Part shown: positions 1 to 64,000 of the stretch, one piece after another
How the letters are laid out: each line of letters begins with the position of its first letter
Position numbering within the stretch: position 1 is the stretch's first letter
DNA from: an uncultured bacterium
GTDB lineage: Bacteria > Patescibacteriota > Gracilibacteria > Absconditabacterales > Absconditicoccaceae
Direction of reading: 5' to 3'
DNA length: 64,000 bases
NCBI GenBank assembly: GCA_947168815.1
Contig: CAMVNG010000002.1
Location: 62,001 to 126,000 of the forward strand
The notes under the pieces: generated by a model
The model's database searches: none
The model's input: only the letters and a program-made list of their open reading frames with translations
Told to the model about the DNA's origin: nothing
Translations under genes and position numbers: made by a program

Positions 1-2
1 AA

Positions 3-374
3 CCAACTGTAACTACAACACCTAAAAAAGAACCAACTTCACAGGTAACAATGATTGAGGCAATTAAACATCTTATTTCTGCATATAATATACCTGTTTC
101 AAAATCAACATCTTCTAAGTTTACATATGTCTCAAAGTCTAATGCAAACTATCCTTATATGAAAACAGCTTTAGAAAAGAAAATGATTTGAACAACAACA
201 AATCCAGATATGATTGTAAGCTGTGAAGTATACATGGTAATGAAAGGGTTGGCTGAAGGATGGAATATTACAAAATCAGCAGATCTTAAGGAAAATTATT
301 GGAATATGGCAGAATCTAAAGGTTTATTAAATTGATGTGTTAAAGGAGCAAAGCTAACATATGCTAATCTTTAA
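3..374 (+). CDS. C-terminal part of a hypothetical protein (5' truncated by window edge), possibly surface/SLH-like
   Basis: Open frame with TGA=Gly (…ALEKKMIGTTTNPDMIV…LLNGCVKGAKLTYANL*), TAA stop, terminator directly downstream. Confidence 0.6.
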
Positions 375-394
375 AAATTAAATATTCTATTCCT

Positions 395-425
395 AAATTC
401 CTAGAGTAATCTAGGAATTTTTTTA
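395..425 (+). terminator. Intrinsic terminator
   Basis: AAATTCCTAGA-gtaa-TCTAGGAATTTTTTT hairpin plus T-tract. Confidence 0.85.
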
Positions 426-482
426 AATTAAATTGCATTAAAAGTAATAATTCCTTATAGTTAAGAAAAAAAATATAATAAT

Positions 483-1061
483 ATGGTGTCAATAAGGTAT
501 AATAAAACATTATGGATTGCTCTGTTCTTAAGTCTTTTTTTTAGCTTCTCTTTTATTTTCTCTGATGTGTTATTCGAAAGAAATGATTTAGGATATAAGG
601 CTTTAAGTATTCTAAATCAATTCTTTGTGACTATCTTTATGTCTTTAGTAATCTATTGGATCGTCGTTAGAACTAGAGATACGGATAATCAAGTGGTACA
701 GCTTAGAGGCATACTTAATTTCATAAGTATTGTTATTAAATCATTTGATACAGAGGGAAAAAATGAAAAACTTGTCAAATTAGAAGAATTGAAGGCGAAT
801 CTTGAATTAGGTAGAAAAAGAATTAAAAGATTTTCGATTTTGGGCATTGCATTGATTAGTTTACTATTAGTAAATGGGTTACTCAATTGCTTTATTGATT
901 ATTTTACATCACAGAACGCTTTGATTAGTCCACTTATTAATGATGAAACGGATATAGCAAGATTGACGGCTATAAAACGTTGGATCCCCTTTGTCCTTCT
1001 ACTTCTTGCATTTATGCTAGTGCCAAGTTTTATGAGAACAAATCCTTATGAGGAGAAGTAA
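483..1061 (+). CDS. Hypothetical membrane protein (192 aa), no in-frame TGA
   Basis: Intact ORF, hydrophobic segments, all Gly as GGN, TAA stop inside a terminator hairpin. Confidence 0.75.
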   Translation: MVSIRYNKTLWIALFLSLFFSFSFIFSDVLFERNDLGYKALSILNQFFVTIFMSLVIYWIVVRTRDTDNQVVQLRGILNFISIVIKSFDTEGKNEKLVKLEELKANLELGRKRIKRFSILGIALISLLLVNGLLNCFIDYFTSQNALISPLINDETDIARLTAIKRWIPFVLLLLAFMLVPSFMRTNPYEEK

Positions 1062-1075
1062 TGCTTCTCCTTTTA
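1051..1075 (+). terminator. Intrinsic terminator overlapping the stop codon
   Basis: GGAGAAG-taatg-CTTCTCC-TTTT. Confidence 0.7.
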
Positions 1076-1151
1076 ACTAAATTAAACTTGAAAAGAAATA
1101 TAGTTTTGATAAGTTTAGCGTAGTTTTATTTTTTTGATGCAGAAAAATCTT

Positions 1152-2687
1152 ATGGCAAAAAAATTCTATATTACAACTGCAATAGCCTATATGAATGCAG
1201 GTCCACATGCATGACATGCTTTAGAGATTGTTCAGACTGATGCATTAGCAAGGATGTATAGATTTTTATGATATGAAGTAACATTTCAGACATGAAGTGA
1301 TGAACACGGTATGAAAATTTGGAATGCATCAAAAGCAGCATGAAAGGAGGTTCATGAATTTGTAAACGGGAATGTAGAACTTTTTAAAACATTGTATAAA
1401 AAGTTAGATATTTCTTATGATAGATTTTTACAAACATCAGATCAAGAACGCCATTATCCTTGAGCACAGTTAATGCGAAAACGTTTAATGGAAAGCTGAG
1501 ATCTTTATAAAAAGTCATATAAATGACTTTATTGTGAGGGATGTGAGGCGTTAAAATTAGAAAAGGATTTAATAAATGGTAGATGTCCAGATCATCCAAA
1601 CAAAGATATTCAGATTATAGAAGAGGAGAATTACTTTTTTAGACTTTCAAAATACAGAGATCAAGTTGCTCAATTGATTAAAGATTGAGTATATAAAATT
1701 GAGCCTGAAATTAGAAAGAACGAAATACTTTCATTCTTAGAAAAAGCTGAAGATGTAAGTTTTTCTCGTCAAAAGTCAAAAATGCCTTGGGGAATTCCTA
1801 TTCCATGAGATGAAGAACATGTTATGTATGTTTGGTGTGATGCATTAACAAATTATATAACATGAACAGGTTTCTGAATAAATGACGATTGGCAGAAGAT
1901 TTGGCCTGCAGATGTACATGTTATATGAAAAGATATCTTAAGATTTCATGCTGCTTTTTGGCCTGCAATGCTTTTATCAGCTAACTTGCCACTACCAAAA
2001 ACACTTCTAGCACACTGATTCTTGACTTTAAATGGTGCTAAAATGTCTAAGTCTACATGAAATGTTTTAGATTCAGAAGAAGTGGTTGATAAGTATTGAA
2101 GAGATCCTTTTGTCTTTGATTTGTTATATAATGTTTCTCTTAATGCAGATTGAGATTTTACAATGGAAAGGTTAAATGGAGTTTATAATAGTATGCTTAT
2201 ATGAGCTTGGTGAAACCTTGTAAATAGGGTAGTTTCACTTTGTAATAAATATGGTATTACTGAATGAAAGGCCTCTTGAGAGATAGTTGATGAATTTCAA
2301 AAGTTCTTTGATACTATTGAATCGCGTTTTATCCAGAATTTTGATATCCAAGGATATTTGCAAGAGTGGTACCGTTTAGTACAAAAAGCTAATGAGTTTA
2401 TTACTCTAGCAGAACCATGGAAAAAGTGGAAAGATGATTCAACTAAGCAAGAGGCTATTGATGATTTGCAATTGCTTCTTTATATCATCAAAAATCTAGC
2501 TATTTTGTCTTCACCAATATTGACTCAGTGATTTGAAAAATTAAAGAATATTCTTTGAATTGAAGAATTGAGAGAAATTGATACCTCAAAAAATTGAGAC
2601 GTAGAAAATATAAAAAGAGCTTTTGATAAAAAAGAATTCAAAGTAAATTTATGTCCTGAGATACTTTATCAAAGAGTAGAAGAATAA
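1152..2687 (+). CDS. metG: Methionyl-tRNA synthetase
   Basis: TGA=Gly translation [37 protein letters not shown]…GSDEHG…LNGAKMSKSTGNV; class I motifs (HAGH, KMSKS). An in-frame ATG at 1137 is an alternative start. Confidence 0.95.
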
Positions 2688-2705
2688 TTGTAAGAAAATA
2701 TTAAT

Positions 2706-2737
2706 AAAATCTGACTAGAAATAGTCAGATTTTTTTG
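2706..2737 (+). terminator. Intrinsic terminator
   Basis: AAATCTGACTA-gaaa-TAGTCAGATTTTTTT. Confidence 0.85.
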
Positions 2738-2759
2738 AAAGCAAGGAGATTCTCCATAC

Positions 2760-2915
2760 TTATAAGAAACCTCTAGAAATTACAGAGTATATAGCATAAG
2801 CTAAAGACACTGTAATAAAAAGACCGACAATAATGAAAGCCCAGAGGATTACGGAGTTGAGTAGACTTTTTTCCTTTTGAGGGCTTGCCTGTTTGTTTTG
2901 TTTTTGATGTTCCAT
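2760..2915 (-). CDS. Small single-TM protein (51 aa)
   Basis: MEHQKQNKQASPQKEKSLLNSVILWAFIIVGLFITVSLAYAIYSVISRGFL*; no TGA in frame. Confidence 0.55.
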   Translation of the reverse strand: MEHQKQNKQASPQKEKSLLNSVILWAFIIVGLFITVSLAYAIYSVISRGFL

Positions 2916-2953
2916 AGTTTTTGTTTTTTATTGGTTTATTTTATTGAATTATA

Positions 2954-3214
2954 TTAATATCCTATTCATCACCAAACTTTTAATCGTGTACTGACTGCAA
3001 ATATAAATAATATCCCCAAAATAATGAAGAGAATTATTCGTCAAACAAGGTTCATAGGTTTTGAATGCCAAAAACTTCGTTGTTTATCTTTTGTTTTCAA
3101 CTCCGTTTCTTTTCTATCTAATTCAGCAACCATTTTTTCATATGTTTCTTGATTTATCTGATGGTTTATTAAAGCATCTTTCAGGAGAATCTTTTTTTCT
3201 TCAAGAGCATCCAT
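2954..3214 (-). CDS. Small coiled-coil/membrane protein (86 aa)
   Basis: TGA=Gly extends the listed ORF: MDALEEKKILLKDALINHQINQETYEKMVAELDRKETELKTKDKQRSFWHSKPMNLVGRIILFIILGILFIFAVSTRLKVWGGIGY*. Confidence 0.65.
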
Positions 3215-3358
3215 AAGTTGAACATTCTTTATAAAACACCAAAAGTGTAATAATATTTTATATTCTTGCAATATAAAAAAGAAATTAGTATTTACTTTTA
3301 CAAGGAAATATATAATATATGTGATATAAATAATAAAAGTATCACAAAAAAAAGAATT

Positions 3359-3841
3359 ATGTATCGTATTACTGAACAAATTGAAGAAGTGGTGACTCCA
3401 CCATTTAGTGTGTTAAAATTCTCTCATGCAATTTTGCTTCTAGTTGAGAACATTGAATCTATCGATACTCTGAATGCTTTGGATAATTTCATGAATATTC
3501 ATGTTCTGTCTTCCTGGCTTTCTGATCATATCGAGCAGGTTAATGCAATTCCAGCTACGGTCGAGGCTATTAAACCATTAATTAACAGATTTGGAAGATT
3601 GAAAGGTTTAGAATCTGAGTTTAATTCGAATCATTCAAACCACAATTCACGACCTGACACAATCGTTACAACGGATGAAATCTTTGTTGGAGAGACTTCA
3701 ATGGCTGCCATCTATGCTCTTAATGAGGACGATCAGGATCCTTATATCGAGCAGATTCTTGAGATGATTAAGCAGTATCAGGGGAAGACACTATGGTACT
3801 CAGGAGCAATGCACATGTTGCCACCACATCATTGTGAATGA
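3359..3841 (+). CDS. Hypothetical protein, no in-frame TGA, apparently terminating at TGA
   Basis: MYRITEQIEEVVTPPF…MLPPHHCE then TGA, followed 18 nt later by a strong terminator hairpin. Table 25 readthrough would extend to TAA at 3926-3928. Confidence 0.7.
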   Translation: MYRITEQIEEVVTPPFSVLKFSHAILLLVENIESIDTLNALDNFMNIHVLSSWLSDHIEQVNAIPATVEAIKPLINRFGRLKGLESEFNSNHSNHNSRPDTIVTTDEIFVGETSMAAIYALNEDDQDPYIEQILEMIKQYQGKTLWYSGAMHMLPPHHCE

Positions 3842-3859
3842 ACATTACTTTGTAGAGAG

Positions 3860-3895
3860 GGTATGAAATGAAGCATTTCATACCTTTTTATTTTT
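3860..3895 (+). terminator. Intrinsic terminator
   Basis: GGTATGAAATG-aag-CATTTCATACC-TTTTTATTTTT. Confidence 0.9.
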
Positions 3896-3943
3896 CCTTG
3901 CTTTTTAAGCGTCGGATATATAATCTAATAAAAAAACAAAAAT

Positions 3944-4483
3944 ATGAAAAAGATATTACAACGTTATTCAACCCTGTATTCTTCATTAGATGTGCTTAAA
4001 TCAGTGACTACTTTTGAAGAAGTTGTACTCTCATTCCCAGTTATATTTTGGTTCTTGGGGTATCATGAACTGTTTCCCAAATGGTGTATCTATACTGCAT
4101 TGTTTCTTATCCTTTGGATTCAGTTTAAACTTGATTATACGAAATATCGTTTACCGAGAGATTTGTATACGTTTATCCAGGAGCTTGAGTCTCAAAAAAA
4201 TGAACTGTCTGAGTTTATTAATTCAAGTGAAAAACTATTAAATCTTTTCGAACAAGAATCTAAAAACAAAGATCATTTACCACTTTCATCCTATATTAGA
4301 CCAGAGTTTGCTAGACATATACTTTCTTCTGACAATCCTAAAGAATTAACAGATAAAGAAATTGTTGAAGGCATAAAACTGGCCCATAGGGAGGCAATAA
4401 ATGATCTATCGGAATGCTCGGATATTATCTATGATGCAAAGCATCTTTTAGAAAGGGTACTTAGAAAATTAAATGCAGAATAA
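3944..4483 (+). CDS. Hypothetical membrane/coiled-coil protein (179 aa), no in-frame TGA
   Basis: Intact ORF, hydrophobic segment, own terminator. Confidence 0.7.
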   Translation: MKKILQRYSTLYSSLDVLKSVTTFEEVVLSFPVIFWFLGYHELFPKWCIYTALFLILWIQFKLDYTKYRLPRDLYTFIQELESQKNELSEFINSSEKLLNLFEQESKNKDHLPLSSYIRPEFARHILSSDNPKELTDKEIVEGIKLAHREAINDLSECSDIIYDAKHLLERVLRKLNAE

Positions 4484-4488
4484 ATTTT

Positions 4489-4528
4489 AAAAAATTGGAT
4501 TGAGAAATCTCAGTCCAATTTTTTTGTT
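4489..4528 (+). terminator. Intrinsic terminator
   Basis: AAATTGGATTGAGA-aa-TCTCAGTCCAATTTTTTT. Confidence 0.85.
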
Positions 4529-4622
4529 ATTTTAGCTAAAAAACCAGTTTAAAATTTGAAAAAAATAAAAAAACAAATATAATTAATTTAAGGAATATTT
4601 TGATTTATATTACAAAAACAAA

Positions 4623-7211
4623 ATGGAAGAACAAAACGGATCATTCTTACAACAAAACAATCCATTAAATGAACAACCTCTAACAGCGGAGGCTTCTCGT
4701 TTGAATGATGAAGCTAAAATTAAAGAGATTCTTGTTGAGCAAACAAAATTACAACAGCTTTACAATGAAGTTGTTGTATATATTCAACAGCATCCTCAAA
4801 TGCCGACAGAGGAGATGATAAAATACCAAACTCAGCTTAAACAATTGAGTGAATATTATCAGAAGAACCAAGAAAAGTTAAAGACTCTTGGATATTCTTC
4901 AGTTCAAGTAAATAAAAATGTTACAATAAAAAAATGATCAAGCAGAAATCTATCAGTTAAAACAATATTCCTTTGATGTGCTGCAATTATATTCCTTTTT
5001 GTTCTCTGATTATGAGCACTATCATATTATTTGGCATCACATCCTGATTCTTTAGGAGGTTTTACTGCATTAGGAATTTCAGCAGCTACTGCAAAATCAA
5101 TCTTGAGTCTTTTGTCAGTTGCTGTAATGATGGTAATTCTTCTTTTGGGATTAGTTATCCTAATAGTGAATACCTATAGAGCTTTTACAGTTAAGAATAG
5201 GTGAAAATGATGGTATTATTCATGAATTATTTTCTGACTTATGATTATATGAATAGCTCTTGCAGCTGGAACAACATTGATTTCAAAAGTATGAAGTATT
5301 GATGTGGATTCAATAGTGAATCCAGATGATGTCGTATGAATGAATATGATCAGATATGTTCCTGTTACCGAAAAAGATAAAAATACGGGTGAAGAAAAAG
5401 TAATAGGTTGGCAAGAAGAAACCGATAAATCGCATCTTATTGATAATTCTTTTTATGTAATTGCTCCTGTAAATATATGAGCACAACTATTCTCATCTAA
5501 CTATAAGGAATATTTGAATGCAAAATTTTCAAACGTAATAATTGGAGGTGTTCAACTTGATTGTTGAAATGGACAATCACTTCCATTAAGTAATGATAAT
5601 ATTCATTTTTATGGACAATGTTTTTATACGAAGAAAGGCGATTATAAGATTTCACTACAATTCTTGACTATAGATGGTAATAATGAGAGAACAGTAGAAA
5701 CTCATTATATGAAAACATTGAGGGTTGATTCTGAGATTATTGTTAAATGAATAAATACACAACTTAATGAAGAATCAAATGAATTATCTGTTTGACCAAT
5801 ACCAGCTGATGTTGAATTTGATGCAAGCAATGTATTTAAAGATTTAAATTTGCAGGAATATAATTTGAATTGGTATTGAGAAAATATTGGTTCAATAGAT
5901 AAAATAAATGAAATTGCTTATCATCACAGTTATGATACTTCAAAAGTATATTATCCTAAAATACAATTCTCAGATTTGCATTATATTGATGAGGGAGGTG
6001 ATTGGTATTCTTTCCCATTAAGAGTGACTCCATCTTCAAAGCCTGTTTGTAAATTAGAATTAACACAAGAACAAGGACTTGATTACAAGATTCAATGAAC
6101 ATTCCTTAATAGTTCTGACAGATCTGTATCAGATTATTCGTTTGAAATTAGAGATAAATTTACAAATGCGGTTATTGATACAATTCCATGAAAGGGGAAT
6201 ACATATTCGTTAAGTCACCGTTTTCAATGAAAAGGAAGCTATTTGGTAAAATTAAATTTCAAAACTGATTATTGAGAAGAATGAAGTTGTGAGAAAGAAC
6301 TTGTTTTAACAGAAAAAGCTACTTTCGATGTGAAATATGAATTCTCAGCTTCAAATTCTAGTAGTAATTGATATGAGAAAATATCAATTGATGAGAATTC
6401 AAATGTTATTAAGTTAACAACAATTCCTTCTAATGTAAAAGTAAAAATTATTTCTATAGATCCTAGAACTAAAGATTCTACTGTTACTGTGACTGTTGAT
6501 GGATCTCCAAAAGTTGCTTCAAGCACGGATGAATATATGTTTGATATAATTGATTCAGAACCTCATAAGGTTGTTATTAGGGTCGAAGATACTAATCGTT
6601 GATTAGAATTTGAGAAAGAATTTGAGGCAAAAATAGGTTTAGAAGATTTAGTTGGTAAACTATCAATTATTTGAGATACTATAGGATTTGAACCATTTAC
6701 AGTTACTTTGGATGCTTCTGCTTCAAGATTAACAGATCCTTCTGATCAAATTACTTATTTTACTTGGGATTTCTGAGATGGAGAATCACAGCAAAAAGTA
6801 TCAAATTGAGTTGTAAAACATGCTTATCGTTTCGACTATAAAAATAACAATGGAACATTTACTCCAAAAGTTACTGTATATACACAGAAAGGTCGTTCTA
6901 TAACTGTAACAGCACCATCATCAATTGCTGTTAAAAAACAAGTTGCAAAATTAGAAATTTATTCAACATCTCATCCTTTACAAGAAGCAAGAGTGTGAGA
7001 TAAAGTTGACTTAGCACTAGAATTCAACTGATTACCAAAGAGAATTACTTGGGATTTCTGAGATGGTGAACAGGCACTAGAATGAGAATGAAGAACATAC
7101 ACGGAAGTGACTAAAACATGGAATTCAAAATGAACATACTTAATTAAAGTACTTGTTGATTTTGAAGATCAACAGTCTGTAGAACAAACTTTCCAATTCA
7201 AAATCAGATAA
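4623..7211 (+). CDS. Membrane-anchored PKD-domain protein (~862 aa)
   Basis: With TGA=Gly, one continuous frame 4623-7211: N-terminal coiled coil, TM segments, PKD motifs YFTWDFGDGE and ITWDFGDGE. Confidence 0.85.
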
Positions 7212-7230
7212 TTATTTATGATAATGTGTG

Positions 7231-7264
7231 AAAACAGGGGAATAGTTAATTCCTCTGTTTTTTT
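7231..7264 (+). terminator. Intrinsic terminator
   Basis: AAAACAGGGGAAT-agtta-ATTCCTCTGTTTTTTT. Confidence 0.85.
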
Positions 7265-7513
7265 ATTGTAAATTTATCTTAGAAATCATAGTCCTCATTG
7301 GCTAATAAAAGAATTTATAGAAGCTTTTATTTTAAATAGGAATAATGGGGCAGAATTGATAAATTTTTTTTAAGATTTTAAAATTATTCATGATTATTAG
7401 GGAAATCTTTTTTTGAGTAACTTCCCTCTGTATAGTTTTAAAAACAAACTGGATTTTAGAGATAAAATAATCATTATATCATTATTTAGAATACATAAAA
7501 TTAGAGATTAATA

Positions 7514-7825
7514 ATGCAAAACTTTAAAGATGTTCTACGTAAGAATATTTCAGAAAAATATCAGTGAAAGCGTATGTTGTGAACAATAGCATTAAATGTT
7601 ATAAAGGATTATTTTAATATACCTGAACCTGAAGAATGAGTAATAAGAGATAAAGAAATAATTAGTTGATTTTTAAAATATGAAGTTCTCTTCTTAAGAA
7701 CGCAAGATCAATCATTAAAAATAGCAATCCACAAGGATAAAGAAAAAGTGATTACTGAAATTAATAACCACTTTTCTAATTTATGATATACATCAAAAGT
7801 TTCTGAAATCCGTTTTACAGCATAG
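7514..7825 (+). CDS. Small protein, possibly DUF721/DciA-like
   Basis: MQNFKDVLRKNISEKYQGKRMLGTIALNVIKDYFNIPEPEEG…FLRTQDQSLKIAIHKDKEKVITEINNHFSNLGYTSKVSEIRFTA*; family call tentative. Confidence 0.5.
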
Positions 7826-10800
7826 TTATAAGCTGAAGAGTGTTCCTAGAGGAACAAATTCAGAATAGCTATAATGTACTTTATAATTCATATCCCAAAG
7901 TCTTGCTCTAACAGAGTCATCTTTTTGTAACGTATTTGAATAATCTGCAAATTGACAAGGACAAGAATTACATACAGGTTTTACTAGAGCACATCCATCT
8001 CATTCACAAAGAACATCTGGTAGAGGAGGACATCAATTGTCATCAGGATCTGCAGTACAATTGAGTTCTTTACATGCCTCAGGTCATTCTTTTCCAGGTA
8101 AGTCCTTACATTCATCTAATGAATCAGGAACACAATCACAATCTTCATCACATATAGGAACATCTCAAGGACAGTTTTCACAGTCTTCACCAGGATCTTG
8201 CTGGTGATTTCAACATTTAGTTTGTATTTTACAAAGTACGCAAACAACTCCTTCTGGCATATTAGGATCATTTGGATCACAATCTTCAATAGGAGAACTT
8301 ACTATTCAATCTCAACATACAGCCTGACATTTGTTTCAAAGATCAACAGAACAATTGTCGCACTGTTCATCAGGTTGTTCTTTTCAGTCTCAACAATCAG
8401 GTTGTTCATCGGTAAATCTCTTACAATCAATTCTACATTCATGGTCATTACCATTACCATTTCAGTGGTTAATATCTCAATGATCACATTCTTCATCAGA
8501 ATCTTGATGTCAGTCTCAACAGAAATGGTCTCAACCTATAAGTACACACTGTTCATTACAGATACCATTAACTCCATTTCATGTTCCATAATCACATTGT
8601 TCAGGATCTTCTTTAATACCATTTCAGCATGAAGCACTACATTTTCATACATCTTCTGAACAATTAATACATTGTTCTCAAGTATTTTTGTTACCATCTC
8701 AACACTTTTCTCAATGATTTACACATTTATCAGCAACGTCTTCAGCACAAGTATCACAATCCTCTTTTTCATCTCTTTCTCCATTTCAGCAACTTTCAAC
8801 ATCTGTACAAATCTCGGTACAAATTCCATTAACTCCATTTCAAGTTCCATAATCACATTGTTCTCCTTTCTCTGGTTTTCCATTTCAACACTTAGTTAAA
8901 CATTTCACTCATAAATCTTCAGGACAGGTATTACAGTTCTCATTTACATCATTATCTATCTTTCCATTTCAACATTTTGGTCTAACAACAGTTTTACAGT
9001 GAATAGTACATTGTCATAGTACGCCATTTGCTGTTCATTGATCACATGTTTCTCAAGGATCTGGTAATCCATTTCAACATTTATTGTTTGGATTAATATT
9101 CCTACAATTTATATCACATAGTCAATCTACTCAGTTTCCTGTTCAATTATCACATTCTTCTCCATCTTCTACTTTCTTATTTCAACAACTTCAAGTACAT
9201 AATCATACATCTGTATCACAATTAGAACAGTCTTCATCAGGATCTACTTTTTTATTTCAACAATTAGGATGGTTAGGATCGAAAATCGTACAACTTTCAG
9301 TACATTCATTATCTTTTCAGTTGTTAGGTCCATGATCACATGCCTCATCTCATTCAGGTATTCCATTTCAACATACTGTTTTTACAACATTTTTACATTC
9401 TAGCGTACATTCTCAATCTCTTCCATTTCTTTCTCAACGATCACATTGTTCTCGAGGCTCATCTAGATTCTCGTCTCAACATTTTGTAGCACATTTAGTT
9501 CATAAGTCTATAGGACATGTAGCACAAGTTTCTCATGCATCAATTTTACCATTACCGCATAGAGCTCAAGGTAGAATAGTCGTACAAATAAATGAACAAG
9601 GACCTTTTCAATTGTCTTCTCATGCATCACATTGTTCTCAACGGTCTATATCAGTATGTCCATCTCAACAATACGGTTTTCATGGCGTTACAACCATTTT
9701 ACAATTTTTAGTACAAATACCGTTAATTCAATTTCAAGAACCATAATCACATTGTTCTCATCATTCACGTATTCAATCACCACATGAACTTACACAAGCT
9801 CCAACATCTTCTTTACAATTGCTACAGTTCTCAGCTGGTTCAATGATTCCATTTCAACATTCAGCAGAACACTTTTTTACATCTGATTCACAGCTTTTAC
9901 AAGTTTCATCACCATCAATTTTTCAGTTAGGACATTCACTTACAAGTGTACAATCTATTTTACAGTTATTATTTAGTCAATTAAATGTTCAATCATCACA
10001 TTTTTCCGTTTCTTTATTGTGGATTCCATCTCAGCAGAAATCATCTCAGAAGCATCTTTCTCAAACATCTTCCGCACAAGTCTGACAGGTTTCTCAAGTA
10101 GTATCTCAATCATTACAGTTTGTGGTTTTTTTACAATCCTTTCAACAGATTGAACCTTCTTTTCAGTTATCTGTCTTTAAATCACATTCTTCTCATGCTT
10201 CCTTATCCCATACCCCATCTCAGCAAGAAGGCTTTCTTTCTAACCTACAATCTTTTGTACATCAACTTCCTTCTTTTCAGTTATCATCCTTTTTATCACA
10301 TTTTTCATCTCACTCTTGAATTCCATTTCAGCATTTAGCAGTTGTTCTTTTACAACTAAAAGAACATTTCCCATTAAATCAGTTATTTTCAACTCAATCA
10401 TCACATTCTTCTCATGTTTCAGGAATTCCATTTCAACAAGTATAAGAACATTTAGATCCGAGATCAACTGGGCATGATTCACAATCTTCTCAGACATCAT
10501 ATACTCCATTTCAACATTTAGGATGTGTTGCATCTAATATAGTACACATTAATGTACAATTGCTAGCTGTTGTTCAGTTTTTATCTCAAGCATCACATTG
10601 TTCACCTTGATCTGGCTCACCATTTCAACATTTATCATTCCATCAAATTAATCTACAGTCAGTAGCACAAATTCAGTTAAATCCATTTTCTAGTGTTCAA
10701 TAATCACATTGTTCTCAAGCTTCAAGTATTTTATTTCAGCATGAACCTCTACATGCTTTTACATCTTCACTACAAGTAGAACAATGTTCAGCTTTTTCAA

Positions 10801-13800
10801 TAGTATGATTTCAACAGAATGCATTACATTCTCAAACATCTTCTTTACAATTTTTACAATCTTCTCAAGCTTCTATAATACCATTTCAACAAATTGGAAC
10901 GACACTTCAACTTGTAATACAAATAGCTCATAAATCAGCAGAACATTTTTGGCAGTTTTCGTTCTCATCTATTTTTCAGTTAGGACATTCATCTTCTTCT
11001 CAACATAGGCTTGTACAGTTGACTCCATAGGAACCGTTTTTCTCTTTTCATAAATCACATTTTTCATCTCATTCAATAACTCCATTTCAGCAAACAGCTC
11101 AATGCTCAAATGAACATTCTTTACTACAGATTCAATCAGTTCAATTATCATCTCAATTATCACAGGCTTCATTTGTTTCTTGAATACCATTTCAACAAGA
11201 AGCAAGACAGCTAACTCAAAGATCAGTTGCACATGTTGTACAATTCTCTCCGTTATCTACTTTTCAGTTTCAGCAACCTGGATATTTTGGATCTTTTCTT
11301 GTACAACTCTTAGTACAATCACTTTTACTCGTTCAGTTGTTTTCTCAATCATCACAGGCTTCATTTTTATCTTGTGTTCAGTCTCAACAATAATGAGATT
11401 TACTAATATTTCTACAATCTTTACTACATTGTCAGTCGGTTCAATTTGAAGATCAATTATCACATTCTTCTCAAGGTTCTTGTTCTCAGTTTCAACAGCT
11501 TCAGCTACAAGCTTTTAAATCTTCAGGACAATTGTAGCATGTTTCATTAGCATCAACTTTATTATTTCAACAAGTTGAAGGTTTTGATATAGTTTTACAT
11601 TCAGCACTACATATTCAGTCTTTCCCATTAAAATTACCGCTATCACAATCTTCTCAATATTCTTTTTCTCAATTTCAACAAGTATTGCTACATTTTATTC
11701 ACAAATCAACAGGACATGTTACACAGTTCTCTCATAAGTCTATTTTTCAGTTTCAGCAGAGTGGTTTAAGAAAATTATATTCGGTACATTTTAAAGTACA
11801 ACTACTTCTTGATGTTCCATTATCAACTCAATCATCACACATTTCTCACTCATCTGGTTTTCAGTTTCAACAAAAATGTTGGGAGTCTACATTAATACAT
11901 TGTTCATTACATTTACCATCTTTTCAATTTTTATCTCAGTGATCACATTCTTCTCATGGTTCTAAAGTTCCATTTCAACAGCTTCCTCTACAATTCATTA
12001 CATCTTTTGGACAACTACTACAGGTTTCTGCATCTTCAACTTTTCCATTTCAACAATATGCAGTACATTGACCAACGTCTTGAGGACAAGTTTCACAGGT
12101 TTCACCTTCTTCTATAATTCAATTTCAGCATTCACCTTTCCATGGGATAATACAAGCATCTTTTGAATCTTCAGGGCAGGTATTACAATTTTCTCATTGA
12201 TCAATTTGTCCATTAGGACATTTTCTAATCCAAGTACAATTTGTAGAACAATTTTCTCAGACATTTCAATTCCTTGATTTTCATAAATCGCAATCTTCTC
12301 ATGTTTCAAGCTCTCCGTTTCAACATTTAGGTTTCTTTACAACATCCTTACAATTCGCATCACAACTACTTCAATCAACTCCATTCTTACCAGATCCTTT
12401 ATCACATTCTTCACCATTGCTCTTTTCTTTTGTACCATTTCAGCAATAGATTTTTGGATCGGCTGGAGTGTGGCAATCAAATCCACATATTCAATCTTTA
12501 CCGTTGTTCTCATATCAGTTGTCACAAGTCTCTCATATCTCTTGTTTACCGTTTCAACAAGTTTGTAAACATTTATCTCATAAATCTATCGCACAAGTTT
12601 CACAAGTTTCTCATGGATCAATTTCTTTATTTCAGCATTTAGGAAAATCAGGTAGATATCCGGTACAACTTAATGTACATGAATATCAAGGAGTTCAGTT
12701 TTTTGAACCACCATCACACACTTCAGTTCATTCTCTATCTCAATTTCAGCATATTTGATCGGGATCAACAACTTTACAGTCTTTACTACACAATCAATCT
12801 TTTCAATTGTTATTACTACCGTTATCACATCCTTCTCAAGGTTCTTGAATACCATTTCAACAACTTCAACTACATTGACCAACGTCTTGAGGACAGTTTT
12901 GACATGTTTCAGAGCTTTCAATTTTACCGTTTCAACACAATCAATTACAGCTTCAAGCATCTGTAGGACAGTTAAGACATGTTTCTCCCTCTTCTAAGAT
13001 ACCATTTCAGCATTTTCATTCTCAAGGAGTAAGACAAATATCTTTTAAATCTCTAGGACATGTTTCACAAGTCTCTCATGGATCAACAGTTCCATTTCAA
13101 CAAGTAACAACAGTTCAAGTATCAATACAAATATCTTTTAAATCAGTGGCACAAGTTTGGCAGGTCTCTCATTTATCAATAATACCATTTCAACATGTAG
13201 GATTGTTAATATCAAAGCCAGTACAAGTAATAGTACAAGATCAATCTTTACCATTATTAGGACCATGGTCGCAGGTTTCACCACTATCTATTTTTTCATT
13301 TCAACAAAGAGTAGGGCATTGGTTCATATCTTTAGGACAATTTTCACAAGTTTCACCTTTTTCTTGGATATTGTTAGGACAAGTAGCACTACAACTTCAA
13401 ACGTCTTTTTCGCAGGTAAGACAAGTTTCTCATGGATCAATAATCCCATTTCAACAAGTAACAATAGATCAAGTATCGATACAAATATCTTTTAAATCAA
13501 TAGCACAAGTTTGGCAGGTCTCTCATTTATCAATAATACCATTTCAACATGTAGGATTGTTAATATCAAAGCCAGTACAAGTAATAGTACAAGATCAATC
13601 TTTACCATTATTAGGACCATGGTCGCAGGTTTCACCACTATCTATTTTTTCATTTCAACAAAGACTAGGACATTTTTTTACATCTTTAGGACAATTCTCA
13701 CAAGTTTCACCCTTTTCTTGAATATTGTTAGGACAAGTAGCACTACAACTTCAAACATCTTTTTCACAAGTAAGACAAGTCTCACCATCTTCGATTATAC

Positions 13801-16800
13801 CGTTTCAGCAAACAGGTTTTTTCATAAATTTACAATCAAATCAACATTCGTTATTCTTTCAATTTCTGGTTCATGCATCACAGTCTTCTCATTTATCAAT
13901 TTGTTCATTTCAACAGAGACTTGGACAATATGGCATATCTTTAGGACAATTTAGACAATTCTCTCATTCCTCTCGAATACCATTTGGACAAGTTGCACTA
14001 CATTCACCAACATCTTGAGGACAATTATCACAATTTTCACCTGGATCTATTTTTCAATCTCAGCAAGATGTGATACCTGGCTGAATACAAATATCTCAAA
14101 CATCCATAGGACATGTAACACAAGTTTCTCATGCATCGATTTTTCCATTTCAACAATTAGGAGTTTTATATCTAGTACAAGCAATAGTACATTCTCAATT
14201 TCAGTTGCTTGGTCATAAGTCGCATTCTTCTCAAGCATCAGTTTTACTGTTTCAACAAAGTGATGGACAAGTTGGCATATCAGCAGGACAGTTTTTACAA
14301 TTTTCTGCTTCTTCTTTTATACCGTTTCAACAGAATGCTGTACACTGACCAACATCTTGAGGACATGAAGCACAATCTTCTCCTGGATCTATTTTTCAAT
14401 CTCAACAATTACCTTCATTTTCACAAATATCTCAAATTCCATTAGCATTTAAATCAGCTTGATTAGCATTAGCACGAAAAGGACAATTATCAAGACTACA
14501 AACTCATATATGTCTTTTATACAGTAATTCATCAACATTATCTCAAACAATTAATGAACAGTCAGATTTTTCATATTGAATCATACCTAATAGGTTAGGT
14601 ACTCCATCTCAATCAATGTCATCATCATATAAATCAGGTATTCAATCTTTATCTAAATCACACTTAAGTCCTGAAAAGAGGGCATTAATATTTCAAAGTT
14701 TTAATCAAGTTTGATTCTTAGTTCAGAAACTAATAATACCTTTATTTTCTAATGAAAGGCTTCAACGACTATATTTTGTATTTACTTTAACAACACCTTG
14801 TCTATCTCAAAGAGATAAAATAATATTATCGTCTTTAACATTTTTTTCTGAATAACCAGGTTGTCAATTTAGTGTTGTTGATAGACTATCATTTTCGGAT
14901 AAGCTAAGTCATAGAGTTTTAAATCTAAGGTTAACATAATTAGAAGTCTCAGGAATTATATTATAGGTTTGATTTCATACAACAGATGGATCTTGTATAT
15001 TTAGTGTTGAAGTTGAAATAAGTTCATTACCATTTTTTAGTTTAATTGTTTGTTTGAGAACTTTTTTACCTTGTTCTGTATATGTGTTATAAGTGACAAG
15101 TCTAGAATCAAAGAAACTTGTTGATTTATCATAAGTCCAACTAATGCGATCTATAGAACTTGTAGGAATATTAACAAGTTTTAGTGTTGTAGAAATCCTA
15201 GAGTTTATTTTCTTTATAAGAGGAGAATACGTTGGTGTGAAAGTATAAAATTTTCAATCATCATCAAGGACATCAACGGTTGCAACGGCCATAAGAATAT
15301 TGTTTACATACCCCTTTACTGTGATATTGTTTCTTTCATTTGCTATAAGTGGTGTGAGGAAATTAGCTCATGGTCTTAATTTTTCAGGGATTCAAATTGC
15401 TGAATTTTCCCACTGAAGATAATCAAATTTTCATTGATAAGCTATTTGGAAAGCTCCAGTTTTTTTATTGTTGTCTATACTTGCAGAATCAATGTTTAGA
15501 TTATAAGAAGTATCAGTCGTATTTCAGAAGAAAACTTGTGTAGAAATAATATATTCTCTTCTGCTTTGAGTTGTAACTTTAGCTGAAACAGTATAAGTTC
15601 CCTGATTTGAATATGTATGAGAAACAGATTTACCTTTGGCAGATCAAAGATCTCAGAAATCCCATTCAACTGATGCTGGTGCTTCAGGACCAATAATTTG
15701 GAATTGTACGAATGAAGGAAACTTTTGGTCGAGAGAACTAACTTCAATAAAATAAGCAGCATCATCAACTTGATCTCAGAGTGGAGTTGTGTCTTGAGAA
15801 GGATAATTTTTTAATAGTCCATAGTTAATTCTTCAATTATCATCAACAAGACCAACAGGATTTTTTACTTTATCTCAGTCGATATCATCATCACAAACAT
15901 CACCTAAGTTATCTCAATCTAAATTACTCTGAGTTGGATTATAATTATAAGGACAATTGTCTTCATGATTAGGAATTCAGTCACAATCATAGTCGTTATC
16001 AAATTCACATTTTGTGTGGAGTTCATAAACAAGCTCTATCTTCTCAACAGCATCCATAGGTGAAATAGGACTATTTAGTGCTGTTACATCATCTGCAGTG
16101 ATAATTCAAGCTCTAATGAGTGCATTCACTTCAGCAAGAGGCCAAACATTCTTACCTAAAGAAGGGAATGTCTGAAATCAACAATTTTCTGGATTAAAGG
16201 TACAGTATCCAAGATATGTTGTATATTCAGTTCTATTTGTAATGCTTTGTGTTTCTTTCTCTTTAGATTGAATTACAGCAATTTGATTCGCATTAAAATA
16301 TTTGTATCTATAATCTGTTGGTTTTAATTTAGAGAACCATTCTTTAATATCTTTCCATGGTGCTGCATAATTAAACATTTGTCTGTCCATAAGTAGATTG
16401 CTGAGTGTTTGAAAAAACTCAGCTTTACTAACATTCCATTGTCCACAAAACTGTCCTCAACAGCTTGAAGATCCTAAAGGATATCAGTTCATAACATCAT
16501 TATTTCAAACTTTAGCAACACAGTAATAATAATTTGTTCCATTATAGGTTCCAGAAAGATATCATACATCTGAAAAATATTTTCATGGTTTAACTCTAAA
16601 TGTTGCCCAAAATGATTGATTATATAGTCTAGCCATATCTTCTGTCGGAACAACACAGTCCTGACATTCAACAGCATTTAAAAGCCTTGTAAAGTCATAA
16701 CGAGTAAGTGTTGGTCTAAGTAAGAGATTTCCAATAGGAATATTTAATTGATTTAAATTTTGAAAGAATATTGAATTATATATTGAAGAAGCACTAGTTG

Positions 16801-16900
16801 TATTTTGAGCAGAGACAGAAAAAATGAATCAAAAGAATAGAAATGCGAAAGCTCAAATAATAAATTTAAGGCTTTTCAACTTGTGTATTTGTTTGTTCAT
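7826..16900 (-). CDS. Giant secreted Cys-rich repeat protein (~3024 aa) with TSP3, PKD and many CGNG/DUF4215-like (Myxo-Cys-rich) repeats
   Basis: Same frame verified at start, middle and end. Signal peptide MNKQIHKLKSLKFIIGAFAFLFFGFIFSVSAQN; TSP3-like DNCPYNYNPTQSNLDGDNLGDVCDDDIDGDKV; PKD VEWDFGDLGS…SHTYSNQGTYTVSAKV; repeats such as CCGNGIIDPGETC…CEKDVGSCSATC. Confidence 0.9.
13146..13760 (-). repeat. Near-identical intragenic tandem duplication, 354-bp unit (118 codons)
   Basis: Blocks starting ~13157 and ~13511 share long identical sequence (gcacaagtttggcaggtctctcatttatcaataataccatttcaacatgtaggattgttaatatcaaagcc…). Confidence 0.9.
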
Positions 16901-17070
16901 ATTTTGTATACAGAGTATAAACAGGAAAAAAAGTAATCATCATAACAATTAATTATAATTTTTTTAAAAAAAAGTACAATAATTTGAAGGGAAAATTAAT
17001 GATTTTAACTAGTGTTTTTTGAATTTAGTGATTTAATAATAGAAGAAAAAATTAAAAATTTTTTTATTAC

Positions 17071-17106
17071 AAAAAAGCACAGGAAATCATAAAGATTACC
17101 TGTACT
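17071..17106 (-). terminator. Intrinsic terminator for ackA
   Basis: Minus strand GTACAGGTAATC…GATTTCCTGTGCTTTTTT. Confidence 0.7.
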
Positions 17107-17123
17107 TTCAAAAATGATGATTT

Positions 17124-18314
17124 CTATTTGTTTACAATTGCAAAAGTATCTTTTGCAATCATTAATTCTTCATCAGTTGGAATAACCCAAAGTTGCACTT
17201 TACTTCAATCTTTACTGATACATCTTTCTTCTCCTCTAAAATCATTTTTACTGTCATCATAATCAACACCTAACCAACCTAGTTTTTCTGCAATTAACTT
17301 TCTTTGAAGCTTAGAATTCTCCAATACTCATGCAGTAAATACAATTGCATCAACACCACCAAGAAGAGCAGCATAAGCTCAAATATATTTTAAGATGGCG
17401 TTTGTATACATTTTCATTATTGTAATTTCTCTTTCATTACCTGCATTATATCCATCTTCAATATCTCTATGATCACTAGATTTTCAAGAAAGTCATAATA
17501 CTCATGATTCTTTATTCATGATTTTATCAATTTGATCTGCATTTAAGTTTTCTTTTTTCATCATGAATGGAATAATAGCTGGATCTATATTTCAGCATCT
17601 TGATCACATAATAACTCATTCTAATGGTGTTAATCACATAGAAGTTTCAACAACTTCACCGTTTTTAATTGCTGTAATACTAGCACCATTTCCAACATGG
17701 CATGTTATTACTTTAAGATCATTTTTTCATAATATTTCATTAATTCTTCATGAAACATATCTATGTGATGTTCCGTGAAATCCATATCTTCTAATCTTAT
17801 AATCCTCATACCATTTATAAGGAAGAGCATATAGATAATTTTCAGGTTTCATACTTTGATGAAATGCTGTATCAAAAACACCTACATTAGGTACTCCAGG
17901 TAATACTTTTTCTACAGCTTCAACTCCCATTAAGTTAGCAGGGTTATGAAGAGGTGCTAATTCTGTTAATTTTTTAAATTCAGATTTAACACTTTCATCT
18001 ATAAGTGTAGATTGTTTAAAACTTTCACCTCCATGCACCATTCTATGACCAACAGCATCAATTTCTTTTAAATTTTGTAATGCTCAAACTTCAGGATCTA
18101 CTAGAAGTTCAAGAACTTTATTTAAAGCAACTTCATGATTTTCTAAGAATCCTTCAACATCATGTTTAATTCAGCTAGCTGTTTTGTGCTTAATTTTACT
18201 TCCTTCAATTCAAATTCTTTCAACTAATCCTTTTGCTAAAACTTCTTGAGTATCCATGTCAAAAAGTTGGTATTTTAATGAAGAACTACCACTGTTTAAT
18301 ACAAGAATTTTCAT
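17124..18314 (-). CDS. ackA: Acetate kinase
   Basis: [26 protein letters not shown]…[10 protein letters not shown]…[11 protein letters not shown]…[12 protein letters not shown]. Confidence 0.95.
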
Positions 18315-18596
18315 AACACACTCGAATAAAAAAAATAAAAATTATCAAAGAAGAGAGTAGTAAAAATGAAATAAAATACAAGAATAATTTTATAAAAAGG
18401 TGAATGGATTGGTTTAAAAAATAAGAATACAATCAGATGTTATAACTTATTTCTATAATTTTATTCAATTGTCCTTTACTTCTTTTTATAGAACCAATGT
18501 GAGGTGAAATCTTAGTTGATGAGCTTTTCTTGATTTTTGAAAAAAGAACTCTACTACTATATCGCAAATGTGATTTTATCTTTATAAGAATATAAT

Positions 18597-19844
18597 ATGG
18601 TAATAGTTAGACCATTTAAAGGATTACGTCCTCCTAAAGAAATTGTAAAAAAGTTAGCTTCTCGTCCCTATGATGTAATGAATTCAGAAGAGGCTAGAAA
18701 GGAAGCAGAAGGAAATGAATACTCATTATTACATGTGACTAAGGCTGAAATTGATTTGCCTTCATGAACTGATGAACATTCTCAAGCTGTGTATGATAAG
18801 GTTGTTGAAAATTTTAAAGCTTTTCAAGATAAAGGTTGGCTTATACAAGATCAAGCACCAAGAATCTATATTTATGGTCAAACAATGTGAGACAGAACTC
18901 AATATGGTTTTGTTGCATGTACAAGTATAGATGATTACTTTCAAGAAAACATTAAGAAACACGAACTTACTCGTAAAGAAAAGGAAGATGATAGAATGGT
19001 TCATGTAAATATAACAGATGCAAATGTAGAACCGGTATTTTTTGCATATCCTGCTCAATCTGATTTGGATTGAATTATAGATGACATTGTAAAAAATCAA
19101 GAACCTGAATACGATTTTATAGCAGATGATGGATTTTGACATCATTTTTGGGTAATCGAAGATGAATCTTTAATTAAGAAAATTCAGGACCTTTTTGATA
19201 AAGTACCAGCACTCTACGTTGCAGATGGTCATCATAGAACTGCAGCTGCTGCAAGAGTAGGACTTGAGAGAAGAAAAGAACATCCTGATTATACATGAGA
19301 AGAAGAATTTAATTATTTTATGGCTGTAATATTTCCTGATAATCAATTAAAGATTATGGATTATAACAGAGTAGTCAAAGATTTGAATTGATTAACATCT
19401 CAAGAATTCTTGGAGAATCTTAGAAGAAACTTTATAGTTGAAGAAAAATGAGAATCAGAATATAGACCAAACACTTTACATAATTTTAGTATGTACTTAG
19501 AGTGAAAGTGGTATTCATTAACAGCTAAGGAGTGAACTTTTAATGATGCAGATCCGATTGGTGTGCTTGATGTAACAATTCTTTCTAATTTGGTATTGGA
19601 TGAAATCTTGGGTATAAAGGACCTTAGAACTGATAAGAGAATTGACTTTGTTGGAGGTCTAAGAGGATTATGAGAATTAAAAAGAAGAGTAGATTCATGA
19701 GAAATGAAAGTGGCATTTGCCCTATACCCAGTTAGTATGAAACAACTGATTGATATAGCAGATACGTGAAATATAATGCCACCAAAGACAACATGGTTTG
19801 AACCAAAGTTAAGAAGTTGACTTGTTATTCATAAATTAAGTTAG
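18597..19844 (+). CDS. DUF1015-family protein
   Basis: MVIVRPFKGLRPPKEIVKKLASRPYDVMNSEEAR…YVADGHHRTAAAARVG…FVGGLRGLGEL…FALYPVSMKQLIDIADTGNIMPPKTTWFEPKLRSGLVIHKLS. Confidence 0.85.
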
Positions 19845-19857
19845 AATAAAGCGTAGA

Positions 19858-19891
19858 GATAGTAAGTGTTACAAGCTTACTATCTTTTTTA
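19858..19891 (+). terminator. Intrinsic terminator
   Basis: GATAGTAAG-tgttacaag-CTTACTATC-TTTTTT. Confidence 0.8.
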
Positions 19892-19978
19892 ATTGTAGGT
19901 TACTCATAACTCATTCTTGTTTTTCTTTATGATTTTATTATATTAGGCAACTGAACATTTTACCTGAGGAATTATTTA

Positions 19979-21250
19979 ATGTATTGAAATTTATCAGTAT
20001 GTTTGCTTAATCCATTTTCTCAACTAAATAATAGAAAATTCTCACTTCCGTGAGCATATTGTTATAATTTAGAATACAATGATAATCCTAAGCATTTCTT
20101 GAGAGAGTGGTGACTTTGAAAGAAAATTGATAATGATTCTCAATTGATTGATAAAATGTTTAAAGACAGTATTGGAGGGAAAAAAACTAAATTAAATCAT
20201 GTGTTAAAATACTTAAAATCAAACATATCTGCGAATCTTCATATACTTGTTGATTTATCAAAAGTACCTCAGTCATTTTTTGATTTTTTAAAAACATGGA
20301 AACTGAAAAATCAAATTGTTCTTCATTTAGTGGTTTGAGATACTTTAACCTTCAATCAAGTGGGAAAAGTAAAAGATTTAGTGGAATGTTTAAAATATGT
20401 CACAATATGATCTCTTTCTTGAGAGAGTATTACGTTTGATGAAACAAAAAATTGGATAGAAATCCAGAAAATCTATGATGAGATTGTTTTTATACAGATG
20501 CAAACTTCTTTGTCTATTACTGAATACATAAAGAAGATTAATAGTGATTGAATTAAGTATTCAGAAACATCACCTGTAAGTTTTTTGGATGCGATTCCTT
20601 TTAAAGATTGAGATGCATTTATTATCTTAGAACCTGATGCAGAGAAGATTTCATCAATAACTAAGGCCTTTGAAGTCTCTATTAATGAAAATAAACGCAA
20701 AGATTTTAACAATTTTAATTCTCTTTTTATAACAAAACCATTATCTCATTCTCTATTAAGTGTATTAAAAGCTCCATATTCTATATATGAAAACAATGTA
20801 CTTCTTGAAAAAATTTCTTGAGAATCAATATTAAAAATATTGTCAGATAATGAAATTCGTGTTTTGCAGCTTTGAAATCAAAAGAATTTAAGGCTAATAA
20901 ATAAATCATTTAATAATGAAGTGGCTGTAGTATATGATGGGCATAAGAAAATCAGATGTGAATCTTTATATAATGAAAAAAATGAGCTAGTAGCCCAAGA
21001 AAATAAAATTCTTTTAGATAGGCGAAGCGAGATGGAAAATTTATTCGAACTTTCTATGTTCGCAATTTCGGTTAATGATCAGAATGTAATTAATAAATAT
21101 GTTCAATTTTTAAAAGAAAAAGAATTGGATTACTTAATAATAGATTTCAATATTAAAAAAGTTTTTTCAAATATGGATTTAAAGAAAAATCAAGTGTGAC
21201 CACTTGATTTACATAAATTCCTTCTTAATTATTTTTCAATTAATGACTAA
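19979..21250 (+). CDS. Hypothetical protein (~423 aa)
   Basis: Continuous frame with TGA=Gly from ATG 19979 (MYGNLSVCLLNPFSQLNNRKFSLPGAYCYNLEYNDNPKHFLERWGLGKKID…) to TAA 21248. Confidence 0.75.
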
Positions 21251-22328
21251 GGACTCTTGTATTTTCTAAACTTCTTAAGAATTCAGTAATCTCTTGAGCA
21301 ACTAACTCAATAGCTCATCAATCTACTCACATTACTTGGAGTGGAGTGTTTGTTTCCCATGGCTTGCAGCTACCAAATAACTGTGGATTATTTGGAAATA
21401 AACAGTATCAACAAGATCAAATAGGAACCCAAATCTTATCATCAAGAATTCGAACCATTAAGTAAAATTCTCATGATCATCCTCAGTCTGCATGAATGGA
21501 ATAAAGATATTCATTGTTATTATTTTTTTCGTAGAAAAGGATAGGCCCATGTATAGGAGCAGATCATCAATTAATCTCTAATGGTCAATAAGGAATCTTG
21601 TATCAGAACTGGTTTTCTAAAGTACTAAGTATTCATTCGTTTACGACAATTCAGTGTTGAGCATTATCAATAATACTGGATTCATCTCATATTATTTTAA
21701 TATTATCTCATCAATAGGTATAGAAATTTCATGAAGTCATAAAAAGTTCTTCTGCTGTATCTCGATCAAAGTAATATTCCGTATTTATGTCTTCAGAATA
21801 AGCTTTTCATCATGGGAAACTAGGTAATTCAATATCTAAAAAATTGTAAGAATTAATTTTGTCATAAAAACTGAGGAAATATCTTATGAAAGGATGATCT
21901 CCATTTAAATCATTATAGTAAGAATTTATTACTAAGTCATTTCCTTCATATCAAGACTTTGGATCGTTAACTTCTGTTTGAAGTTTTCAATAAAGATTTG
22001 AAAGATAATTATCAGCACATAAAACAGCATTTTCCTTTTCAGAAGAACAAGTTTTTATAATATCAGATTTTATAGTGTCTAAAAAAGTATTTAAAGCTGG
22101 TGCTGTTTTGCTTTGATAACTTAAGATATTATTCCTATCCTTGATAATATTTTTATATTCTAATTTGTCAGAGCCTTTTGTAAGATCAAGATTTCTATAA
22201 AGATATCAACCGTTAATAATGAGGTCTTCGTGCATTAGATCTGCTTGATAAAGAAAATATATCCCTCAACAAATGAAGAGCATAATGATGATTTCAATAT
22301 CGGTAACACATCGAAGTTTTATTTTCAT
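21240..22328 (-). CDS. Hypothetical membrane-anchored protein
   Basis: Continuous TGA=Gly frame MKIKLRCVTDIEIIIMLFICWGIYFLYQADLMHEDL…TRVLSH*. Confidence 0.7.
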
Positions 22329-22353
22329 GATTAGAAGATAGTGGCATAAAAGA

Positions 22354-22752
22354 TTATTTTTCTCAATGTCTTCGTCTTTCTAATATTAGCATTGCACTAA
22401 TAGTATCGGTTGTTGCGTTCTTTTTAAAATCAGAGACTATTTCTCAAGATTGAACACTTGTAAAATCTTCTTCAACAGTTTCAATTTCAATTCTTTGATT
22501 TTCAATAATATAATTAAGTGATTCCATGAATTTCGTTATTTTTTCTTGCACATCTTTTTGTTTCTTAGGCCATCATAAAATAATCTTTCTAATATGATAC
22601 CTTTGAATCAAATCAGCAATATAATAATATGTCATAGAATCATTCATAACATATCCAATAGGAAAAACAACATCGGCATTTTCTATCGGTGTGTATGCAA
22701 GACCAATATATTTACTTCATCGATCGATTCATAATGCATGAGCAACTTTCAT
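22354..22752 (-). CDS. RuvX/YqgF-like Holliday junction resolvase family protein
   Basis: MKVAHALGIDRGSKYIGLAYTP…RKIILGWPKKQ…VEEDFTSVQSGEI…TTDTISAMLILERRR matches YqgF motif order. Confidence 0.65.
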
Positions 22753-22775
22753 AATGGACAATATATAGTAATAAA

Positions 22776-23384
22776 TTATGATACATTTGGTTCAATCATA
22801 TAATTAGCTTCAAGTTTATCAACTTTATGAAGGGCTATTTCATCCCATTCTAAAGATCATCATTTATGTGTTATTAATGTGAGTCTTCAATTTCAATAAG
22901 TATATTTAAGTTGGTTATCAAGTTCTCAGAAATAAGTTTCATCATAAACTTGATCAAGATAAAGAGGTCAATATTCATCGTTATAATTATCAATATCTGC
23001 TTTTTTTATCATGCTAATTAAAGACATTTCTTTGTTATCTCGTAACCAAACATTAGATTTCTGTCAAATATATAATATTCCATAGCGAGGAATCCATCAT
23101 TTTTTATAAAAGATTTGATAGAGCTCTGGTTTTGAAATGCTATAGAATGTTATTTTATCGTTTTTTAATGTTTTAAGAAGATTAAGAGCTAATGAACCAA
23201 CTCTTAAATTAGTAAACCCTCAAGGTCAATTCAAAACAATAATTTCATCAATTCAGTATTCTCTATCTAAATCTACTATTATCTTCCCAATTTCTTTATC
23301 GACATCTTTCTTTTCTAAAAATCTTGGACTATCTAGTCCGTAGATTCCTATTTTATCAGATGAAATATCAATAAATGATTTCAT
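22776..23384 (-). CDS. TsaB-like (t6A biosynthesis / ASKHA) protein
   Basis: …DEIIVLNGPGGFTNLRVGSLALNLLKTL… resembles the TsaB GPGSFTGLRIG motif. Confidence 0.6.
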
Positions 23385-23410
23385 ATCTATGTAATTGTGT
23401 AATCTAAATC

Positions 23411-23719
23411 TTAATTAAACATTCTTTTTAAATCTTCATCTCTAATCATTTCAGGTGTCCGCATCGGATCAAAAGTAGTTTCAACATCTATCTCGTAATC
23501 TCAAGCAACGGTAAGTGCTGCCGTTTTGACACTTTCTAACAAATAATCAGCCATGGGACATACGGGTGTCGTAAAAGACATAGTAATTAGAATTTTTTTA
23601 TTTTCCTCATTGATATCTATAGTATAGATGAGTCAAAGCGTATAAATATCAACAAGTGGGAAATCTGGGTCATAAACAGTTTGAAGCGCTTGTTGGAGCT
23701 TATGCTGGAGTTCTCACAT
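23411..23719 (-). CDS. MIP18/DUF59 (SufT/PaaD-like) protein
   Basis: VYDPDFPLVDIYTLGLIYTIDINEENKKILITMSFTTPVCPMADYLLESVK…. Confidence 0.8.
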
Positions 23720-24104
23720 TATCTTTTCTTAATGGATCAGTAAAAATAGCATATTGCATGGCAATAAAGAGAAGTAGGCATACAATACCTATCCATTTAC
23801 TCCAGAACTCAGCAACAAGCAACAAAACATTGATTAAACAAAAAAGACCAAACAAAAATGAAGTTTTATAAGCATCTCTCTGCATTCTCTCTTTACTTGT
23901 TTTTGTTGTGACAAGCCATTGAGATCGATAAAATATGAAATAACTTCCTCATCGTAGTATTAAAAAAATTCATATGAGTCCTAAAACAAGTGCAATTGCC
24001 ATATCATCTTTAGGACTAATTAATGTAAAATCGATTATGAGAAGTATGATTCAAAAGAATAGTTTTATTAATGACGCGATAACATATATTCCTAATTTCT
24101 TCAT
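23700..24104 (-). CDS. Hypothetical membrane protein
   Basis: TGA=Gly frame MKKLGIYVIASLIKLFFGIILLIIDF…RTPA*; overlaps the downstream DUF59 start. Confidence 0.65.
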
Positions 24105-24118
24105 AATTGAAAAAGTTA

Positions 24119-25021
24119 TTAAAAATTAACATTAACACCTTCGTGCTCATATTCTTGTTTTTGTTCTTCCATAAGTGTCTCGGTATCAAGTTCTGCACGA
24201 GATTTAAGATAGAATGGATTTGATCCTAATTCATAGAACTTACCATATACGATATCCCAAAGTCCTTGTCAAAGAATCATTAGAGGGAAAACAAGTATAG
24301 GTGTTAAGAATATCATCATTTGAGCTTTACTTTCATTGGCACTCTGTAGGAGTGTTGGCGCAAGCATAACAGAAAGTACTGAAATTGAGAAACAGAAACC
24401 GAGACAACATCACATTAGAGATGAAGCAGAGTAGTTTGGATTGACTACAAATTCCATTTGACACATTGAGAGAAAACTAGCAAGACAAACATAAAGTACA
24501 AACCCAACAACAGATGCATTTGGTAAATCTTTAAATGTTAAGAAGATGACAGCCATACCAATTGCAAGTATTCCGTTTGTTAATAGTAATAATCCAACTG
24601 TTTTTCAAATATCTGAATATCTTCATGAAAAAAAGAATGTATATATAACCATTAAAAATAAGGTTCCAACAAAACTAACAACAAAACCTAACAAAAGACT
24701 AATTATCCAAGCAAATTCGCTTTCTGAATTCAAAAGTCAAGCTCATGTAATTGCCTTCTCAGCTCATCATCCTAAAAGTCATCAAACGAATAAGAAGAGA
24801 ACATAAAAGAGAACAGCCATAAGAATTCATACAATAACTCCAATAATAACTTTTCATAAAAGAGCCCAACCTCAAATTGTTGATGGAGAATTTAATAAAC
24901 GATCTAGTTTTGCTCTTTGTTCCTTTGCATAAGCATTAGGATTAATTGGCTGCATACCTCAATCAATTCATGGTATGACAAAGGAAACAGCGGTATTATT
25001 TTGTGGATTTTCTTGTGACAT
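24119..25021 (-). CDS. Polytopic membrane protein
   Basis: MSQENPQNNTAVSFVIPGIDGGMQPINPNAYAKEQRAKLDRLLNS… many TM segments, TGA=Gly frame. Confidence 0.7.
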
Positions 25022-25039
25022 CGAAATTAAAACAAACAA

Positions 25040-25579
25040 TTAAAAATTCATTTGAAGAGAAGATAATTCACTTACAAATCTCTTAGTATGTGAGCTTTCA
25101 GTACTTGCATAAGAAAGCATAAGTACAGAAGGACTTTTTTCTACAAAGAGTTGCGCAACAGATAATTCCTTTCAATCTGAAACAATATTAAATGTTTTAA
25201 GAATTGCGGGATGTGAATTAGATCATTCACCAACGCTAGTTTTTTTGCTTTTTTCTTTAGAAAGATCGTATCATCATATAAGTTTTAAATGATTTATAGA
25301 AGTTTGTACATATGATGAAAGATTTGTACTTGAAACACCTGCAGTGGATGTATCTGAAGCAATAACAAGTGTATCTAAATCCTTACTGTTTTCACCAGCG
25401 ACCTCTTGAAACATTATGTCTCAATTATCATCATTGAAGGAAATAACTTGCATATTTGCCTTAAGACTTGGATTTCGTGTTATATCTCAAGACTCAATCT
25501 TAAGATCATAAGAACTTCAACATCAAGATAAACAGAGTAGTGTAACTCAAAGAAAAGGTAAGAGAATGTGCTTTTTCAT
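25040..25579 (-). CDS. Putative lipoprotein
   Basis: MKKHILLPFLGVTLLCLSGCGSSYDLKI…; the lipobox LSGC uses TGA for Gly. Confidence 0.7.
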
Positions 25580-25881
25580 TAGAGAAGTACATATACAAGA
25601 GCTAAAACAATTCAAATAACAACACCAATTATAAAGGATTTGTTAAGAATTTTCCCTTGAACAGTTAAATCGTATGATGCAGGATTTTTTCCTTGCCAAA
25701 CAATTGCTATAAGATATCCGATCATTATTCAGCAGAATACAAGATATCCTGGCATAACAATTTCTTTAACAATATTAAAGGCTCATTCTCAGAGTATTAT
25801 ATCCCCTCTAACAAGAAGAATACCCATAATAATGGTAAAACAATAAAAAAATCACCTTAATACCTGGAAAAGAATTGCCAT
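25579..25881 (-). CDS. Small membrane protein
   Basis: MAILFQVLRGFFYCFTIIMGILLVRGDIIL…; stop overlaps the start of the next gene (TAATG). Confidence 0.65.
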
Positions 25882-26053
25882 ATTTTGTGAAGCAAAGAAC
25901 TAAATTCACTTGAAAAATAAGATTTTATTTAGGAAAATCAAGTAAAAGTTATGTTTATAAAATAGGATATATTGGAGTATTAAAGAACTGCTTGAAAAAA
26001 TAACTTGTGTTCGTATAACTTTAACCAGTAATATTTTATAAGTTGTTTTAATA

Positions 26054-27763
26054 ATGATAACAAAGTATAAATCAAAATTTGCAGAAGTAATTGCTCCATT
26101 TTTCTGAAAAACTCCTGACGAATTGATAGCTCTTATTCAATTGGCCCCTGAAAATGTAATATGAGATTTTGCATTTCCTTGTTTTCAATTTGCAAAAAAT
26201 ATGCAAAAGGCACCGAACATAATTGCACAAGATTTGGAAGAGTTTCTAAATGATAAAACTTCAGATTATTTTTCTTGATTTAAGGCTGTTTGACCATATG
26301 TTAATGCATGTTTAAATGTAGAATATTTAGCTAAACAAATAATAACTGAAGTTAATGAAAGAAGAAGTGAATATTGAAAAGCTCCTTCAACCTGAAAAAC
26401 AATGCTATTGGAATGATGGGCTCCAAACACACATAAATCAATACATATTTGACATGTAAGAAATTTCCTTTTAAGTGAAAGTATATCAAGACTTTTAGCT
26501 TTTGCTTGAAATAAAGTTATTAAGACTTGTTATCCTTGAGATATCTGAACTCATGTTGCAAAGTGGCTATGGTATTATATGAATCTTTCTAATCAAGAGT
26601 TTCCTAAAGAAAATTTTACAAAATGGGTTTGAAATATTTATACCTTAGCAACTCAAGAAATAGAGAAAAATCCTGATTTATATAAGCCTCAAGTTGAAAA
26701 ACTACAAAAAGATTTAGAAGATTGAGATGAGCAGCTTGTTGCTTTATGGAAAGAAACAAGAGAGTTATGTCTACAAGATATGAAACATATTTTTGCTGAA
26801 CTCTGAACAGAACACTTAGATAAATGGTATTATGAAAGTGAGGTTGAAAAACCATGAATTAAAATAGTTAATGATTTATTAGAAAGAGGAATTGCAAAGA
26901 AATCACAAGGGGCTGTGGTTATGGATTTAGAAGAATTTGATTTATGAGTATTCCTATTATTAAAGTCTACTTGAGCTTCTCTTTATTCAACAAAAGATAT
27001 AGCTCTTGCATACCAGAAAAAACAAGATTTCCCAGAATATGATAAATCATTGTATGTTGTTGGTTTAGAACAGGAACATCATTTCCAGCAACTATTTAAA
27101 ACGTTGGAGTTAATCTGATTTGATTATGATAAATTAAAGCATGTTTCTTACGCATTAGTTAGCCTCTCAGAGGGAAAAATGGCTTCACGCTTAGGAAATA
27201 TTGTATTATATGAAGACTTCCGTGATGATCTTCTTGCAAAAGCAAAAGAAATGGTCGCTTGACGTGATTTACCAGAAGATGAAAAAGAGAAAATAGCTCA
27301 TGATGTTGCTTTTGCAGCTATGAAGTTTTCAATGCTATTGCAAGATTCAGAAAAGGGTATAATTTTTGATAGAGATCAAGCACTTTCTTTTGAGGGTGAA
27401 ACTGGTCCATATTTGCAATATATGTATGCAAGAATGTGTTCTATCTTCAAAAAAGCAGGAGATGTAAAATGAAATGTTGATTATTCTCTTTTAACAACAG
27501 ATGCAGAAAAGTCACTTTTGCTATTGTTGGCAGGTTTCCCATGAATAGTGTTGAAAAGTGCAGAGGAGTTTAAACCAAATGGAATTGCAAGATTTGCACT
27601 TAACTTAGCAAAAGAGTTTTCAAGTTATTATCATCAATCTAAAATTCTTGATGACGAGAATGAAGATTTAATGGCTACTCGTTTATCATTACTTCATGCT
27701 TTACAGCAGACGCTTAAAAATGCATTAACAATATTAGGAATTGAAACACCTGAAAGTATGTAG
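26054..27763 (+). CDS. argS: Arginyl-tRNA synthetase
   Basis: …[52 protein letters not shown]…[18 protein letters not shown]…[14 protein letters not shown]…. Confidence 0.95.
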
Positions 27764-27788
27764 TTTATTCGATTGTTTTTTATAATAT

Positions 27789-28220
27789 ATGTCATATTTA
27801 AAAGGAGGTATTTGAATAGGAATTTTGTTCTGAATTGATCTTTTGACCAAATATCTTTTTTGTGATTGTTGAATAGGTAAAGATTTGTGGCTGTTTGAAC
27901 CAGTTGTTAATCACTGAATTTCATGGTGAATATCAGCAAGTCTTTACTTTGTTATTCCTGTCTCAATTCTCTGAATAGTTGCTTTTTTTTGGTTATGGAA
28001 AAAGAAATATTTGAGTGATATTGTTTTAATTTTCTTGTTGGCTTGAACTCTTTGAAATCTTTTTGATAGAATATTTTTATGAGGTGTAAGAGATTTTATA
28101 AGTATATGAAAATTTCCAGTGTTTAATATGGCTGATGTCTATTTAACTATAGGAGTAATTCGGCTCATTATCGAGGACTTGTGAGTTCTACAATATTTAA
28201 AGAAGTGGTTAAAAAAATAA
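27789..28220 (+). CDS. lspA: Signal peptidase II
   Basis: …[43 protein letters not shown]… contains both catalytic Asp motifs. Confidence 0.9.
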
Positions 28221-28239
28221 TAAAATATTTTAGAAAATT

Positions 28240-29583
28240 TTATAATTTGTATGTTTTTCGATATTTTTTAAAACATACATAAGAAACAATAATACTAAGA
28301 AGCTCTGCTGCAGGTATTGAATACCAGATTCATGAGATTCAAAATATTTTTGGGAAAATAATAATAAATATTGCCGTCAGAATGATGCTTCTAATTATTG
28401 AAATAATTGCAGATATTTTGTCATTTCATACACTAGTGAAAAATGATGAAGTATAGATGTTTATTCAAGCAAATAGGAAACAAATAAAGAAAGGAATACT
28501 TCAAGATAATGCTAAATTATATACAAGTTCATTTTCTCAGGTTAATATCGTTATAAAATATTTTCCAAAAAGATATGAACATATGGTGAGCACACAAGAT
28601 GAAATAAGTACAATTTTTAAGTTGTGCGTAACTAGTTTTCTTAGTGCATGATAATTTTTTTCTCAGTAATAATAGCTTTCAATAGGGGCTATTCAATTTG
28701 ATAATCACATATAAATTGAGTAAATGATAAGCTGAAAATATAGAATGATAGTTGCTGCAGCAACTCCATTTTCTCAAAAATATTTAATAATAATGATATT
28801 AAATAAGAATGTTGTAATACTTATAGACACATCTGTCACCATTTCAGAAGATCAATTCTTTAATATATTTAATAGCTCTCAAAGTTTAGTTTTGAATTTT
28901 GTAAAATAGAGGGGGGTATTTTTTTCACAAAAATATACAATTCAGTAGATACTTATAAGAGACCACGCAATTCAAGATGCTAGACCAGCTCAAGATACTC
29001 ATAAATGAAAATAATTAATGAGTAAATATCAGAGAACAATATTTATAATTCATCAAAAGATGGTAATTATAAGTCATGTTTTTGGCTTTCACGCAGTAAT
29101 AAAAAACATTTGGAAGACTTGTTGCAAGAGAGCTGCAACAGAAAAGAGGGATATTACTTTTAAATATTTAAAACTATTTAAATATAAATCTTCGTTGGCT
29201 CAAAGAAATTTAACTATAGATCAAGAAAGAAAATATGAAATAATAGAAAGTATTATACCTATTATTATTGTCGTTAAAATAATTTGGGTGAATGAAGATC
29301 TAGCCTCGGTTTCTTTCCCTTCTCATAGTTTTTCTCATATACTTGCGCTTCATCAAATTCATATCATAACGCCCAAAGCAACAATTAAACAAATATAAGG
29401 GTATACAATATTGATGCTTGATAGGGCATCAGTTCAAATATATAAAGAAGCTAATAGTCCATCTGCAATTCCATACAATGCAGTAAATATCATCATTAAT
29501 ACTGATGGAAATGTATATATCAGAATATCTTTTGTACTTTGAATTGTGATTAATGGTTTCCTATGCCTTCCTCGTTTTTTCAT
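28240..29583 (-). CDS. MATE-family efflux transporter
   Basis: …PSVLMMIFTALYGIADGLLASLYIGTDALSSINIVYPY…GISGIWYSIPAAELLSIIVSYVCFKKYRK. Confidence 0.85.
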
Positions 29584-29708
29584 ATTAAAATCAATGTATA
29601 AAAATTTTTTAACATATGTACTTATTCATGTTAAAAACACAACAATTTTTTACTTGAATTTTTTTTGCTTAATACTATTACTCTAGTATTTATAAACAAA
29701 ATAATGGT

Positions 29709-30230
29709 ATGGAGAATAAAAGAATAGATATGATTTTGGTCGATGAAAATGATAATGAAATATGATTAGAAGAAAAAATAATAACTCACCAAAAATGATT
29801 GTTACATAGAGCAATTTCTGTTATTATTATTAACAAAAAATGAGAAATGCTTTTACAACAAAGAGCATTAAATAAGTACCATTGTTGATGAATGTGGACA
29901 AATGCAACGTGTACACACCCTTATAAAAATGAATCAAATATTGAAGCAGCACATAGAAGACTTCAAGAAGAAATGGGTTTTGATACAGATCTTAAAGAGA
30001 TTTTTGAATTTAAATATTTAGCAGAATTTAATAACTGATTAATAGAAAATGAATATGACCATGTGTTCATAGGTCATTATGATTGAGAAGTTAATCCAAA
30101 TAAAGAGGAGGTTAATGATTTCAAATGGGTATCAATACCAGATATTCAGGATGATATTTTTGCAGAACCAGGAATTTATACACAATGGTTTAAGATAATT
30201 TTAGGACAGTATTCATCTAGTATCGAATAA
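29709..30230 (+). CDS. idi: Isopentenyl-diphosphate delta-isomerase type I (NUDIX)
   Basis: MENKRIDMILVDENDNEIGLEEKIITHQKGLLHRAISVIIINKKGEMLLQQRALNKYHCGGMWTNATCTHPYKNESNIEAAHRRLQEEMGF…. Confidence 0.9.
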
Positions 30231-30292
30231 TATAATTGATTTTACATAATCAGATTTCTATAACATAGTTGTAAAAACAAATACAAATAACT

Positions 30293-30718
30293 ATGGCAAA
30301 TTTAATATTATTTAAAAAAGCGGAAAGTTATGCAAATATTAAGCAAGCTTTCTCGAAAGTAATTGAAGAATTTTTGCCAACGCTAACTTCTAGTTATCTA
30401 CCAGAAGCTTATGCATGGCAAAGTTACCTGAAGTATTTTACAGAACACAAAGGTCCGTACATTACTAATCGAGTTGCAAATGTCTATATTAAAGATATTT
30501 GCACCTATCTTGAATTCATCGCATTGCCGCAGACAGCCCAATTTCATCTTTATGATGCAAATGAACGAGTGCAAAAGTATGTGAGAATACATGATGATTA
30601 CTTGATAAAAGGGATTCTAATAGTACCGAATGAGGATTCCTCAAATAGTGTGGAAGATAATGTTATAATTGAGGAAAAAATTGCAACATATGTTAAAGAA
30701 TTCCTCGATAAAAAGTAA
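30293..30718 (+). CDS. Hypothetical protein (141 aa), no in-frame TGA
   Basis: MANLILFKKAESYANIKQAFSKVIEEFLPTLTSSYLPEAYAWQSYLKYF…; own terminator. Confidence 0.7.
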   Translation: MANLILFKKAESYANIKQAFSKVIEEFLPTLTSSYLPEAYAWQSYLKYFTEHKGPYITNRVANVYIKDICTYLEFIALPQTAQFHLYDANERVQKYVRIHDDYLIKGILIVPNEDSSNSVEDNVIIEEKIATYVKEFLDKK

Positions 30719-30737
30719 AATACTTAGCTGAGTAATA

Positions 30738-30769
30738 AAATCTCTGGAGCTATACTTCAGAGATTTTTT
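30738..30769 (+). terminator. Intrinsic terminator
   Basis: AAATCTCTGGAG-ctata-CTTCAGAGATTTTTT. Confidence 0.8.
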
Positions 30770-30770
30770 G

Positions 30771-30804
30771 AAAAAGGAATCACCTAAAATAGGAGATTCC
30801 TTTA
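30771..30804 (-). terminator. Intrinsic terminator for the minus-strand 88-aa gene
   Basis: Minus strand AAAGGAATCtcCTATTTTAGgtGATTCCTTTTT. Confidence 0.75.
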
Positions 30805-30822
30805 ATATTGATACACAAAACG

Positions 30823-31089
30823 TTACTTTTTCTCCTCAAACAGGAAGAGATAAACATCTGGATTCTGGGAAAGCATACACTTTGGTTGTATGTCTGGACA
30901 TAGTTTTTCAAACTCAACAAGCGCTTCTGCAAGTTCTTCTGGGTTCCTACCAATATTGATTGTAGAGATACCAACAGGTCTCATACTACTTGGCCATGAG
31001 AATTTTACTTGAACATACTTTCCAGCTCTTACTTTGAAGTCAGCAGTTTTCCCATCACTGAGGGTTACTTTAAAAAAATCTTTTGCCAT
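30823..31089 (-). CDS. Hypothetical protein (88 aa), no in-frame TGA
   Basis: MAKDFFKVTLSDGKTADFKVRAGKYVQVKFSWPSSMRPVGISTINIGRNPEELAEALVEFEKLCPDIQPKCMLSQNPDVYLFLFEEKK*. Confidence 0.75.
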   Translation of the reverse strand: MAKDFFKVTLSDGKTADFKVRAGKYVQVKFSWPSSMRPVGISTINIGRNPEELAEALVEFEKLCPDIQPKCMLSQNPDVYLFLFEEKK

Positions 31090-31221
31090 ATAACTATTGT
31101 TTTTGTTTTTTGCAAATCAAATGTAGAGATTCAATAGTTGAATTTCAAGTGATAGTCTAACTATTTCATACTTTTACAAATCTCTTGTATTTTTGTTTCA
31201 AAACACTAGCTTCATGTATAG

Positions 31222-32505
<1,284 letters not shown>

Positions 32506-32520
32506 AAATTTACAATAAAA

Positions 32521-32552
32521 AAAGAACCTAAGGACCACTTAGGTTTTTTTTA
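32521..32552 (+). terminator. Intrinsic terminator
   Basis: AACCTAAG-gacca-CTTAGGTTTTTTTT. Confidence 0.85.
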
Positions 32553-32648
32553 TTAAAAAAATGTTTAATTTTTTTGCTAAAATTTGCAAGATTTGATAAT
32601 TTTAGATATACTTAATATATATGAGCATTTTATATACTATTATTAATC

Positions 32649-33803
32649 ATGCCAGAAAGAGGAAATTCAGCTCCAGAGCCTCGTGAATATGAACAGGAAA
32701 ATAAGGCTGAAAACTTTAAGGAAGTTGAGGTAAAGAAAGTCCTCGATGAAACAGGTGATCAATTAGACAGGCTATTATTGTCTGTATTTAATAATTGAAA
32801 TTCTCCTGAGCTGAAGTGATGGAATGCTAATGCATTAACTAATGCAGCGGAATACTTGTGAAATTTTTATGAAATAAGAAGAGATGCTCTTTGAAAAGAA
32901 AATGTAGTCTTTAGAATGGATAATGTTACTAAATTCTTAGAGACAATTTCTAAAAGATTAGCTGAAAAAGGAGCACCATGATATACGGCGATGTCAAATG
33001 AAAAGCTTTTTTGAGCTGTTATCTTGGCAATTCAAATAGCTTTAGAATCTATTAGTCGCCCAATTCCTCAAATTGGAAATTATGATGTTTGAGTAATTAG
33101 TGGTACGCTGGATGATAATACAAAAAGATGTATAGAAGATTTCCAAAGAGATCATAGATGACTTACTGTGGATGGTAAACCATGAAAGGGAACTATCGAA
33201 GCGATATTAAAGGATTTGAAAAATCCATCTATTGTATCTTCAAAACCAATTGAAAATGCAAGAAAGAGGGATGTGGTTGTACCAAGTGTAAGAGAAATGA
33301 TGGAATCTCCTGTAGAATGGAGTTTTGAGTGATTTACTTCTTGAGAAGCATTAACACCAGAACAAAAGGCTACAATTGATAACCAATTAAGAGCATGGAG
33401 ATCTCCAGTTACTGCAGATATGGTTCAAGACTCATGTAGGTCAACAGGTGTTCCTGTAGAATATCTTCTTGGTTTTATGCAAAATGATAGTAGAGTAGGA
33501 ACTATGTGAAAATGAGCAAGGACTCGTAATCCATGAAATGTTTGAAATACAGATAATTGAGGTACAAGACGTTATGCTACATGGGAGGAATGAGTACAGT
33601 GATGTGCAGAAAATTTACAAATGCGTATTGATTTGTATAGAAAAAAATGTAATTGAAGCGCTCCAACAGCAAAAGAACTCGCAACTTGAAAATCTTCAAG
33701 CGGTAAACGATTCTTTTATAGATACATGAGTGCTCCAGGTGGACCTAGTAGTGTGGCAAGTATGGTTAGTAAATGGGCATCAAGATTGAGAAATAAGAGA
33801 TAA
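32649..33803 (+). CDS. Peptidoglycan-binding and lysozyme/transglycosylase-like protein
   Basis: PG_binding-like (…ISGTLDDNTKRCIEDFQRDHRGLTVDGKPGKGTIEAIL…) followed by …STGVPVEYLLGFMQNDSRVGTMGKGARTRNPGNVGNTDNGG…. Confidence 0.7.
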
Positions 33804-33812
33804 ACAATATAA

Positions 33813-33852
33813 AAAAATGTGGAAAGTGTTAAAAACTTTCCGCATTTTTTTT
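33813..33852 (+). terminator. Intrinsic terminator
   Basis: AATGTGGAAAGT-gttaaa-AACTTTCCGCATTTTTTTT. Confidence 0.85.
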
Positions 33853-33888
33853 ATTATTTTTTTGTAGGATATTTTAAATATTTATTGT

Positions 33889-33924
33889 TAAAAAAATGAG
33901 GATTGTGAAATCAACAATCCTCAT
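33889..33924 (-). terminator. Intrinsic terminator just downstream of the TGA stop of the TldD-like gene
   Basis: Minus strand ATGAGGATTGT-tgatttc-ACAATCCTCATTTTTTTA. Confidence 0.9.
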
Positions 33925-33930
33925 ATTTAT

Positions 33931-35604
33931 TCAGTATTCAAAGCTCGTTTTTTTTGTTCTGAGCTTTTCGGGCAGATACTTGTCTCTTTTAGAACTATAG
34001 GTATGTAAAGGTTCAGGTAATGGGTTTGGCGCCCAATTAATTCCATAAACACTTACCGCAGGGGCGAATTCCTCAGTTGGAACCCAACCACTTTCAGCTC
34101 CACAATATCCATTAGTTCTTCCATAATGATTACTCACTTCAATAATAGAACTAAGAAAATCAGTAAGGTTTGCAGACAATGTTCCACCGTGGAAATAACT
34201 CTTATTCCCGTTTTTATTGACTTTGATAAGGTAATCAACGGTGAGTTCAAAGGTTCCAGTCTCGATGTTTACTTCTCCAGCGTGAGATTCCACAATATAG
34301 TAGTACCCAAACTTTTCAAGAAGCTGTTTCTTTAGGTCGTCTAGACTGTGAGTGCTAGTACTATAAACCTTTAGGTTTGAAACACGAGGTTCTGGTTTTT
34401 TGGGACGAGGAATGATTTTCTCAAAGACATCACTATTTTCATCTTGTTCTTTAACAAAGCTTCCTGCAAGTGAATGTCCGTTATTCTCTTTGTGAAGACG
34501 TGCTGAAGAGTTCTTATCAAGAAGATAATTTTCAACAACTCCATTTTTGAGAAGACAGACGTCTTTTGCCGGGGTGCCTTGCATATCATACTCATAATGA
34601 GCAACCATAGTTTTATCTCTTGGACAGTCCCAAATCTCGAGATTCTTTAGAGCTTTCATAAAGCCATTCTTTGCTATATTTTTTCCGAGTTTGCCTTTGA
34701 ATATGGTCGAAGTTTCATTGGCAATGTAATAACCGGAAAGCATATGGCCAGCAAGGGCTTCATGACATAAGGTTGCCATGGCAGAAGGCATAAATAGATA
34801 CGGATAGATTCCACTTTCTAGTTGGCTCCGATTCGTACTATATAAAGCCTTCTGTAATTCATTTCGAATATCTTTAAAATAATTTTTTAAGATACCGAAA
34901 TTTAATGCCATTTGGCTACAGGAGACATCATACTCACGTTTTTTTGAGTTGAATAGATATCCATGAGCTCTTCCTTCAACAAAATCTTGATGCTGAATTA
35001 TTCTATTTTTTGAAGAATCAACAACAATCCAGACTTTGCGTTTGGAATATAGACATCCTGAAACACTATCAACATGAGGCACTAGAAAGAAATCTTGGAG
35101 AAGCTCAGAGAATTCAGTCTGAATTTCTTTTGAAGGATATTCGATTTCAGCTAGCTGAAACGCGGAATCATCCATATAAATAGGCGGAGTCTTCTCTTCT
35201 ACATAATACTTATTACATTTGGTTTTAGAAGTATAAAACTTATCGAATAGAGCATCAATAATGTTAGTAACTTCGCACCATAATACGGATAATATTCCTT
35301 CATAGGATTTCAGGTAGAGGTCTTGAAATACATCAACATGACGAAAAATTTTTGTCTTTTTTTCGATACATACTGTTATGAGTATTTCGGGAGTATCAAT
35401 CTCTCTATCAATGACACGTGCAATCCCATTTAAGTAAGATACTTCATAAGAAATATTACTTAAGAATGAGATACGAATATCACTGATTGAGTGAGCAACT
35501 TTTTCTCCAAAGGGATCTTCCCTTTTGAGTTTTAGGTTCATTGTCCTTTGAACTATGAGTTCAAGGGCTTGAACTAGAGGGAGATAGTTGAATGTTTTTT
35601 TCAT
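33931..35604 (-). CDS. TldD/PmbA-family metallopeptidase-like protein, no in-frame TGA, ending at TGA
   Basis: HExxxH in …ATLCHEALAGHMLSGYYI…, …YEYDMQGTPAKDVCLLKNGVVENYLLD…; 557 aa with ~28 Gly (hand count), all GGN. Confidence 0.8.
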   Translation of the reverse strand: MKKTFNYLPLVQALELIVQRTMNLKLKREDPFGEKVAHSISDIRISFLSNISYEVSYLNGIARVIDREIDTPEILITVCIEKKTKIFRHVDVFQDLYLKSYEGILSVLWCEVTNIIDALFDKFYTSKTKCNKYYVEEKTPPIYMDDSAFQLAEIEYPSKEIQTEFSELLQDFFLVPHVDSVSGCLYSKRKVWIVVDSSKNRIIQHQDFVEGRAHGYLFNSKKREYDVSCSQMALNFGILKNYFKDIRNELQKALYSTNRSQLESGIYPYLFMPSAMATLCHEALAGHMLSGYYIANETSTIFKGKLGKNIAKNGFMKALKNLEIWDCPRDKTMVAHYEYDMQGTPAKDVCLLKNGVVENYLLDKNSSARLHKENNGHSLAGSFVKEQDENSDVFEKIIPRPKKPEPRVSNLKVYSTSTHSLDDLKKQLLEKFGYYYIVESHAGEVNIETGTFELTVDYLIKVNKNGNKSYFHGGTLSANLTDFLSSIIEVSNHYGRTNGYCGAESGWVPTEEFAPAVSVYGINWAPNPLPEPLHTYSSKRDKYLPEKLRTKKTSFEY

Positions 35605-35724
35605 AAGCAATATTTTTTGTTGTTATTGTTTTTCTATTTATATTCGATTGTATATTACACAAATAAGATGTTTAATTCAACAAAAAAAGTCCTTACCAAT
35701 AAGTAAAGGACTTAATAATATTGC

Positions 35725-35897
35725 GTTCGTGATGAGACTTGAACTCATGACCTTCGCATTTAGACAAACCGACGCTTACAATAGCTAGCATTGACTGCAT
35801 TGAGATTTTTGGCCTATCTCTGTGCAGTTGGTAATACGTCATAGGGCTTGTTTTTGGTCCTAAGGGTGCGAAACTCTACCAACTGAGCTACACGAAC
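35725..35897 (-). tRNA. tRNA gene interrupted in the anticodon loop by ~101 nt; identity unresolved
   Basis: Minus strand: acceptor GTTCGTG/CACGAAC, D-arm GCTC-AGTTGGTA-GAGT, anticodon stem TCGCA/TGCGA, variable AGGTC, T-arm ATGAG-TTCAAGT-CTCAT; 108 nt lie between the anticodon-stem halves instead of 7. Confidence 0.8.
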
Positions 35898-36055
35898 AAC
35901 GCAAGCAATATGATATTAAAAATAGAAGGAAAAGTCAAGCTTATTTAACTTGCTAAAACCTAAGGAGAGAAAAACACGTCTTTTCCGCTTGAAAATATGT
36001 AATGAAAAGTTAAAGTAAAAACGAACCAAATTTTATTATTAAATAAAAATTTAGT

Positions 36056-37087
36056 ATGAAATTAGATGGAAAAAGCATCCAGGCTGCAATTGCGCATCTT
36101 GTAGAAGAATATAGACTTGATCCATATCAAGTGCTTGATATTATGAGATCATGAATAAAATCAGGATTTAAAAAAGATTATCCGGAATATAGAAAATCAG
36201 ATATTGCTGTAAATATTGAAGATGATTGATCTATTAAAGTATATAAAGTGCTAACAGTTGTTGAAGAATTAGAAGATGAAGAGACTCAAATCCTTCTTGC
36301 TGATGCTAAAAAAGAGAGAAAAGATATAGAAATTGGAGAACCTCTCTTAACAGATGTTACTCCTGAGAATATGGAACTTTCAAGAATCGCAGCACAAGCA
36401 GCTGCTCAAACTATTAAGCAAGGTATCAAAAATATAGAAAGAGAAAGATTCTACGATAAATTCCAAGATAAAGAGGGACAACTTTTAAAAGCAAAAGTTA
36501 TTAAAGTTCATACTGATAGTGTAATTCTTGATATTGATGGAACTACTGTAGTTTTAGCTCCTGAAAGTCAGATTCCTAATAGACCATATGAGGTTGGAGA
36601 AGAAGTGTTTGTATTCCTTAAAAAAATTAGTAAAGAAGCTTGAAGTATTGTTCTAGATATTACACAAACATCTCCTGAATATGTTGTTGCTATCCTTGAA
36701 AAACTTGTACCTGAATTTGAAGAAGGTGTTGTTCGTATAGATAAAATATGAAGAATAGCTTGAAAGAAAACAAAGATCATTGTTTCAAGTACAGATGAAT
36801 CTATAGATCCAGTATGAGTTTTTGTTGGACACAAATGAGATAGAATTAATACAGTTCTTTCTCTATTGGATGGTGAAAAAGTTGATTTTGTTGAAAATAT
36901 AGATGATCCAAAAGAATTGATAACAAGACTTTTAAAGCCAGCACAAATTAACTCTATAGATATTAAGGACGGAAATAAAGCTGTTGTTAAGGTTGATGAA
37001 AGTCAAAAGCCTTTGGCTATAGGTAAAGCTGCAAGTAACATAAAATTAGCTACTCAGCTTAGCTGATATTCAATTGAAGTAATCTAA
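36056..37087 (+). CDS. nusA: Transcription termination/antitermination factor NusA
   Basis: MKLDGKSIQAAIAHLVEEYRLDPYQVLDIMRSGIKSGFKKDYPEYR…VRIDKIGRIAGKKTKIIVSSTDESIDPVGVFVGHKGDRINTVLSLLDGEKVDFVEN…. Confidence 0.9.
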
Positions 37088-37109
37088 TAATAAAATTAAT
37101 TTATAAAAA

Positions 37110-37140
37110 TTTCCCCGCCACAAAAAGCGGGGCTTTTCTT
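37110..37140 (+). terminator. Intrinsic terminator
   Basis: CCCCGC-cacaaaaa-GCGGGGCTTTTCTT. Confidence 0.85.
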
Positions 37141-37178
37141 GCCTGAAATTCTAGTTTTATTTTGTATTGGCGGCATTG

Positions 37179-37913
37179 ATGCTTAATGTTCACTCAATTG
37201 AAACATTTGCAACGCAAGATGGTCCATGAATAAGGCTTGTTATTTTTCTTCAAGGTTGTATGTTTAGATGTAAATATTGTCATAATCCAGATACAATACC
37301 TGTTGAAAATGAAAGAGTAATGCATCGATCAGAAGATGATGTCCTTTTGAGGATGAGAAAAGAAATTGAATATTTTTGAAAAGATTGATGAGTAACATTT
37401 TCTTGATGAGAACCGTTATTGCAAGCGTCAGCACTTCTTCCAATTGTTAAAAAATTAAAGGAAGAAGGTTTTCATGTATGTATAGATACTAATTGATATG
37501 TACAAACAAAAGAAGCTAGAGAAGTATTAAAATTAGCCAATCTTATACTTCCGGACATTAAACATATTGATCCAATCAAACATCAAGAATTAGTTGGGCA
37601 ATCTAATGAGAACACATTAAAGACGTTAGATTATTTAGATGAAATTAAAAAACCATATTGGATAAGATATGTTCTAGTTCCATGATATACAGATGATGAA
37701 AAAGATTTAAGAAAACTTTGAGAATATTTACAGACAAGAACATCAGCAGAAAGATTAGAAATTTTACCATATCATAATTTGTGAGTTTCTAAACGAGAAA
37801 AATTAAAATTAAATTATCCTTTAAAGTGAGTTCGTGCAGCTAATTCAGAAGATCTAAAAAGGGCGAAAGGTTTATTGAATGAATATTCTGAGATTATTTA
37901 CACAAGAGGATAA
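37179..37913 (+). CDS. pflA: Pyruvate formate-lyase activating enzyme (radical SAM)
   Basis: [40 protein letters not shown]…GGVTFSGGEPLLQ… (CxxxCxxC). Confidence 0.92.
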
Positions 37914-38011
37914 ATTGTATATATAAGCCTATGAAAACACATATTGACATTCTATAACTATTAATTATTATTATATTGTAAATAATCTATTTGTATCAGT
38001 TAGTAAATTCT

Positions 38012-39085
38012 ATGGAAAAAGAGGATTTGTTGTGAGAAAAACCTGACTCGAAAAGTTGTATAAAAGAGGAGTCTCAGAAAAAATGAAAAGAATTATTTGA
38101 AAATTTGAGTCATTGTGAAGAAGTTGTTTCTAGTGAATTATCATATAATAACTTTTGAAAACTTTGATATCGAAGTGATGCAACTTTTGTTGTTCATGAA
38201 AATTTAATACATGTTGATGAAGAGTGAAATAGATACATAGTTTTAGACTGAAATAGATATTATCAGGATCTTTCTCACGATAGAGGTTATTTTATTTTAG
38301 AAGACGAGTATGGTCTTCCACATTTTTATATTTGAGAATTGGATAGTGATTGAGCGCCTTTTTGAAATGCTTTAGTTTTGAGGTGTGATTGATGAATTTT
38401 TAGAGGAGAGCGAGGTAAAAAAGGAAAACTTGTAACTGAAAATTGGACGTATAATTGAAATTTCCATGAGGGAAAGCCGATTGATAAATATACCCATCCA
38501 TCTTTTTTAAGAAAGTGAGAATACTTAAGGAATGATTGATCTCAGGAAACTTATGTAGCTTATCCTGAGTCTTTATCAATGGTCAGCTTTATAAATGCAA
38601 AAGATACGAAAAAGGAAGAGGATTGGTCTAGGAAAAGAGAAAGTGTTGTAAGTATTGAAACTATTTCAGCAAATTGACAAAAAAATTTCGCATTACATTC
38701 ACGACAAAGAGAAGTTAAGTATACAGAAGATGAAAATTACTTTCTTTTTGAAGCTTCTCCAGAAGTGGTAGTAAAACTTCCTAAATATCAAGAAAAAGAT
38801 ATAGATACTTTTAGATATACACCTAAAGAAATTAGTGAAGGACATTGAAAATCTTCCGCTTTAAGAAAATGTAGAGATAGAGCAAGATACTTTTCGCATT
38901 TAGTAAATGCAATAGGTTCTTTTATAAGTGAGCATGAATCGGCAAGTTTTTCAGCATCTTGAGATGATTTGAAAGTTAAGTATCCAGAAAAATATTGGAA
39001 AATTACATTAGTAAAAGATATCCCCTGAAAAATAGATATTCCTGCAAAAGATTTTGCTAATCGGTTAAATGTTTATTATTCCTAG
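38012..39085 (+). CDS. Hypothetical protein (~357 aa)
   Basis: Continuous TGA=Gly frame MEKEDLLGEKPDSKSCIKEES…RLNVYYS*. Confidence 0.7.
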
Positions 39086-39111
39086 TTGAAATTAATTTAT
39101 ATAGAGAAATA

Positions 39112-40215
39112 CTAATCAACGTTTTCTCGCCATTTTTTGAAAACTTGTTTTTTATTATCAATGTTAACAACTTCTCAAATTTGAGGAGTTAATAAATTGA
39201 AGTGGTATTCTTCAGCTTCTTTTGATAAAATCTCTAGAGGTTCTTTCCGTAGATGTGTAGAAAGTGCATATTTTCCATTATGAGCAGGTATAACTCTTTT
39301 TGCTCAGAGTTCTTTTATTGTTTGTGGTAATTGTTGTGGAAGTGTGTGAATATATTTCCAACTCTTACTGTATTGTCAATTTTCGACAATAGCAATATCT
39401 ATATCCCATTTTTTTCATATTTCTCTATAGAAGGTGTCATAACCTCAATCACCTGCAAGGTATATAGTACTAGAAGGACTTTCAATCATAAATGAACATC
39501 GAAGAGTGTTATTTGGTCGCAATAAACGTCATGAAAAGTGACGAGCAGGTAGAACGGTTAGTTTGAGTTTTCATTCTTTAAACTCTTGTTCCCAATCTAA
39601 TTCAATGATATCTTCATTTTTGAATCACCATCTTTCAAAATGAGCTCATATTCAAAGTCAGCAAACAACTTTCCCTATTTTTCATCTTAATTCTTTTACT
39701 GTGAAATAATCGAGATGATCATAGTGATCGTGAGTTATGAGAAGATAATCAATATGTGGCATATCTTTTGGTTTATAGGTATCTGCTCATGGAAACGCTT
39801 TGTTAACAAAAGGTATTGGTGATCATGTGACTAATGTAGGATCAACAAGAAAGGTTTTTCAGTCAAGTTGCATAAAAAATGCTGAATGTCAGAGCCAAAT
39901 AATAGCATTAATATTTTTTTCTAATTTATGAAGATCTGTTTGAATATGAGGAATAATAGGAGGACGTACACCTTCTTTTGCTTTTTTAATGAGATTTAAT
40001 CATGAATTCCAACGAGGAGAAATCTTGGAATATGTCATTAAAGGTGTTTTAGAAAGATTCTTGAATTGAAAATACTTATAATGAGGTGATTGTTTTATTC
40101 TTTTTAATCTTTCTCAAGAAGGTCTTTTTCAAAAAAGTGGATGTTGTAAATAGAGGAGTATAAATATTAAAACACCTCCAATAATTGCAAATATCGAATA
40201 CCGTAATCAATTCAT
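39112..40215 (-). CDS. Metallo-beta-lactamase fold hydrolase (UlaG/NAPE-PLD-like)
   Basis: …LLITHDHYDHLDYFTVKEL…VLPARHFSGRLLRPNNTLRCSFMIES…YLAGDGGYD…ViPAHNGKYAL. Confidence 0.85.
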
Positions 40216-40390
40216 AATAACAAAAAAATTTAAACTAGAGGAAATATAGGAAAAAGAAACAATTTTACAAGGCAAAGCGGATTTTGGAACTAATTTTTAT
40301 TTGCATTTGTTATGCAGAATTTTATACTCTTTTTTATAGTGAAAATTTCGCTCAAATATATGAGCCTTTTATGATATAATATATAGACAT

Positions 40391-41896
40391 ATGCCAACGT
40401 TATGAATAATTGTAACAGCTGCAGTATCCCTAGCATTAGGTTGAGCAGCTTGATTCTATGGATATAAAAAAACCTTAAATGAGAAGCAAATCCGTTTTAA
40501 AAAGAAGATGGAGAAAGCTAAAGAATTAGAAGATGAAATATTAGATGAAGCAAAAGCAAAAGCAGAGAAAATATTGGAACAAGCAGAAATTAAGGCACAA
40601 AAAATTGAAGATCAGAGACTAGCAAAGATGGAAGAAATCCAAAATAGACTTCTCATAAGAGAAGAAAAAATGGATCAAAAGTTAGAAAAATTAGAAGAAG
40701 AAAAAGGAAAAGTATTAGATAAACAAAGAGAAGTTGACGAGATTATAGAAGAACAAAATAAGAAATTATCAGAAATTGCTCAGATTTCTACAGAAGATGC
40801 AAAAGCTCAAATTTTCGAAAGAGTTGAGAAGGATAACCAAGAAGAAATAGTTAGATTTATAGAAAAATTTAAGACAATTAAGACAGAAGAAGCTCAAAAA
40901 GAAGCTGCACAAATTCTTGCACAAGCAATGCCTAAATTGGCGGCTGATACTGTTAGTGAGTTTACTTCAAAGATGATTGATCTTCCAAGTGAAGAATTTA
41001 AATGAAAATTAATTGGTCGTGAATGAAGAAATATTTCTTTATTTGAAAAATTAACAGGAGTCGAATTATTAATAGATGATACTCCATTATCAGTAAGAAT
41101 ATCATCATTTGATAGTGAAAAAAGATTTGTAGCTGCAAAAGCACTAGAAATTTTAATTAAAGATTGAAGAATAAATCCATTCTATATCGAAAAAGTTTAT
41201 AATCAAGTAGTTTCTGAATTAGAGACAACATTGATGGAAAAAGGTAAAGAAGCATTAACACTTCTAAATCTTCCTATGATGAATCCTGAAATCGTTAGAA
41301 CAATTGGTCAATTCTATCTTAGATACAGTTATGGTCAAAATTTGTGGATTCATTCATTAGAGGTTGCTAAAATCAGTGAAAATATTGCTGTAGAACTTTG
41401 ATTAGATCCTAATATTGCTAAAAAAGCATGACTTTTGCATGATGTTGGTAAGGTAATTGCAGCAGCATGAGAATCTCATACAAAGGTTTGAGCTGATATG
41501 CTTCGTAAATGGGGTATTGATCCAATTATAGTTAATGCAGCAGAATCTCACCACTATGATGTAGAAATGACAAGTGCTTATTCATGGATTATAGCAGCAG
41601 CAGATGCTATGTCAGCATCAAGACCAGGTGCAAGATTCGATACTAAAGATTTTTTCATTGAAAAGATGTGAGAACTTGAGAAGTTGATTCTAGAAGTTGA
41701 TTGAGTAGAAAAAGTATATATTATGCAAGCTGGTAGAGAAATTATGGTATTTGTAGATCCAAAAGTTATTCCAGATACACAATTAGAAGACCTACTTGTT
41801 GAAATATGAAAGAAGATTGAAGAACAATTAGATTATCCATGAATTATTAGAGTAACAGCATTGAGAGAGACAAAGTTAATACAATATCTTAGATAA
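40391..41896 (+). CDS. rny: Ribonuclease Y
   Basis: N-terminal TM, long coiled coil, KH region [29 protein letters not shown] domain [30 protein letters not shown]. Confidence 0.95.
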
Positions 41897-41970
41897 TTAA
41901 AAAGTTGGAAGAAGATAAGGAATCGTTCATATATTATCCTTTACCTTCTTTCTTCTTATTTATATTAAAT

Positions 41971-42744
41971 ATGCTAATGTATCCATATTTAGAAATCTTT
42001 TGAACAAAACTGTATATGACGTGAATTGGTATAGTTTTGGCTTGTTTCGCTTTGTTAATTACGGTATATGTTCTTTCTAAAAAGTACCATCAAGAATTTG
42101 TAAGATTCTTCAATTGGCTTCCATGGTATCTTATCGTTGTATATTTTTGCGGACTTTATTTTTCGTTCTTTTTGAACTGATGAATAATTCCGACTTCATT
42201 GCAAGTTTTTAGTCCTTATTGATATCACTTTTCTCTTGTAGGAGTAGTGCTTTCATCTTTCGTTATGATTCTTATTTTCCTTTCTCAGTTTAAAAGGAAC
42301 GAATCAAAAAGAGTATGGATAGATATTCTTTTCTTTGGATTTATTAATGCAATAATAGTTCTATGAGTGTTCTTAGTTTTATGAGATAATTTTATAGGAA
42401 AAACAAATACTTGAGCAATTCATGTGACGGCGTTAACATCAGATAGTGCTCTTATTAAATATGGATGAGTATATCCGATTGGTCTCTTCCTGTCATTAGG
42501 TGCATTAGCTATAAATGTTATTATTACAATACGGAAATTAATAGTGAAAAGAAGTGGTTTAGGATTGCGGTGATTTATTCTATTGTTTATCCTTTTCATG
42601 GCAATACTTCCATTCTGGAATTATCCTGCTCATGGAGTCCTTTCTGTTTTCTGAAAGTTTAGTTTAGATGTTAATCACTATGTATTCATCTTTTTAATCC
42701 TTTTTTGTCTGCTTTCACGAAAGAAATTAAAGAAACCATATTAG
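41971..42744 (+). CDS. Polytopic membrane protein (possibly Lgt-like)
   Basis: MLMYPYLEIFGTKLYMTGIGIVLACFALLITVYVLSKKYHQEFVRFFNWLPWYLI…; family uncertain. Confidence 0.65.
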
Positions 42745-42783
42745 TGGTATATTTATATCTTAGAATGTGTTTATCTTCATATA

Positions 42784-44328
42784 ATGAAATTCTTTTTTTC
42801 AAAGACAGATAGTTTATATAAGATTTTCAAAACATTAGAGAAAATCCCATCTCAAAAAGCTGTTCAGATGTTTATAGACCCTGAGCATCCTTTTTTTGAA
42901 AACCAACGATGGGGAAAACAAATGGTAGAAATAATTGAAAAAAGGAATCTCAATATAACTTTTTCAGCAGAAAAAGAATCTAATAGAAAATATTTTGAAA
43001 ACTTATGATTAAAAGTTCAATACGAGGAAGAAAAACCAATAATTAAATTCTTAAAAACATTGTCACTGTTCCTTTTTGATATTAAGAAATTTCATCTCCA
43101 TGCATATAACAGACAAAAATATCTTTTTTATATGGTATTCTTTTTTGAGGTTCTAGCATGATTATGAATTTTGCGATTCATAATATTACTCATTCTACCT
43201 AATGCAACAATTACATTAAAGGTTGCTCAACAGACAGAAGATATAATATATAATTTTCGCTATTATTCAGCACAAGACGCCGCAGCTCTCGGTTCTGTAA
43301 GGCAAATTAGTATTCCATATTATACATGAAGTATTGATTATAATTATCAATTATCAATTTCAACTGAGAATATTCAGCATATAATAAATCCTTCAGCATG
43401 AATGGTTAAGATTTATAATAGAACTTCAGATGATATTGAGTTATTGGCTAATACAAGATTTGTAACAGCTAATGGTTTAACTTTTATCGCAAAGAATCCA
43501 CTTAAAATTCCTGCATGATTGCCAGATAATCCATCTGAAATTAAAGCAAAGTTTTATGCCGCAGAAACGGATGAAGAGGGAATAATTATGTGAACGAGGG
43601 GAAATATTCCAAAGAATACGAGATTAACGATAAGAAATCTTGATAATAGTTATTATTTTGGTCAAATTTGGGCTGAAACAATAGAAGATTTTACATGATG
43701 AAGTTCGACAGCGCTCTGAACAATTTCAGATAATGATAGAATATTCCTTGATCAAAAAATTAGAAAATCTGTTTATGCTGATAAGCTTAATATTGTTAGT
43801 AAGGAGTTCCAAGTAAAGGATACATTGATCTTAACATTTGATCAATTAGTTAAAACAGTATTCAATAAGTTAACTGTTAATTGAAAAATATGAGAAAGAG
43901 CTACTTCCTTAAAAGGAGAGGCCGATGTAACATTTAGCTTTTTCTATCTTAAATGGCCTGATATTGTAGCTGCATTTACTCAATATGTAAAAGAAAGACA
44001 GTCTGATAGTATTGAACTAATAAGTATTAATCCAAATAGTTTAGTTTTCATTCATGATGCTAATCAGGATTTTGCATGAATTGAAGACGGCGATGTATTT
44101 ATGATACCAACAAGAGTAACAATATTCCAGGGGTATGATTTCAAAAGAGATGTAAAAGGAATCCTACCATCAATTAAGACAAATGTTTCATGAAAAACGG
44201 TTGAGGAGGCAAGAAAAATAATTCTTCAATATCCAGAAGTTTCAAGTGTAAAAATAAATTTGTGACTATTACAATCAGATGTATTACCTAATGTAAAATC
44301 AAGAATTAAGGTAAAAGTTGAATATTAA
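42784..44328 (+). CDS. Baseplate-J-like domain membrane protein
   Basis: TGA=Gly frame; N-terminal TM, then …ILPNATITLKVAQQTEDI…, …FMIPTRVTIFQGYDFKRDVKGILPSIKTNVSGKTVEEARKIILQYPEVSSVKINLG…. Confidence 0.55.
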
Positions 44329-45407
44329 TTAGGTTTCCTTCGATAAAAGTGACATTCTTCAGCTCAATTGTAAAGCTTCTTTGATGAAAAGAAGTCTTTT
44401 TTTATTGAGGTTCCTTCTATAGAACTAATCCATCCTCAAAAGATATTTCATGTGAAACTATTTTTTAACTTTGTATATAGTTGTTCAAGATGGGGACTAG
44501 TTATTCTTTTTCAATAAGGAGGATTTGAAATAATCCAAGATCTTTCATCTTGAGAAAGAGTTGTATTTAAGAAGTCTTTTTGCTCAAATTGAATAATATG
44601 GTCAACTCAAGCTTTTTTCGCATTTTCTTGTGATATTTCGATAGCTTCTTTTGATATATCAGAAGCATAAATTTTATAATCTCAGTTAAATTGTTTAGCT
44701 TGAGCATCTTCTTTAATAGCAAGAAATCATCAATGATCAAAGTTTTTAAAATGTTCGAACGCAAAATGTCTCCGAGTTCATGGAGCAATATTTTTGGCGA
44801 GTAGAGCAGCTTCTGTGACAATAGTTCATGATCAGCAAAAGAAATCATATAATGGAGCTTTGAATTTCCATCATGCGAGTAGAAGAAGCGCTGCAGCAAT
44901 ATTTTCTTTAAGAGGAGCCTCTCATCATTTTATTTTATATCCTCTTTGATAAAGGGCAGTTCAAGAACTGTTTAAATACAAATTGATATAATCGTGATTA
45001 TTAACTAATAAGAGGTCTTCGACATATTTTTCTTCTTTTCAGAAACGAGTGATACTTTCCAATATCGCTTTATGAGCAACAGATTGTATGGCTCTTGTTG
45101 AGTTAAGGATTGATGATTTATTACATTCAACCTTCAAAGAGAGATTATTGTTGCTTGAAAATTGAGCATAATCTGAACTTTTTACTATTTCAAATAGTTC
45201 ATCAAATGTTTTTGCTGAACCTTCTGCTATCTGTATATATACTTTATTTGCTATTCTAGATAGATAGTTGATTTTTAACATTCCTTTATAATCTGTTTCA
45301 ACAAATGTTCATGTTTGAAAAGTATTAATTGGGAAATATCACAATTTTTTTATTTCTTGGGATAGTAAACTTCATAATCCTAATGGACAAGTAACTAAGA
45401 GTTTCAT
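44325..45407 (-). CDS. RlmL-like 23S rRNA m2G methyltransferase (THUMP + SAM MTase)
   Basis: MKLLVTCPLGLGSLLSQEIKKLGY…[53 protein letters not shown]…IISNPPYGKRI. Confidence 0.9.
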
Positions 45408-45410
45408 AAG

Positions 45411-45447
45411 AAAAAAATGTATAAAGATATAATATCTTTATACATTT
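45411..45447 (-). terminator. Intrinsic terminator
   Basis: Minus strand AAATGTATAAAGATA-tta-TATCTTTATACATTTTTTT. Confidence 0.7.
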
Positions 45448-45467
45448 CTCCTTTTTTACTGCAAGCT

Positions 45468-46406
45468 TTAGCTTACTCCTCAGAATTCTGAAAATATTTG
45501 ATAGAGTATAAAGAGGAAGAAAAAGAGAGCAATAACAGCTAAAATCATATTAATCATAAGAGTTTTCACCTTTTTGAAGTTATCTCATTTACCTCAGTCA
45601 ATAATGAGAAGATATCAACCATAAATAAGCATAATTACCATTAATGAACCACTAAGATACGCAAGAAATTTAATCACTTGGATGATAAAATCACCTGCTT
45701 GTTTTGCAAAAGAATCTTGAGATGCAATATAGTAAATAAAATCAACTACTTTCATTGCAACGAGTGCAAAAATAACATTTGCAAGACTCTTAGCAATTTT
45801 TTTACCGTCTCATCATTCACCAGTCTTTGGATTCATCATTTTAAATCATGCAACAACAATCATGATAATTGCTACAAAAAATGCAGCCCCCTTAAGAAAA
45901 CTAAGTACAAAGTAAAGAGGTCATTTAGCAGAAGTTAATTGATATTCAACTCAACTGGTCTGAGAAAGCGATATTACACTGAAAGGTCATCATGATCTAA
46001 ATATCCATACGGCTCAAAAGAAGAGGAGAGATCAGATAAGGATAAATAGAAGACTTGTTACAGCTTCTTTCAATTTCTCTGGTTTTCATAGACTTGTGAT
46101 AAGATGTGCAGCGGCAATAACTATACTTATAAAAACAAGTACCATACCAGCATATTTTCAAATATTCCATAATGCACCTCATCATCCTTCAGTAGGAAAA
46201 AATAATTTTTCAACATTTTGTTTTAAAGTATTCTTTGAACTAACACCATCTGGACTATAAAGACTATCACCATTATCAGAAGTTAATTCTTTAGCAAAAT
46301 CATCTTTGAAGTTTGGAGCTGATTTAGCAACTGTTAAGTTTCAAAGAAAAATAACTCCGAAGAGAAATGATAATACCATTATTCAAATTTTTCTTAAGTT
46401 ATTCAT
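45468..46406 (-). CDS. Polytopic membrane protein (TrbL/VirB6-like topology)
   Basis: TGA=Gly frame MNNLRKIGIMVLSFLFGVIFLGNLTVAKSAPNF…; many TM segments. Confidence 0.65.
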
Positions 46407-46432
46407 GAAGAGATATAGAAAAGAGTAAAATA

Positions 46433-46912
46433 TTATCAAAAAAAGTAATTAAGTAACATGGAAACAATCTTAATAATTGCAACAAAGGAAGACATAATGA
46501 TGACTCATAAAACAATATTTTTAATTTTTTCTTTAACTTCGTTAATTTTACCTTGTCCGGTTACAAGCATAGCCCCATTCCATACAAGTAGTATTGTTGC
46601 ACCAACAAGCCCTATGAAGAGAGTCCATTGAAGATACGCAGAAATTCAATTTTCATCTTTAATAAGCCAATTAAGTGTATTAGCGATTTGATATTTTCTA
46701 GAGCCATTTGCTGCAAGTTTTGTACTATTATTAATCATGTCTAATTTAGTATCTTGAATATTTGTTGCACCTTCATTAGCTTTCCCAGCTATAGTATCAG
46801 CAATCTCTGTTGGTGTCCTTCACCAACCAACCCATCAGGTATTTGATGCAAAACATGGTAGGCTGAGCATTAGCATTCAAATAACCATTAGTAATTTAAT
46901 TTTTGTTTTCAT
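46433..46912 (-). CDS. Small TrbC/VirB2-like two-TM protein with signal peptide
   Basis: MKTKIKLLMVIGMLMLSLPCFASN…GWLIKDENGISAYLQWTLFIGLVGATILLVWNGAMLVTGQGKINEVKEKIKNIVLGVIIMSSFVAIIKIVSMLL. Confidence 0.6.
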
Positions 46913-46935
46913 GGGATAATATATATATAAAAGAA

Positions 46936-49900
46936 TTACTCATCTTCATTTTCAGACTTTTCTCTAAGCTTTGCTTTAATCGCAAATGCTGATATTAAAC
47001 CAATAAATGCGAAAACAACAATTCACAAAATCCAAAGGATTACTTTAATGAAACCTGGCATACCTGAACTATTACTATTATTATCACCCTTTTCTAATTC
47101 AAGTGAAGTTAATGTTTCATTATCAATAATCTTTTTATCTGGATCTTTTTTAATGTATTCAGAACATACAGTACTGATAACATCCAAACTTTCTGCAATT
47201 TTACATAGATTTGGTCTTACTGTATTCTGATAATCATCTTCAGCAATTTGTTCATCTCAAATATTATCATTTTGAGCTGTACTATTTGATATAATATAAT
47301 TAATACTTTCTATGATTTTTAATCTTTCATCTGGAGTATCCTTTCAAGGCTCATTCTCTAATTCTTCCAATTGAGTAAATCACTTATTAATGGTTTCTTG
47401 TAATTTAAGTGGAAGTAATGATAAAATTTCTTCTTTAGCAACTTCATATGGTGTACCATTGATTCCAACATATGAAAGATATTCTGATAAATTATTTACG
47501 AAAGTATCTAATTTCTCTTTTTGAGTTTCAGAAAGTTTATCAAGTTTATTTTTATTCTCAAGTAAGAATTGATCTAGTTGTATTAAATCACCTCTTTGTG
47601 CATTTTTATCTCAGTTAGCTAAATCATTTCTAAGAGTAAGAATTAAACTTCTAAGTGTTTCAAAGGTGATACTTTCGGAAGTATCAATTGTTGTAATTAA
47701 ATCATTGGCGAGATTATATAAATCTTTCGTTGAAGCGTCTAAGTCTTTCTCAAAATCAGCGAAACTAACCATAAAATCTTTGTGTTTAAGTTTAGAGTCT
47801 GTAGCGGTTTTATAATATATTCTACCAATGGCTGATTCATAACTAGGAGTATAGGTTTGAACAGACATTCTATTACATGAAAAGTCTCTATTATTAGTTG
47901 GATCTCAATCATCTTTACTATCAAAACTAATGTCACTATCAACATAACATGTTTCAATTGATTCATCACTCTTAATATAGAAAAGTACTTCATTATTAAG
48001 TTGTCTACCAACAAAGATTTCTGGTAGATTTGAATCAAATTCAGCTTCTGGAAGACTAATTAAAAATATTCAGTTTGCTATTGGTTTAAGTAATGTCGTA
48101 TCATTAACGGTTACATCAATAGAACTTTCAGCTTCATTTCCATTTTCATCTTTTGCTTTAATAATTACTGTATAAGTTCACTTTTTAGGATAAGTAACTT
48201 TAAAAGTCTTTTCTAATGTAGTATTAAAATATCTTTGATTTCATAGTTCACATTGTTCTTTATCAAGACAAATTTCTCTTTCTATAATCTTTCCTAAACT
48301 AACATCTTTAAAGATAACACTTTTTCAAATAGCGGTATAAATTAAACTTGGTCTAACAGATGCTTTAACGACAATAGGTGCCCCTTCTCATATTCATCTA
48401 TAGTCTCTATAAATAACAGAGGCAGTTGGAACGTAAGGACTATTGGCAGGACTAGGTTTTGTATAAACATATTTAACACGATCATTTTTAGTTGTTAAAT
48501 CATATTCACCATCTCCATCAAAGTCGATTTGAATAGTTCTTTCTTTTTCGAAGTCTGATCTATCAGATATAATCTTACTTATAATATCAAATGTGATTTC
48601 CTCTCATACTTCAGCATTAATCTTATCGGTTTTTAATGTAACGATAGGAATGTCTGGCTGTTTTGTATCAGGAGGAAACATGATAATTGGACCATTTCAG
48701 AGAATGTCTTCACTAGATTTAGATCATTCATCGTTGTCAAACATTTTAACTCAGAACATAAATTCTCAAGCTTGTCTTGGAACAGAGAAGAATGTATAAG
48801 GAATTGTACCCGGAGTAATTTTTGTTTCTAAAAGCTTGTTAGGGTTTGATTTTGGATAATAATACCATTTGAAATATGAAATAGTTCAATCAGTATCCAT
48901 AGCTCCATCAGCAGTTACTTTAACAATAATAGGATCAACATCTTCAGCAAAAATATTATTGGTACTACTATTTTGCTGGAATCCAATACCTATTTCATTT
49001 CCATATTGAGGATAACTAAGTGTTAGATTAGAAAGTGTTGGAAGTGCATTGATTACTTTGAACCAAATTCTATGAGTGGTTGGTGTTCAAAGTGATGTAT
49101 CTTCAAGAGTGTAATCAATATACTGACAACCAACGGAGTTAAATTTATGAGTAAAATGAGTTGCTTGAATAAATTCATCATTCTTAACTTGGAAATAGTA
49201 TTTTAAGAGATTATTATTTCCCTGAGCATTTACTGATAATGAAGTATCAATAGTGAATGTTTCTTGTCTATTAATTCTATACGCAGGTTCTTTTTTTGAT
49301 CATGTACCATTTTCATCAGCGACAATACACTCATCGTTTTGTGCAATGGTATGATTATTGATATCAATAATTTCATATCCAACAATTGGCTTATCTTTTT
49401 CTCAGATAAATACATTAGTAGTAACTTCGTTAAAATCTTCTTTAGAATCAGTTACTCTTACCTTAACAGTATATACTCATATTTTTTCATATACTTTATT
49501 CATAGAATTAGTTTCGTTTGATCTGGCTGGTTCTCCATCTCCGAAATTCCATACATAACTAATTACAGGAGTATTTGTCTGAACTTTAAAATTAATTGAT
49601 TCTCCCCATATTGTAGCTTTAGGATTTGCGGTAATTTCTGGTCTTAAAACAGATTGAACTGTTACATATTTAGAAATTTCTGTACTTTGACCATAGCTAT
49701 CCATTACTTTTAGAGTAATTAGATGATCTCACTTTTCATTAAAGAGAGCAGTAATATTTCTATTATTATTTTCAGTTGATGTAATTTCTACAGCATTTGG
49801 ATTTGAAAAACTCCATTCATATGTTAATTTATCATTTCAGTTTCCTACATCGATGTCAGTTGATGGAGAGGCATCTAAAACGAATTCTGAAGGGTATAAC

Positions 49901-51225
49901 CACTTACTTGTTGCTGTTATATTAAATTGTGGAGTAGGTGGCGTAGAATCTACATATACATTAAATGTATCAGTATTTTTTAATCACATTTCATCTTCAA
50001 CTGTAAGTTTTACACTATAATTTCATGGTTTTTTGAATTGTTTGTTAATGTTTTTACCCTGTAAAGTATCAAGTCTTTCACCATCACTGTCATAAATTTC
50101 CCAAGTATAAAGTTTTAATCTTGATGTAAGTGAATAGGAAGCGTTTGCAGAATAGTTAAATGTTGTGGACGTATTTCATTTTTCAGGCGTTTGTTGTACA
50201 ATAGCAACAGGATCGGAAACAGCTAATGAATAGCTTTCACTAACTTTATTGTTTTCGTTGTCATTTACTGTTAAAGTTACGACATATTCTCATTGTCCAG
50301 GAAGTGAAATGTTAATAAAACCAGGTTCTCAGTCACCTTGTTTCGTCCATTTAAATCCATCTCTATTAGTGATTAACCATTCATGTGTTAGAATTTCTCT
50401 ACCTCAAAGTGGAGTAGTTGAACTTCAGTCTAATACGACTCCCTTTTGTGCTTCTTGTATTCCAATTTTTGATGGTTTAGTTCTTTGCATTTTTTTACCG
50501 TTTGCGTAGATACTAATAGTAGCGGATTTAGGACTTACAGTAACGGTAATATCTTTAGTTCCATCAAAAATTCAAAGATTTGAACTTCTAACAGTACAGT
50601 GAACTATATAAGTTCCTGCTTCATTAAATTGATGTTTTACAACAGGTCAAATACCAATAGTTTTATCAACTCCATCAATATCTCTATAGTACCAATAATA
50701 GTTACTTGAAGGAATGGTTTCATTTGATGGATCATAACTACCTCTAGCATCAAAGGTCACAACTAAAGGAGCGGATCATGCACTAGGATTTGCTATAGCA
50801 GAAACCTTTACAGTATATTGACTATCGATAGTAGATTTTATTGTAGATAGCGGTATTTTACATTGTTCATTATATCTTTGAAAATTATCACTTGTTGGGT
50901 TATTTGCCATTGCGGCAGTAGTCATTTTACATTGTTCGTAAGTTAAGCGGTATTCATAATTATTTTGTGGAAAATATTCAAAAATTCTGTTCATGATATC
51001 TAGCTGTTGAGAATATGTTGCGCTAGAACCATAACCTCAGTTTTTGACGTATGCATCAATATTTACAAAAATTCAAGCAAGTGTATTCCAATCATTTTGA
51101 ATTTTATAATTCGCATAATATGTTGATGGGATAGCAAATCCCTGATTTCCTAAAAGTAGTAATCATGATAAGAACATCAAGACACTAACTGAGAAAATTG
51201 ATTTTGTTTTTGTATTCCACTTCAT
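46936..51225 (-). CDS. Large multi-PKD surface protein (~1429 aa)
   Basis: Same frame verified at both ends; signal peptide MKWNTKTKSIFSVSVLMFLSGLLLLGNQGFA; repeated PKD-type motifs (e.g. ISYVWNFGDGEPARSN); C-terminal TM then ENEDE*. Confidence 0.88.
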
Positions 51226-51449
51226 CCGCTACGATATTAGTATAAAAGACTTAAAATAAGTATATTCGTAATTGAAAAAATATGCAAATTTAAATATGGT
51301 TTTTTATGGTGCATACTTGACTTATTGAAATTAAATAATTATTGTATTTAATAGCGTTTTCTAAAAATTTCTTTCAAGGTGTTGAATTTTTCAAGGATTT
51401 TTGTATATTCACCACAACAAGAGCACTTTAACTTCTAACAAATACGGAG

Positions 51450-51902
51450 GTGTTAGAACAAATTACTACACAATTAACTGCTCAATCAGTTAATCTTCAA
51501 TCGAAAACATGAGTTTTCTTCTCAGCATTTGATGAAAAGGGGGGTCTCCTTGCGTCGAATGGTGTTATAAGAACAGACAGAACCCTCGAAAATATTATAC
51601 AAAGTTTCTATACATGAATTCTAAAAAAAATTGAGCTTGAAGTTAAAAGTATTATTTTCGATATTGTAGGAGAGATAAGGCTAGAAAGAGATATAAATGT
51701 TCTAAAACAGACACCTTTAGATCAATATGGAATCTTTATTGTAGAAGGGGAGTGACAAAACAGCTGAGTTTTGCTTCCAAATACTAAGGGAATTACAAAT
51801 ATTGCTCAAGCAGTTCAAGCAATAAAGAAAAAGTATAATTTACAAAAGCCACAAGTATCAATATATATTTTTAAAACAAGAAAGATTGAAATTAAATTTT
51901 AA
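51450..51902 (+). CDS. Hypothetical protein (~150 aa), GTG start
   Basis: VLEQITTQLTAQSVNLQSKTGVFFSAFDEKGGLLASNGVIRTDRTLENIIQSFYTGILKKIELEVKSIIFDIVGE…; GGAGGTG upstream. Confidence 0.65.
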
Positions 51903-51903
51903 A

Positions 51904-51936
51904 AAAAAGTTACCGATTAAGGTAACTTTTTAAAAA
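51904..51936. terminator. Bidirectional intrinsic terminator
   Basis: AAAAAGTTACC-gattaa-GGTAACTTTTT between convergent genes. Confidence 0.8.
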
Positions 51937-52812
51937 TTATCTTTTGTAAACTTTAATTTTCCAGCTTCATTCCGGTAAGGCATTCTTTTTTATCCATGGA
52001 TTAAGGTATCTAATTTCTGCATAAGTGTATCCATTTCAAGCAGCCCAAACAGCAAGGTTATCAGTTTGTGGAACAGTAACTTCAACAGTGTCAGGATTTG
52101 AATATTGTCCACCCCATTTACTAGTATCAAAATAAGCACTAGGATTCTTATATACTTCTTTGATAGCCAAAATTCTGAAGATATATCTTGCAGTTTCATT
52201 ATTCAACCAAAGATCATAGTAAGAACTTTGATATTGACTGTTCATATCATTAGCGATACCATTTACTCATCTATTAAATGCTGCCATAGCTAGAGTCCAA
52301 TTTCAAAATTTATCATAAGCTTTTTTGAGATACTGAATTGCAGCATCTGTTTCTTTTTCAACATCATATCTTTCATCAATATATGAATCTACTCTCAATC
52401 CATAAGTTTTAGCAGTTTCAGGCATGAATTGCCAAATACCTGCAGCTCAAGCACTACTTACTGCAGTCTCTCTAAGAGAGGATTCAGCAATTGCTAAATA
52501 AAAAATATCTAGAGGTACTCAAGCAGCACTCAATTTTTTTTCAATCATTGGTCTGTATTTTCAAGCTCTCTTCCAATTCATTTGCACTTGAGCTTCATCT
52601 AGTCTTGTAACAGCAAGTTCTCTATCAAATCTCTCGATATTGTACTGATGTGTTTTATCGAAAGGTACTGCTTCTCAAGCTAGAGTTTGTGAATATAAAT
52701 CATTTCAGAATAAACTCCATGAAAATGCATACTGTACAAGTCAAAGTCACAATAGTGTTAAAACAACAAGAGAGGGAATAATAACACTTTTTCTTCTAAT
52801 TAAATTTTTCAT
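51937..52812 (-). CDS. Lytic transglycosylase (SLT domain, MltD-like)
   Basis: …VPLDIFYLAIAESSLRETAVSSAGAAGIWQFMPETAKTYGLRVDSYIDERYDVEKETDAAIQYLKKAYDKFGNWTLAMAAFNRGVNGI…. Confidence 0.9.
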
Positions 52813-52834
52813 TGGATTCATTGATAAATAAAGA

Positions 52835-54754
52835 TTAATTTTGAGTTAGATTATACCATGCAGTAGTAGTTTTTGATTCTTTAACCATCCAAGTTTTTTC
52901 AGGTGAAATGAGTCTAATAGTCCCTTGAATAAGATTACCATTTGAAACGATAAAGTTTACAGTTCATGCTTTAGATTCTTGCATAATATCTACTAAATCT
53001 CAATACCATACAAAACTTTCATCTCCAAGATCAAAGATTGTCATATCAGTCTTTTTTAGAGTATATCTTGTTCAGAGAAGTTCTAAGAAACCTTCCTGAA
53101 AAAATTGATTTTTTAAAAGATTAGAATCAACGGTAACGGCATATGAAGAACTGTCGTCTCATTGTGCATAGTTTCACTCAGCATCCTTTACAGTTGTAAG
53201 TAACTCATTTTTAAGATTTTGAGTATTTAATCATGAAGAGATAGTTTGTTTTAATTGGAACCTATAAAACAATAACGCTGCTTCATATCTTGTTAATAGT
53301 CATTCAAATGAAGAAATGTCTCAAGCATTAAGAATTCATAATTCACCAGCCTTTAAAAAATATTGAGCCCATCGAGGATTTCAACTTTCATCAAGACGTT
53401 TTCATTCATATAGTCTTATAAGCATAGTGATGAATTGAGATTTTGTAATCGTAGTTTTAGGTGAAAATTTTCAATTACTTCCTTGCATTAATCATAGATC
53501 ACAAACTTCTTGTATACTGTTCTTTAATGTTGGATCAGCATCTTTTAAATCACTAAACTCACAAGAATTTGCCTCTCATGATAGTGCAGAATATCATAGA
53601 GCCTTAGCAAATTGAGCAAACATTTTTGCTGCTTGTTCTCTTGTTAAATAATCGAATGGATTATATGCTGTTGTATCTTTAGCATTAGTGAGTCCATGTT
53701 CTTTCATCCATTGAATTGCTTCTACAACTTCTGGAGAGTTAAGAATACTTAAAGAAGTGGTACTTCCAAATTCTACTCAAGAAAGAACTCATAAGAAGTC
53801 ATTATTGATAGTTTCATCTTCTTTTTTACTTTCATTTGAAGGGTTTTCATCTTTATTCTCTTGTTGAGGAACATACTTACTAGGATCTTGGTTGATTGTT
53901 GAAAGTTGTGTTTTAGCAGCTTCATTTAGTTGTGAATCAAGAACAATATTCTTAAATCTATAGATTAAAAGAGCTATTTCTCTTCTTGTTATTGGTCTAT
54001 CAAGACTATTTACATCACTTTCATTTGAAAGAGAAACATTCTTAGCCTTTACAAAATAAAGAGTCCACCATGGATTAAAATCTTCACTACTTAAGGCTCA
54101 TTCTAAAATTCTTATAAGAACAGTTAAACTTTCGGCTTTACTAAGTGATTTTTGTGCTAAAAAGCTTCAATTACTTCATCTGAAAATTCAATATGAACAA
54201 GTTGACTGAATATATGATGAAAGACTAGGGTCAAAAGTATCGCTATCTGCAAATGAACATTCTGTGTTTTTTATTTCTTTAGGATATCATAGAATATCAT
54301 ATGCTTGACCAATAATCTTTGCTGCTTCTTCTCTTAGCAAAGGATCATCAGGTCTATATCAACTAAGGTCTTCATATTTTGTTAATCAATTATGGAACAT
54401 CCAATAAAGAGCTTTATCCATCTCATCTCATCCTTCTAATTCATCGTAAAGAGGTGAAGATATAGTTGTTTCAGACGTAGTGGAACTAGTTTCTTGTTGT
54501 TCAGTAGCTTCTATAGTATCTCAGGTAGTAGTTGCTTCATTATTTTTTCATTCTTCATTATTTGTAGCAGTATCTCCAGTTTGTTGTTCTTGATTCTTAA
54601 GAGTATCTAAATCAAGGTTTTGATCTCATGATTGAATAATAATCTTTTTCGTATCAGGATCTATAATGACTTTTTCTCCTTCAGCAAAACCAAAACTTTG
54701 CAAAACACCGAAAGTTAAAAGTCATAAAAGAAATATTTTTAATGAGGTTTTCAT
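52835..54754 (-). CDS. SLH-like domain surface protein (~639 aa)
   Basis: Repeated SLH-like segments (NPFDYLTREQAAKMFAQFAKALGY…CEFSDLKDADPTLKNSIQEVCDLGLMQGSNGKFSPKTTITKSQFITMLIRL); signal peptide; Thr/Glu-rich linker. Confidence 0.8.
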
Positions 54755-54884
54755 ATTTGTTTTTAGAAAGATAAAATCCTTTAAAAAAGATTAAACATAT
54801 AGCGAATCATTTCAAGCTTAAAAATTTGTTAAATTATAAAAATTTGAATATAATTAGTTTAATTTAGATAATAATAATTTGATA

Positions 54885-55877
54885 ATGGGTGTCGAACAAA
54901 CTAAGTGAAGAGACTACATTCGCGAAGCACTTAACGAGACAAAAATGGATTTAAAGAATCTTTCTAATGAGGTTTGGTGAAAACAATGGAGAGCTCGTTT
55001 TGTTGAAAAAGTAAATAATAATGCTTGGAATTATAAATTAGATGCCGTTAAGGATTATTTCAAAGAGATTGGATTAGAAAAAAATTCTCCGTATTTAGAT
55101 TTAAATAAGAACTGGAGAACTTCTATTATGGGAATCCAAATTTGATTGTATAAAGCATGATATATGTGAGTTTGACATATAGATGCAAGATGGGGAAACT
55201 ATACTATTTGATGTATGAAAAAATTTCAGGAAGAAAATTGACTTACTACAACATGATATCCAAATAAAGAAACAATTAAAAAATTGTTAGCTGTTGCTGA
55301 AAATCCAAGTTTAAGAGGACAAGCGCCTAAAAGAACACCATGAAGAAGAGTAACATGATGAGTTACTAATCAGCAAGAAAGAGTTACTGAAAGACCAAGG
55401 GCTAGAACATCAGTTAAGGCTGTTTTACCTAACAATCCAGAAACTCCAACGACGATTGAATCTATAGATAATTCTAAGAATCCAAGAATTACTCCTCAAG
55501 AAGCACAAGCGGCTAGAAATGAATTATGAAGTTTAGGAAACTTTTTATGAGAATATCCTTTCTATTTCTATTTTAATCAAGAATGAGGTGATAAAATATT
55601 TATGTGAGAAGTATATAACGAATATGATGATAATCCAACATTTTCATCTGATACTCAAAAAGCATATCACGCATGAACATCTCCATCTTGAGAATCTTAT
55701 GTAATTTTTGGTAACTTTGAAGGAGGTACATGTACCGATTGAATTAGAATTAATAAAAATTGAACAGTAGAAAAATGAGAATTCTGAATCGGAGATCTTT
55801 TATTAAAGGGAACACAAGTTCAGGCGAATGGTGCATCACGTACATGAGAATTTATAGATTGACGTTTCCTTTGATAA
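54885..55877 (+). CDS. Peptidoglycan-binding-domain protein
   Basis: …MGIQIGLYKAGYMGVGHIDARWGNYTIGCMKKFQEENGLTTTGYPNKETIKKLL… PG_binding_1-like; TGA=Gly frame. Confidence 0.65.
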
Positions 55878-55903
55878 ATTTAGCTAAGCAATAAAAAATA
55901 AAA

Positions 55904-56161
55904 ATGAAAGTAAAAAAAGAAACAAAATATTCAATAGTGAAATCAAGAAGAAGAACACTTATGCTCTGCTTTATTTGATGAATAATGTGTTATATTATTA
56001 CAATTTTAGCAGATTATATTGTAGCTTTGACAGGTGATTACCTAAATTTTACAGAAATTTTTTGTGTAAAAATGGGTATAGGTTTCTTATGTTTCTGGGT
56101 CTGAGTCAAAGAAATTGAAAGAATGGACCTCAGAAATGAGAGTCCATTAATTCCAGAATAA
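55904..56161 (+). CDS. Small two-TM protein (85 aa)
   Basis: MKVKKETKYSIVKSRRRTLMLCFIGGIMCYIITILADYIVALTGDYLNFTEIFCVKMGIGFLCFWVGVKEIERMDLRNESPLIPE*. Confidence 0.6.
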
Positions 56162-56167
56162 TATGTA

Positions 56168-56668
56168 TTAACCGAGTTTTTTGAGAAAATCTTGTTGCAC
56201 CGAACGGTGCTTTTTTTCTTCTCTAATATTTAGATAACTTTTTCTAATAAGTTCTCTAATATCTTCATAGTAGAGGAGTCTTAAAACTTCTTGAATATTT
56301 GCTCGTTTATAAATTCAAATATATCCTTCTCAATCAATAAGTTTTATGTCTTTAGGATCTCCTTCATATTTCATTAAAAAATAAGTCACATCTTTATCTA
56401 AACGACCTTTCTTTGTTTCAGTACTTCTTAAAGATGTCATTCAAATTTTCTGTCTTAGCCTTAATGATTTTATAGGAATTCAGCATTCCTCAGAAACTTC
56501 TCTTAAAGCAGCTTCTTCTACCTTTTCTCAAATCTGAATTTTTCCTTTAGGAGCAACCCATTCTATTTTTCAAGAGAGAGCATGCCTTTTAATAAGAAGA
56601 TATTTTGGTTCTCAATCTTTGTCTAAATAATAAATAATTCATCATGCACTTTGAACAATGTCAGACAT
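56168..56668 (-). CDS. NUDIX hydrolase
   Basis: NUDIX box GKIQIGEKVEEAALREVSEECGI. Confidence 0.85.
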
Positions 56669-56696
56669 ATATAATAAGTATATATAAATAAAGTTA

Positions 56697-57344
56697 TTAT
56701 GCTTGTAGGATATCCATTGCAATTTTCGCAGCACCTCTAGCAATGAAATTTTCATTTTTATCATGAGAAGAATGACGTAACGCTTCTTCAACTGCATGTG
56801 CACTTACGGCTCTTTGATATAATGAAACAGGGTTATGACCAGGAAGTAATTTTTCTAGTCTTTGGTAATATATTGCTACATTTAAATTTGAAAGATTTTC
56901 TCAGGTCTTTTTTTCTATTTCTTGAAGATTTTTTCTGAAAGTTTCAAGATTCTCATCTATTTCCTTATTTAAATCTTCAAAGGTGTGGTCTCATTTTCCT
57001 CAAAGAGTGTTGATTCTCTGTTCTAAATCTTCAAATGCAATATGAAGATCTACGGACTTAATTGCTTTTTTTACTTCTTTCTTATCTTTACTTTCAGCAT
57101 TATTTTCAATGCTTAGAATCTGTTCTCTGAGGGATTTAAGCTCTTCTAATTTTAATTTTAAAATAGCTTTTTCTTTCTCTAATATTTCTTGATCAAGTCT
57201 TCAAAGTTCTTCTTGTTTATCTTCCTTATTTTTCTTAGATTCCAAAACTTGAGCTTTCAGATCACGAAGTCATTTTAGTTCTTGTTCTAAAAGTTCTCTT
57301 GCTTTATCAAACGGATTCTTACTTTCAAGTGGTTGAGCACCCAT
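56697..57344 (-). CDS. Coiled-coil protein, unknown function
   Basis: MGAQPLESKNPFDKARELLEQELKGLRDLKAQVLESKKNKEDKQEELGRLDQEILEKEKAILKLKLEEL…. Confidence 0.7.
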
Positions 57345-57357
57345 TATTTAAGAAATA

Positions 57358-58020
57358 TTATAAGGATTCTAAAACTTTTTTAAGGATTGCAATATTCTTT
57401 TTATAATTCACTCTTAGTGGACCAACGATAGAAATAACTGCATCATATCAATCAAGATTGACCTTAACATATACACATGAAATCAAGGTATCAGCATCGT
57501 TTACAAAAGTATAATATACTTCTCAATTTTTAAGTATTTTTTTATCAATAAATGCAACGATTTTCTTTTCCTCAATAAAACGAATAATAGTCCTTGTTGC
57601 TGAATATTCATCAATCATATCATCACGCAAAAGATTATTGATACCAAGATAATAATATTCATCGTTCCTAATGAATCCAACAACAACCCCATCTGAGACT
57701 TCTCATAATGCTTCAACTAATGATTTAAGTCCTTTTCTCGCATTATCTAGTTGGAAATCAATTTCTTCTGGTTTCTCAGCTAATGCAGTATCAAGATATG
57801 CTGAAAGTCCTTGAAGAGTAGGCATCCTTCAAGATGAATTGTATGGTTGATAAACCATTCATTGTTTCTCAAGAACATTAAGATATTTTCTTAAAGTTGA
57901 AGGAGCGTAGTCAACAGCTTCTAGAGAATTAAGAAATTTAGATCCAACAGGCTCTCACTTATCAAGATAACAGTCTATAACTGTATCAAGCAACGCAAGA
58001 AGTTTTTTATTTTCTGGCAT
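57358..58020 (-). CDS. hrcA: HrcA-like heat-inducible transcription repressor
   Basis: …VGSKFLNSLEAVDYAPSTLRKYLNVLEKQGMVYQPYNSSGRMPTLQGLSAYLD…DAVISIVGPLRVNYKKNIAIL. Confidence 0.8.
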
Positions 58021-58062
58021 GGTTTGTTGTTGAAACTAAATTAAAAGCAATACTTTAACATA

Positions 58063-60570
58063 TTATTCTTTTTTATCCTGCATTTCATAGAATTCCAAAA
58101 TATCTCATACTTCAATTTTCTTTCCAATCTTAACTTTCATTCCACAATCTTCTCCTTCTCATACTTCTCTAACTTCATCCTTGTTTCTATGAAGTGAAAG
58201 AATTTCTCAATTTGTAAGGATGTCTTCACCTCTATAAACTCTAAATCTCAATTTATTTCTAACTTTACCTTCTTTCACAATACCTCAAACAGTCATTTCT
58301 CTTGTCTCAGTATGGAAGACTCAAAGGATTTCCAATTTACCAACGATAACTTCTTCTTTCTCAACTTCAACCATTCCTTGAAGAAGATTATTTAAGTAAT
58401 CAGTTAATTCATAGATGATATCAAAGACTTTCATTTCAATTTTGAGACTTTCAGCCTTCTTCTTTAATAAAGCATTCATAGAAATATTGAATCATAAGAG
58501 AATTGCTTTAGAAGCTTGAGCGAGTGATAAATCGCTTTCTCCAAAATAACCAACATCACTATGTACTACTTTAATAGTAACATTTTTAGGTAAACTAATA
58601 CCATCAACAGCTTGTTTTAATGCTTCTAATGAAGAAGAACCATCTGCTTTAAGAATCAATCTAAGTTCTGAAACTTTTGATTGATCTCAAGCTTTAAGTT
58701 GAGATAAGAATTGTTGAAGAGCTCAATCATTAGAAGACTTAGCTTCTTTTTCTTTAATGAACTCAATTCTAGTATGAGCTTCTTTTTCATTATCAACTAC
58801 TTCTACAATTCTACCAGGTTCAGGTAACTCAGTAAATCAAAGTATTTGTACAGGTTCTCATCATGTGATTTTAGAAACATTTTTACCTAGCCAGTTCTGC
58901 ATCCTTCTAACCTTTCAATAAGTATTGTATGCCACGATGATATCTCAATTCTTTAATGTTCCTGTAAGTACAATAAGACTTGCAACAACACCTTGCTTAG
59001 GATCTTTATAGGCATCTACAACAACTCATACAGCTTGTCTATCAGGATTGTATTTTAACTCAAGCATTTCAGCTTGTAAAAGAATGTATTCTAGCAAAAG
59101 ATCAATTCCTTGACCAGTCTTTGATGAAACACCAACAAAAGGAGTATCTCCTCACCAATCTTCAGGAGTTAAACCGTGTTTAGCAATATCTGATTTAATT
59201 TCATCAATATTATGTCATGGTTTATCAATCTTAGTAACAGCAATAATGATTGGTACTCAAGCAGATTTAGCATGATTAATAGATTCTATTGTCTGAGGCA
59301 TTACACTATCATCAGCAGCAACAACAATAACTGCGATATTAGTTAATTTGGCACCTCTAGCTCTTAATGAGGTAAAGAGCTCGTGTCCTGGAGTATCAAT
59401 AAATGTAATTTGTTTACCATTATAATTAACCATAGAAGCTCATATAGACTGGGTAATTCCTCAGGCTTCACCTCAGGCAACACTTGTCTTTCTAAGATAA
59501 TCAAGAAGTGAAGTTTTACCGTGATCTACATGTCACATAACAGTAACGATAGGCGCTCTTTCAATTTGATTTTCAGCTTCTTTATCGATATCAAGAATCT
59601 TTTGAAGATCTCATTCCATAAAACTTTGTACATCCAAAGTAGCTTCTTTTTTCTTTAAACTTACACCTAAATCGTCAGCTATAAGTGATGCAGTATCAAA
59701 ATCAAGATTAGCATTCAAACTCGTCATGATTCCGTTACCAATAAGTTTTTTCATAACTTCAGGCAATGGTACTCAGATTTTTTCTGAGAATTCTTTTACA
59801 GTAATATGTTCATCTATTGTAACCTCAGTTTTCTTAACTAAGTGATCTGAAGTAGTAGCTTCTTTATGTACCTTTGCTGCTGGTACTGGTTTTGGTGCTT
59901 CTTTTTCAAGTTTCTTATCCTTATTCTTAAATGGTTTATTCTTTTTCTTATTTTGAAGATTATCTTGATTATTCTGTTGTTTAGCAGCTAAATGGTCAGC
60001 AAAGAATTCAAGACCACTTTCTTTTTGCTGAGGCTTTTCTTTTGCTTTATAAACACCTTGTTCAATAGAAATATTACCAGTAGCTTTCTTATTCTTATAA
60101 TCTTTTTTATCTCATTGATATGGTCTTTTATCAGCTTGTTTCTTTGGTTCTGCTCTAGAAATTACTCTAGCATTTGGAGCAGTATAGATTATTTCTTCTT
60201 TCTCTTCTTCCTCCTTTCAGAAGCTAGGGAGTTCAATATTATGAAGTTGAAGTTCGTCCTCATCAGTATCATCAGCTGTATGTGTCTCAGTATGTTTCTC
60301 AAATCAAAGTCATGATAAGAATCCTCATCAGAATCATATTTCTCAAGACTTCAAAAACTTTCCATCATCTACTTTTTTAGCAGCAGGAGCTGGTTTTTCT
60401 TGAGATTTTTTTGGTAGTTGATCAATAACGTACTTGATTTTCTCTAAGTTAGCATCTGAAACAGTAACTACTTTAGGAGTAAGTTTTTTACCCATTACTT
60501 TTTCATATACTTTTGAGAAAGTACTTTCATCAACTTTTAAATCTTTTATAACATCTGTGATACGAGGCAT
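58063..60570 (-). CDS. infB: Translation initiation factor IF-2
   Basis: …[88 protein letters not shown]…; N-terminal [24 protein letters not shown]. Confidence 0.97.
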
Positions 60571-60775
60571 AAAAAACGAATTAATATTAAAAAGTGTTTA
60601 AAAACTTGAATTCAATACTATAGAATTTAATGGCATTTACAAGAGAAAAGTATTGAAAACAGAAGTTAAATTTGATGAAAAAAAGTAATTAAATACTTGA
60701 TAGTAAGCAAAACTTCTTGAAAAAGTATTTAATAAAAGTATATGATAAACATAGGATTTAACTTATATAATATAC

Positions 60776-62239
60776 ATGAAATCTTGGTTAAAAAAATATG
60801 GTATTTGAGTCTTTCTAGGATTAATCTTAGTTTATTTTGCATTTCTTTTGTTCTATCAGCTTTGATACCAATCTTTCCGAATCGATGAATGATATAGTAG
60901 CTATGTGGCAAAATATATGAGCTTAGAATGATTTTATAAAAGTAAATATTTCCTTTCTGAGTGGCTTCAAGCTTTGTGTTTTAAATTTTGATGATTGAAT
61001 GATTTTTGGGCCCGTTTTCCAAGTGTAGTTATACATTTGGTTAGCATGCTTTTGATGTACTTAATACCAGCTAAATTAACTAAGAATAAATACATTTGAA
61101 TGGTATCTTTTTTAGTTTTCTGATCGTTATATCGAGAACAATGATGGGCAAGAGATGCAAGATTTTATTCTCTTGTTCAAATGATGTTCCTCTTATGAAT
61201 ATATGCAATATTAATGTGGATGGAAAAGGGGAAAGCAATGTATCTAAACTTAGCAATTCTTATAACAGGATTATGAGTAATATTCCATCCTTTCCTATAT
61301 TGTCTTTGAGCAATACTTTTTTGAGCATTTCTATATCAATATAAGAAGCATTGGGATTGAAAATCTTTGTTCTCAAAAAAATATTTGGTTACTTGGATTA
61401 TTGTCATAATATGATTAGTTATTGCTATTTTGTTTTGAACACTATGAGGAGTTGTAAAGGGTTCGTTAACAAATTGACTTTCATGGGATGCTAAAAAGTA
61501 TTATTTTGTATTTTATACAAAGCATTTGTGGTGAGAATTAGGTATCATCTTAGTTACCTGAGTACTATGAATGCTATACTTTCTTGTTAGAAAAAAACGA
61601 AAAGAGGTTATCATGTTTACTATACCATTTTTGTTATTTGTTTATGCTCTCGTTATAAAAGGATATTTAATGCATTCAAGATACGCATTATTGATGATGC
61701 CATTATTAGTTTTATCTTCTGTTATTCTTATTTATTACTTGTATAGTTTTTCAAAATTAAAATATGTTAATATTATAATTGCTATTGTTATTCTAGCGGC
61801 TACATTATTTACTACTCATTATCAATTTTTACCCCAAAATAGCTACTATTTTGATTATACATCACCTCAACCTGATTTTAAATCTGCATATGCTGCAATT
61901 CCAGATTGAAAAAATATTGTTTCAGGATTTCCAACATTATGTGACTGGTACTATTCATCAAGAGGAAATTGTAGTTATGCAATAAGAGTTGATCTCGTTC
62001 ATGACTGAAAAACAAAAGTAAAAGAAAAACAAGTTGAGGATTATACTAAAATAGCCTATATAGATAATTTATCACAGTTAAATCCATGAACCTATTATTT
62101 TGTAATCGATAATTTAACGAATAAATCTTGAAGTATTAATAAAACACTTTATAAACAAATAACTGAAAGGTGAAGAGTTTTGTTTAATTCTTGAGAATCT
62201 TACAACAATATTTTTGTTCTCGAAGTTTTAGTGAAATAA
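60776..62239 (+). CDS. PMT/ArnT-type membrane glycosyltransferase (GT39-like)
   Basis: MKSWLKKYGIGVFLGLILVYFAFLLFYQLGYQSFRIDEGYSSYVAKYMSLEG…; acidic first-loop motif, many TM segments. Confidence 0.75.
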
Positions 62240-62254
62240 AATCTATAGAAGGAA

Positions 62255-63208
62255 ATGAGTGAGAAGATATCAATTATTATTCCAATCTATAATGAAGAGA
62301 AAAATATTCAACCGCTCTATGATGAGATTTTTGATGTATTGAAAAAAGATTTTTCATCTTTTCAGTCAGAAATAATAATTGTTAATGATTGAAGCACTGA
62401 TAGTTCTTGGAGTAAAATTTGTGAAATAAAGGATAAGAAAAAAGAGAATATAAAAGTAATTAATCTTCAAAAAAATTATGGTCAATCAACAGCTTTAGAT
62501 GTCGGATTTAGATATGCAAATTGAGATTATATAGTTACTTTAGATTGAGATTGACAAGATAATCCGCACGAAATAAAGAAACTCTATGATAAATTAAAAA
62601 AAGATAATCTTGACGTTGTAGCTTGACGAAGAAAAGAAAGAAAGGATAAATTACAGGTAAGGATTATAACAAAACTAGCAAGATTCTTTAGAAAAATGCT
62701 CATCAACGATAAAATTCATGATAGCTGATGCACATTGAGAATTTATAAAAAAGAATGTATTAAACAGCTCCATCTCCGAGGAGAAATGCATAGATATATC
62801 CTTGAAATTTTGCAAATTAAATGATATAGGGTATCAGAAGTTGAAGTAGAGCATAGGGCAAGGAAATACTGAAAGTCGAAATATAATTGGGAGAAAACAA
62901 TTAAAGGTTTTATTGATCTGCTTTACATCCGATTTATTGCGAAATATCAATCAAGACCACTTCATTTATTCTGAGGTGTTGGTATTCTATCATTTCTTAT
63001 CTGATTTATTAGTTTTTGTTTCTCTTTTTATGAAAAGATATTTCATAATCTTTCTTTAAACAGAAATGGTTTCTTTTTATTATGAGTTTTCTTGATCCAG
63101 ACTTGAATTATGATTTTTATCTTTTGAATTGTGATTGATATCTTAATGAGAATATATCATAATTCTTGAGAAGAAAAAGCAGTTTTGATAAAAGAAATAA
63201 AGGAATAA
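62255..63208 (+). CDS. Family 2 glycosyltransferase (DPM1/GtrB-like) with C-terminal TM
   Basis: MSEKISIIIPIYNEEKNIQPLYDEIF…IIIVNDGSTDSSW…GDYIVTLDGDGQDNPHEI…. Confidence 0.92.
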
Positions 63209-63229
63209 TGTTTTATCCTTATATTGGAT

Positions 63230-64000
63230 ATGAAAAAGAAAATATTGGTCTTAAATTATGAATTTCCACCTCTTTGATGAGGCGCGGCTCCTGTTTCTTA
63301 TGATATTGCTAAAGCATATGTTGATGCATGATATGATGTTGATGTTGTAACAATGGGATTTTGAGACTTAAGACAGTATGAGGAGATAGATGGAATACAT
63401 ATTTATAGAGTAAAATGTATTAGAAAAAAGAAAGAAGTGTGCCAATGGTGGGAACAGCTTACATATCTATTTTCTTGATATTATAAAATTAAAAAGTTAT
63501 TTAAGGAAAAAAAATACAAATTTTGCCATTGTCATTTTTTATTACCTACTTGAATTTTAGCTTTATTAGTAAAGAAAAAATTTTGAATTAATTATATGCT
63601 TACGGCTCATTGATCAGAAGTTCCATGATATAATCCTGATAGATTTACTTTTATTCACAAATTCACTCCGCCTTTATTAAAAAGGATAATTAATAATTCA
63701 GAACTTGTGACATGTCCTTCAAAGTATTTAGCAGATTTAATTAAAAATAATATTCCTTGAATTAATAAATCTATACAAATAATTCCAAATTGAGTTGATA
63801 CAAATAGATTTATACCTTGAAAAAAAGAAAAAATAATTATATCAACAGGAAGGTTATGGCCATTAAAATGAATCCATTTATTGGCACAAGCTTTTTCAGA
63901 AATTAAGGATACTAAAGGCTTTGAACTACATATTTGTTGAGATGGACCTCTTATGAATAAGATAAAGACAATTCAGGCTAAAACAAACAATAGAATTGTT
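63230..64000 (+). CDS. Family 4 glycosyltransferase (partial, runs off window)
   Basis: MKKKILVLNYEFPPLGGGAAPVSYDIAKAYVDAGYDVDVVTMGF…IIPNGVDTNRFIPGKKEKIIISTGRLWPLKGIHLLAQAF…. Confidence 0.9.

Follow-up and report, generated by a model that had tools for sequence, protein, structure and literature searches.

A UGA-terminated gene in a recoded Absconditicoccaceae genome belongs to a class of genes kept in the standard code

Results

A TGA-free gene ends in UGA ahead of a terminator

The window, that is, the whole 64,000-nucleotide stretch of DNA analysed here, carries on its forward strand a TGA-free open reading frame of 160 residues (positions 3359-3841) that runs from an ATG at 3359-3361 to a TGA at 3839-3841. 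The upstream region (3311-3358, forward strand) holds a TATAAT at 3311-3316 and an A-rich leader, ATCACAAAAAAAAGAATT, ahead of the ATG. An intrinsic terminator lies downstream on the same strand (3855-3895), with a 16-bp stem, a 3-nt loop and a T-rich tail; the 16 pairs occupy 3855-3889 and are followed by ATTTTT. The RNA hairpin has a minimum free energy of -18.7 kcal/mol (z = -5.65), none of 200 shuffles was equally good, and its score of 29 is the highest for an in-ORF terminator across 849 kb of the genome. A preliminary description had placed the end of the frame at PPHHCE-TGA and the start of GGTATGAAATG 18 nt past the TGA, and both are confirmed. It had also stated that table 25 would read through the terminator, and translation in this code indeed gives exactly the claimed extension, GTLLCREGMKGSISYLFIFPCFLSVGYII and a stop (3842-3928, forward strand; 29 residues, up to the TAA at 3926-3928).

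Homologues of the gene were found in two congeners, G014 and G015, at 45-48% identity. Their products end in PPHHCEE and PPHHCEQE, respectively, so that a TAA stands one or two codons past the shared CE, and each gene is followed by its own terminator. The preliminary description had proposed a comparison of C-termini and named conservation of the extension in relatives as a refutation; in both homologues the extension is unconserved, so that its reading of the TGA as the end of the gene withstood this check. Since it is absent from the homologues, it does not form a conserved part of the protein and, crossing the hairpin as it does, we judge from the sequences that it is not a real part of the product. 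Chance or a frame error was rejected because the homologues establish where the gene starts and where it stops; judged by this alignment, the UGA at 3839-3841 is the evolutionary stop and the true end of the gene. In-frame TGA codons are absent from the window gene, both homologues and a paralogue in the same genome. The gene thus shows neither feature expected of a table-25 gene: it has no TGA at glycine positions, and its conserved CE is followed by TGA instead of by TAA or TAG. Its GC3 is 0.34, versus 0.18 for native genes, and it has a neighbour in common with G015. It contains a single CGA, which lies at a variable site and by itself is uninformative on the meaning of CGA/CGG.

The product is mostly helical and belongs to a family of unknown function. 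It matched no entry of Pfam, NCBIfam or PHROGs, and a Foldseek search of PDB and BFVD with an AlphaFold model (pLDDT 81) gave no hit at E <= 0.001. Pattern-limited scans and tblastn did not find the family outside the genus in GTDB r220, IMG/VR, plasmids or phages, the tblastn searches of plasmids and phages being negative; nor did they reveal a close relative in a standard-code donor, although unsampled donors are possible.

Similar genes lie elsewhere in the window. Directly downstream, a TGA-free ORF of 179 residues (3944-4483, forward strand) has the leader AAAAAAACAAAAAT, a TAA stop and a terminator at 4489-4524, and is a probable member of the class defined below (class F), with only 2 Gly codons. 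The same limit of 2 Gly codons applies to the TGA-free ORF at 30293-30718 (forward strand), a probable member with the strict leader AAAAACAAATACAAATAACT. The ORF at 483-1061 (forward strand; 192 residues, 6 GGN codons, GC3 0.28) is TGA-free and belongs to the class, as does a TldD-like protease gene on the reverse strand (33931-35604), which has 28 GGN codons, no internal TGA and, ahead of a terminator, a UGA stop at 33931-33933. The window gene had been described as an independent repeat of this TldD pattern, and this is supported: the TGA of the protease gene is real, and the pattern recurs in two more genes, one for a thymidylate synthase and one for an acyltransferase.

The native genes of the genome are recoded

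Code 25 has been described for Absconditabacteria and Gracilibacteria, the former also reading CGA/CGG as Trp (Shulgina & Eddy 2021, PMC8629427). Its code, with CGA/CGG as Trp, points to a place for the window genome in the Absconditabacterales. In 461 kb of the genome, TGA accounts for 5,479 of 9,488 Gly codons (58%). RF1 was the only release factor of the RF1/RF2 type found, and no RF2 was detected above the cut-off among 49 genomes of the order. The genome encodes a tRNA(UCA) with the glycine identity elements G1:C72, C2:G71, G3:C70 and U73, and with RF2 not found the cell should therefore not terminate at UGA. The proposal of a UGA stop next to a terminator thus holds as regards the end of the gene, which the homologous C-termini support, but not as regards use of UGA as a stop by the organism itself. 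A tmRNA is present.

CGA and CGG are likewise reassigned. The tRNA(CCG) and tRNA(UCG) are Trp-like, with G73 and A1/G1:U72 (G000 tRNA loci L038, L050 and L055), and in native orthologue pairs CGA/CGG stand opposite TGG 395 times versus 7 times opposite other Arg codons. No extra Arg tRNA for CGA/CGG was found in the genome. ARAGORN labels these two tRNAs Arg and the UCA tRNA SeC, so that automatic annotation is misleading in G000. A GH26-like glycosidase related to endoglucanase H (G000 C1:402604-404007) contains 11 CGA/CGG codons, and comparison with endoglucanase H structures places native CGA/CGG at several conserved Trp sites. One ORF in the window (7826-16948, reverse strand) has 3,040 codons with 240 in-frame TGA, and a native-code ORF of 7,690 codons (G000 C2:131361-154433) is among the largest in the stretches analysed. 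TGA is also scarce in conserved native genes, including ribosomal ones.

A class of genes follows the standard code

Most genes in the 849 kb screened are TGA-rich, but 58 foreign-like ones are free of TGA up to their end. In this first count in the window genome, their GC3 was 0.32, versus 0.18 for native genes, and their stops were TAA, TAG and TGA in 37, 11 and 10 cases; the ten ending in a late TGA include TldD, thymidylate synthase and the acyltransferase. The count was extended to 2.0 Mb from three congeners (1,757 ORFs; the window genome being covered to about two thirds, in stretches), where 151 ORFs, about 8-10% of those called, form class F. These genes have no internal TGA, a AAAACAAATACAAA-type leader and often their own terminator, and their GC3 is 0.36 versus 0.17 for native genes. 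Assembly or bin contamination was judged unlikely, since F genes sit singly among native genes inside long contigs.

Both reassigned codon sets behave in class F as in the standard code. TGA serves as a normal stop (85 TAA, 33 TAG, 33 TGA), and in F pairs CGA/CGG stand opposite other Arg codons in 33 cases and opposite Trp in none, their usage at Arg positions being higher than in native genes. The evolution of F genes therefore obeys the standard code at each of two separate reassignments, and on these sequence features the window gene is a member of a class written and kept in that code.

The leader consensus, AAAACAAATACAAA, lies ~10-25 nt upstream of the ATG, and position -1 is T in 80% of F genes; the window gene carries a weak form of it. 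AACAAA occurs in the leader of 90 of 116 F genes versus 178 of 999 native genes, and among ATG-start genes a loose form of the leader precedes 88 of 120 versus 93 of 1,012. When genes were picked solely by an upstream ACAAATAC, the code being ignored, the TGA share of Gly codons was 7.6% versus 59.7%. Shine-Dalgarno sequences showed no difference between the two classes.

The preliminary description had linked the UGA stop to the adjacent terminator. A terminator does follow the TGA in 14 of 33 TGA-ending F genes, versus 2 of 721 native genes at their last in-frame TGA (p = 5e-19). Adjacency is not the cause, however, because F genes with other stops also tend to have a terminator nearby (52/85 for TAA and 13/33 for TAG; native stops, ~20%). 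UGA is an ordinary stop in F genes, and a terminator therefore follows it as it does UAA or UAG.

Recognised members are ThyA, TK, NDK, PhoH-PIN, the acyltransferase and TldD; most of the class consists of ORFans. Six TldD copies from three genera have no TGA among 173 Gly codons, and their CGA/CGG codons face Arg 22 times and Trp never; the gene ends in TGA plus a terminator in two further genomes and in TAA or TAG in others. The thymidylate synthase (G000 C2:229878-230834) is in the standard code with a UGA stop, and its G015 orthologue, 71% identical, also stops at TGA, although the terminators of the two genes differ and their extensions are unrelated. The C-terminal residue of ThyA takes part in active-site closure, so that an extension past the UGA would probably be harmful. 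Viral relatives were found neither for the window gene nor for TldD, PhoH-PIN and a conserved F ORFan, and the nearest viral ThyA is only 46% identical; a phage origin was rejected on this basis.

F genes keep their code in conserved positions

Reciprocal pairs among the three congeners comprise 506 native-native and 33 F-F pairs and no mixed pair. Native genes with low GC3 and no TGA served as a control: they do acquire and lose the codon while keeping native GC3. At Gly sites shared by class F genes of G014 and G015, GGN faces GGN in 83 of 83 cases. Seven F pairs of these two genomes, including the homologues of the window gene, occupy the same slot in the same orientation between collinear native orthologues; the native gene adjoining the window-gene homologues is one that we take to encode glycyl-tRNA synthetase. 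The seven pairs contain no TGA among 140 Gly codons, whereas 23% of shared sites had switched in the native genes next to them. For this outcome P is about 7e-18 in a two-state model with native turnover, which ignores that TGA is two changes away from GGT and GGC. CGA/CGG partners in the same pairs are Arg in 4 cases and Trp in none, versus 39 Trp and no Arg in the neighbours.

Recent horizontal transfer alone, our initial working explanation, was dropped after the same-slot pairs and the CGA/CGG test. Genes acquired recently should have no vertical history, and seven same-slot pairs were found; import of this kind is insufficient because reciprocal partners of F genes are never native and the seven pairs are free of TGA. 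Synteny is lower for F genes than for native ones, on the other hand (2/17 versus 151/258 pairs between G000 and G015), and some of them therefore move or are re-acquired. F pairs are also more diverged than native pairs, and independent imports would give the same.

In G014 C10 (L155; 4575-16537) and G015 C4 (28382-38448), four F genes lie in the same slots, with collinear native genes around them; one F gene of this region is 89% identical with a GC3 of 0.58-0.66, against a native GC3 of 0.17. In G000, the slot after the putative glycyl-tRNA synthetase gene (C2:3489-4714) is occupied by two unrelated F-class genes, where G014 and G015 hold the homologue of the window gene.

Discussion

Import in a renewed form has to be weighed against these data. 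F genes would come from standard-code organisms or mobile elements and be replaced, also at the same sites, before adapting, and the UGA would be a code-naive relic read as Gly, with extended or non-stop products rescued by tmRNA. The 126 genes attributed to horizontal transfer in Vampirococcus (Moreira et al., PMC8080830) are in keeping with this. So are the foreign-like GC3 and codon use of F genes, their lower synteny, the presence of tmRNA and the stop usage of 37/11/10, which is like that of an ordinary AT-rich standard-code genome; moreover, the nucleotide genes ThyA, TK, NDK and PhoH are typical phage cargo. Renewed import fits less well with 0 TGA in 140 Gly codons of the same-slot pairs despite 23% turnover next to them, with a window gene family found only in this genus in the GTDB r220, IMG/VR, plasmid and phage scans, and with the viral comparisons (46% identity for ThyA at best, no match for TldD or PhoH). 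We regard it as a serious possibility, although a doubtful one.

The leader common to F genes is regulon-like and could instead mark mRNAs of a state in which the cell switches its decoding, tRNA-Gly(UCA) being withdrawn, the UCG and CCG tRNAs charged with Arg in place of Trp, and an unknown factor or an altered RF1 stopping at UGA. ArgRS usually needs the anticodon base C35, and both tRNAs retain it. This scheme appears unlikely, however, since it calls for three linked decoding changes at once, native proteins made in that state would presumably be ruined, and neither RF2 nor an extra Arg tRNA was found. Much less probable still is that F genes avoid TGA and CGA/CGG as rare or slow codons because of strong expression, a terminal TGA being a chance stop loss. 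The few TGA codons of ribosomal and other conserved native genes are in its favour, yet it is contradicted by CGA/CGG, which are commoner in F than in native genes, at Arg positions; low-TGA native genes, for their part, hold native GC3 and both gain and lose TGA, and the TGA stop recurs in 33 F genes and is common to the ThyA of two species.

The explanation that we favour, at a confidence a little short of even, is that standard-code machinery outside the cell, most simply that of a bacterial host, translates the F genes. For purifying selection to hold genes to the standard code through long vertical descent, RF2 and Arg tRNAs for CGA/CGG would be needed, and these were not seen in the genome, which points to translation elsewhere. 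Relatives in culture live as obligate epibionts on standard-code bacteria (PMC8080830, PMC13059738), and the cytoplasm of the bacterium carrying the epibiont would therefore be the simplest site. More tentatively, the epibiont may keep dozens of dispersed host-code genes, equipped with a leader and terminators of their own, and send them into the host for expression. They would be delivered as DNA or RNA and expressed there from their own promoter, leader and terminator, as T-DNA or phage early genes are. Inside the epibiont, F mRNAs may be read through to a non-stop end and the products rescued by the tmRNA, which is present. A Pfam search of the window genome did not find a VirB4-like T4SS ATPase (PF12846), and it counts against expression in the host that a role of ThyA, NDK, PhoH and TldD in the epibiont itself would be plausible.

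The native genes agree with code 25 as described (PMC8629427), with TGA for Gly, CGA/CGG opposite Trp, Gly elements in tRNA(UCA) and RF2 not found, but about a tenth of the resident genes here are standard-code at both reassignments, which the consulted passages of that paper do not mention. A role of recoding in keeping out foreign genes has been discussed (PMC8080830). Standard-code-compatible phages have been assigned to Gracilibacteria/Absconditabacteria and are thought to serve two host types (PMC10746230); like F genes, theirs lack in-frame TGA and are readable in both codes. F genes differ in being single and chromosomal, with their own leader and terminator and, for several, a conserved slot, and no viral relative was found for the window gene. 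In addition, the TGA stops of the phages are backed up nearby by other stops, whereas in F genes the next stop is often beyond the terminator. The open-access literature yielded no report of a resident, vertically kept class of standard-code genes.

Two better-known systems offer partial parallels. In ciliates such as Condylostoma, stops are context-dependent, and a sense codon ends translation near mRNA 3' ends, much as at the window gene; F genes, however, are wholly in the other code, including CGA/CGG, do not need proximity to the 3' end, and occur where no UGA release factor was found. Agrobacterium T-DNA consists of resident bacterial genes that follow another cell's expression rules, a likeness in the way of working only: F genes are dispersed, their host is assumed to be bacterial, and neither border sequences nor a transfer system was identified.

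If this interpretation is correct, one bacterial genome holds two stably inherited gene sets that evolve under different codes, and annotation with table 25 mistranslates about a tenth of the genes, with wrong C-termini and Arg read as Trp. If delivery to the host also holds, a single bacterial genome would be written for two translation systems. The class would then provide a marker, from sequence alone, for genes possibly acting inside the host of an uncultured epibiont, and the effects of these bacteria on their hosts would be directly testable by proteomics.

Follow-up and report, generated by a model that had tools for sequence, protein, structure and literature searches.

How does a gene end at UGA in a cell that is expected to read this codon as glycine? 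The question is raised by a TldD-like gene in the stretch of DNA analysed here, which is called the window below (64,000 nt, G000:C2:62001-126000, from an assembly of 1.29 Mb). A sequence-only reading of the window had described the gene, its 28 Gly codons, its TGA end, the terminator behind it and the TAA further on, and all of these hold. The following features are found at its 3′ end:

33934 to 35604, minus strand: coding sequence of the TldD-like protein (557 aa), with 28 GGN codons for glycine and 0 internal UGA
33931 to 33933, minus strand: UGA codon, aligned with the stops of all homologues (UGA, UAA or UAG)
33896 to 33924, minus strand: terminator hairpin ATGAGGATTGT-TGATTTC-ACAATCCTCAT, 11 pairs, beginning 6 nt 3′ of the UGA
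33889 to 33895, minus strand: T7 tract of the terminator, the predicted transcript end, ahead of the next in-frame stop
33874 to 33930, minus strand: read-through tail under table 25, with Gly558, INMRIVDFTILIFLTINI and TAA at 33876-33874, unconserved among the homologues

Under table 25 the protein would be extended by Gly and 18 further residues up to this TAA, which is the next in-frame stop of the gene and lies past the T tract.

G000 uses table 25. UGA accounts for 57% of the Gly codons (7785/13596) in 554 ORFs from ~660 kb of this genome. RF1 is the only full-length class-I release factor found in G000, with 457.6 bits for TIGR00019 (cut-off 423) and 277 bits for TIGR00020, under the cut-off of 370. 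RF2, whose presence would matter for a UGA stop, has no match above cut-off in any sampled genome of this family; it is present in most other families of the same class. A tRNA with anticodon UCA is located at C1:457234-457307 (called as SeC by ARAGORN), and a tmRNA at C7:5235-5612. With no RF2, RF1 only and a tRNA(UCA), UGA should be decoded as glycine without termination in the G000 cell. ORFs were called mechanically in roughly half of G000 and in smaller portions of the other genomes; the genomes are mostly metagenome assemblies. The UGA share of Gly codons is uneven inside the family, with a median of 0.24 in G028 versus 0.6-0.7 elsewhere, and several nusA genes of the family carry no UGA (G028, G011, G012, G013 and G020 are noted for varying UGA use).

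Six relatives of the TldD-like protein belong to the same family, with 31-47% identity. None of the seven genes carries an internal UGA (0/7), though their code-25 neighbours use UGA freely. Their stops are UGA in G000, G001 and G016, UAA in G040 and G041, and UAG in G002 and G034, and in most cases a terminator is found close 3′ of the stop. An alignment of the C-termini places KTSFEY-UGA, GDKYEV-UGA, GEKYEY-UAG and EEYEI-UAA at the same position, and a conserved C-terminal extension matching the read-through is present in no homologue. Since UGA, UAA and UAG replace each other at one aligned C-terminus, the UGA of the TldD-like gene is a stop by descent. The alignment thus settles the earlier suggestion that UGA was the real stop of this gene.

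Two simple explanations can be weighed against these comparisons. The gene could be an ordinary table 25 gene whose last Gly codon is UGA by chance and whose terminator overlaps the coding 3′ end; table 25 does read on to a UAA 18 codons later, and RF2 is absent. However, the aligned homologues stop exactly at this position with UAA or UAG, and ThyA and other genes of the class described below share the same architecture, so this explanation is very improbable. An assembly or binning artefact might also be suspected in metagenome assemblies. It is hardly credible here, as the gene is embedded in a 260-kb contig with host-code genes on both sides and the pattern is seen in seven separate assemblies.

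The protein itself matches the PmbA_TldD_3rd domain (PF19289) with 91.6 bits (cut-off 22). The best Foldseek hits of its structure model (pLDDT 69.6, medium confidence) are all TldD/TldE/PmbA, with E=1.4e-21 and TM 0.60/0.70. Residues H281, E282, H287 and C501 are invariant in the seven homologues, and the alignment shows one extra residue between the histidines compared with E. coli TldD. Domain and fold are shared with the TldD/PmbA (TldE) metalloproteases (E. coli 5NJ5), and the conserved HE, H and C-terminal CG of the protein may correspond to theirs. The identity to 5NJ5 is ~15%, however, and the protein differs further in its HEAxAGH motif with one extra residue and in its length of 557 aa. 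The N-terminal domain PF01523 has no match anywhere in G000, while the control was positive in 10/14 genomes. This search gives no TldE partner in G000 either, though an equally divergent partner would escape it. In contrast to TldD/PmbA, neither a partner gene nor a PF01523 domain was found in G000 for the gene, and its distribution is narrow. The protein may work as a TldD-type metalloprotease; strict family membership is not claimed.

Upstream of the gene and around it the following features are found:

35605 to 35634, minus strand: A-rich leader GAAAAACAATAACAACAAAAAATATTGCTT without Shine-Dalgarno sequence, a signature common to the UGA-free class
35652 to 35680, minus strand: promoter-like element TTGAAT-17 nt-TAATAT, a pattern match
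35682 to 35713, minus strand: upstream terminator-like hairpin AAGTCCTTTACTTATTGGTAAGGACTT with T tract, as read from the sequence
35724 to 35897, minus strand: tRNA-like gene whose anticodon arm carries an insertion of ~107 nt (RF00005, 48.1 bits)
36056 to 37087, plus strand: nusA, a host-code neighbour with 8 UGA, 86-87% identity in two congeners
32649 to 33803, plus strand: convergent host-code neighbour with 20 UGA and a PG_binding_1 domain
30293 to 30718, plus strand: small ORF with no UGA and only 2 Gly codons, a candidate class member

At a position similar to that of the promoter-like element, the homologues show TATTGACTT...TATATT, again by pattern match. The hairpin at 35682-35713 is predicted to shield the TldD-like gene from upstream transcription. 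The tRNA-like gene, located between the TldD-like gene and nusA, was overlooked by ARAGORN. The small ORF at 30293-30718 is a possible further member of the UGA-free class, and its congener homologue (L190:5319-5780, 47%) is likewise UGA-free. The neighbours of the TldD-like gene are cellular (enolase, nusA and others), and no phage or prophage setting is observed. The largest gene of the window is a 3040-aa ORF at 7826-16948 on the minus strand with 240 in-frame UGA codons.

G000, G001 and G002 belong to one genus, with NusA identities of 86-89%. The TldD-like protein of G000 shows only 46% identity to those of G001 and G002, whereas the latter two reach 64-68% with the proteins of another genus, and in both congeners the gene is absent beside nusA. 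This contrast in identities within and across genera shows that the TldD-like gene has moved horizontally. A standard-code donor of the family, envisaged in the sequence-only reading, was not found: a single-sequence search and an alignment motif scan over 85,488 species give no standard-code relative, and IMG/VR, plasmids and phages give no match to the family. The matched relatives that carry names are SR1, Gracilibacteria or Patescibacteria, and outside the family the nearest match is to DPANN archaea only (33%). A second TldD-like fragment, C-terminal and with 53% identity, is located near a contig end in G002 (L010, G002:C4:45087-45182).

The absence of UGA from the TldD-like gene goes far past what chance would give. 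It is the top UGA-free outlier by Gly count among the 554 ORFs, and about 50 UGA-free genes are found in the sampled half of G000. Exactly 0 UGA is seen in 30 of the 449 G000 genes with at least 8 Gly codons, versus ~0.3 expected at the genome UGA frequency. The UGA fraction per gene is bimodal in G000, with only a few genes slightly above zero, most of them of the EF-Tu/ribosomal type. The UGA-free genes form a discrete class, which recurs in G002, G040 and G016. In the last 40 bases before the start, 49% of them carry an AACAAAWA leader versus 3% of the host-like genes. Their GC is 0.368 versus 0.296 and their GC3 0.34 versus 0.18, and an own terminator is usual. ThyA, thymidine kinase, PhoH, acyltransferases, lipoprotein-like proteins and many orphans are among the members. 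TGA outside the reading frame shows no depletion in the class genes (22.5 and 48.7 per 1000 codons), and the exclusion of UGA is therefore frame-specific. A difference in Shine-Dalgarno sequences is seen in neither class nor host genes. A 10-kb stretch of L239 (G002 C22:1-20000) carries thymidine kinase, acyltransferase, ThyA with a UGA stop and orphans, all UGA-free.

The class stops are TAA 29, TAG 12 and TGA 9, where the label "UGA-ended" is a mechanical one for members without homologues. Most UGA-ended members have a hairpin and T tract within ~50 nt. The next UAA or UAG lies at or past the T tract in most of these, namely TldD (three genomes), ThyA, L065:7974, L049:18011, L013:9677 and G040 L207, and their transcripts would thus lack a usable stop. 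The stop position of ThyA is UGA in G000 and G002 alike.

Could UGA simply be a slow or inaccurate Gly codon that highly expressed genes shun? In the low-UGA T-leader genes, which are presumably highly expressed (such as EF-Tu and EF-Ts), just 11% of the Gly codons are UGA, and the class genes do have strong-looking promoters, leaders and terminators. However, the class differs from the low-UGA genes in its codon signature, with GGC at 16% versus 0%, CAG at 46% versus 7% and AGA at 42% versus 86%. Ile AUA makes up 51% in the TldD-like gene of the G034/G016 genus and 5% in the low-UGA genes of G000. Such translational selection would also leave the UGA at the stop position unexplained, and we regard it as quite improbable.

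For at least some members an origin in standard-code bacteria is indicated by protein similarity. A GNAT class gene of G016 has 52% identity to Bacteroidota proteins and ~31% to others. It is located beside an acyltransferase gene at L215:12893-14773 (G016 C2), and the two UGA-free genes resemble an imported lipid-synthesis pair. A Bacteroidota leader as the source of the A-rich motif was rejected, as a Bacteroides control shows no AACAA/ACAAA enrichment (0.20 versus 0.63). A Bacteroidota promoter was rejected as well, the −7 motif being unenriched in the class. Integron-like attC sites at the class hairpins were also considered, and these have the appearance of ordinary terminators.

Orthologue comparisons reveal how UGA behaves in these genes inside code-25 chromosomes. 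At conserved Gly positions of class orthologues in G002 and G000, 0 differences involve UGA versus ~51 of the GGN-GGN′ type, while the host orthologues of the same two genomes show 192 and 35. Thymidine kinase has the same flanking genes in G001 and G002 and a third-position divergence of 0.34, versus 0.33 for the host. It contains 0 UGA in five of five genomes, and its fourfold GC is near that of the host in most. In G034 and G016 the locus of the TldD-like gene, together with a divergent 146-aa UGA-free gene, is collinear over 10 kb. The two TldD genes have 0/59 Gly codons as UGA, and their stops are UAG in G034 and UGA in G016. For TldD and its neighbour, UGA-involving versus GGN′ differences are 0 versus 16, and for the flanks 35 versus 12 (Fisher p=8e-8). 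The chance that the 24 conserved Gly sites of this pair are free of UGA is estimated at ~2e-6. Codon use in the TldD-like gene of this genus is close to that of the host, with Arg AGA at 69% versus 66% and Ile AUA at 51% versus 56% in the G016 host. The fourfold GC3 of TldD is 0.151 versus 0.127 for the host in G016, and 0.287 versus 0.105 in G000. At least two members, thymidine kinase and the TldD-like gene of another genus, are thus found at conserved code-25 loci with largely host-like codon use and no UGA.

These two cases bear directly on plain recent horizontal transfer, in which all UGA-free genes are young standard-code imports, too new to have gained UGA codons. The patchy distribution, the higher GC, the foreign codon dialect seen in the GC3 values above, the GC3 of 0.46 for ThyA and the Bacteroidota affinity of one member are all in line with such transfer. 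But thymidine kinase and the G034/G016 TldD genes are syntenic and largely ameliorated and still UGA-free, and the estimate of ~2e-6 also argues against it. Recency is therefore not sufficient, and plain recent transfer of the whole class is unlikely. The sequence-only reading was concerned with a single gene; the TldD-like gene is one among dozens in a class that is partly vertical, which is more than simple recent transfer can account for. The comparisons suggest that UGA has been specifically excluded during descent within code-25 chromosomes.

The main rival to selection against UGA is recurrent allele replacement. Here the loci persist, but recombination with a standard-code or dual-code reservoir would repeatedly replace their alleles, so that each copy is young. 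The third positions of TldD are more diverged than the flanks in both syntenic pairs (0.58 versus 0.42 in G034/G016 and 0.50 versus 0.33 in G001/G002), which makes replacement from a UGA-free reservoir possible at both loci. Identity falls sharply from 88% to 71% at the gene boundary beside a conserved RNA element (see below). Thymidine kinase, ThyA and PhoH are widespread in phages or plasmids, and the code-11-compatible phages predicted for these bacteria are a possible reservoir (PMC10746230). On the other hand, thymidine kinase is syntenic, its third-position divergence is host-like and its fourfold GC near-host in several genomes, and no reservoir copy was found for TldD in IMG/VR, plasmids and phages or for ThyA in IMG/VR. 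The higher synonymous divergence weakens the G001/G002 TldD pair as proof of vertical descent, and we have therefore moved the weight to thymidine kinase and the G034/G016 pair. Replacement is doubtful as an explanation of the class, though it deserves to be taken seriously.

We favour the reading that the UGA-free genes are imported standard-code genes that selection has preserved in a form readable under that code, and assign it a probability of about 0.5; the selection is deduced from the absence of UGA. The TldD-like gene would have brought its promoter, A-rich leader, UGA stop and terminator along when it entered the UGA=Gly lineage. UGA would then be excluded because the genes must be readable wherever UGA means stop. 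Such reading might take place in a partner cell with the standard code, or serve a phage or another mobile element that works in both kinds of cell. In the RF2-less G000 cell, the ribosome would insert Gly at the UGA of the TldD-like gene and, with no stop in between, reach the mRNA 3′ end left by the terminator, where tmRNA would release it. With no RF2 and a transcript without usable stop, the UGA-ended members would be expected to be poorly expressed in this cell. A bolder version, speculative and rather unlikely, is that the class is a second gene dialect kept for partners, with the standard code, UGA stops and a leader and promoter meant for another ribosome and polymerase. These genes would act after transfer to a standard-code host or be shuttled by dual-use elements. 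If this were true, the recoded genome would contain one gene dialect for its own use and, next to it, another for export.

Code reassignment is often held to wall recoded lineages off from foreign genes. The genome described here is a natural recoded one with dozens of apparently standard-code genes, some with stops that the cell should not recognise and some long resident without the reassigned codon, and the firewall idea becomes testable in nature. The combination of no UGA and an A-rich leader provides a screen for imported or exported genes in many code-25 genomes. For annotation, uniform use of table 25 would add false tails to the proteins of UGA-ended class members.

A literature search, thin on subscription papers, turned up no account of a comparable class of chromosomal genes. 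The closest case is that of code-11-compatible phages without in-frame TGA, predicted for Gracilibacteria and Absconditabacteria, whose genes, it is argued, can be read under either code (PMC10746230). The class genes are similar to these phage genes in having no in-frame TGA and in their link to UGA=Gly hosts. The phages, however, have backup stops close behind TGA, whereas the class genes are chromosomal single-gene units; the next in-frame stop of TldD is 18 codons on and past the terminator, and those of ThyA and others are at or past it. In recoded E. coli lacking RF1, tmRNA rescue was measured at unassigned codons and foreign stop codons (PMC6207430). As in that system, the imported genes would end at a codon that the cell cannot terminate, and tmRNA rescue is expected. 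Unlike it, the case here is natural, UGA is a sense codon (Gly) and not unassigned, and the transcripts are expected to terminate ahead of the next stop. For Vampirococcus lugosii, 126 HGT genes were reported and UGA read-through was proposed to spoil foreign gene expression; the accessible part of that account describes no UGA-free gene class, leader or long-term exclusion of UGA (PMC8080830).

A non-coding element of 790 nt is found upstream of the TldD-like gene in G001 and G002. About 6 copies are present in G000 and at least 7 in G002, including the following of ~720-790 nt in the congeners and five in G000:

L013:15764-16551: copy in G002
L014:2712-3500: copy in G001
C5:16338-17060: copy in G000
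C2:219125-219793: copy in G000
C1:64111-64846: copy in G000
C1:23627-24318: copy in G000
C11:1792-2541: copy in G000

Eleven copies back one structure of 186 pairs with strong covariation, in which 94.7% of the cells are paired. Both sides have changed in 78 pairs versus 37 in shuffles, and 0/500 shuffles reach 78. The folding energy is -117, compared with -54 for the opposite strand and with -3 to -10 after column shuffling. A search with two copies gives no Rfam family above gathering score, and the likeness to the large ornate RNAs ROOL and GOLLD, compared through Rfam alone, is in size only. The element is possibly a new large structured RNA family, apparently undescribed and multi-copy in the genus. 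It has a promoter-like start and a terminator-like hairpin at its end, and several copies abut UGA-free genes.

Follow-up and report, generated by a model that had tools for sequence, protein, structure and literature searches.

What does a bacterial gene encode when its transcript would fold as a tRNA cloverleaf with a long insert in the anticodon arm: a tRNA with an intron, an inactivated tRNA, or a different kind of RNA? Such a gene lies on the reverse strand of the 64,000-nt stretch of genomic DNA analysed here (the window). The Rfam tRNA model RF00005 aligned to it over its full length (1-71; 48.1 bits, E 4.1e-9, gathering threshold 29), spanning 35724-35897 (-) from nt 73 to G1 and placing a local insert of 107 nt in the anticodon arm. 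Its G73 is followed by C, and CCA is not encoded. The neighbours are a TldD/PmbA-type gene (33874-35610, -) and nusA (36056-37087, +). The genome uses genetic code 25, in which TGA encodes glycine: the flanking genes are open only under this code, and a tRNA-Gly(UCA) is present. Default ARAGORN reported zero tRNAs in the window, and a whole-window Rfam scan at the gathering threshold returned an empty list, in both cases because of the insert. When long introns were allowed, ARAGORN called the gene as "tRNA-Pyl (cta)" with an intron of 101 nt. Standard annotation thus overlooks insert-bearing tRNA-like genes.

All four stems of the cloverleaf were fully paired, as a first-pass annotation of the DNA had stated. 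We observed 7/7 pairs in the acceptor stem (35891-35897/35725-35731, -), 4/4 in the D stem (35885-35888/35873-35876, -), 5/5 in the anticodon stem (UCGCA/UGCGA; 35867-35871/35754-35758, -) and 5/5 in the T stem (35744-35748/35732-35736, -). The 5' part (nt 1-31; 35867-35897, -) comprises the acceptor strand, the D arm and the 5' anticodon-stem strand, and the 3' part (35725-35758, -) holds the 3' anticodon-stem strand, variable loop, T arm and acceptor strand. The anticodon-stem strands are separated by exactly the 108 nt given in that annotation (35759-35866, -), which correspond to 7 loop nucleotides and a structured insert of ~101 nt. The gene therefore has the four-armed, paired cloverleaf of a tRNA (RF00005) and has neither the 7-nt anticodon loop containing U33 nor a defined anticodon.

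Two further species of the genus carry orthologues with an insert of 109 nt, G001 (L032, 692-510, -) and G002 (L033, 1541-1360, -). Across the three genes, double-sided changes that keep pairing occurred in the acceptor stem (2-71), the anticodon stem (28-42 and 31-39) and the T stem (50-64). They also occurred within the insert, where helix P2 is formed by ACAAGCC (35845-35851, -) and GGUUUGU (35764-35770, -) in the window, by CAUAAGC/GCUUAUG in G001 and by UACAGGC/GCCUGUA in G002; 7/7 pairs were kept and 5/7 were changed on both sides. This covariation, read from a hand alignment of the helices, provides strong but not deep support, because it comes from three sequences. The occurrence of a gene with a like insert in two other species, together with the double-sided changes in stems and insert, indicates that the tRNA-like gene is more than a chance object.

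Adjoining the anticodon stem, the orthologue alignment revealed a conserved motif (35857-35866, -), CCCUUAGGAC in the window and ACUUUAGGAC in G001 and G002. A scan of 360 genomes of the class found YUUAGGAC at the insert position in three species of one genus only. Folded without constraint, the 173 nt were more stable than shuffled sequences (z = -2.41). Constraining the fold to the cloverleaf cost at most about 1.2 kcal/mol relative to the free optimum in the window gene, G001, G002 and G034 (an insert-bearing gene from another genus), and in all four the insert then formed a rod prolonging the anticodon stem. At the level of predicted structure, these comparisons establish that the anticodon stem is followed by a conserved internal loop (CYYUUAGGAC) and, beyond this loop, by a long rod with covariation (P2-P4).

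We asked what the gene could decode if the insert were removed. Exon ends of the three orthologues were joined in all possible ways, and no splice choice gave one normal U33 anticodon loop common to the three, in agreement with the earlier remark that splice sites and identity are ambiguous. The window gene yielded CUCUAAA (CUA) or CCCUUAA (CUU), G001 yielded ACUUUAA (UUU) or AUGCUAA (GCU), and G002 yielded ACUUUAG (UUU) only. The sole uniform reading was Lys-type and would have an unusual C33. Elsewhere, the window genome encodes intact tRNAs for each of the 20 amino acids, including both Lys tRNAs (CUU, UUU) and Thr(GGU). We considered a role as the tRNA for a missing isoacceptor and rejected it: Val alone seemed absent, but a Val(UAC) gene sits truncated at the end of contig C10. 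We also rejected a tmRNA identity. The gene does not combine a tRNA-like domain with a tag reading frame, and the true tmRNA is a separate gene (G000:C7:5235-5612).

The insert did not resemble a known intron class. We observed no Rfam match to group I or group II introns or to any other non-tRNA family up to E = 10, consistent with the earlier failure to recognise a group I core. A covariance-model match to a known class, which the first-pass annotation had named as grounds for abandoning its interpretation, was thus not obtained. The ~101-nt insert has no group I catalytic core (such introns normally have at least 200 nt), no group II domain V or six-domain fold, and no bulge-helix-bulge, that is, a 4-bp helix between two 3-nt bulges on opposite strands. 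The fold of the window gene instead showed CCC, 4 bp and a long one-sided bulge, an arrangement not conserved in G002. The RtcB ligase (PF01139) was absent from 6 family genomes and present in 9/14 control genomes.

Comparison with described systems gave partial likenesses. Archaeal and eukaryotic tRNA introns have a bulge-helix-bulge and a canonical position at 37/38 (PMC4090602); cutting at 37/38 would leave the three orthologues with loops that match, and close by there is a 4-bp helix (UUAG/CUAA), but the window insert lacks the two 3-nt bulges and RtcB is absent. Bacterial tRNA group I introns likewise interrupt the anticodon loop (PMC3984707) and have been mentioned in CPR tRNAs (PMC8172020); the window insert differs from them in its ~101-nt length, in having no core that we could find and in lacking the conserved 5' U/3' G splice-site pair. 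"Enigmatic" introns of Lak megaphage tRNA genes (PMC6784885) are also unclassified inserts whose splicing mechanism is unexplained. They belong to the tRNA sets of phages and have been interpreted as introns, whereas the window gene is chromosomal, stands alone and has no restorable standard anticodon. Bacterial regulatory RNAs of tRNA shape, such as the yjdF riboswitch (PMC9142559), have no decoding role, as we predict for the window gene, but they are mRNA leaders and tRNA-like in shape only, whereas the window gene is a full cloverleaf and an independent gene. Theta ribozymes beside phage tRNAs (PMC10879173) also join an unusual RNA to a tRNA gene; they are found, and cleave, at the 3' end of the tRNA, whereas the extra RNA of the window gene is inside the anticodon arm. 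A literature search, with subscription journals mostly outside its scope, returned no description of this type of insert-bearing tRNA-like gene, and we regard its novelty as provisional.

A promoter scan identified a -35 hexamer TTGACT (35933-35938, -) and a -10 hexamer TATCAT (35910-35915, -) upstream of the gene, matching 10/12 consensus positions with a 17-nt spacer. Directly 3' of the gene, sequence and fold indicated a terminator-like hairpin followed by T7 (35682-35713, -), which a strict terminator scan did not call because of its long loop. The same promoter layout preceded six related genes. These seven insert-bearing genes, all found through one D-arm pattern and including three that are orthologues of each other, comprise the window gene, G001 and G002, the G034 member (L034 1525-1361, -; found in a search for tRNAs with long inserts) and three genes on small contigs of the window genome, C14 (L057 5179-5286 and 6479-6610) and C15 (L058 2023-2154), found in a search for a 58-88 nt spacing. 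Contig C14 carries genes for a Rep_1 replication protein and a terminase-small-subunit-like protein and is therefore plasmid- or phage-like.

A sigma70-type promoter preceded 7/7 insert-bearing genes, and the distance from the end of the -10 hexamer to G1 was 7 nt in 6/7 and 12 nt in the window. Among ordinary tRNAs of the window genome, 2/35 had a promoter 5-13 nt upstream, both at 12-13 nt. Terminator-like hairpins directly followed the insert-bearing genes, those on the small contigs included. All seven genes had N73-C74 without CCA, compared with C74 in 2 of ~27 ordinary tRNAs that lack CCA. The window gene thus shares the hairpin, the N73-C74 end without CCA and the insert with the rest of the family, and departs from it in its spacing of 12 rather than 7 nt. 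This membership and its distinctive promoter and terminator layout are absent from the first-pass annotation.

When promoter and D-arm pattern were run over 360 genomes of the class with the insert not specified, we obtained seven matches; six were insert-bearing genes and the seventh was an ordinary tRNA-Thr. We observed no insert-free homologue among 50 family genomes, where the top full-length matches were ordinary tRNAs (Lys, Thr, Ala, Met) at 75-79% identity. Sub-threshold tRNA matches in the complete relatives G007, G011 and G028 were tmRNA ends in three cases, and the rest contained no insert-bearing tRNA. The gene was not found among INPHARED phages, where matches were to ordinary tRNA arms only, and the window motif was not found in IMG/VR.

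The conserved motif, together with the 5' anticodon strand, was antisense to an invariant 23S rRNA segment, GGTCCTAAGGTAGCGAAA (E. coli about 1921-1938). In the window, the stretch at 35856-35872 (-) was antisense to conserved 23S rRNA GGTCCTAAGGTAGCGAA with 15/17 pairs. For each of the three orthologues, this segment was the best antisense match over all 16S and 23S rRNA. Against dinucleotide shuffles, the match gave P = 0.165 for the window, P = 0.005 for G001 and P = 0.035 for G002, three values that are not independent and that belong to an idea formed post hoc. We used E. coli rRNA as the reference because the genome's own 16S and 23S rRNA were not found in the stretches examined (small contigs and contig ends); they may be missing from the assembly. 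For the other four family members, rRNA antisense matches were no better than shuffles. We treat the 23S segment as a candidate target of the motif and as a lead only.

Small inserts were also observed in phage tRNAs. At least 24 IMG/VR phage tRNAs with varied anticodons carried an insert of 39-57 nt after nt 28 or 29 (L190:10274-10386 and 10535-10648; L214:5452-5564; L254, L200, L284 and L290; and at least about 17 further loci). Their removal restores a perfect anticodon arm, which makes the existence of tiny tRNA introns very probable. Sixteen of these introns could be aligned and had a hairpin in common, usually with ACAGCAA or CUGCAA after it. A covariance model of the phage introns recovered six further copies, all in tRNA anticodon arms and some outside the search pattern, and Rfam reported only "tRNA" and no intron family at these loci. 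We rejected the window insert as an ACAGCAA mini-intron: model R1 gave chance-level matches at host loci, and none of them fell on an insert.

Our preferred reading, to which we assign a probability of about 0.5, is that at least seven genes of this bacterial family, the window gene included, form a gene family of their own and encode leaderless tRNA-like RNAs in which the insert is retained and which have no part in decoding. The predicted parts of the window gene, namely the promoter, the terminator-like hairpin, the tRNA-shaped ends and elbow and the insert rod, are established at the sequence level. RNA polymerase would start at about G1 or within a few nucleotides of it and stop at the hairpin, so that little or no 5' processing would be needed. 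The tRNA fold, through its elbow and acceptor, would shield the transcript and may attract tRNA-binding factors. The insert would be retained and the RNA would not decode; its active part would be the extended arm with the single-stranded motif, which would bind either a nucleic acid or a protein. We favour retention because the rod is conserved, whereas an anticodon and splice motifs are not. Against it, the insert sits exactly at the tRNA intron site, and uniform removal gives Lys-type loops in the three orthologues, albeit with C33. The family may have a single function, but common 9-mers among the seven inserts occurred only among the genus orthologues, and the other members' inserts have no sequence in common with that of the window. 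More tentatively, these genes may make up a new class of small RNAs in bacteria, leaderless and present on chromosomes and plasmid-like elements, in which a variable functional arm on a cloverleaf scaffold replaces the anticodon, in the genus possibly pairing with the invariant 23S rRNA segment, which lies at the subunit interface. If the insert is kept, a tRNA-shaped non-decoding RNA with a swappable arm would be a new design of regulatory RNA.

The main rival reading, possible though less likely, was also named in the first-pass annotation: a small intron of a new type, cut after U36 or A37 to give a Lys-type loop or before U33 to give CUCUAAA (amber-reading, window only). Its place in the anticodon loop, with junctions that can both be joined to a 7-nt loop, is what an intron would show; C14b and C15 can yield U33 loops (UUUAUGA and CUGUAGA), and the phage inserts provide a precedent. 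However, every Lys reading has C33, G002 has no plausible U33 loop, and the family has no common splice motif. There was no match to the phage model or to an Rfam intron, no RtcB and no insert-free homologue, and decoding does not need the gene. If the insert is removed after all, bacteria without RtcB would splice tRNAs by a novel route. The CUCUAAA loop would also fit a decoy or suppressor tRNA from a mobile element, for example an amber-reading plasmid or phage tRNA fixed in the chromosome. Three members do lie on small contigs, C14 with its Rep_1 and terminase-small-subunit-like genes among them. We regard this origin as improbable: the window gene is flanked by chromosomal tldD-type and nusA genes, the anticodon is not retained in G001 and G002, and the phage searches yielded neither a homologue in INPHARED nor the motif in IMG/VR.

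The first-pass annotation had suggested a very small or degenerate group I intron or an inactivated tRNA. An insert smaller than known group I introns, isoacceptors elsewhere and a lost anticodon would suit a group I relic or a decaying pseudogene, but such decay is hard to reconcile with compensatory changes in four helices, a promoter and terminator retained in every member, and an insert alike in length and layout in three species. With the group I signal nil up to E = 10, we consider a relic or pseudogene very improbable and the least likely of these readings. The annotation had also proposed that an intact copy of the same isoacceptor, together with an absence of spliced reads, would mark a pseudogene. 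On the isoacceptor side, intact copies do exist for the Lys reading (CUU and UUU), but the gene is conserved despite them, so the rule does not yield that outcome. Overall, its observation was confirmed and its interpretation was partly supported.

Other unusual tRNA genes were encountered during the searches. In other families of the class, we observed two more tRNAs with inserts, of 36-48 nt (G235:C62:48283-48382, L293; G353:C95:9521-9612, L295). A further type of insert in phage tRNAs measured 51-60 nt, ended in GUUACUU and had a longer two-part hairpin (L198:-4091, L217:-2432, L240:-1490, L211, L175, L225 and L354:451). In a further IMG/VR phage tRNA (L326, L339, L348, L352, L358, L359, L365, L375 and L388), a promoter lay immediately upstream and the 3' acceptor strand CCCGGTT directly abutted a T-run, so this tRNA may double as its own terminator.
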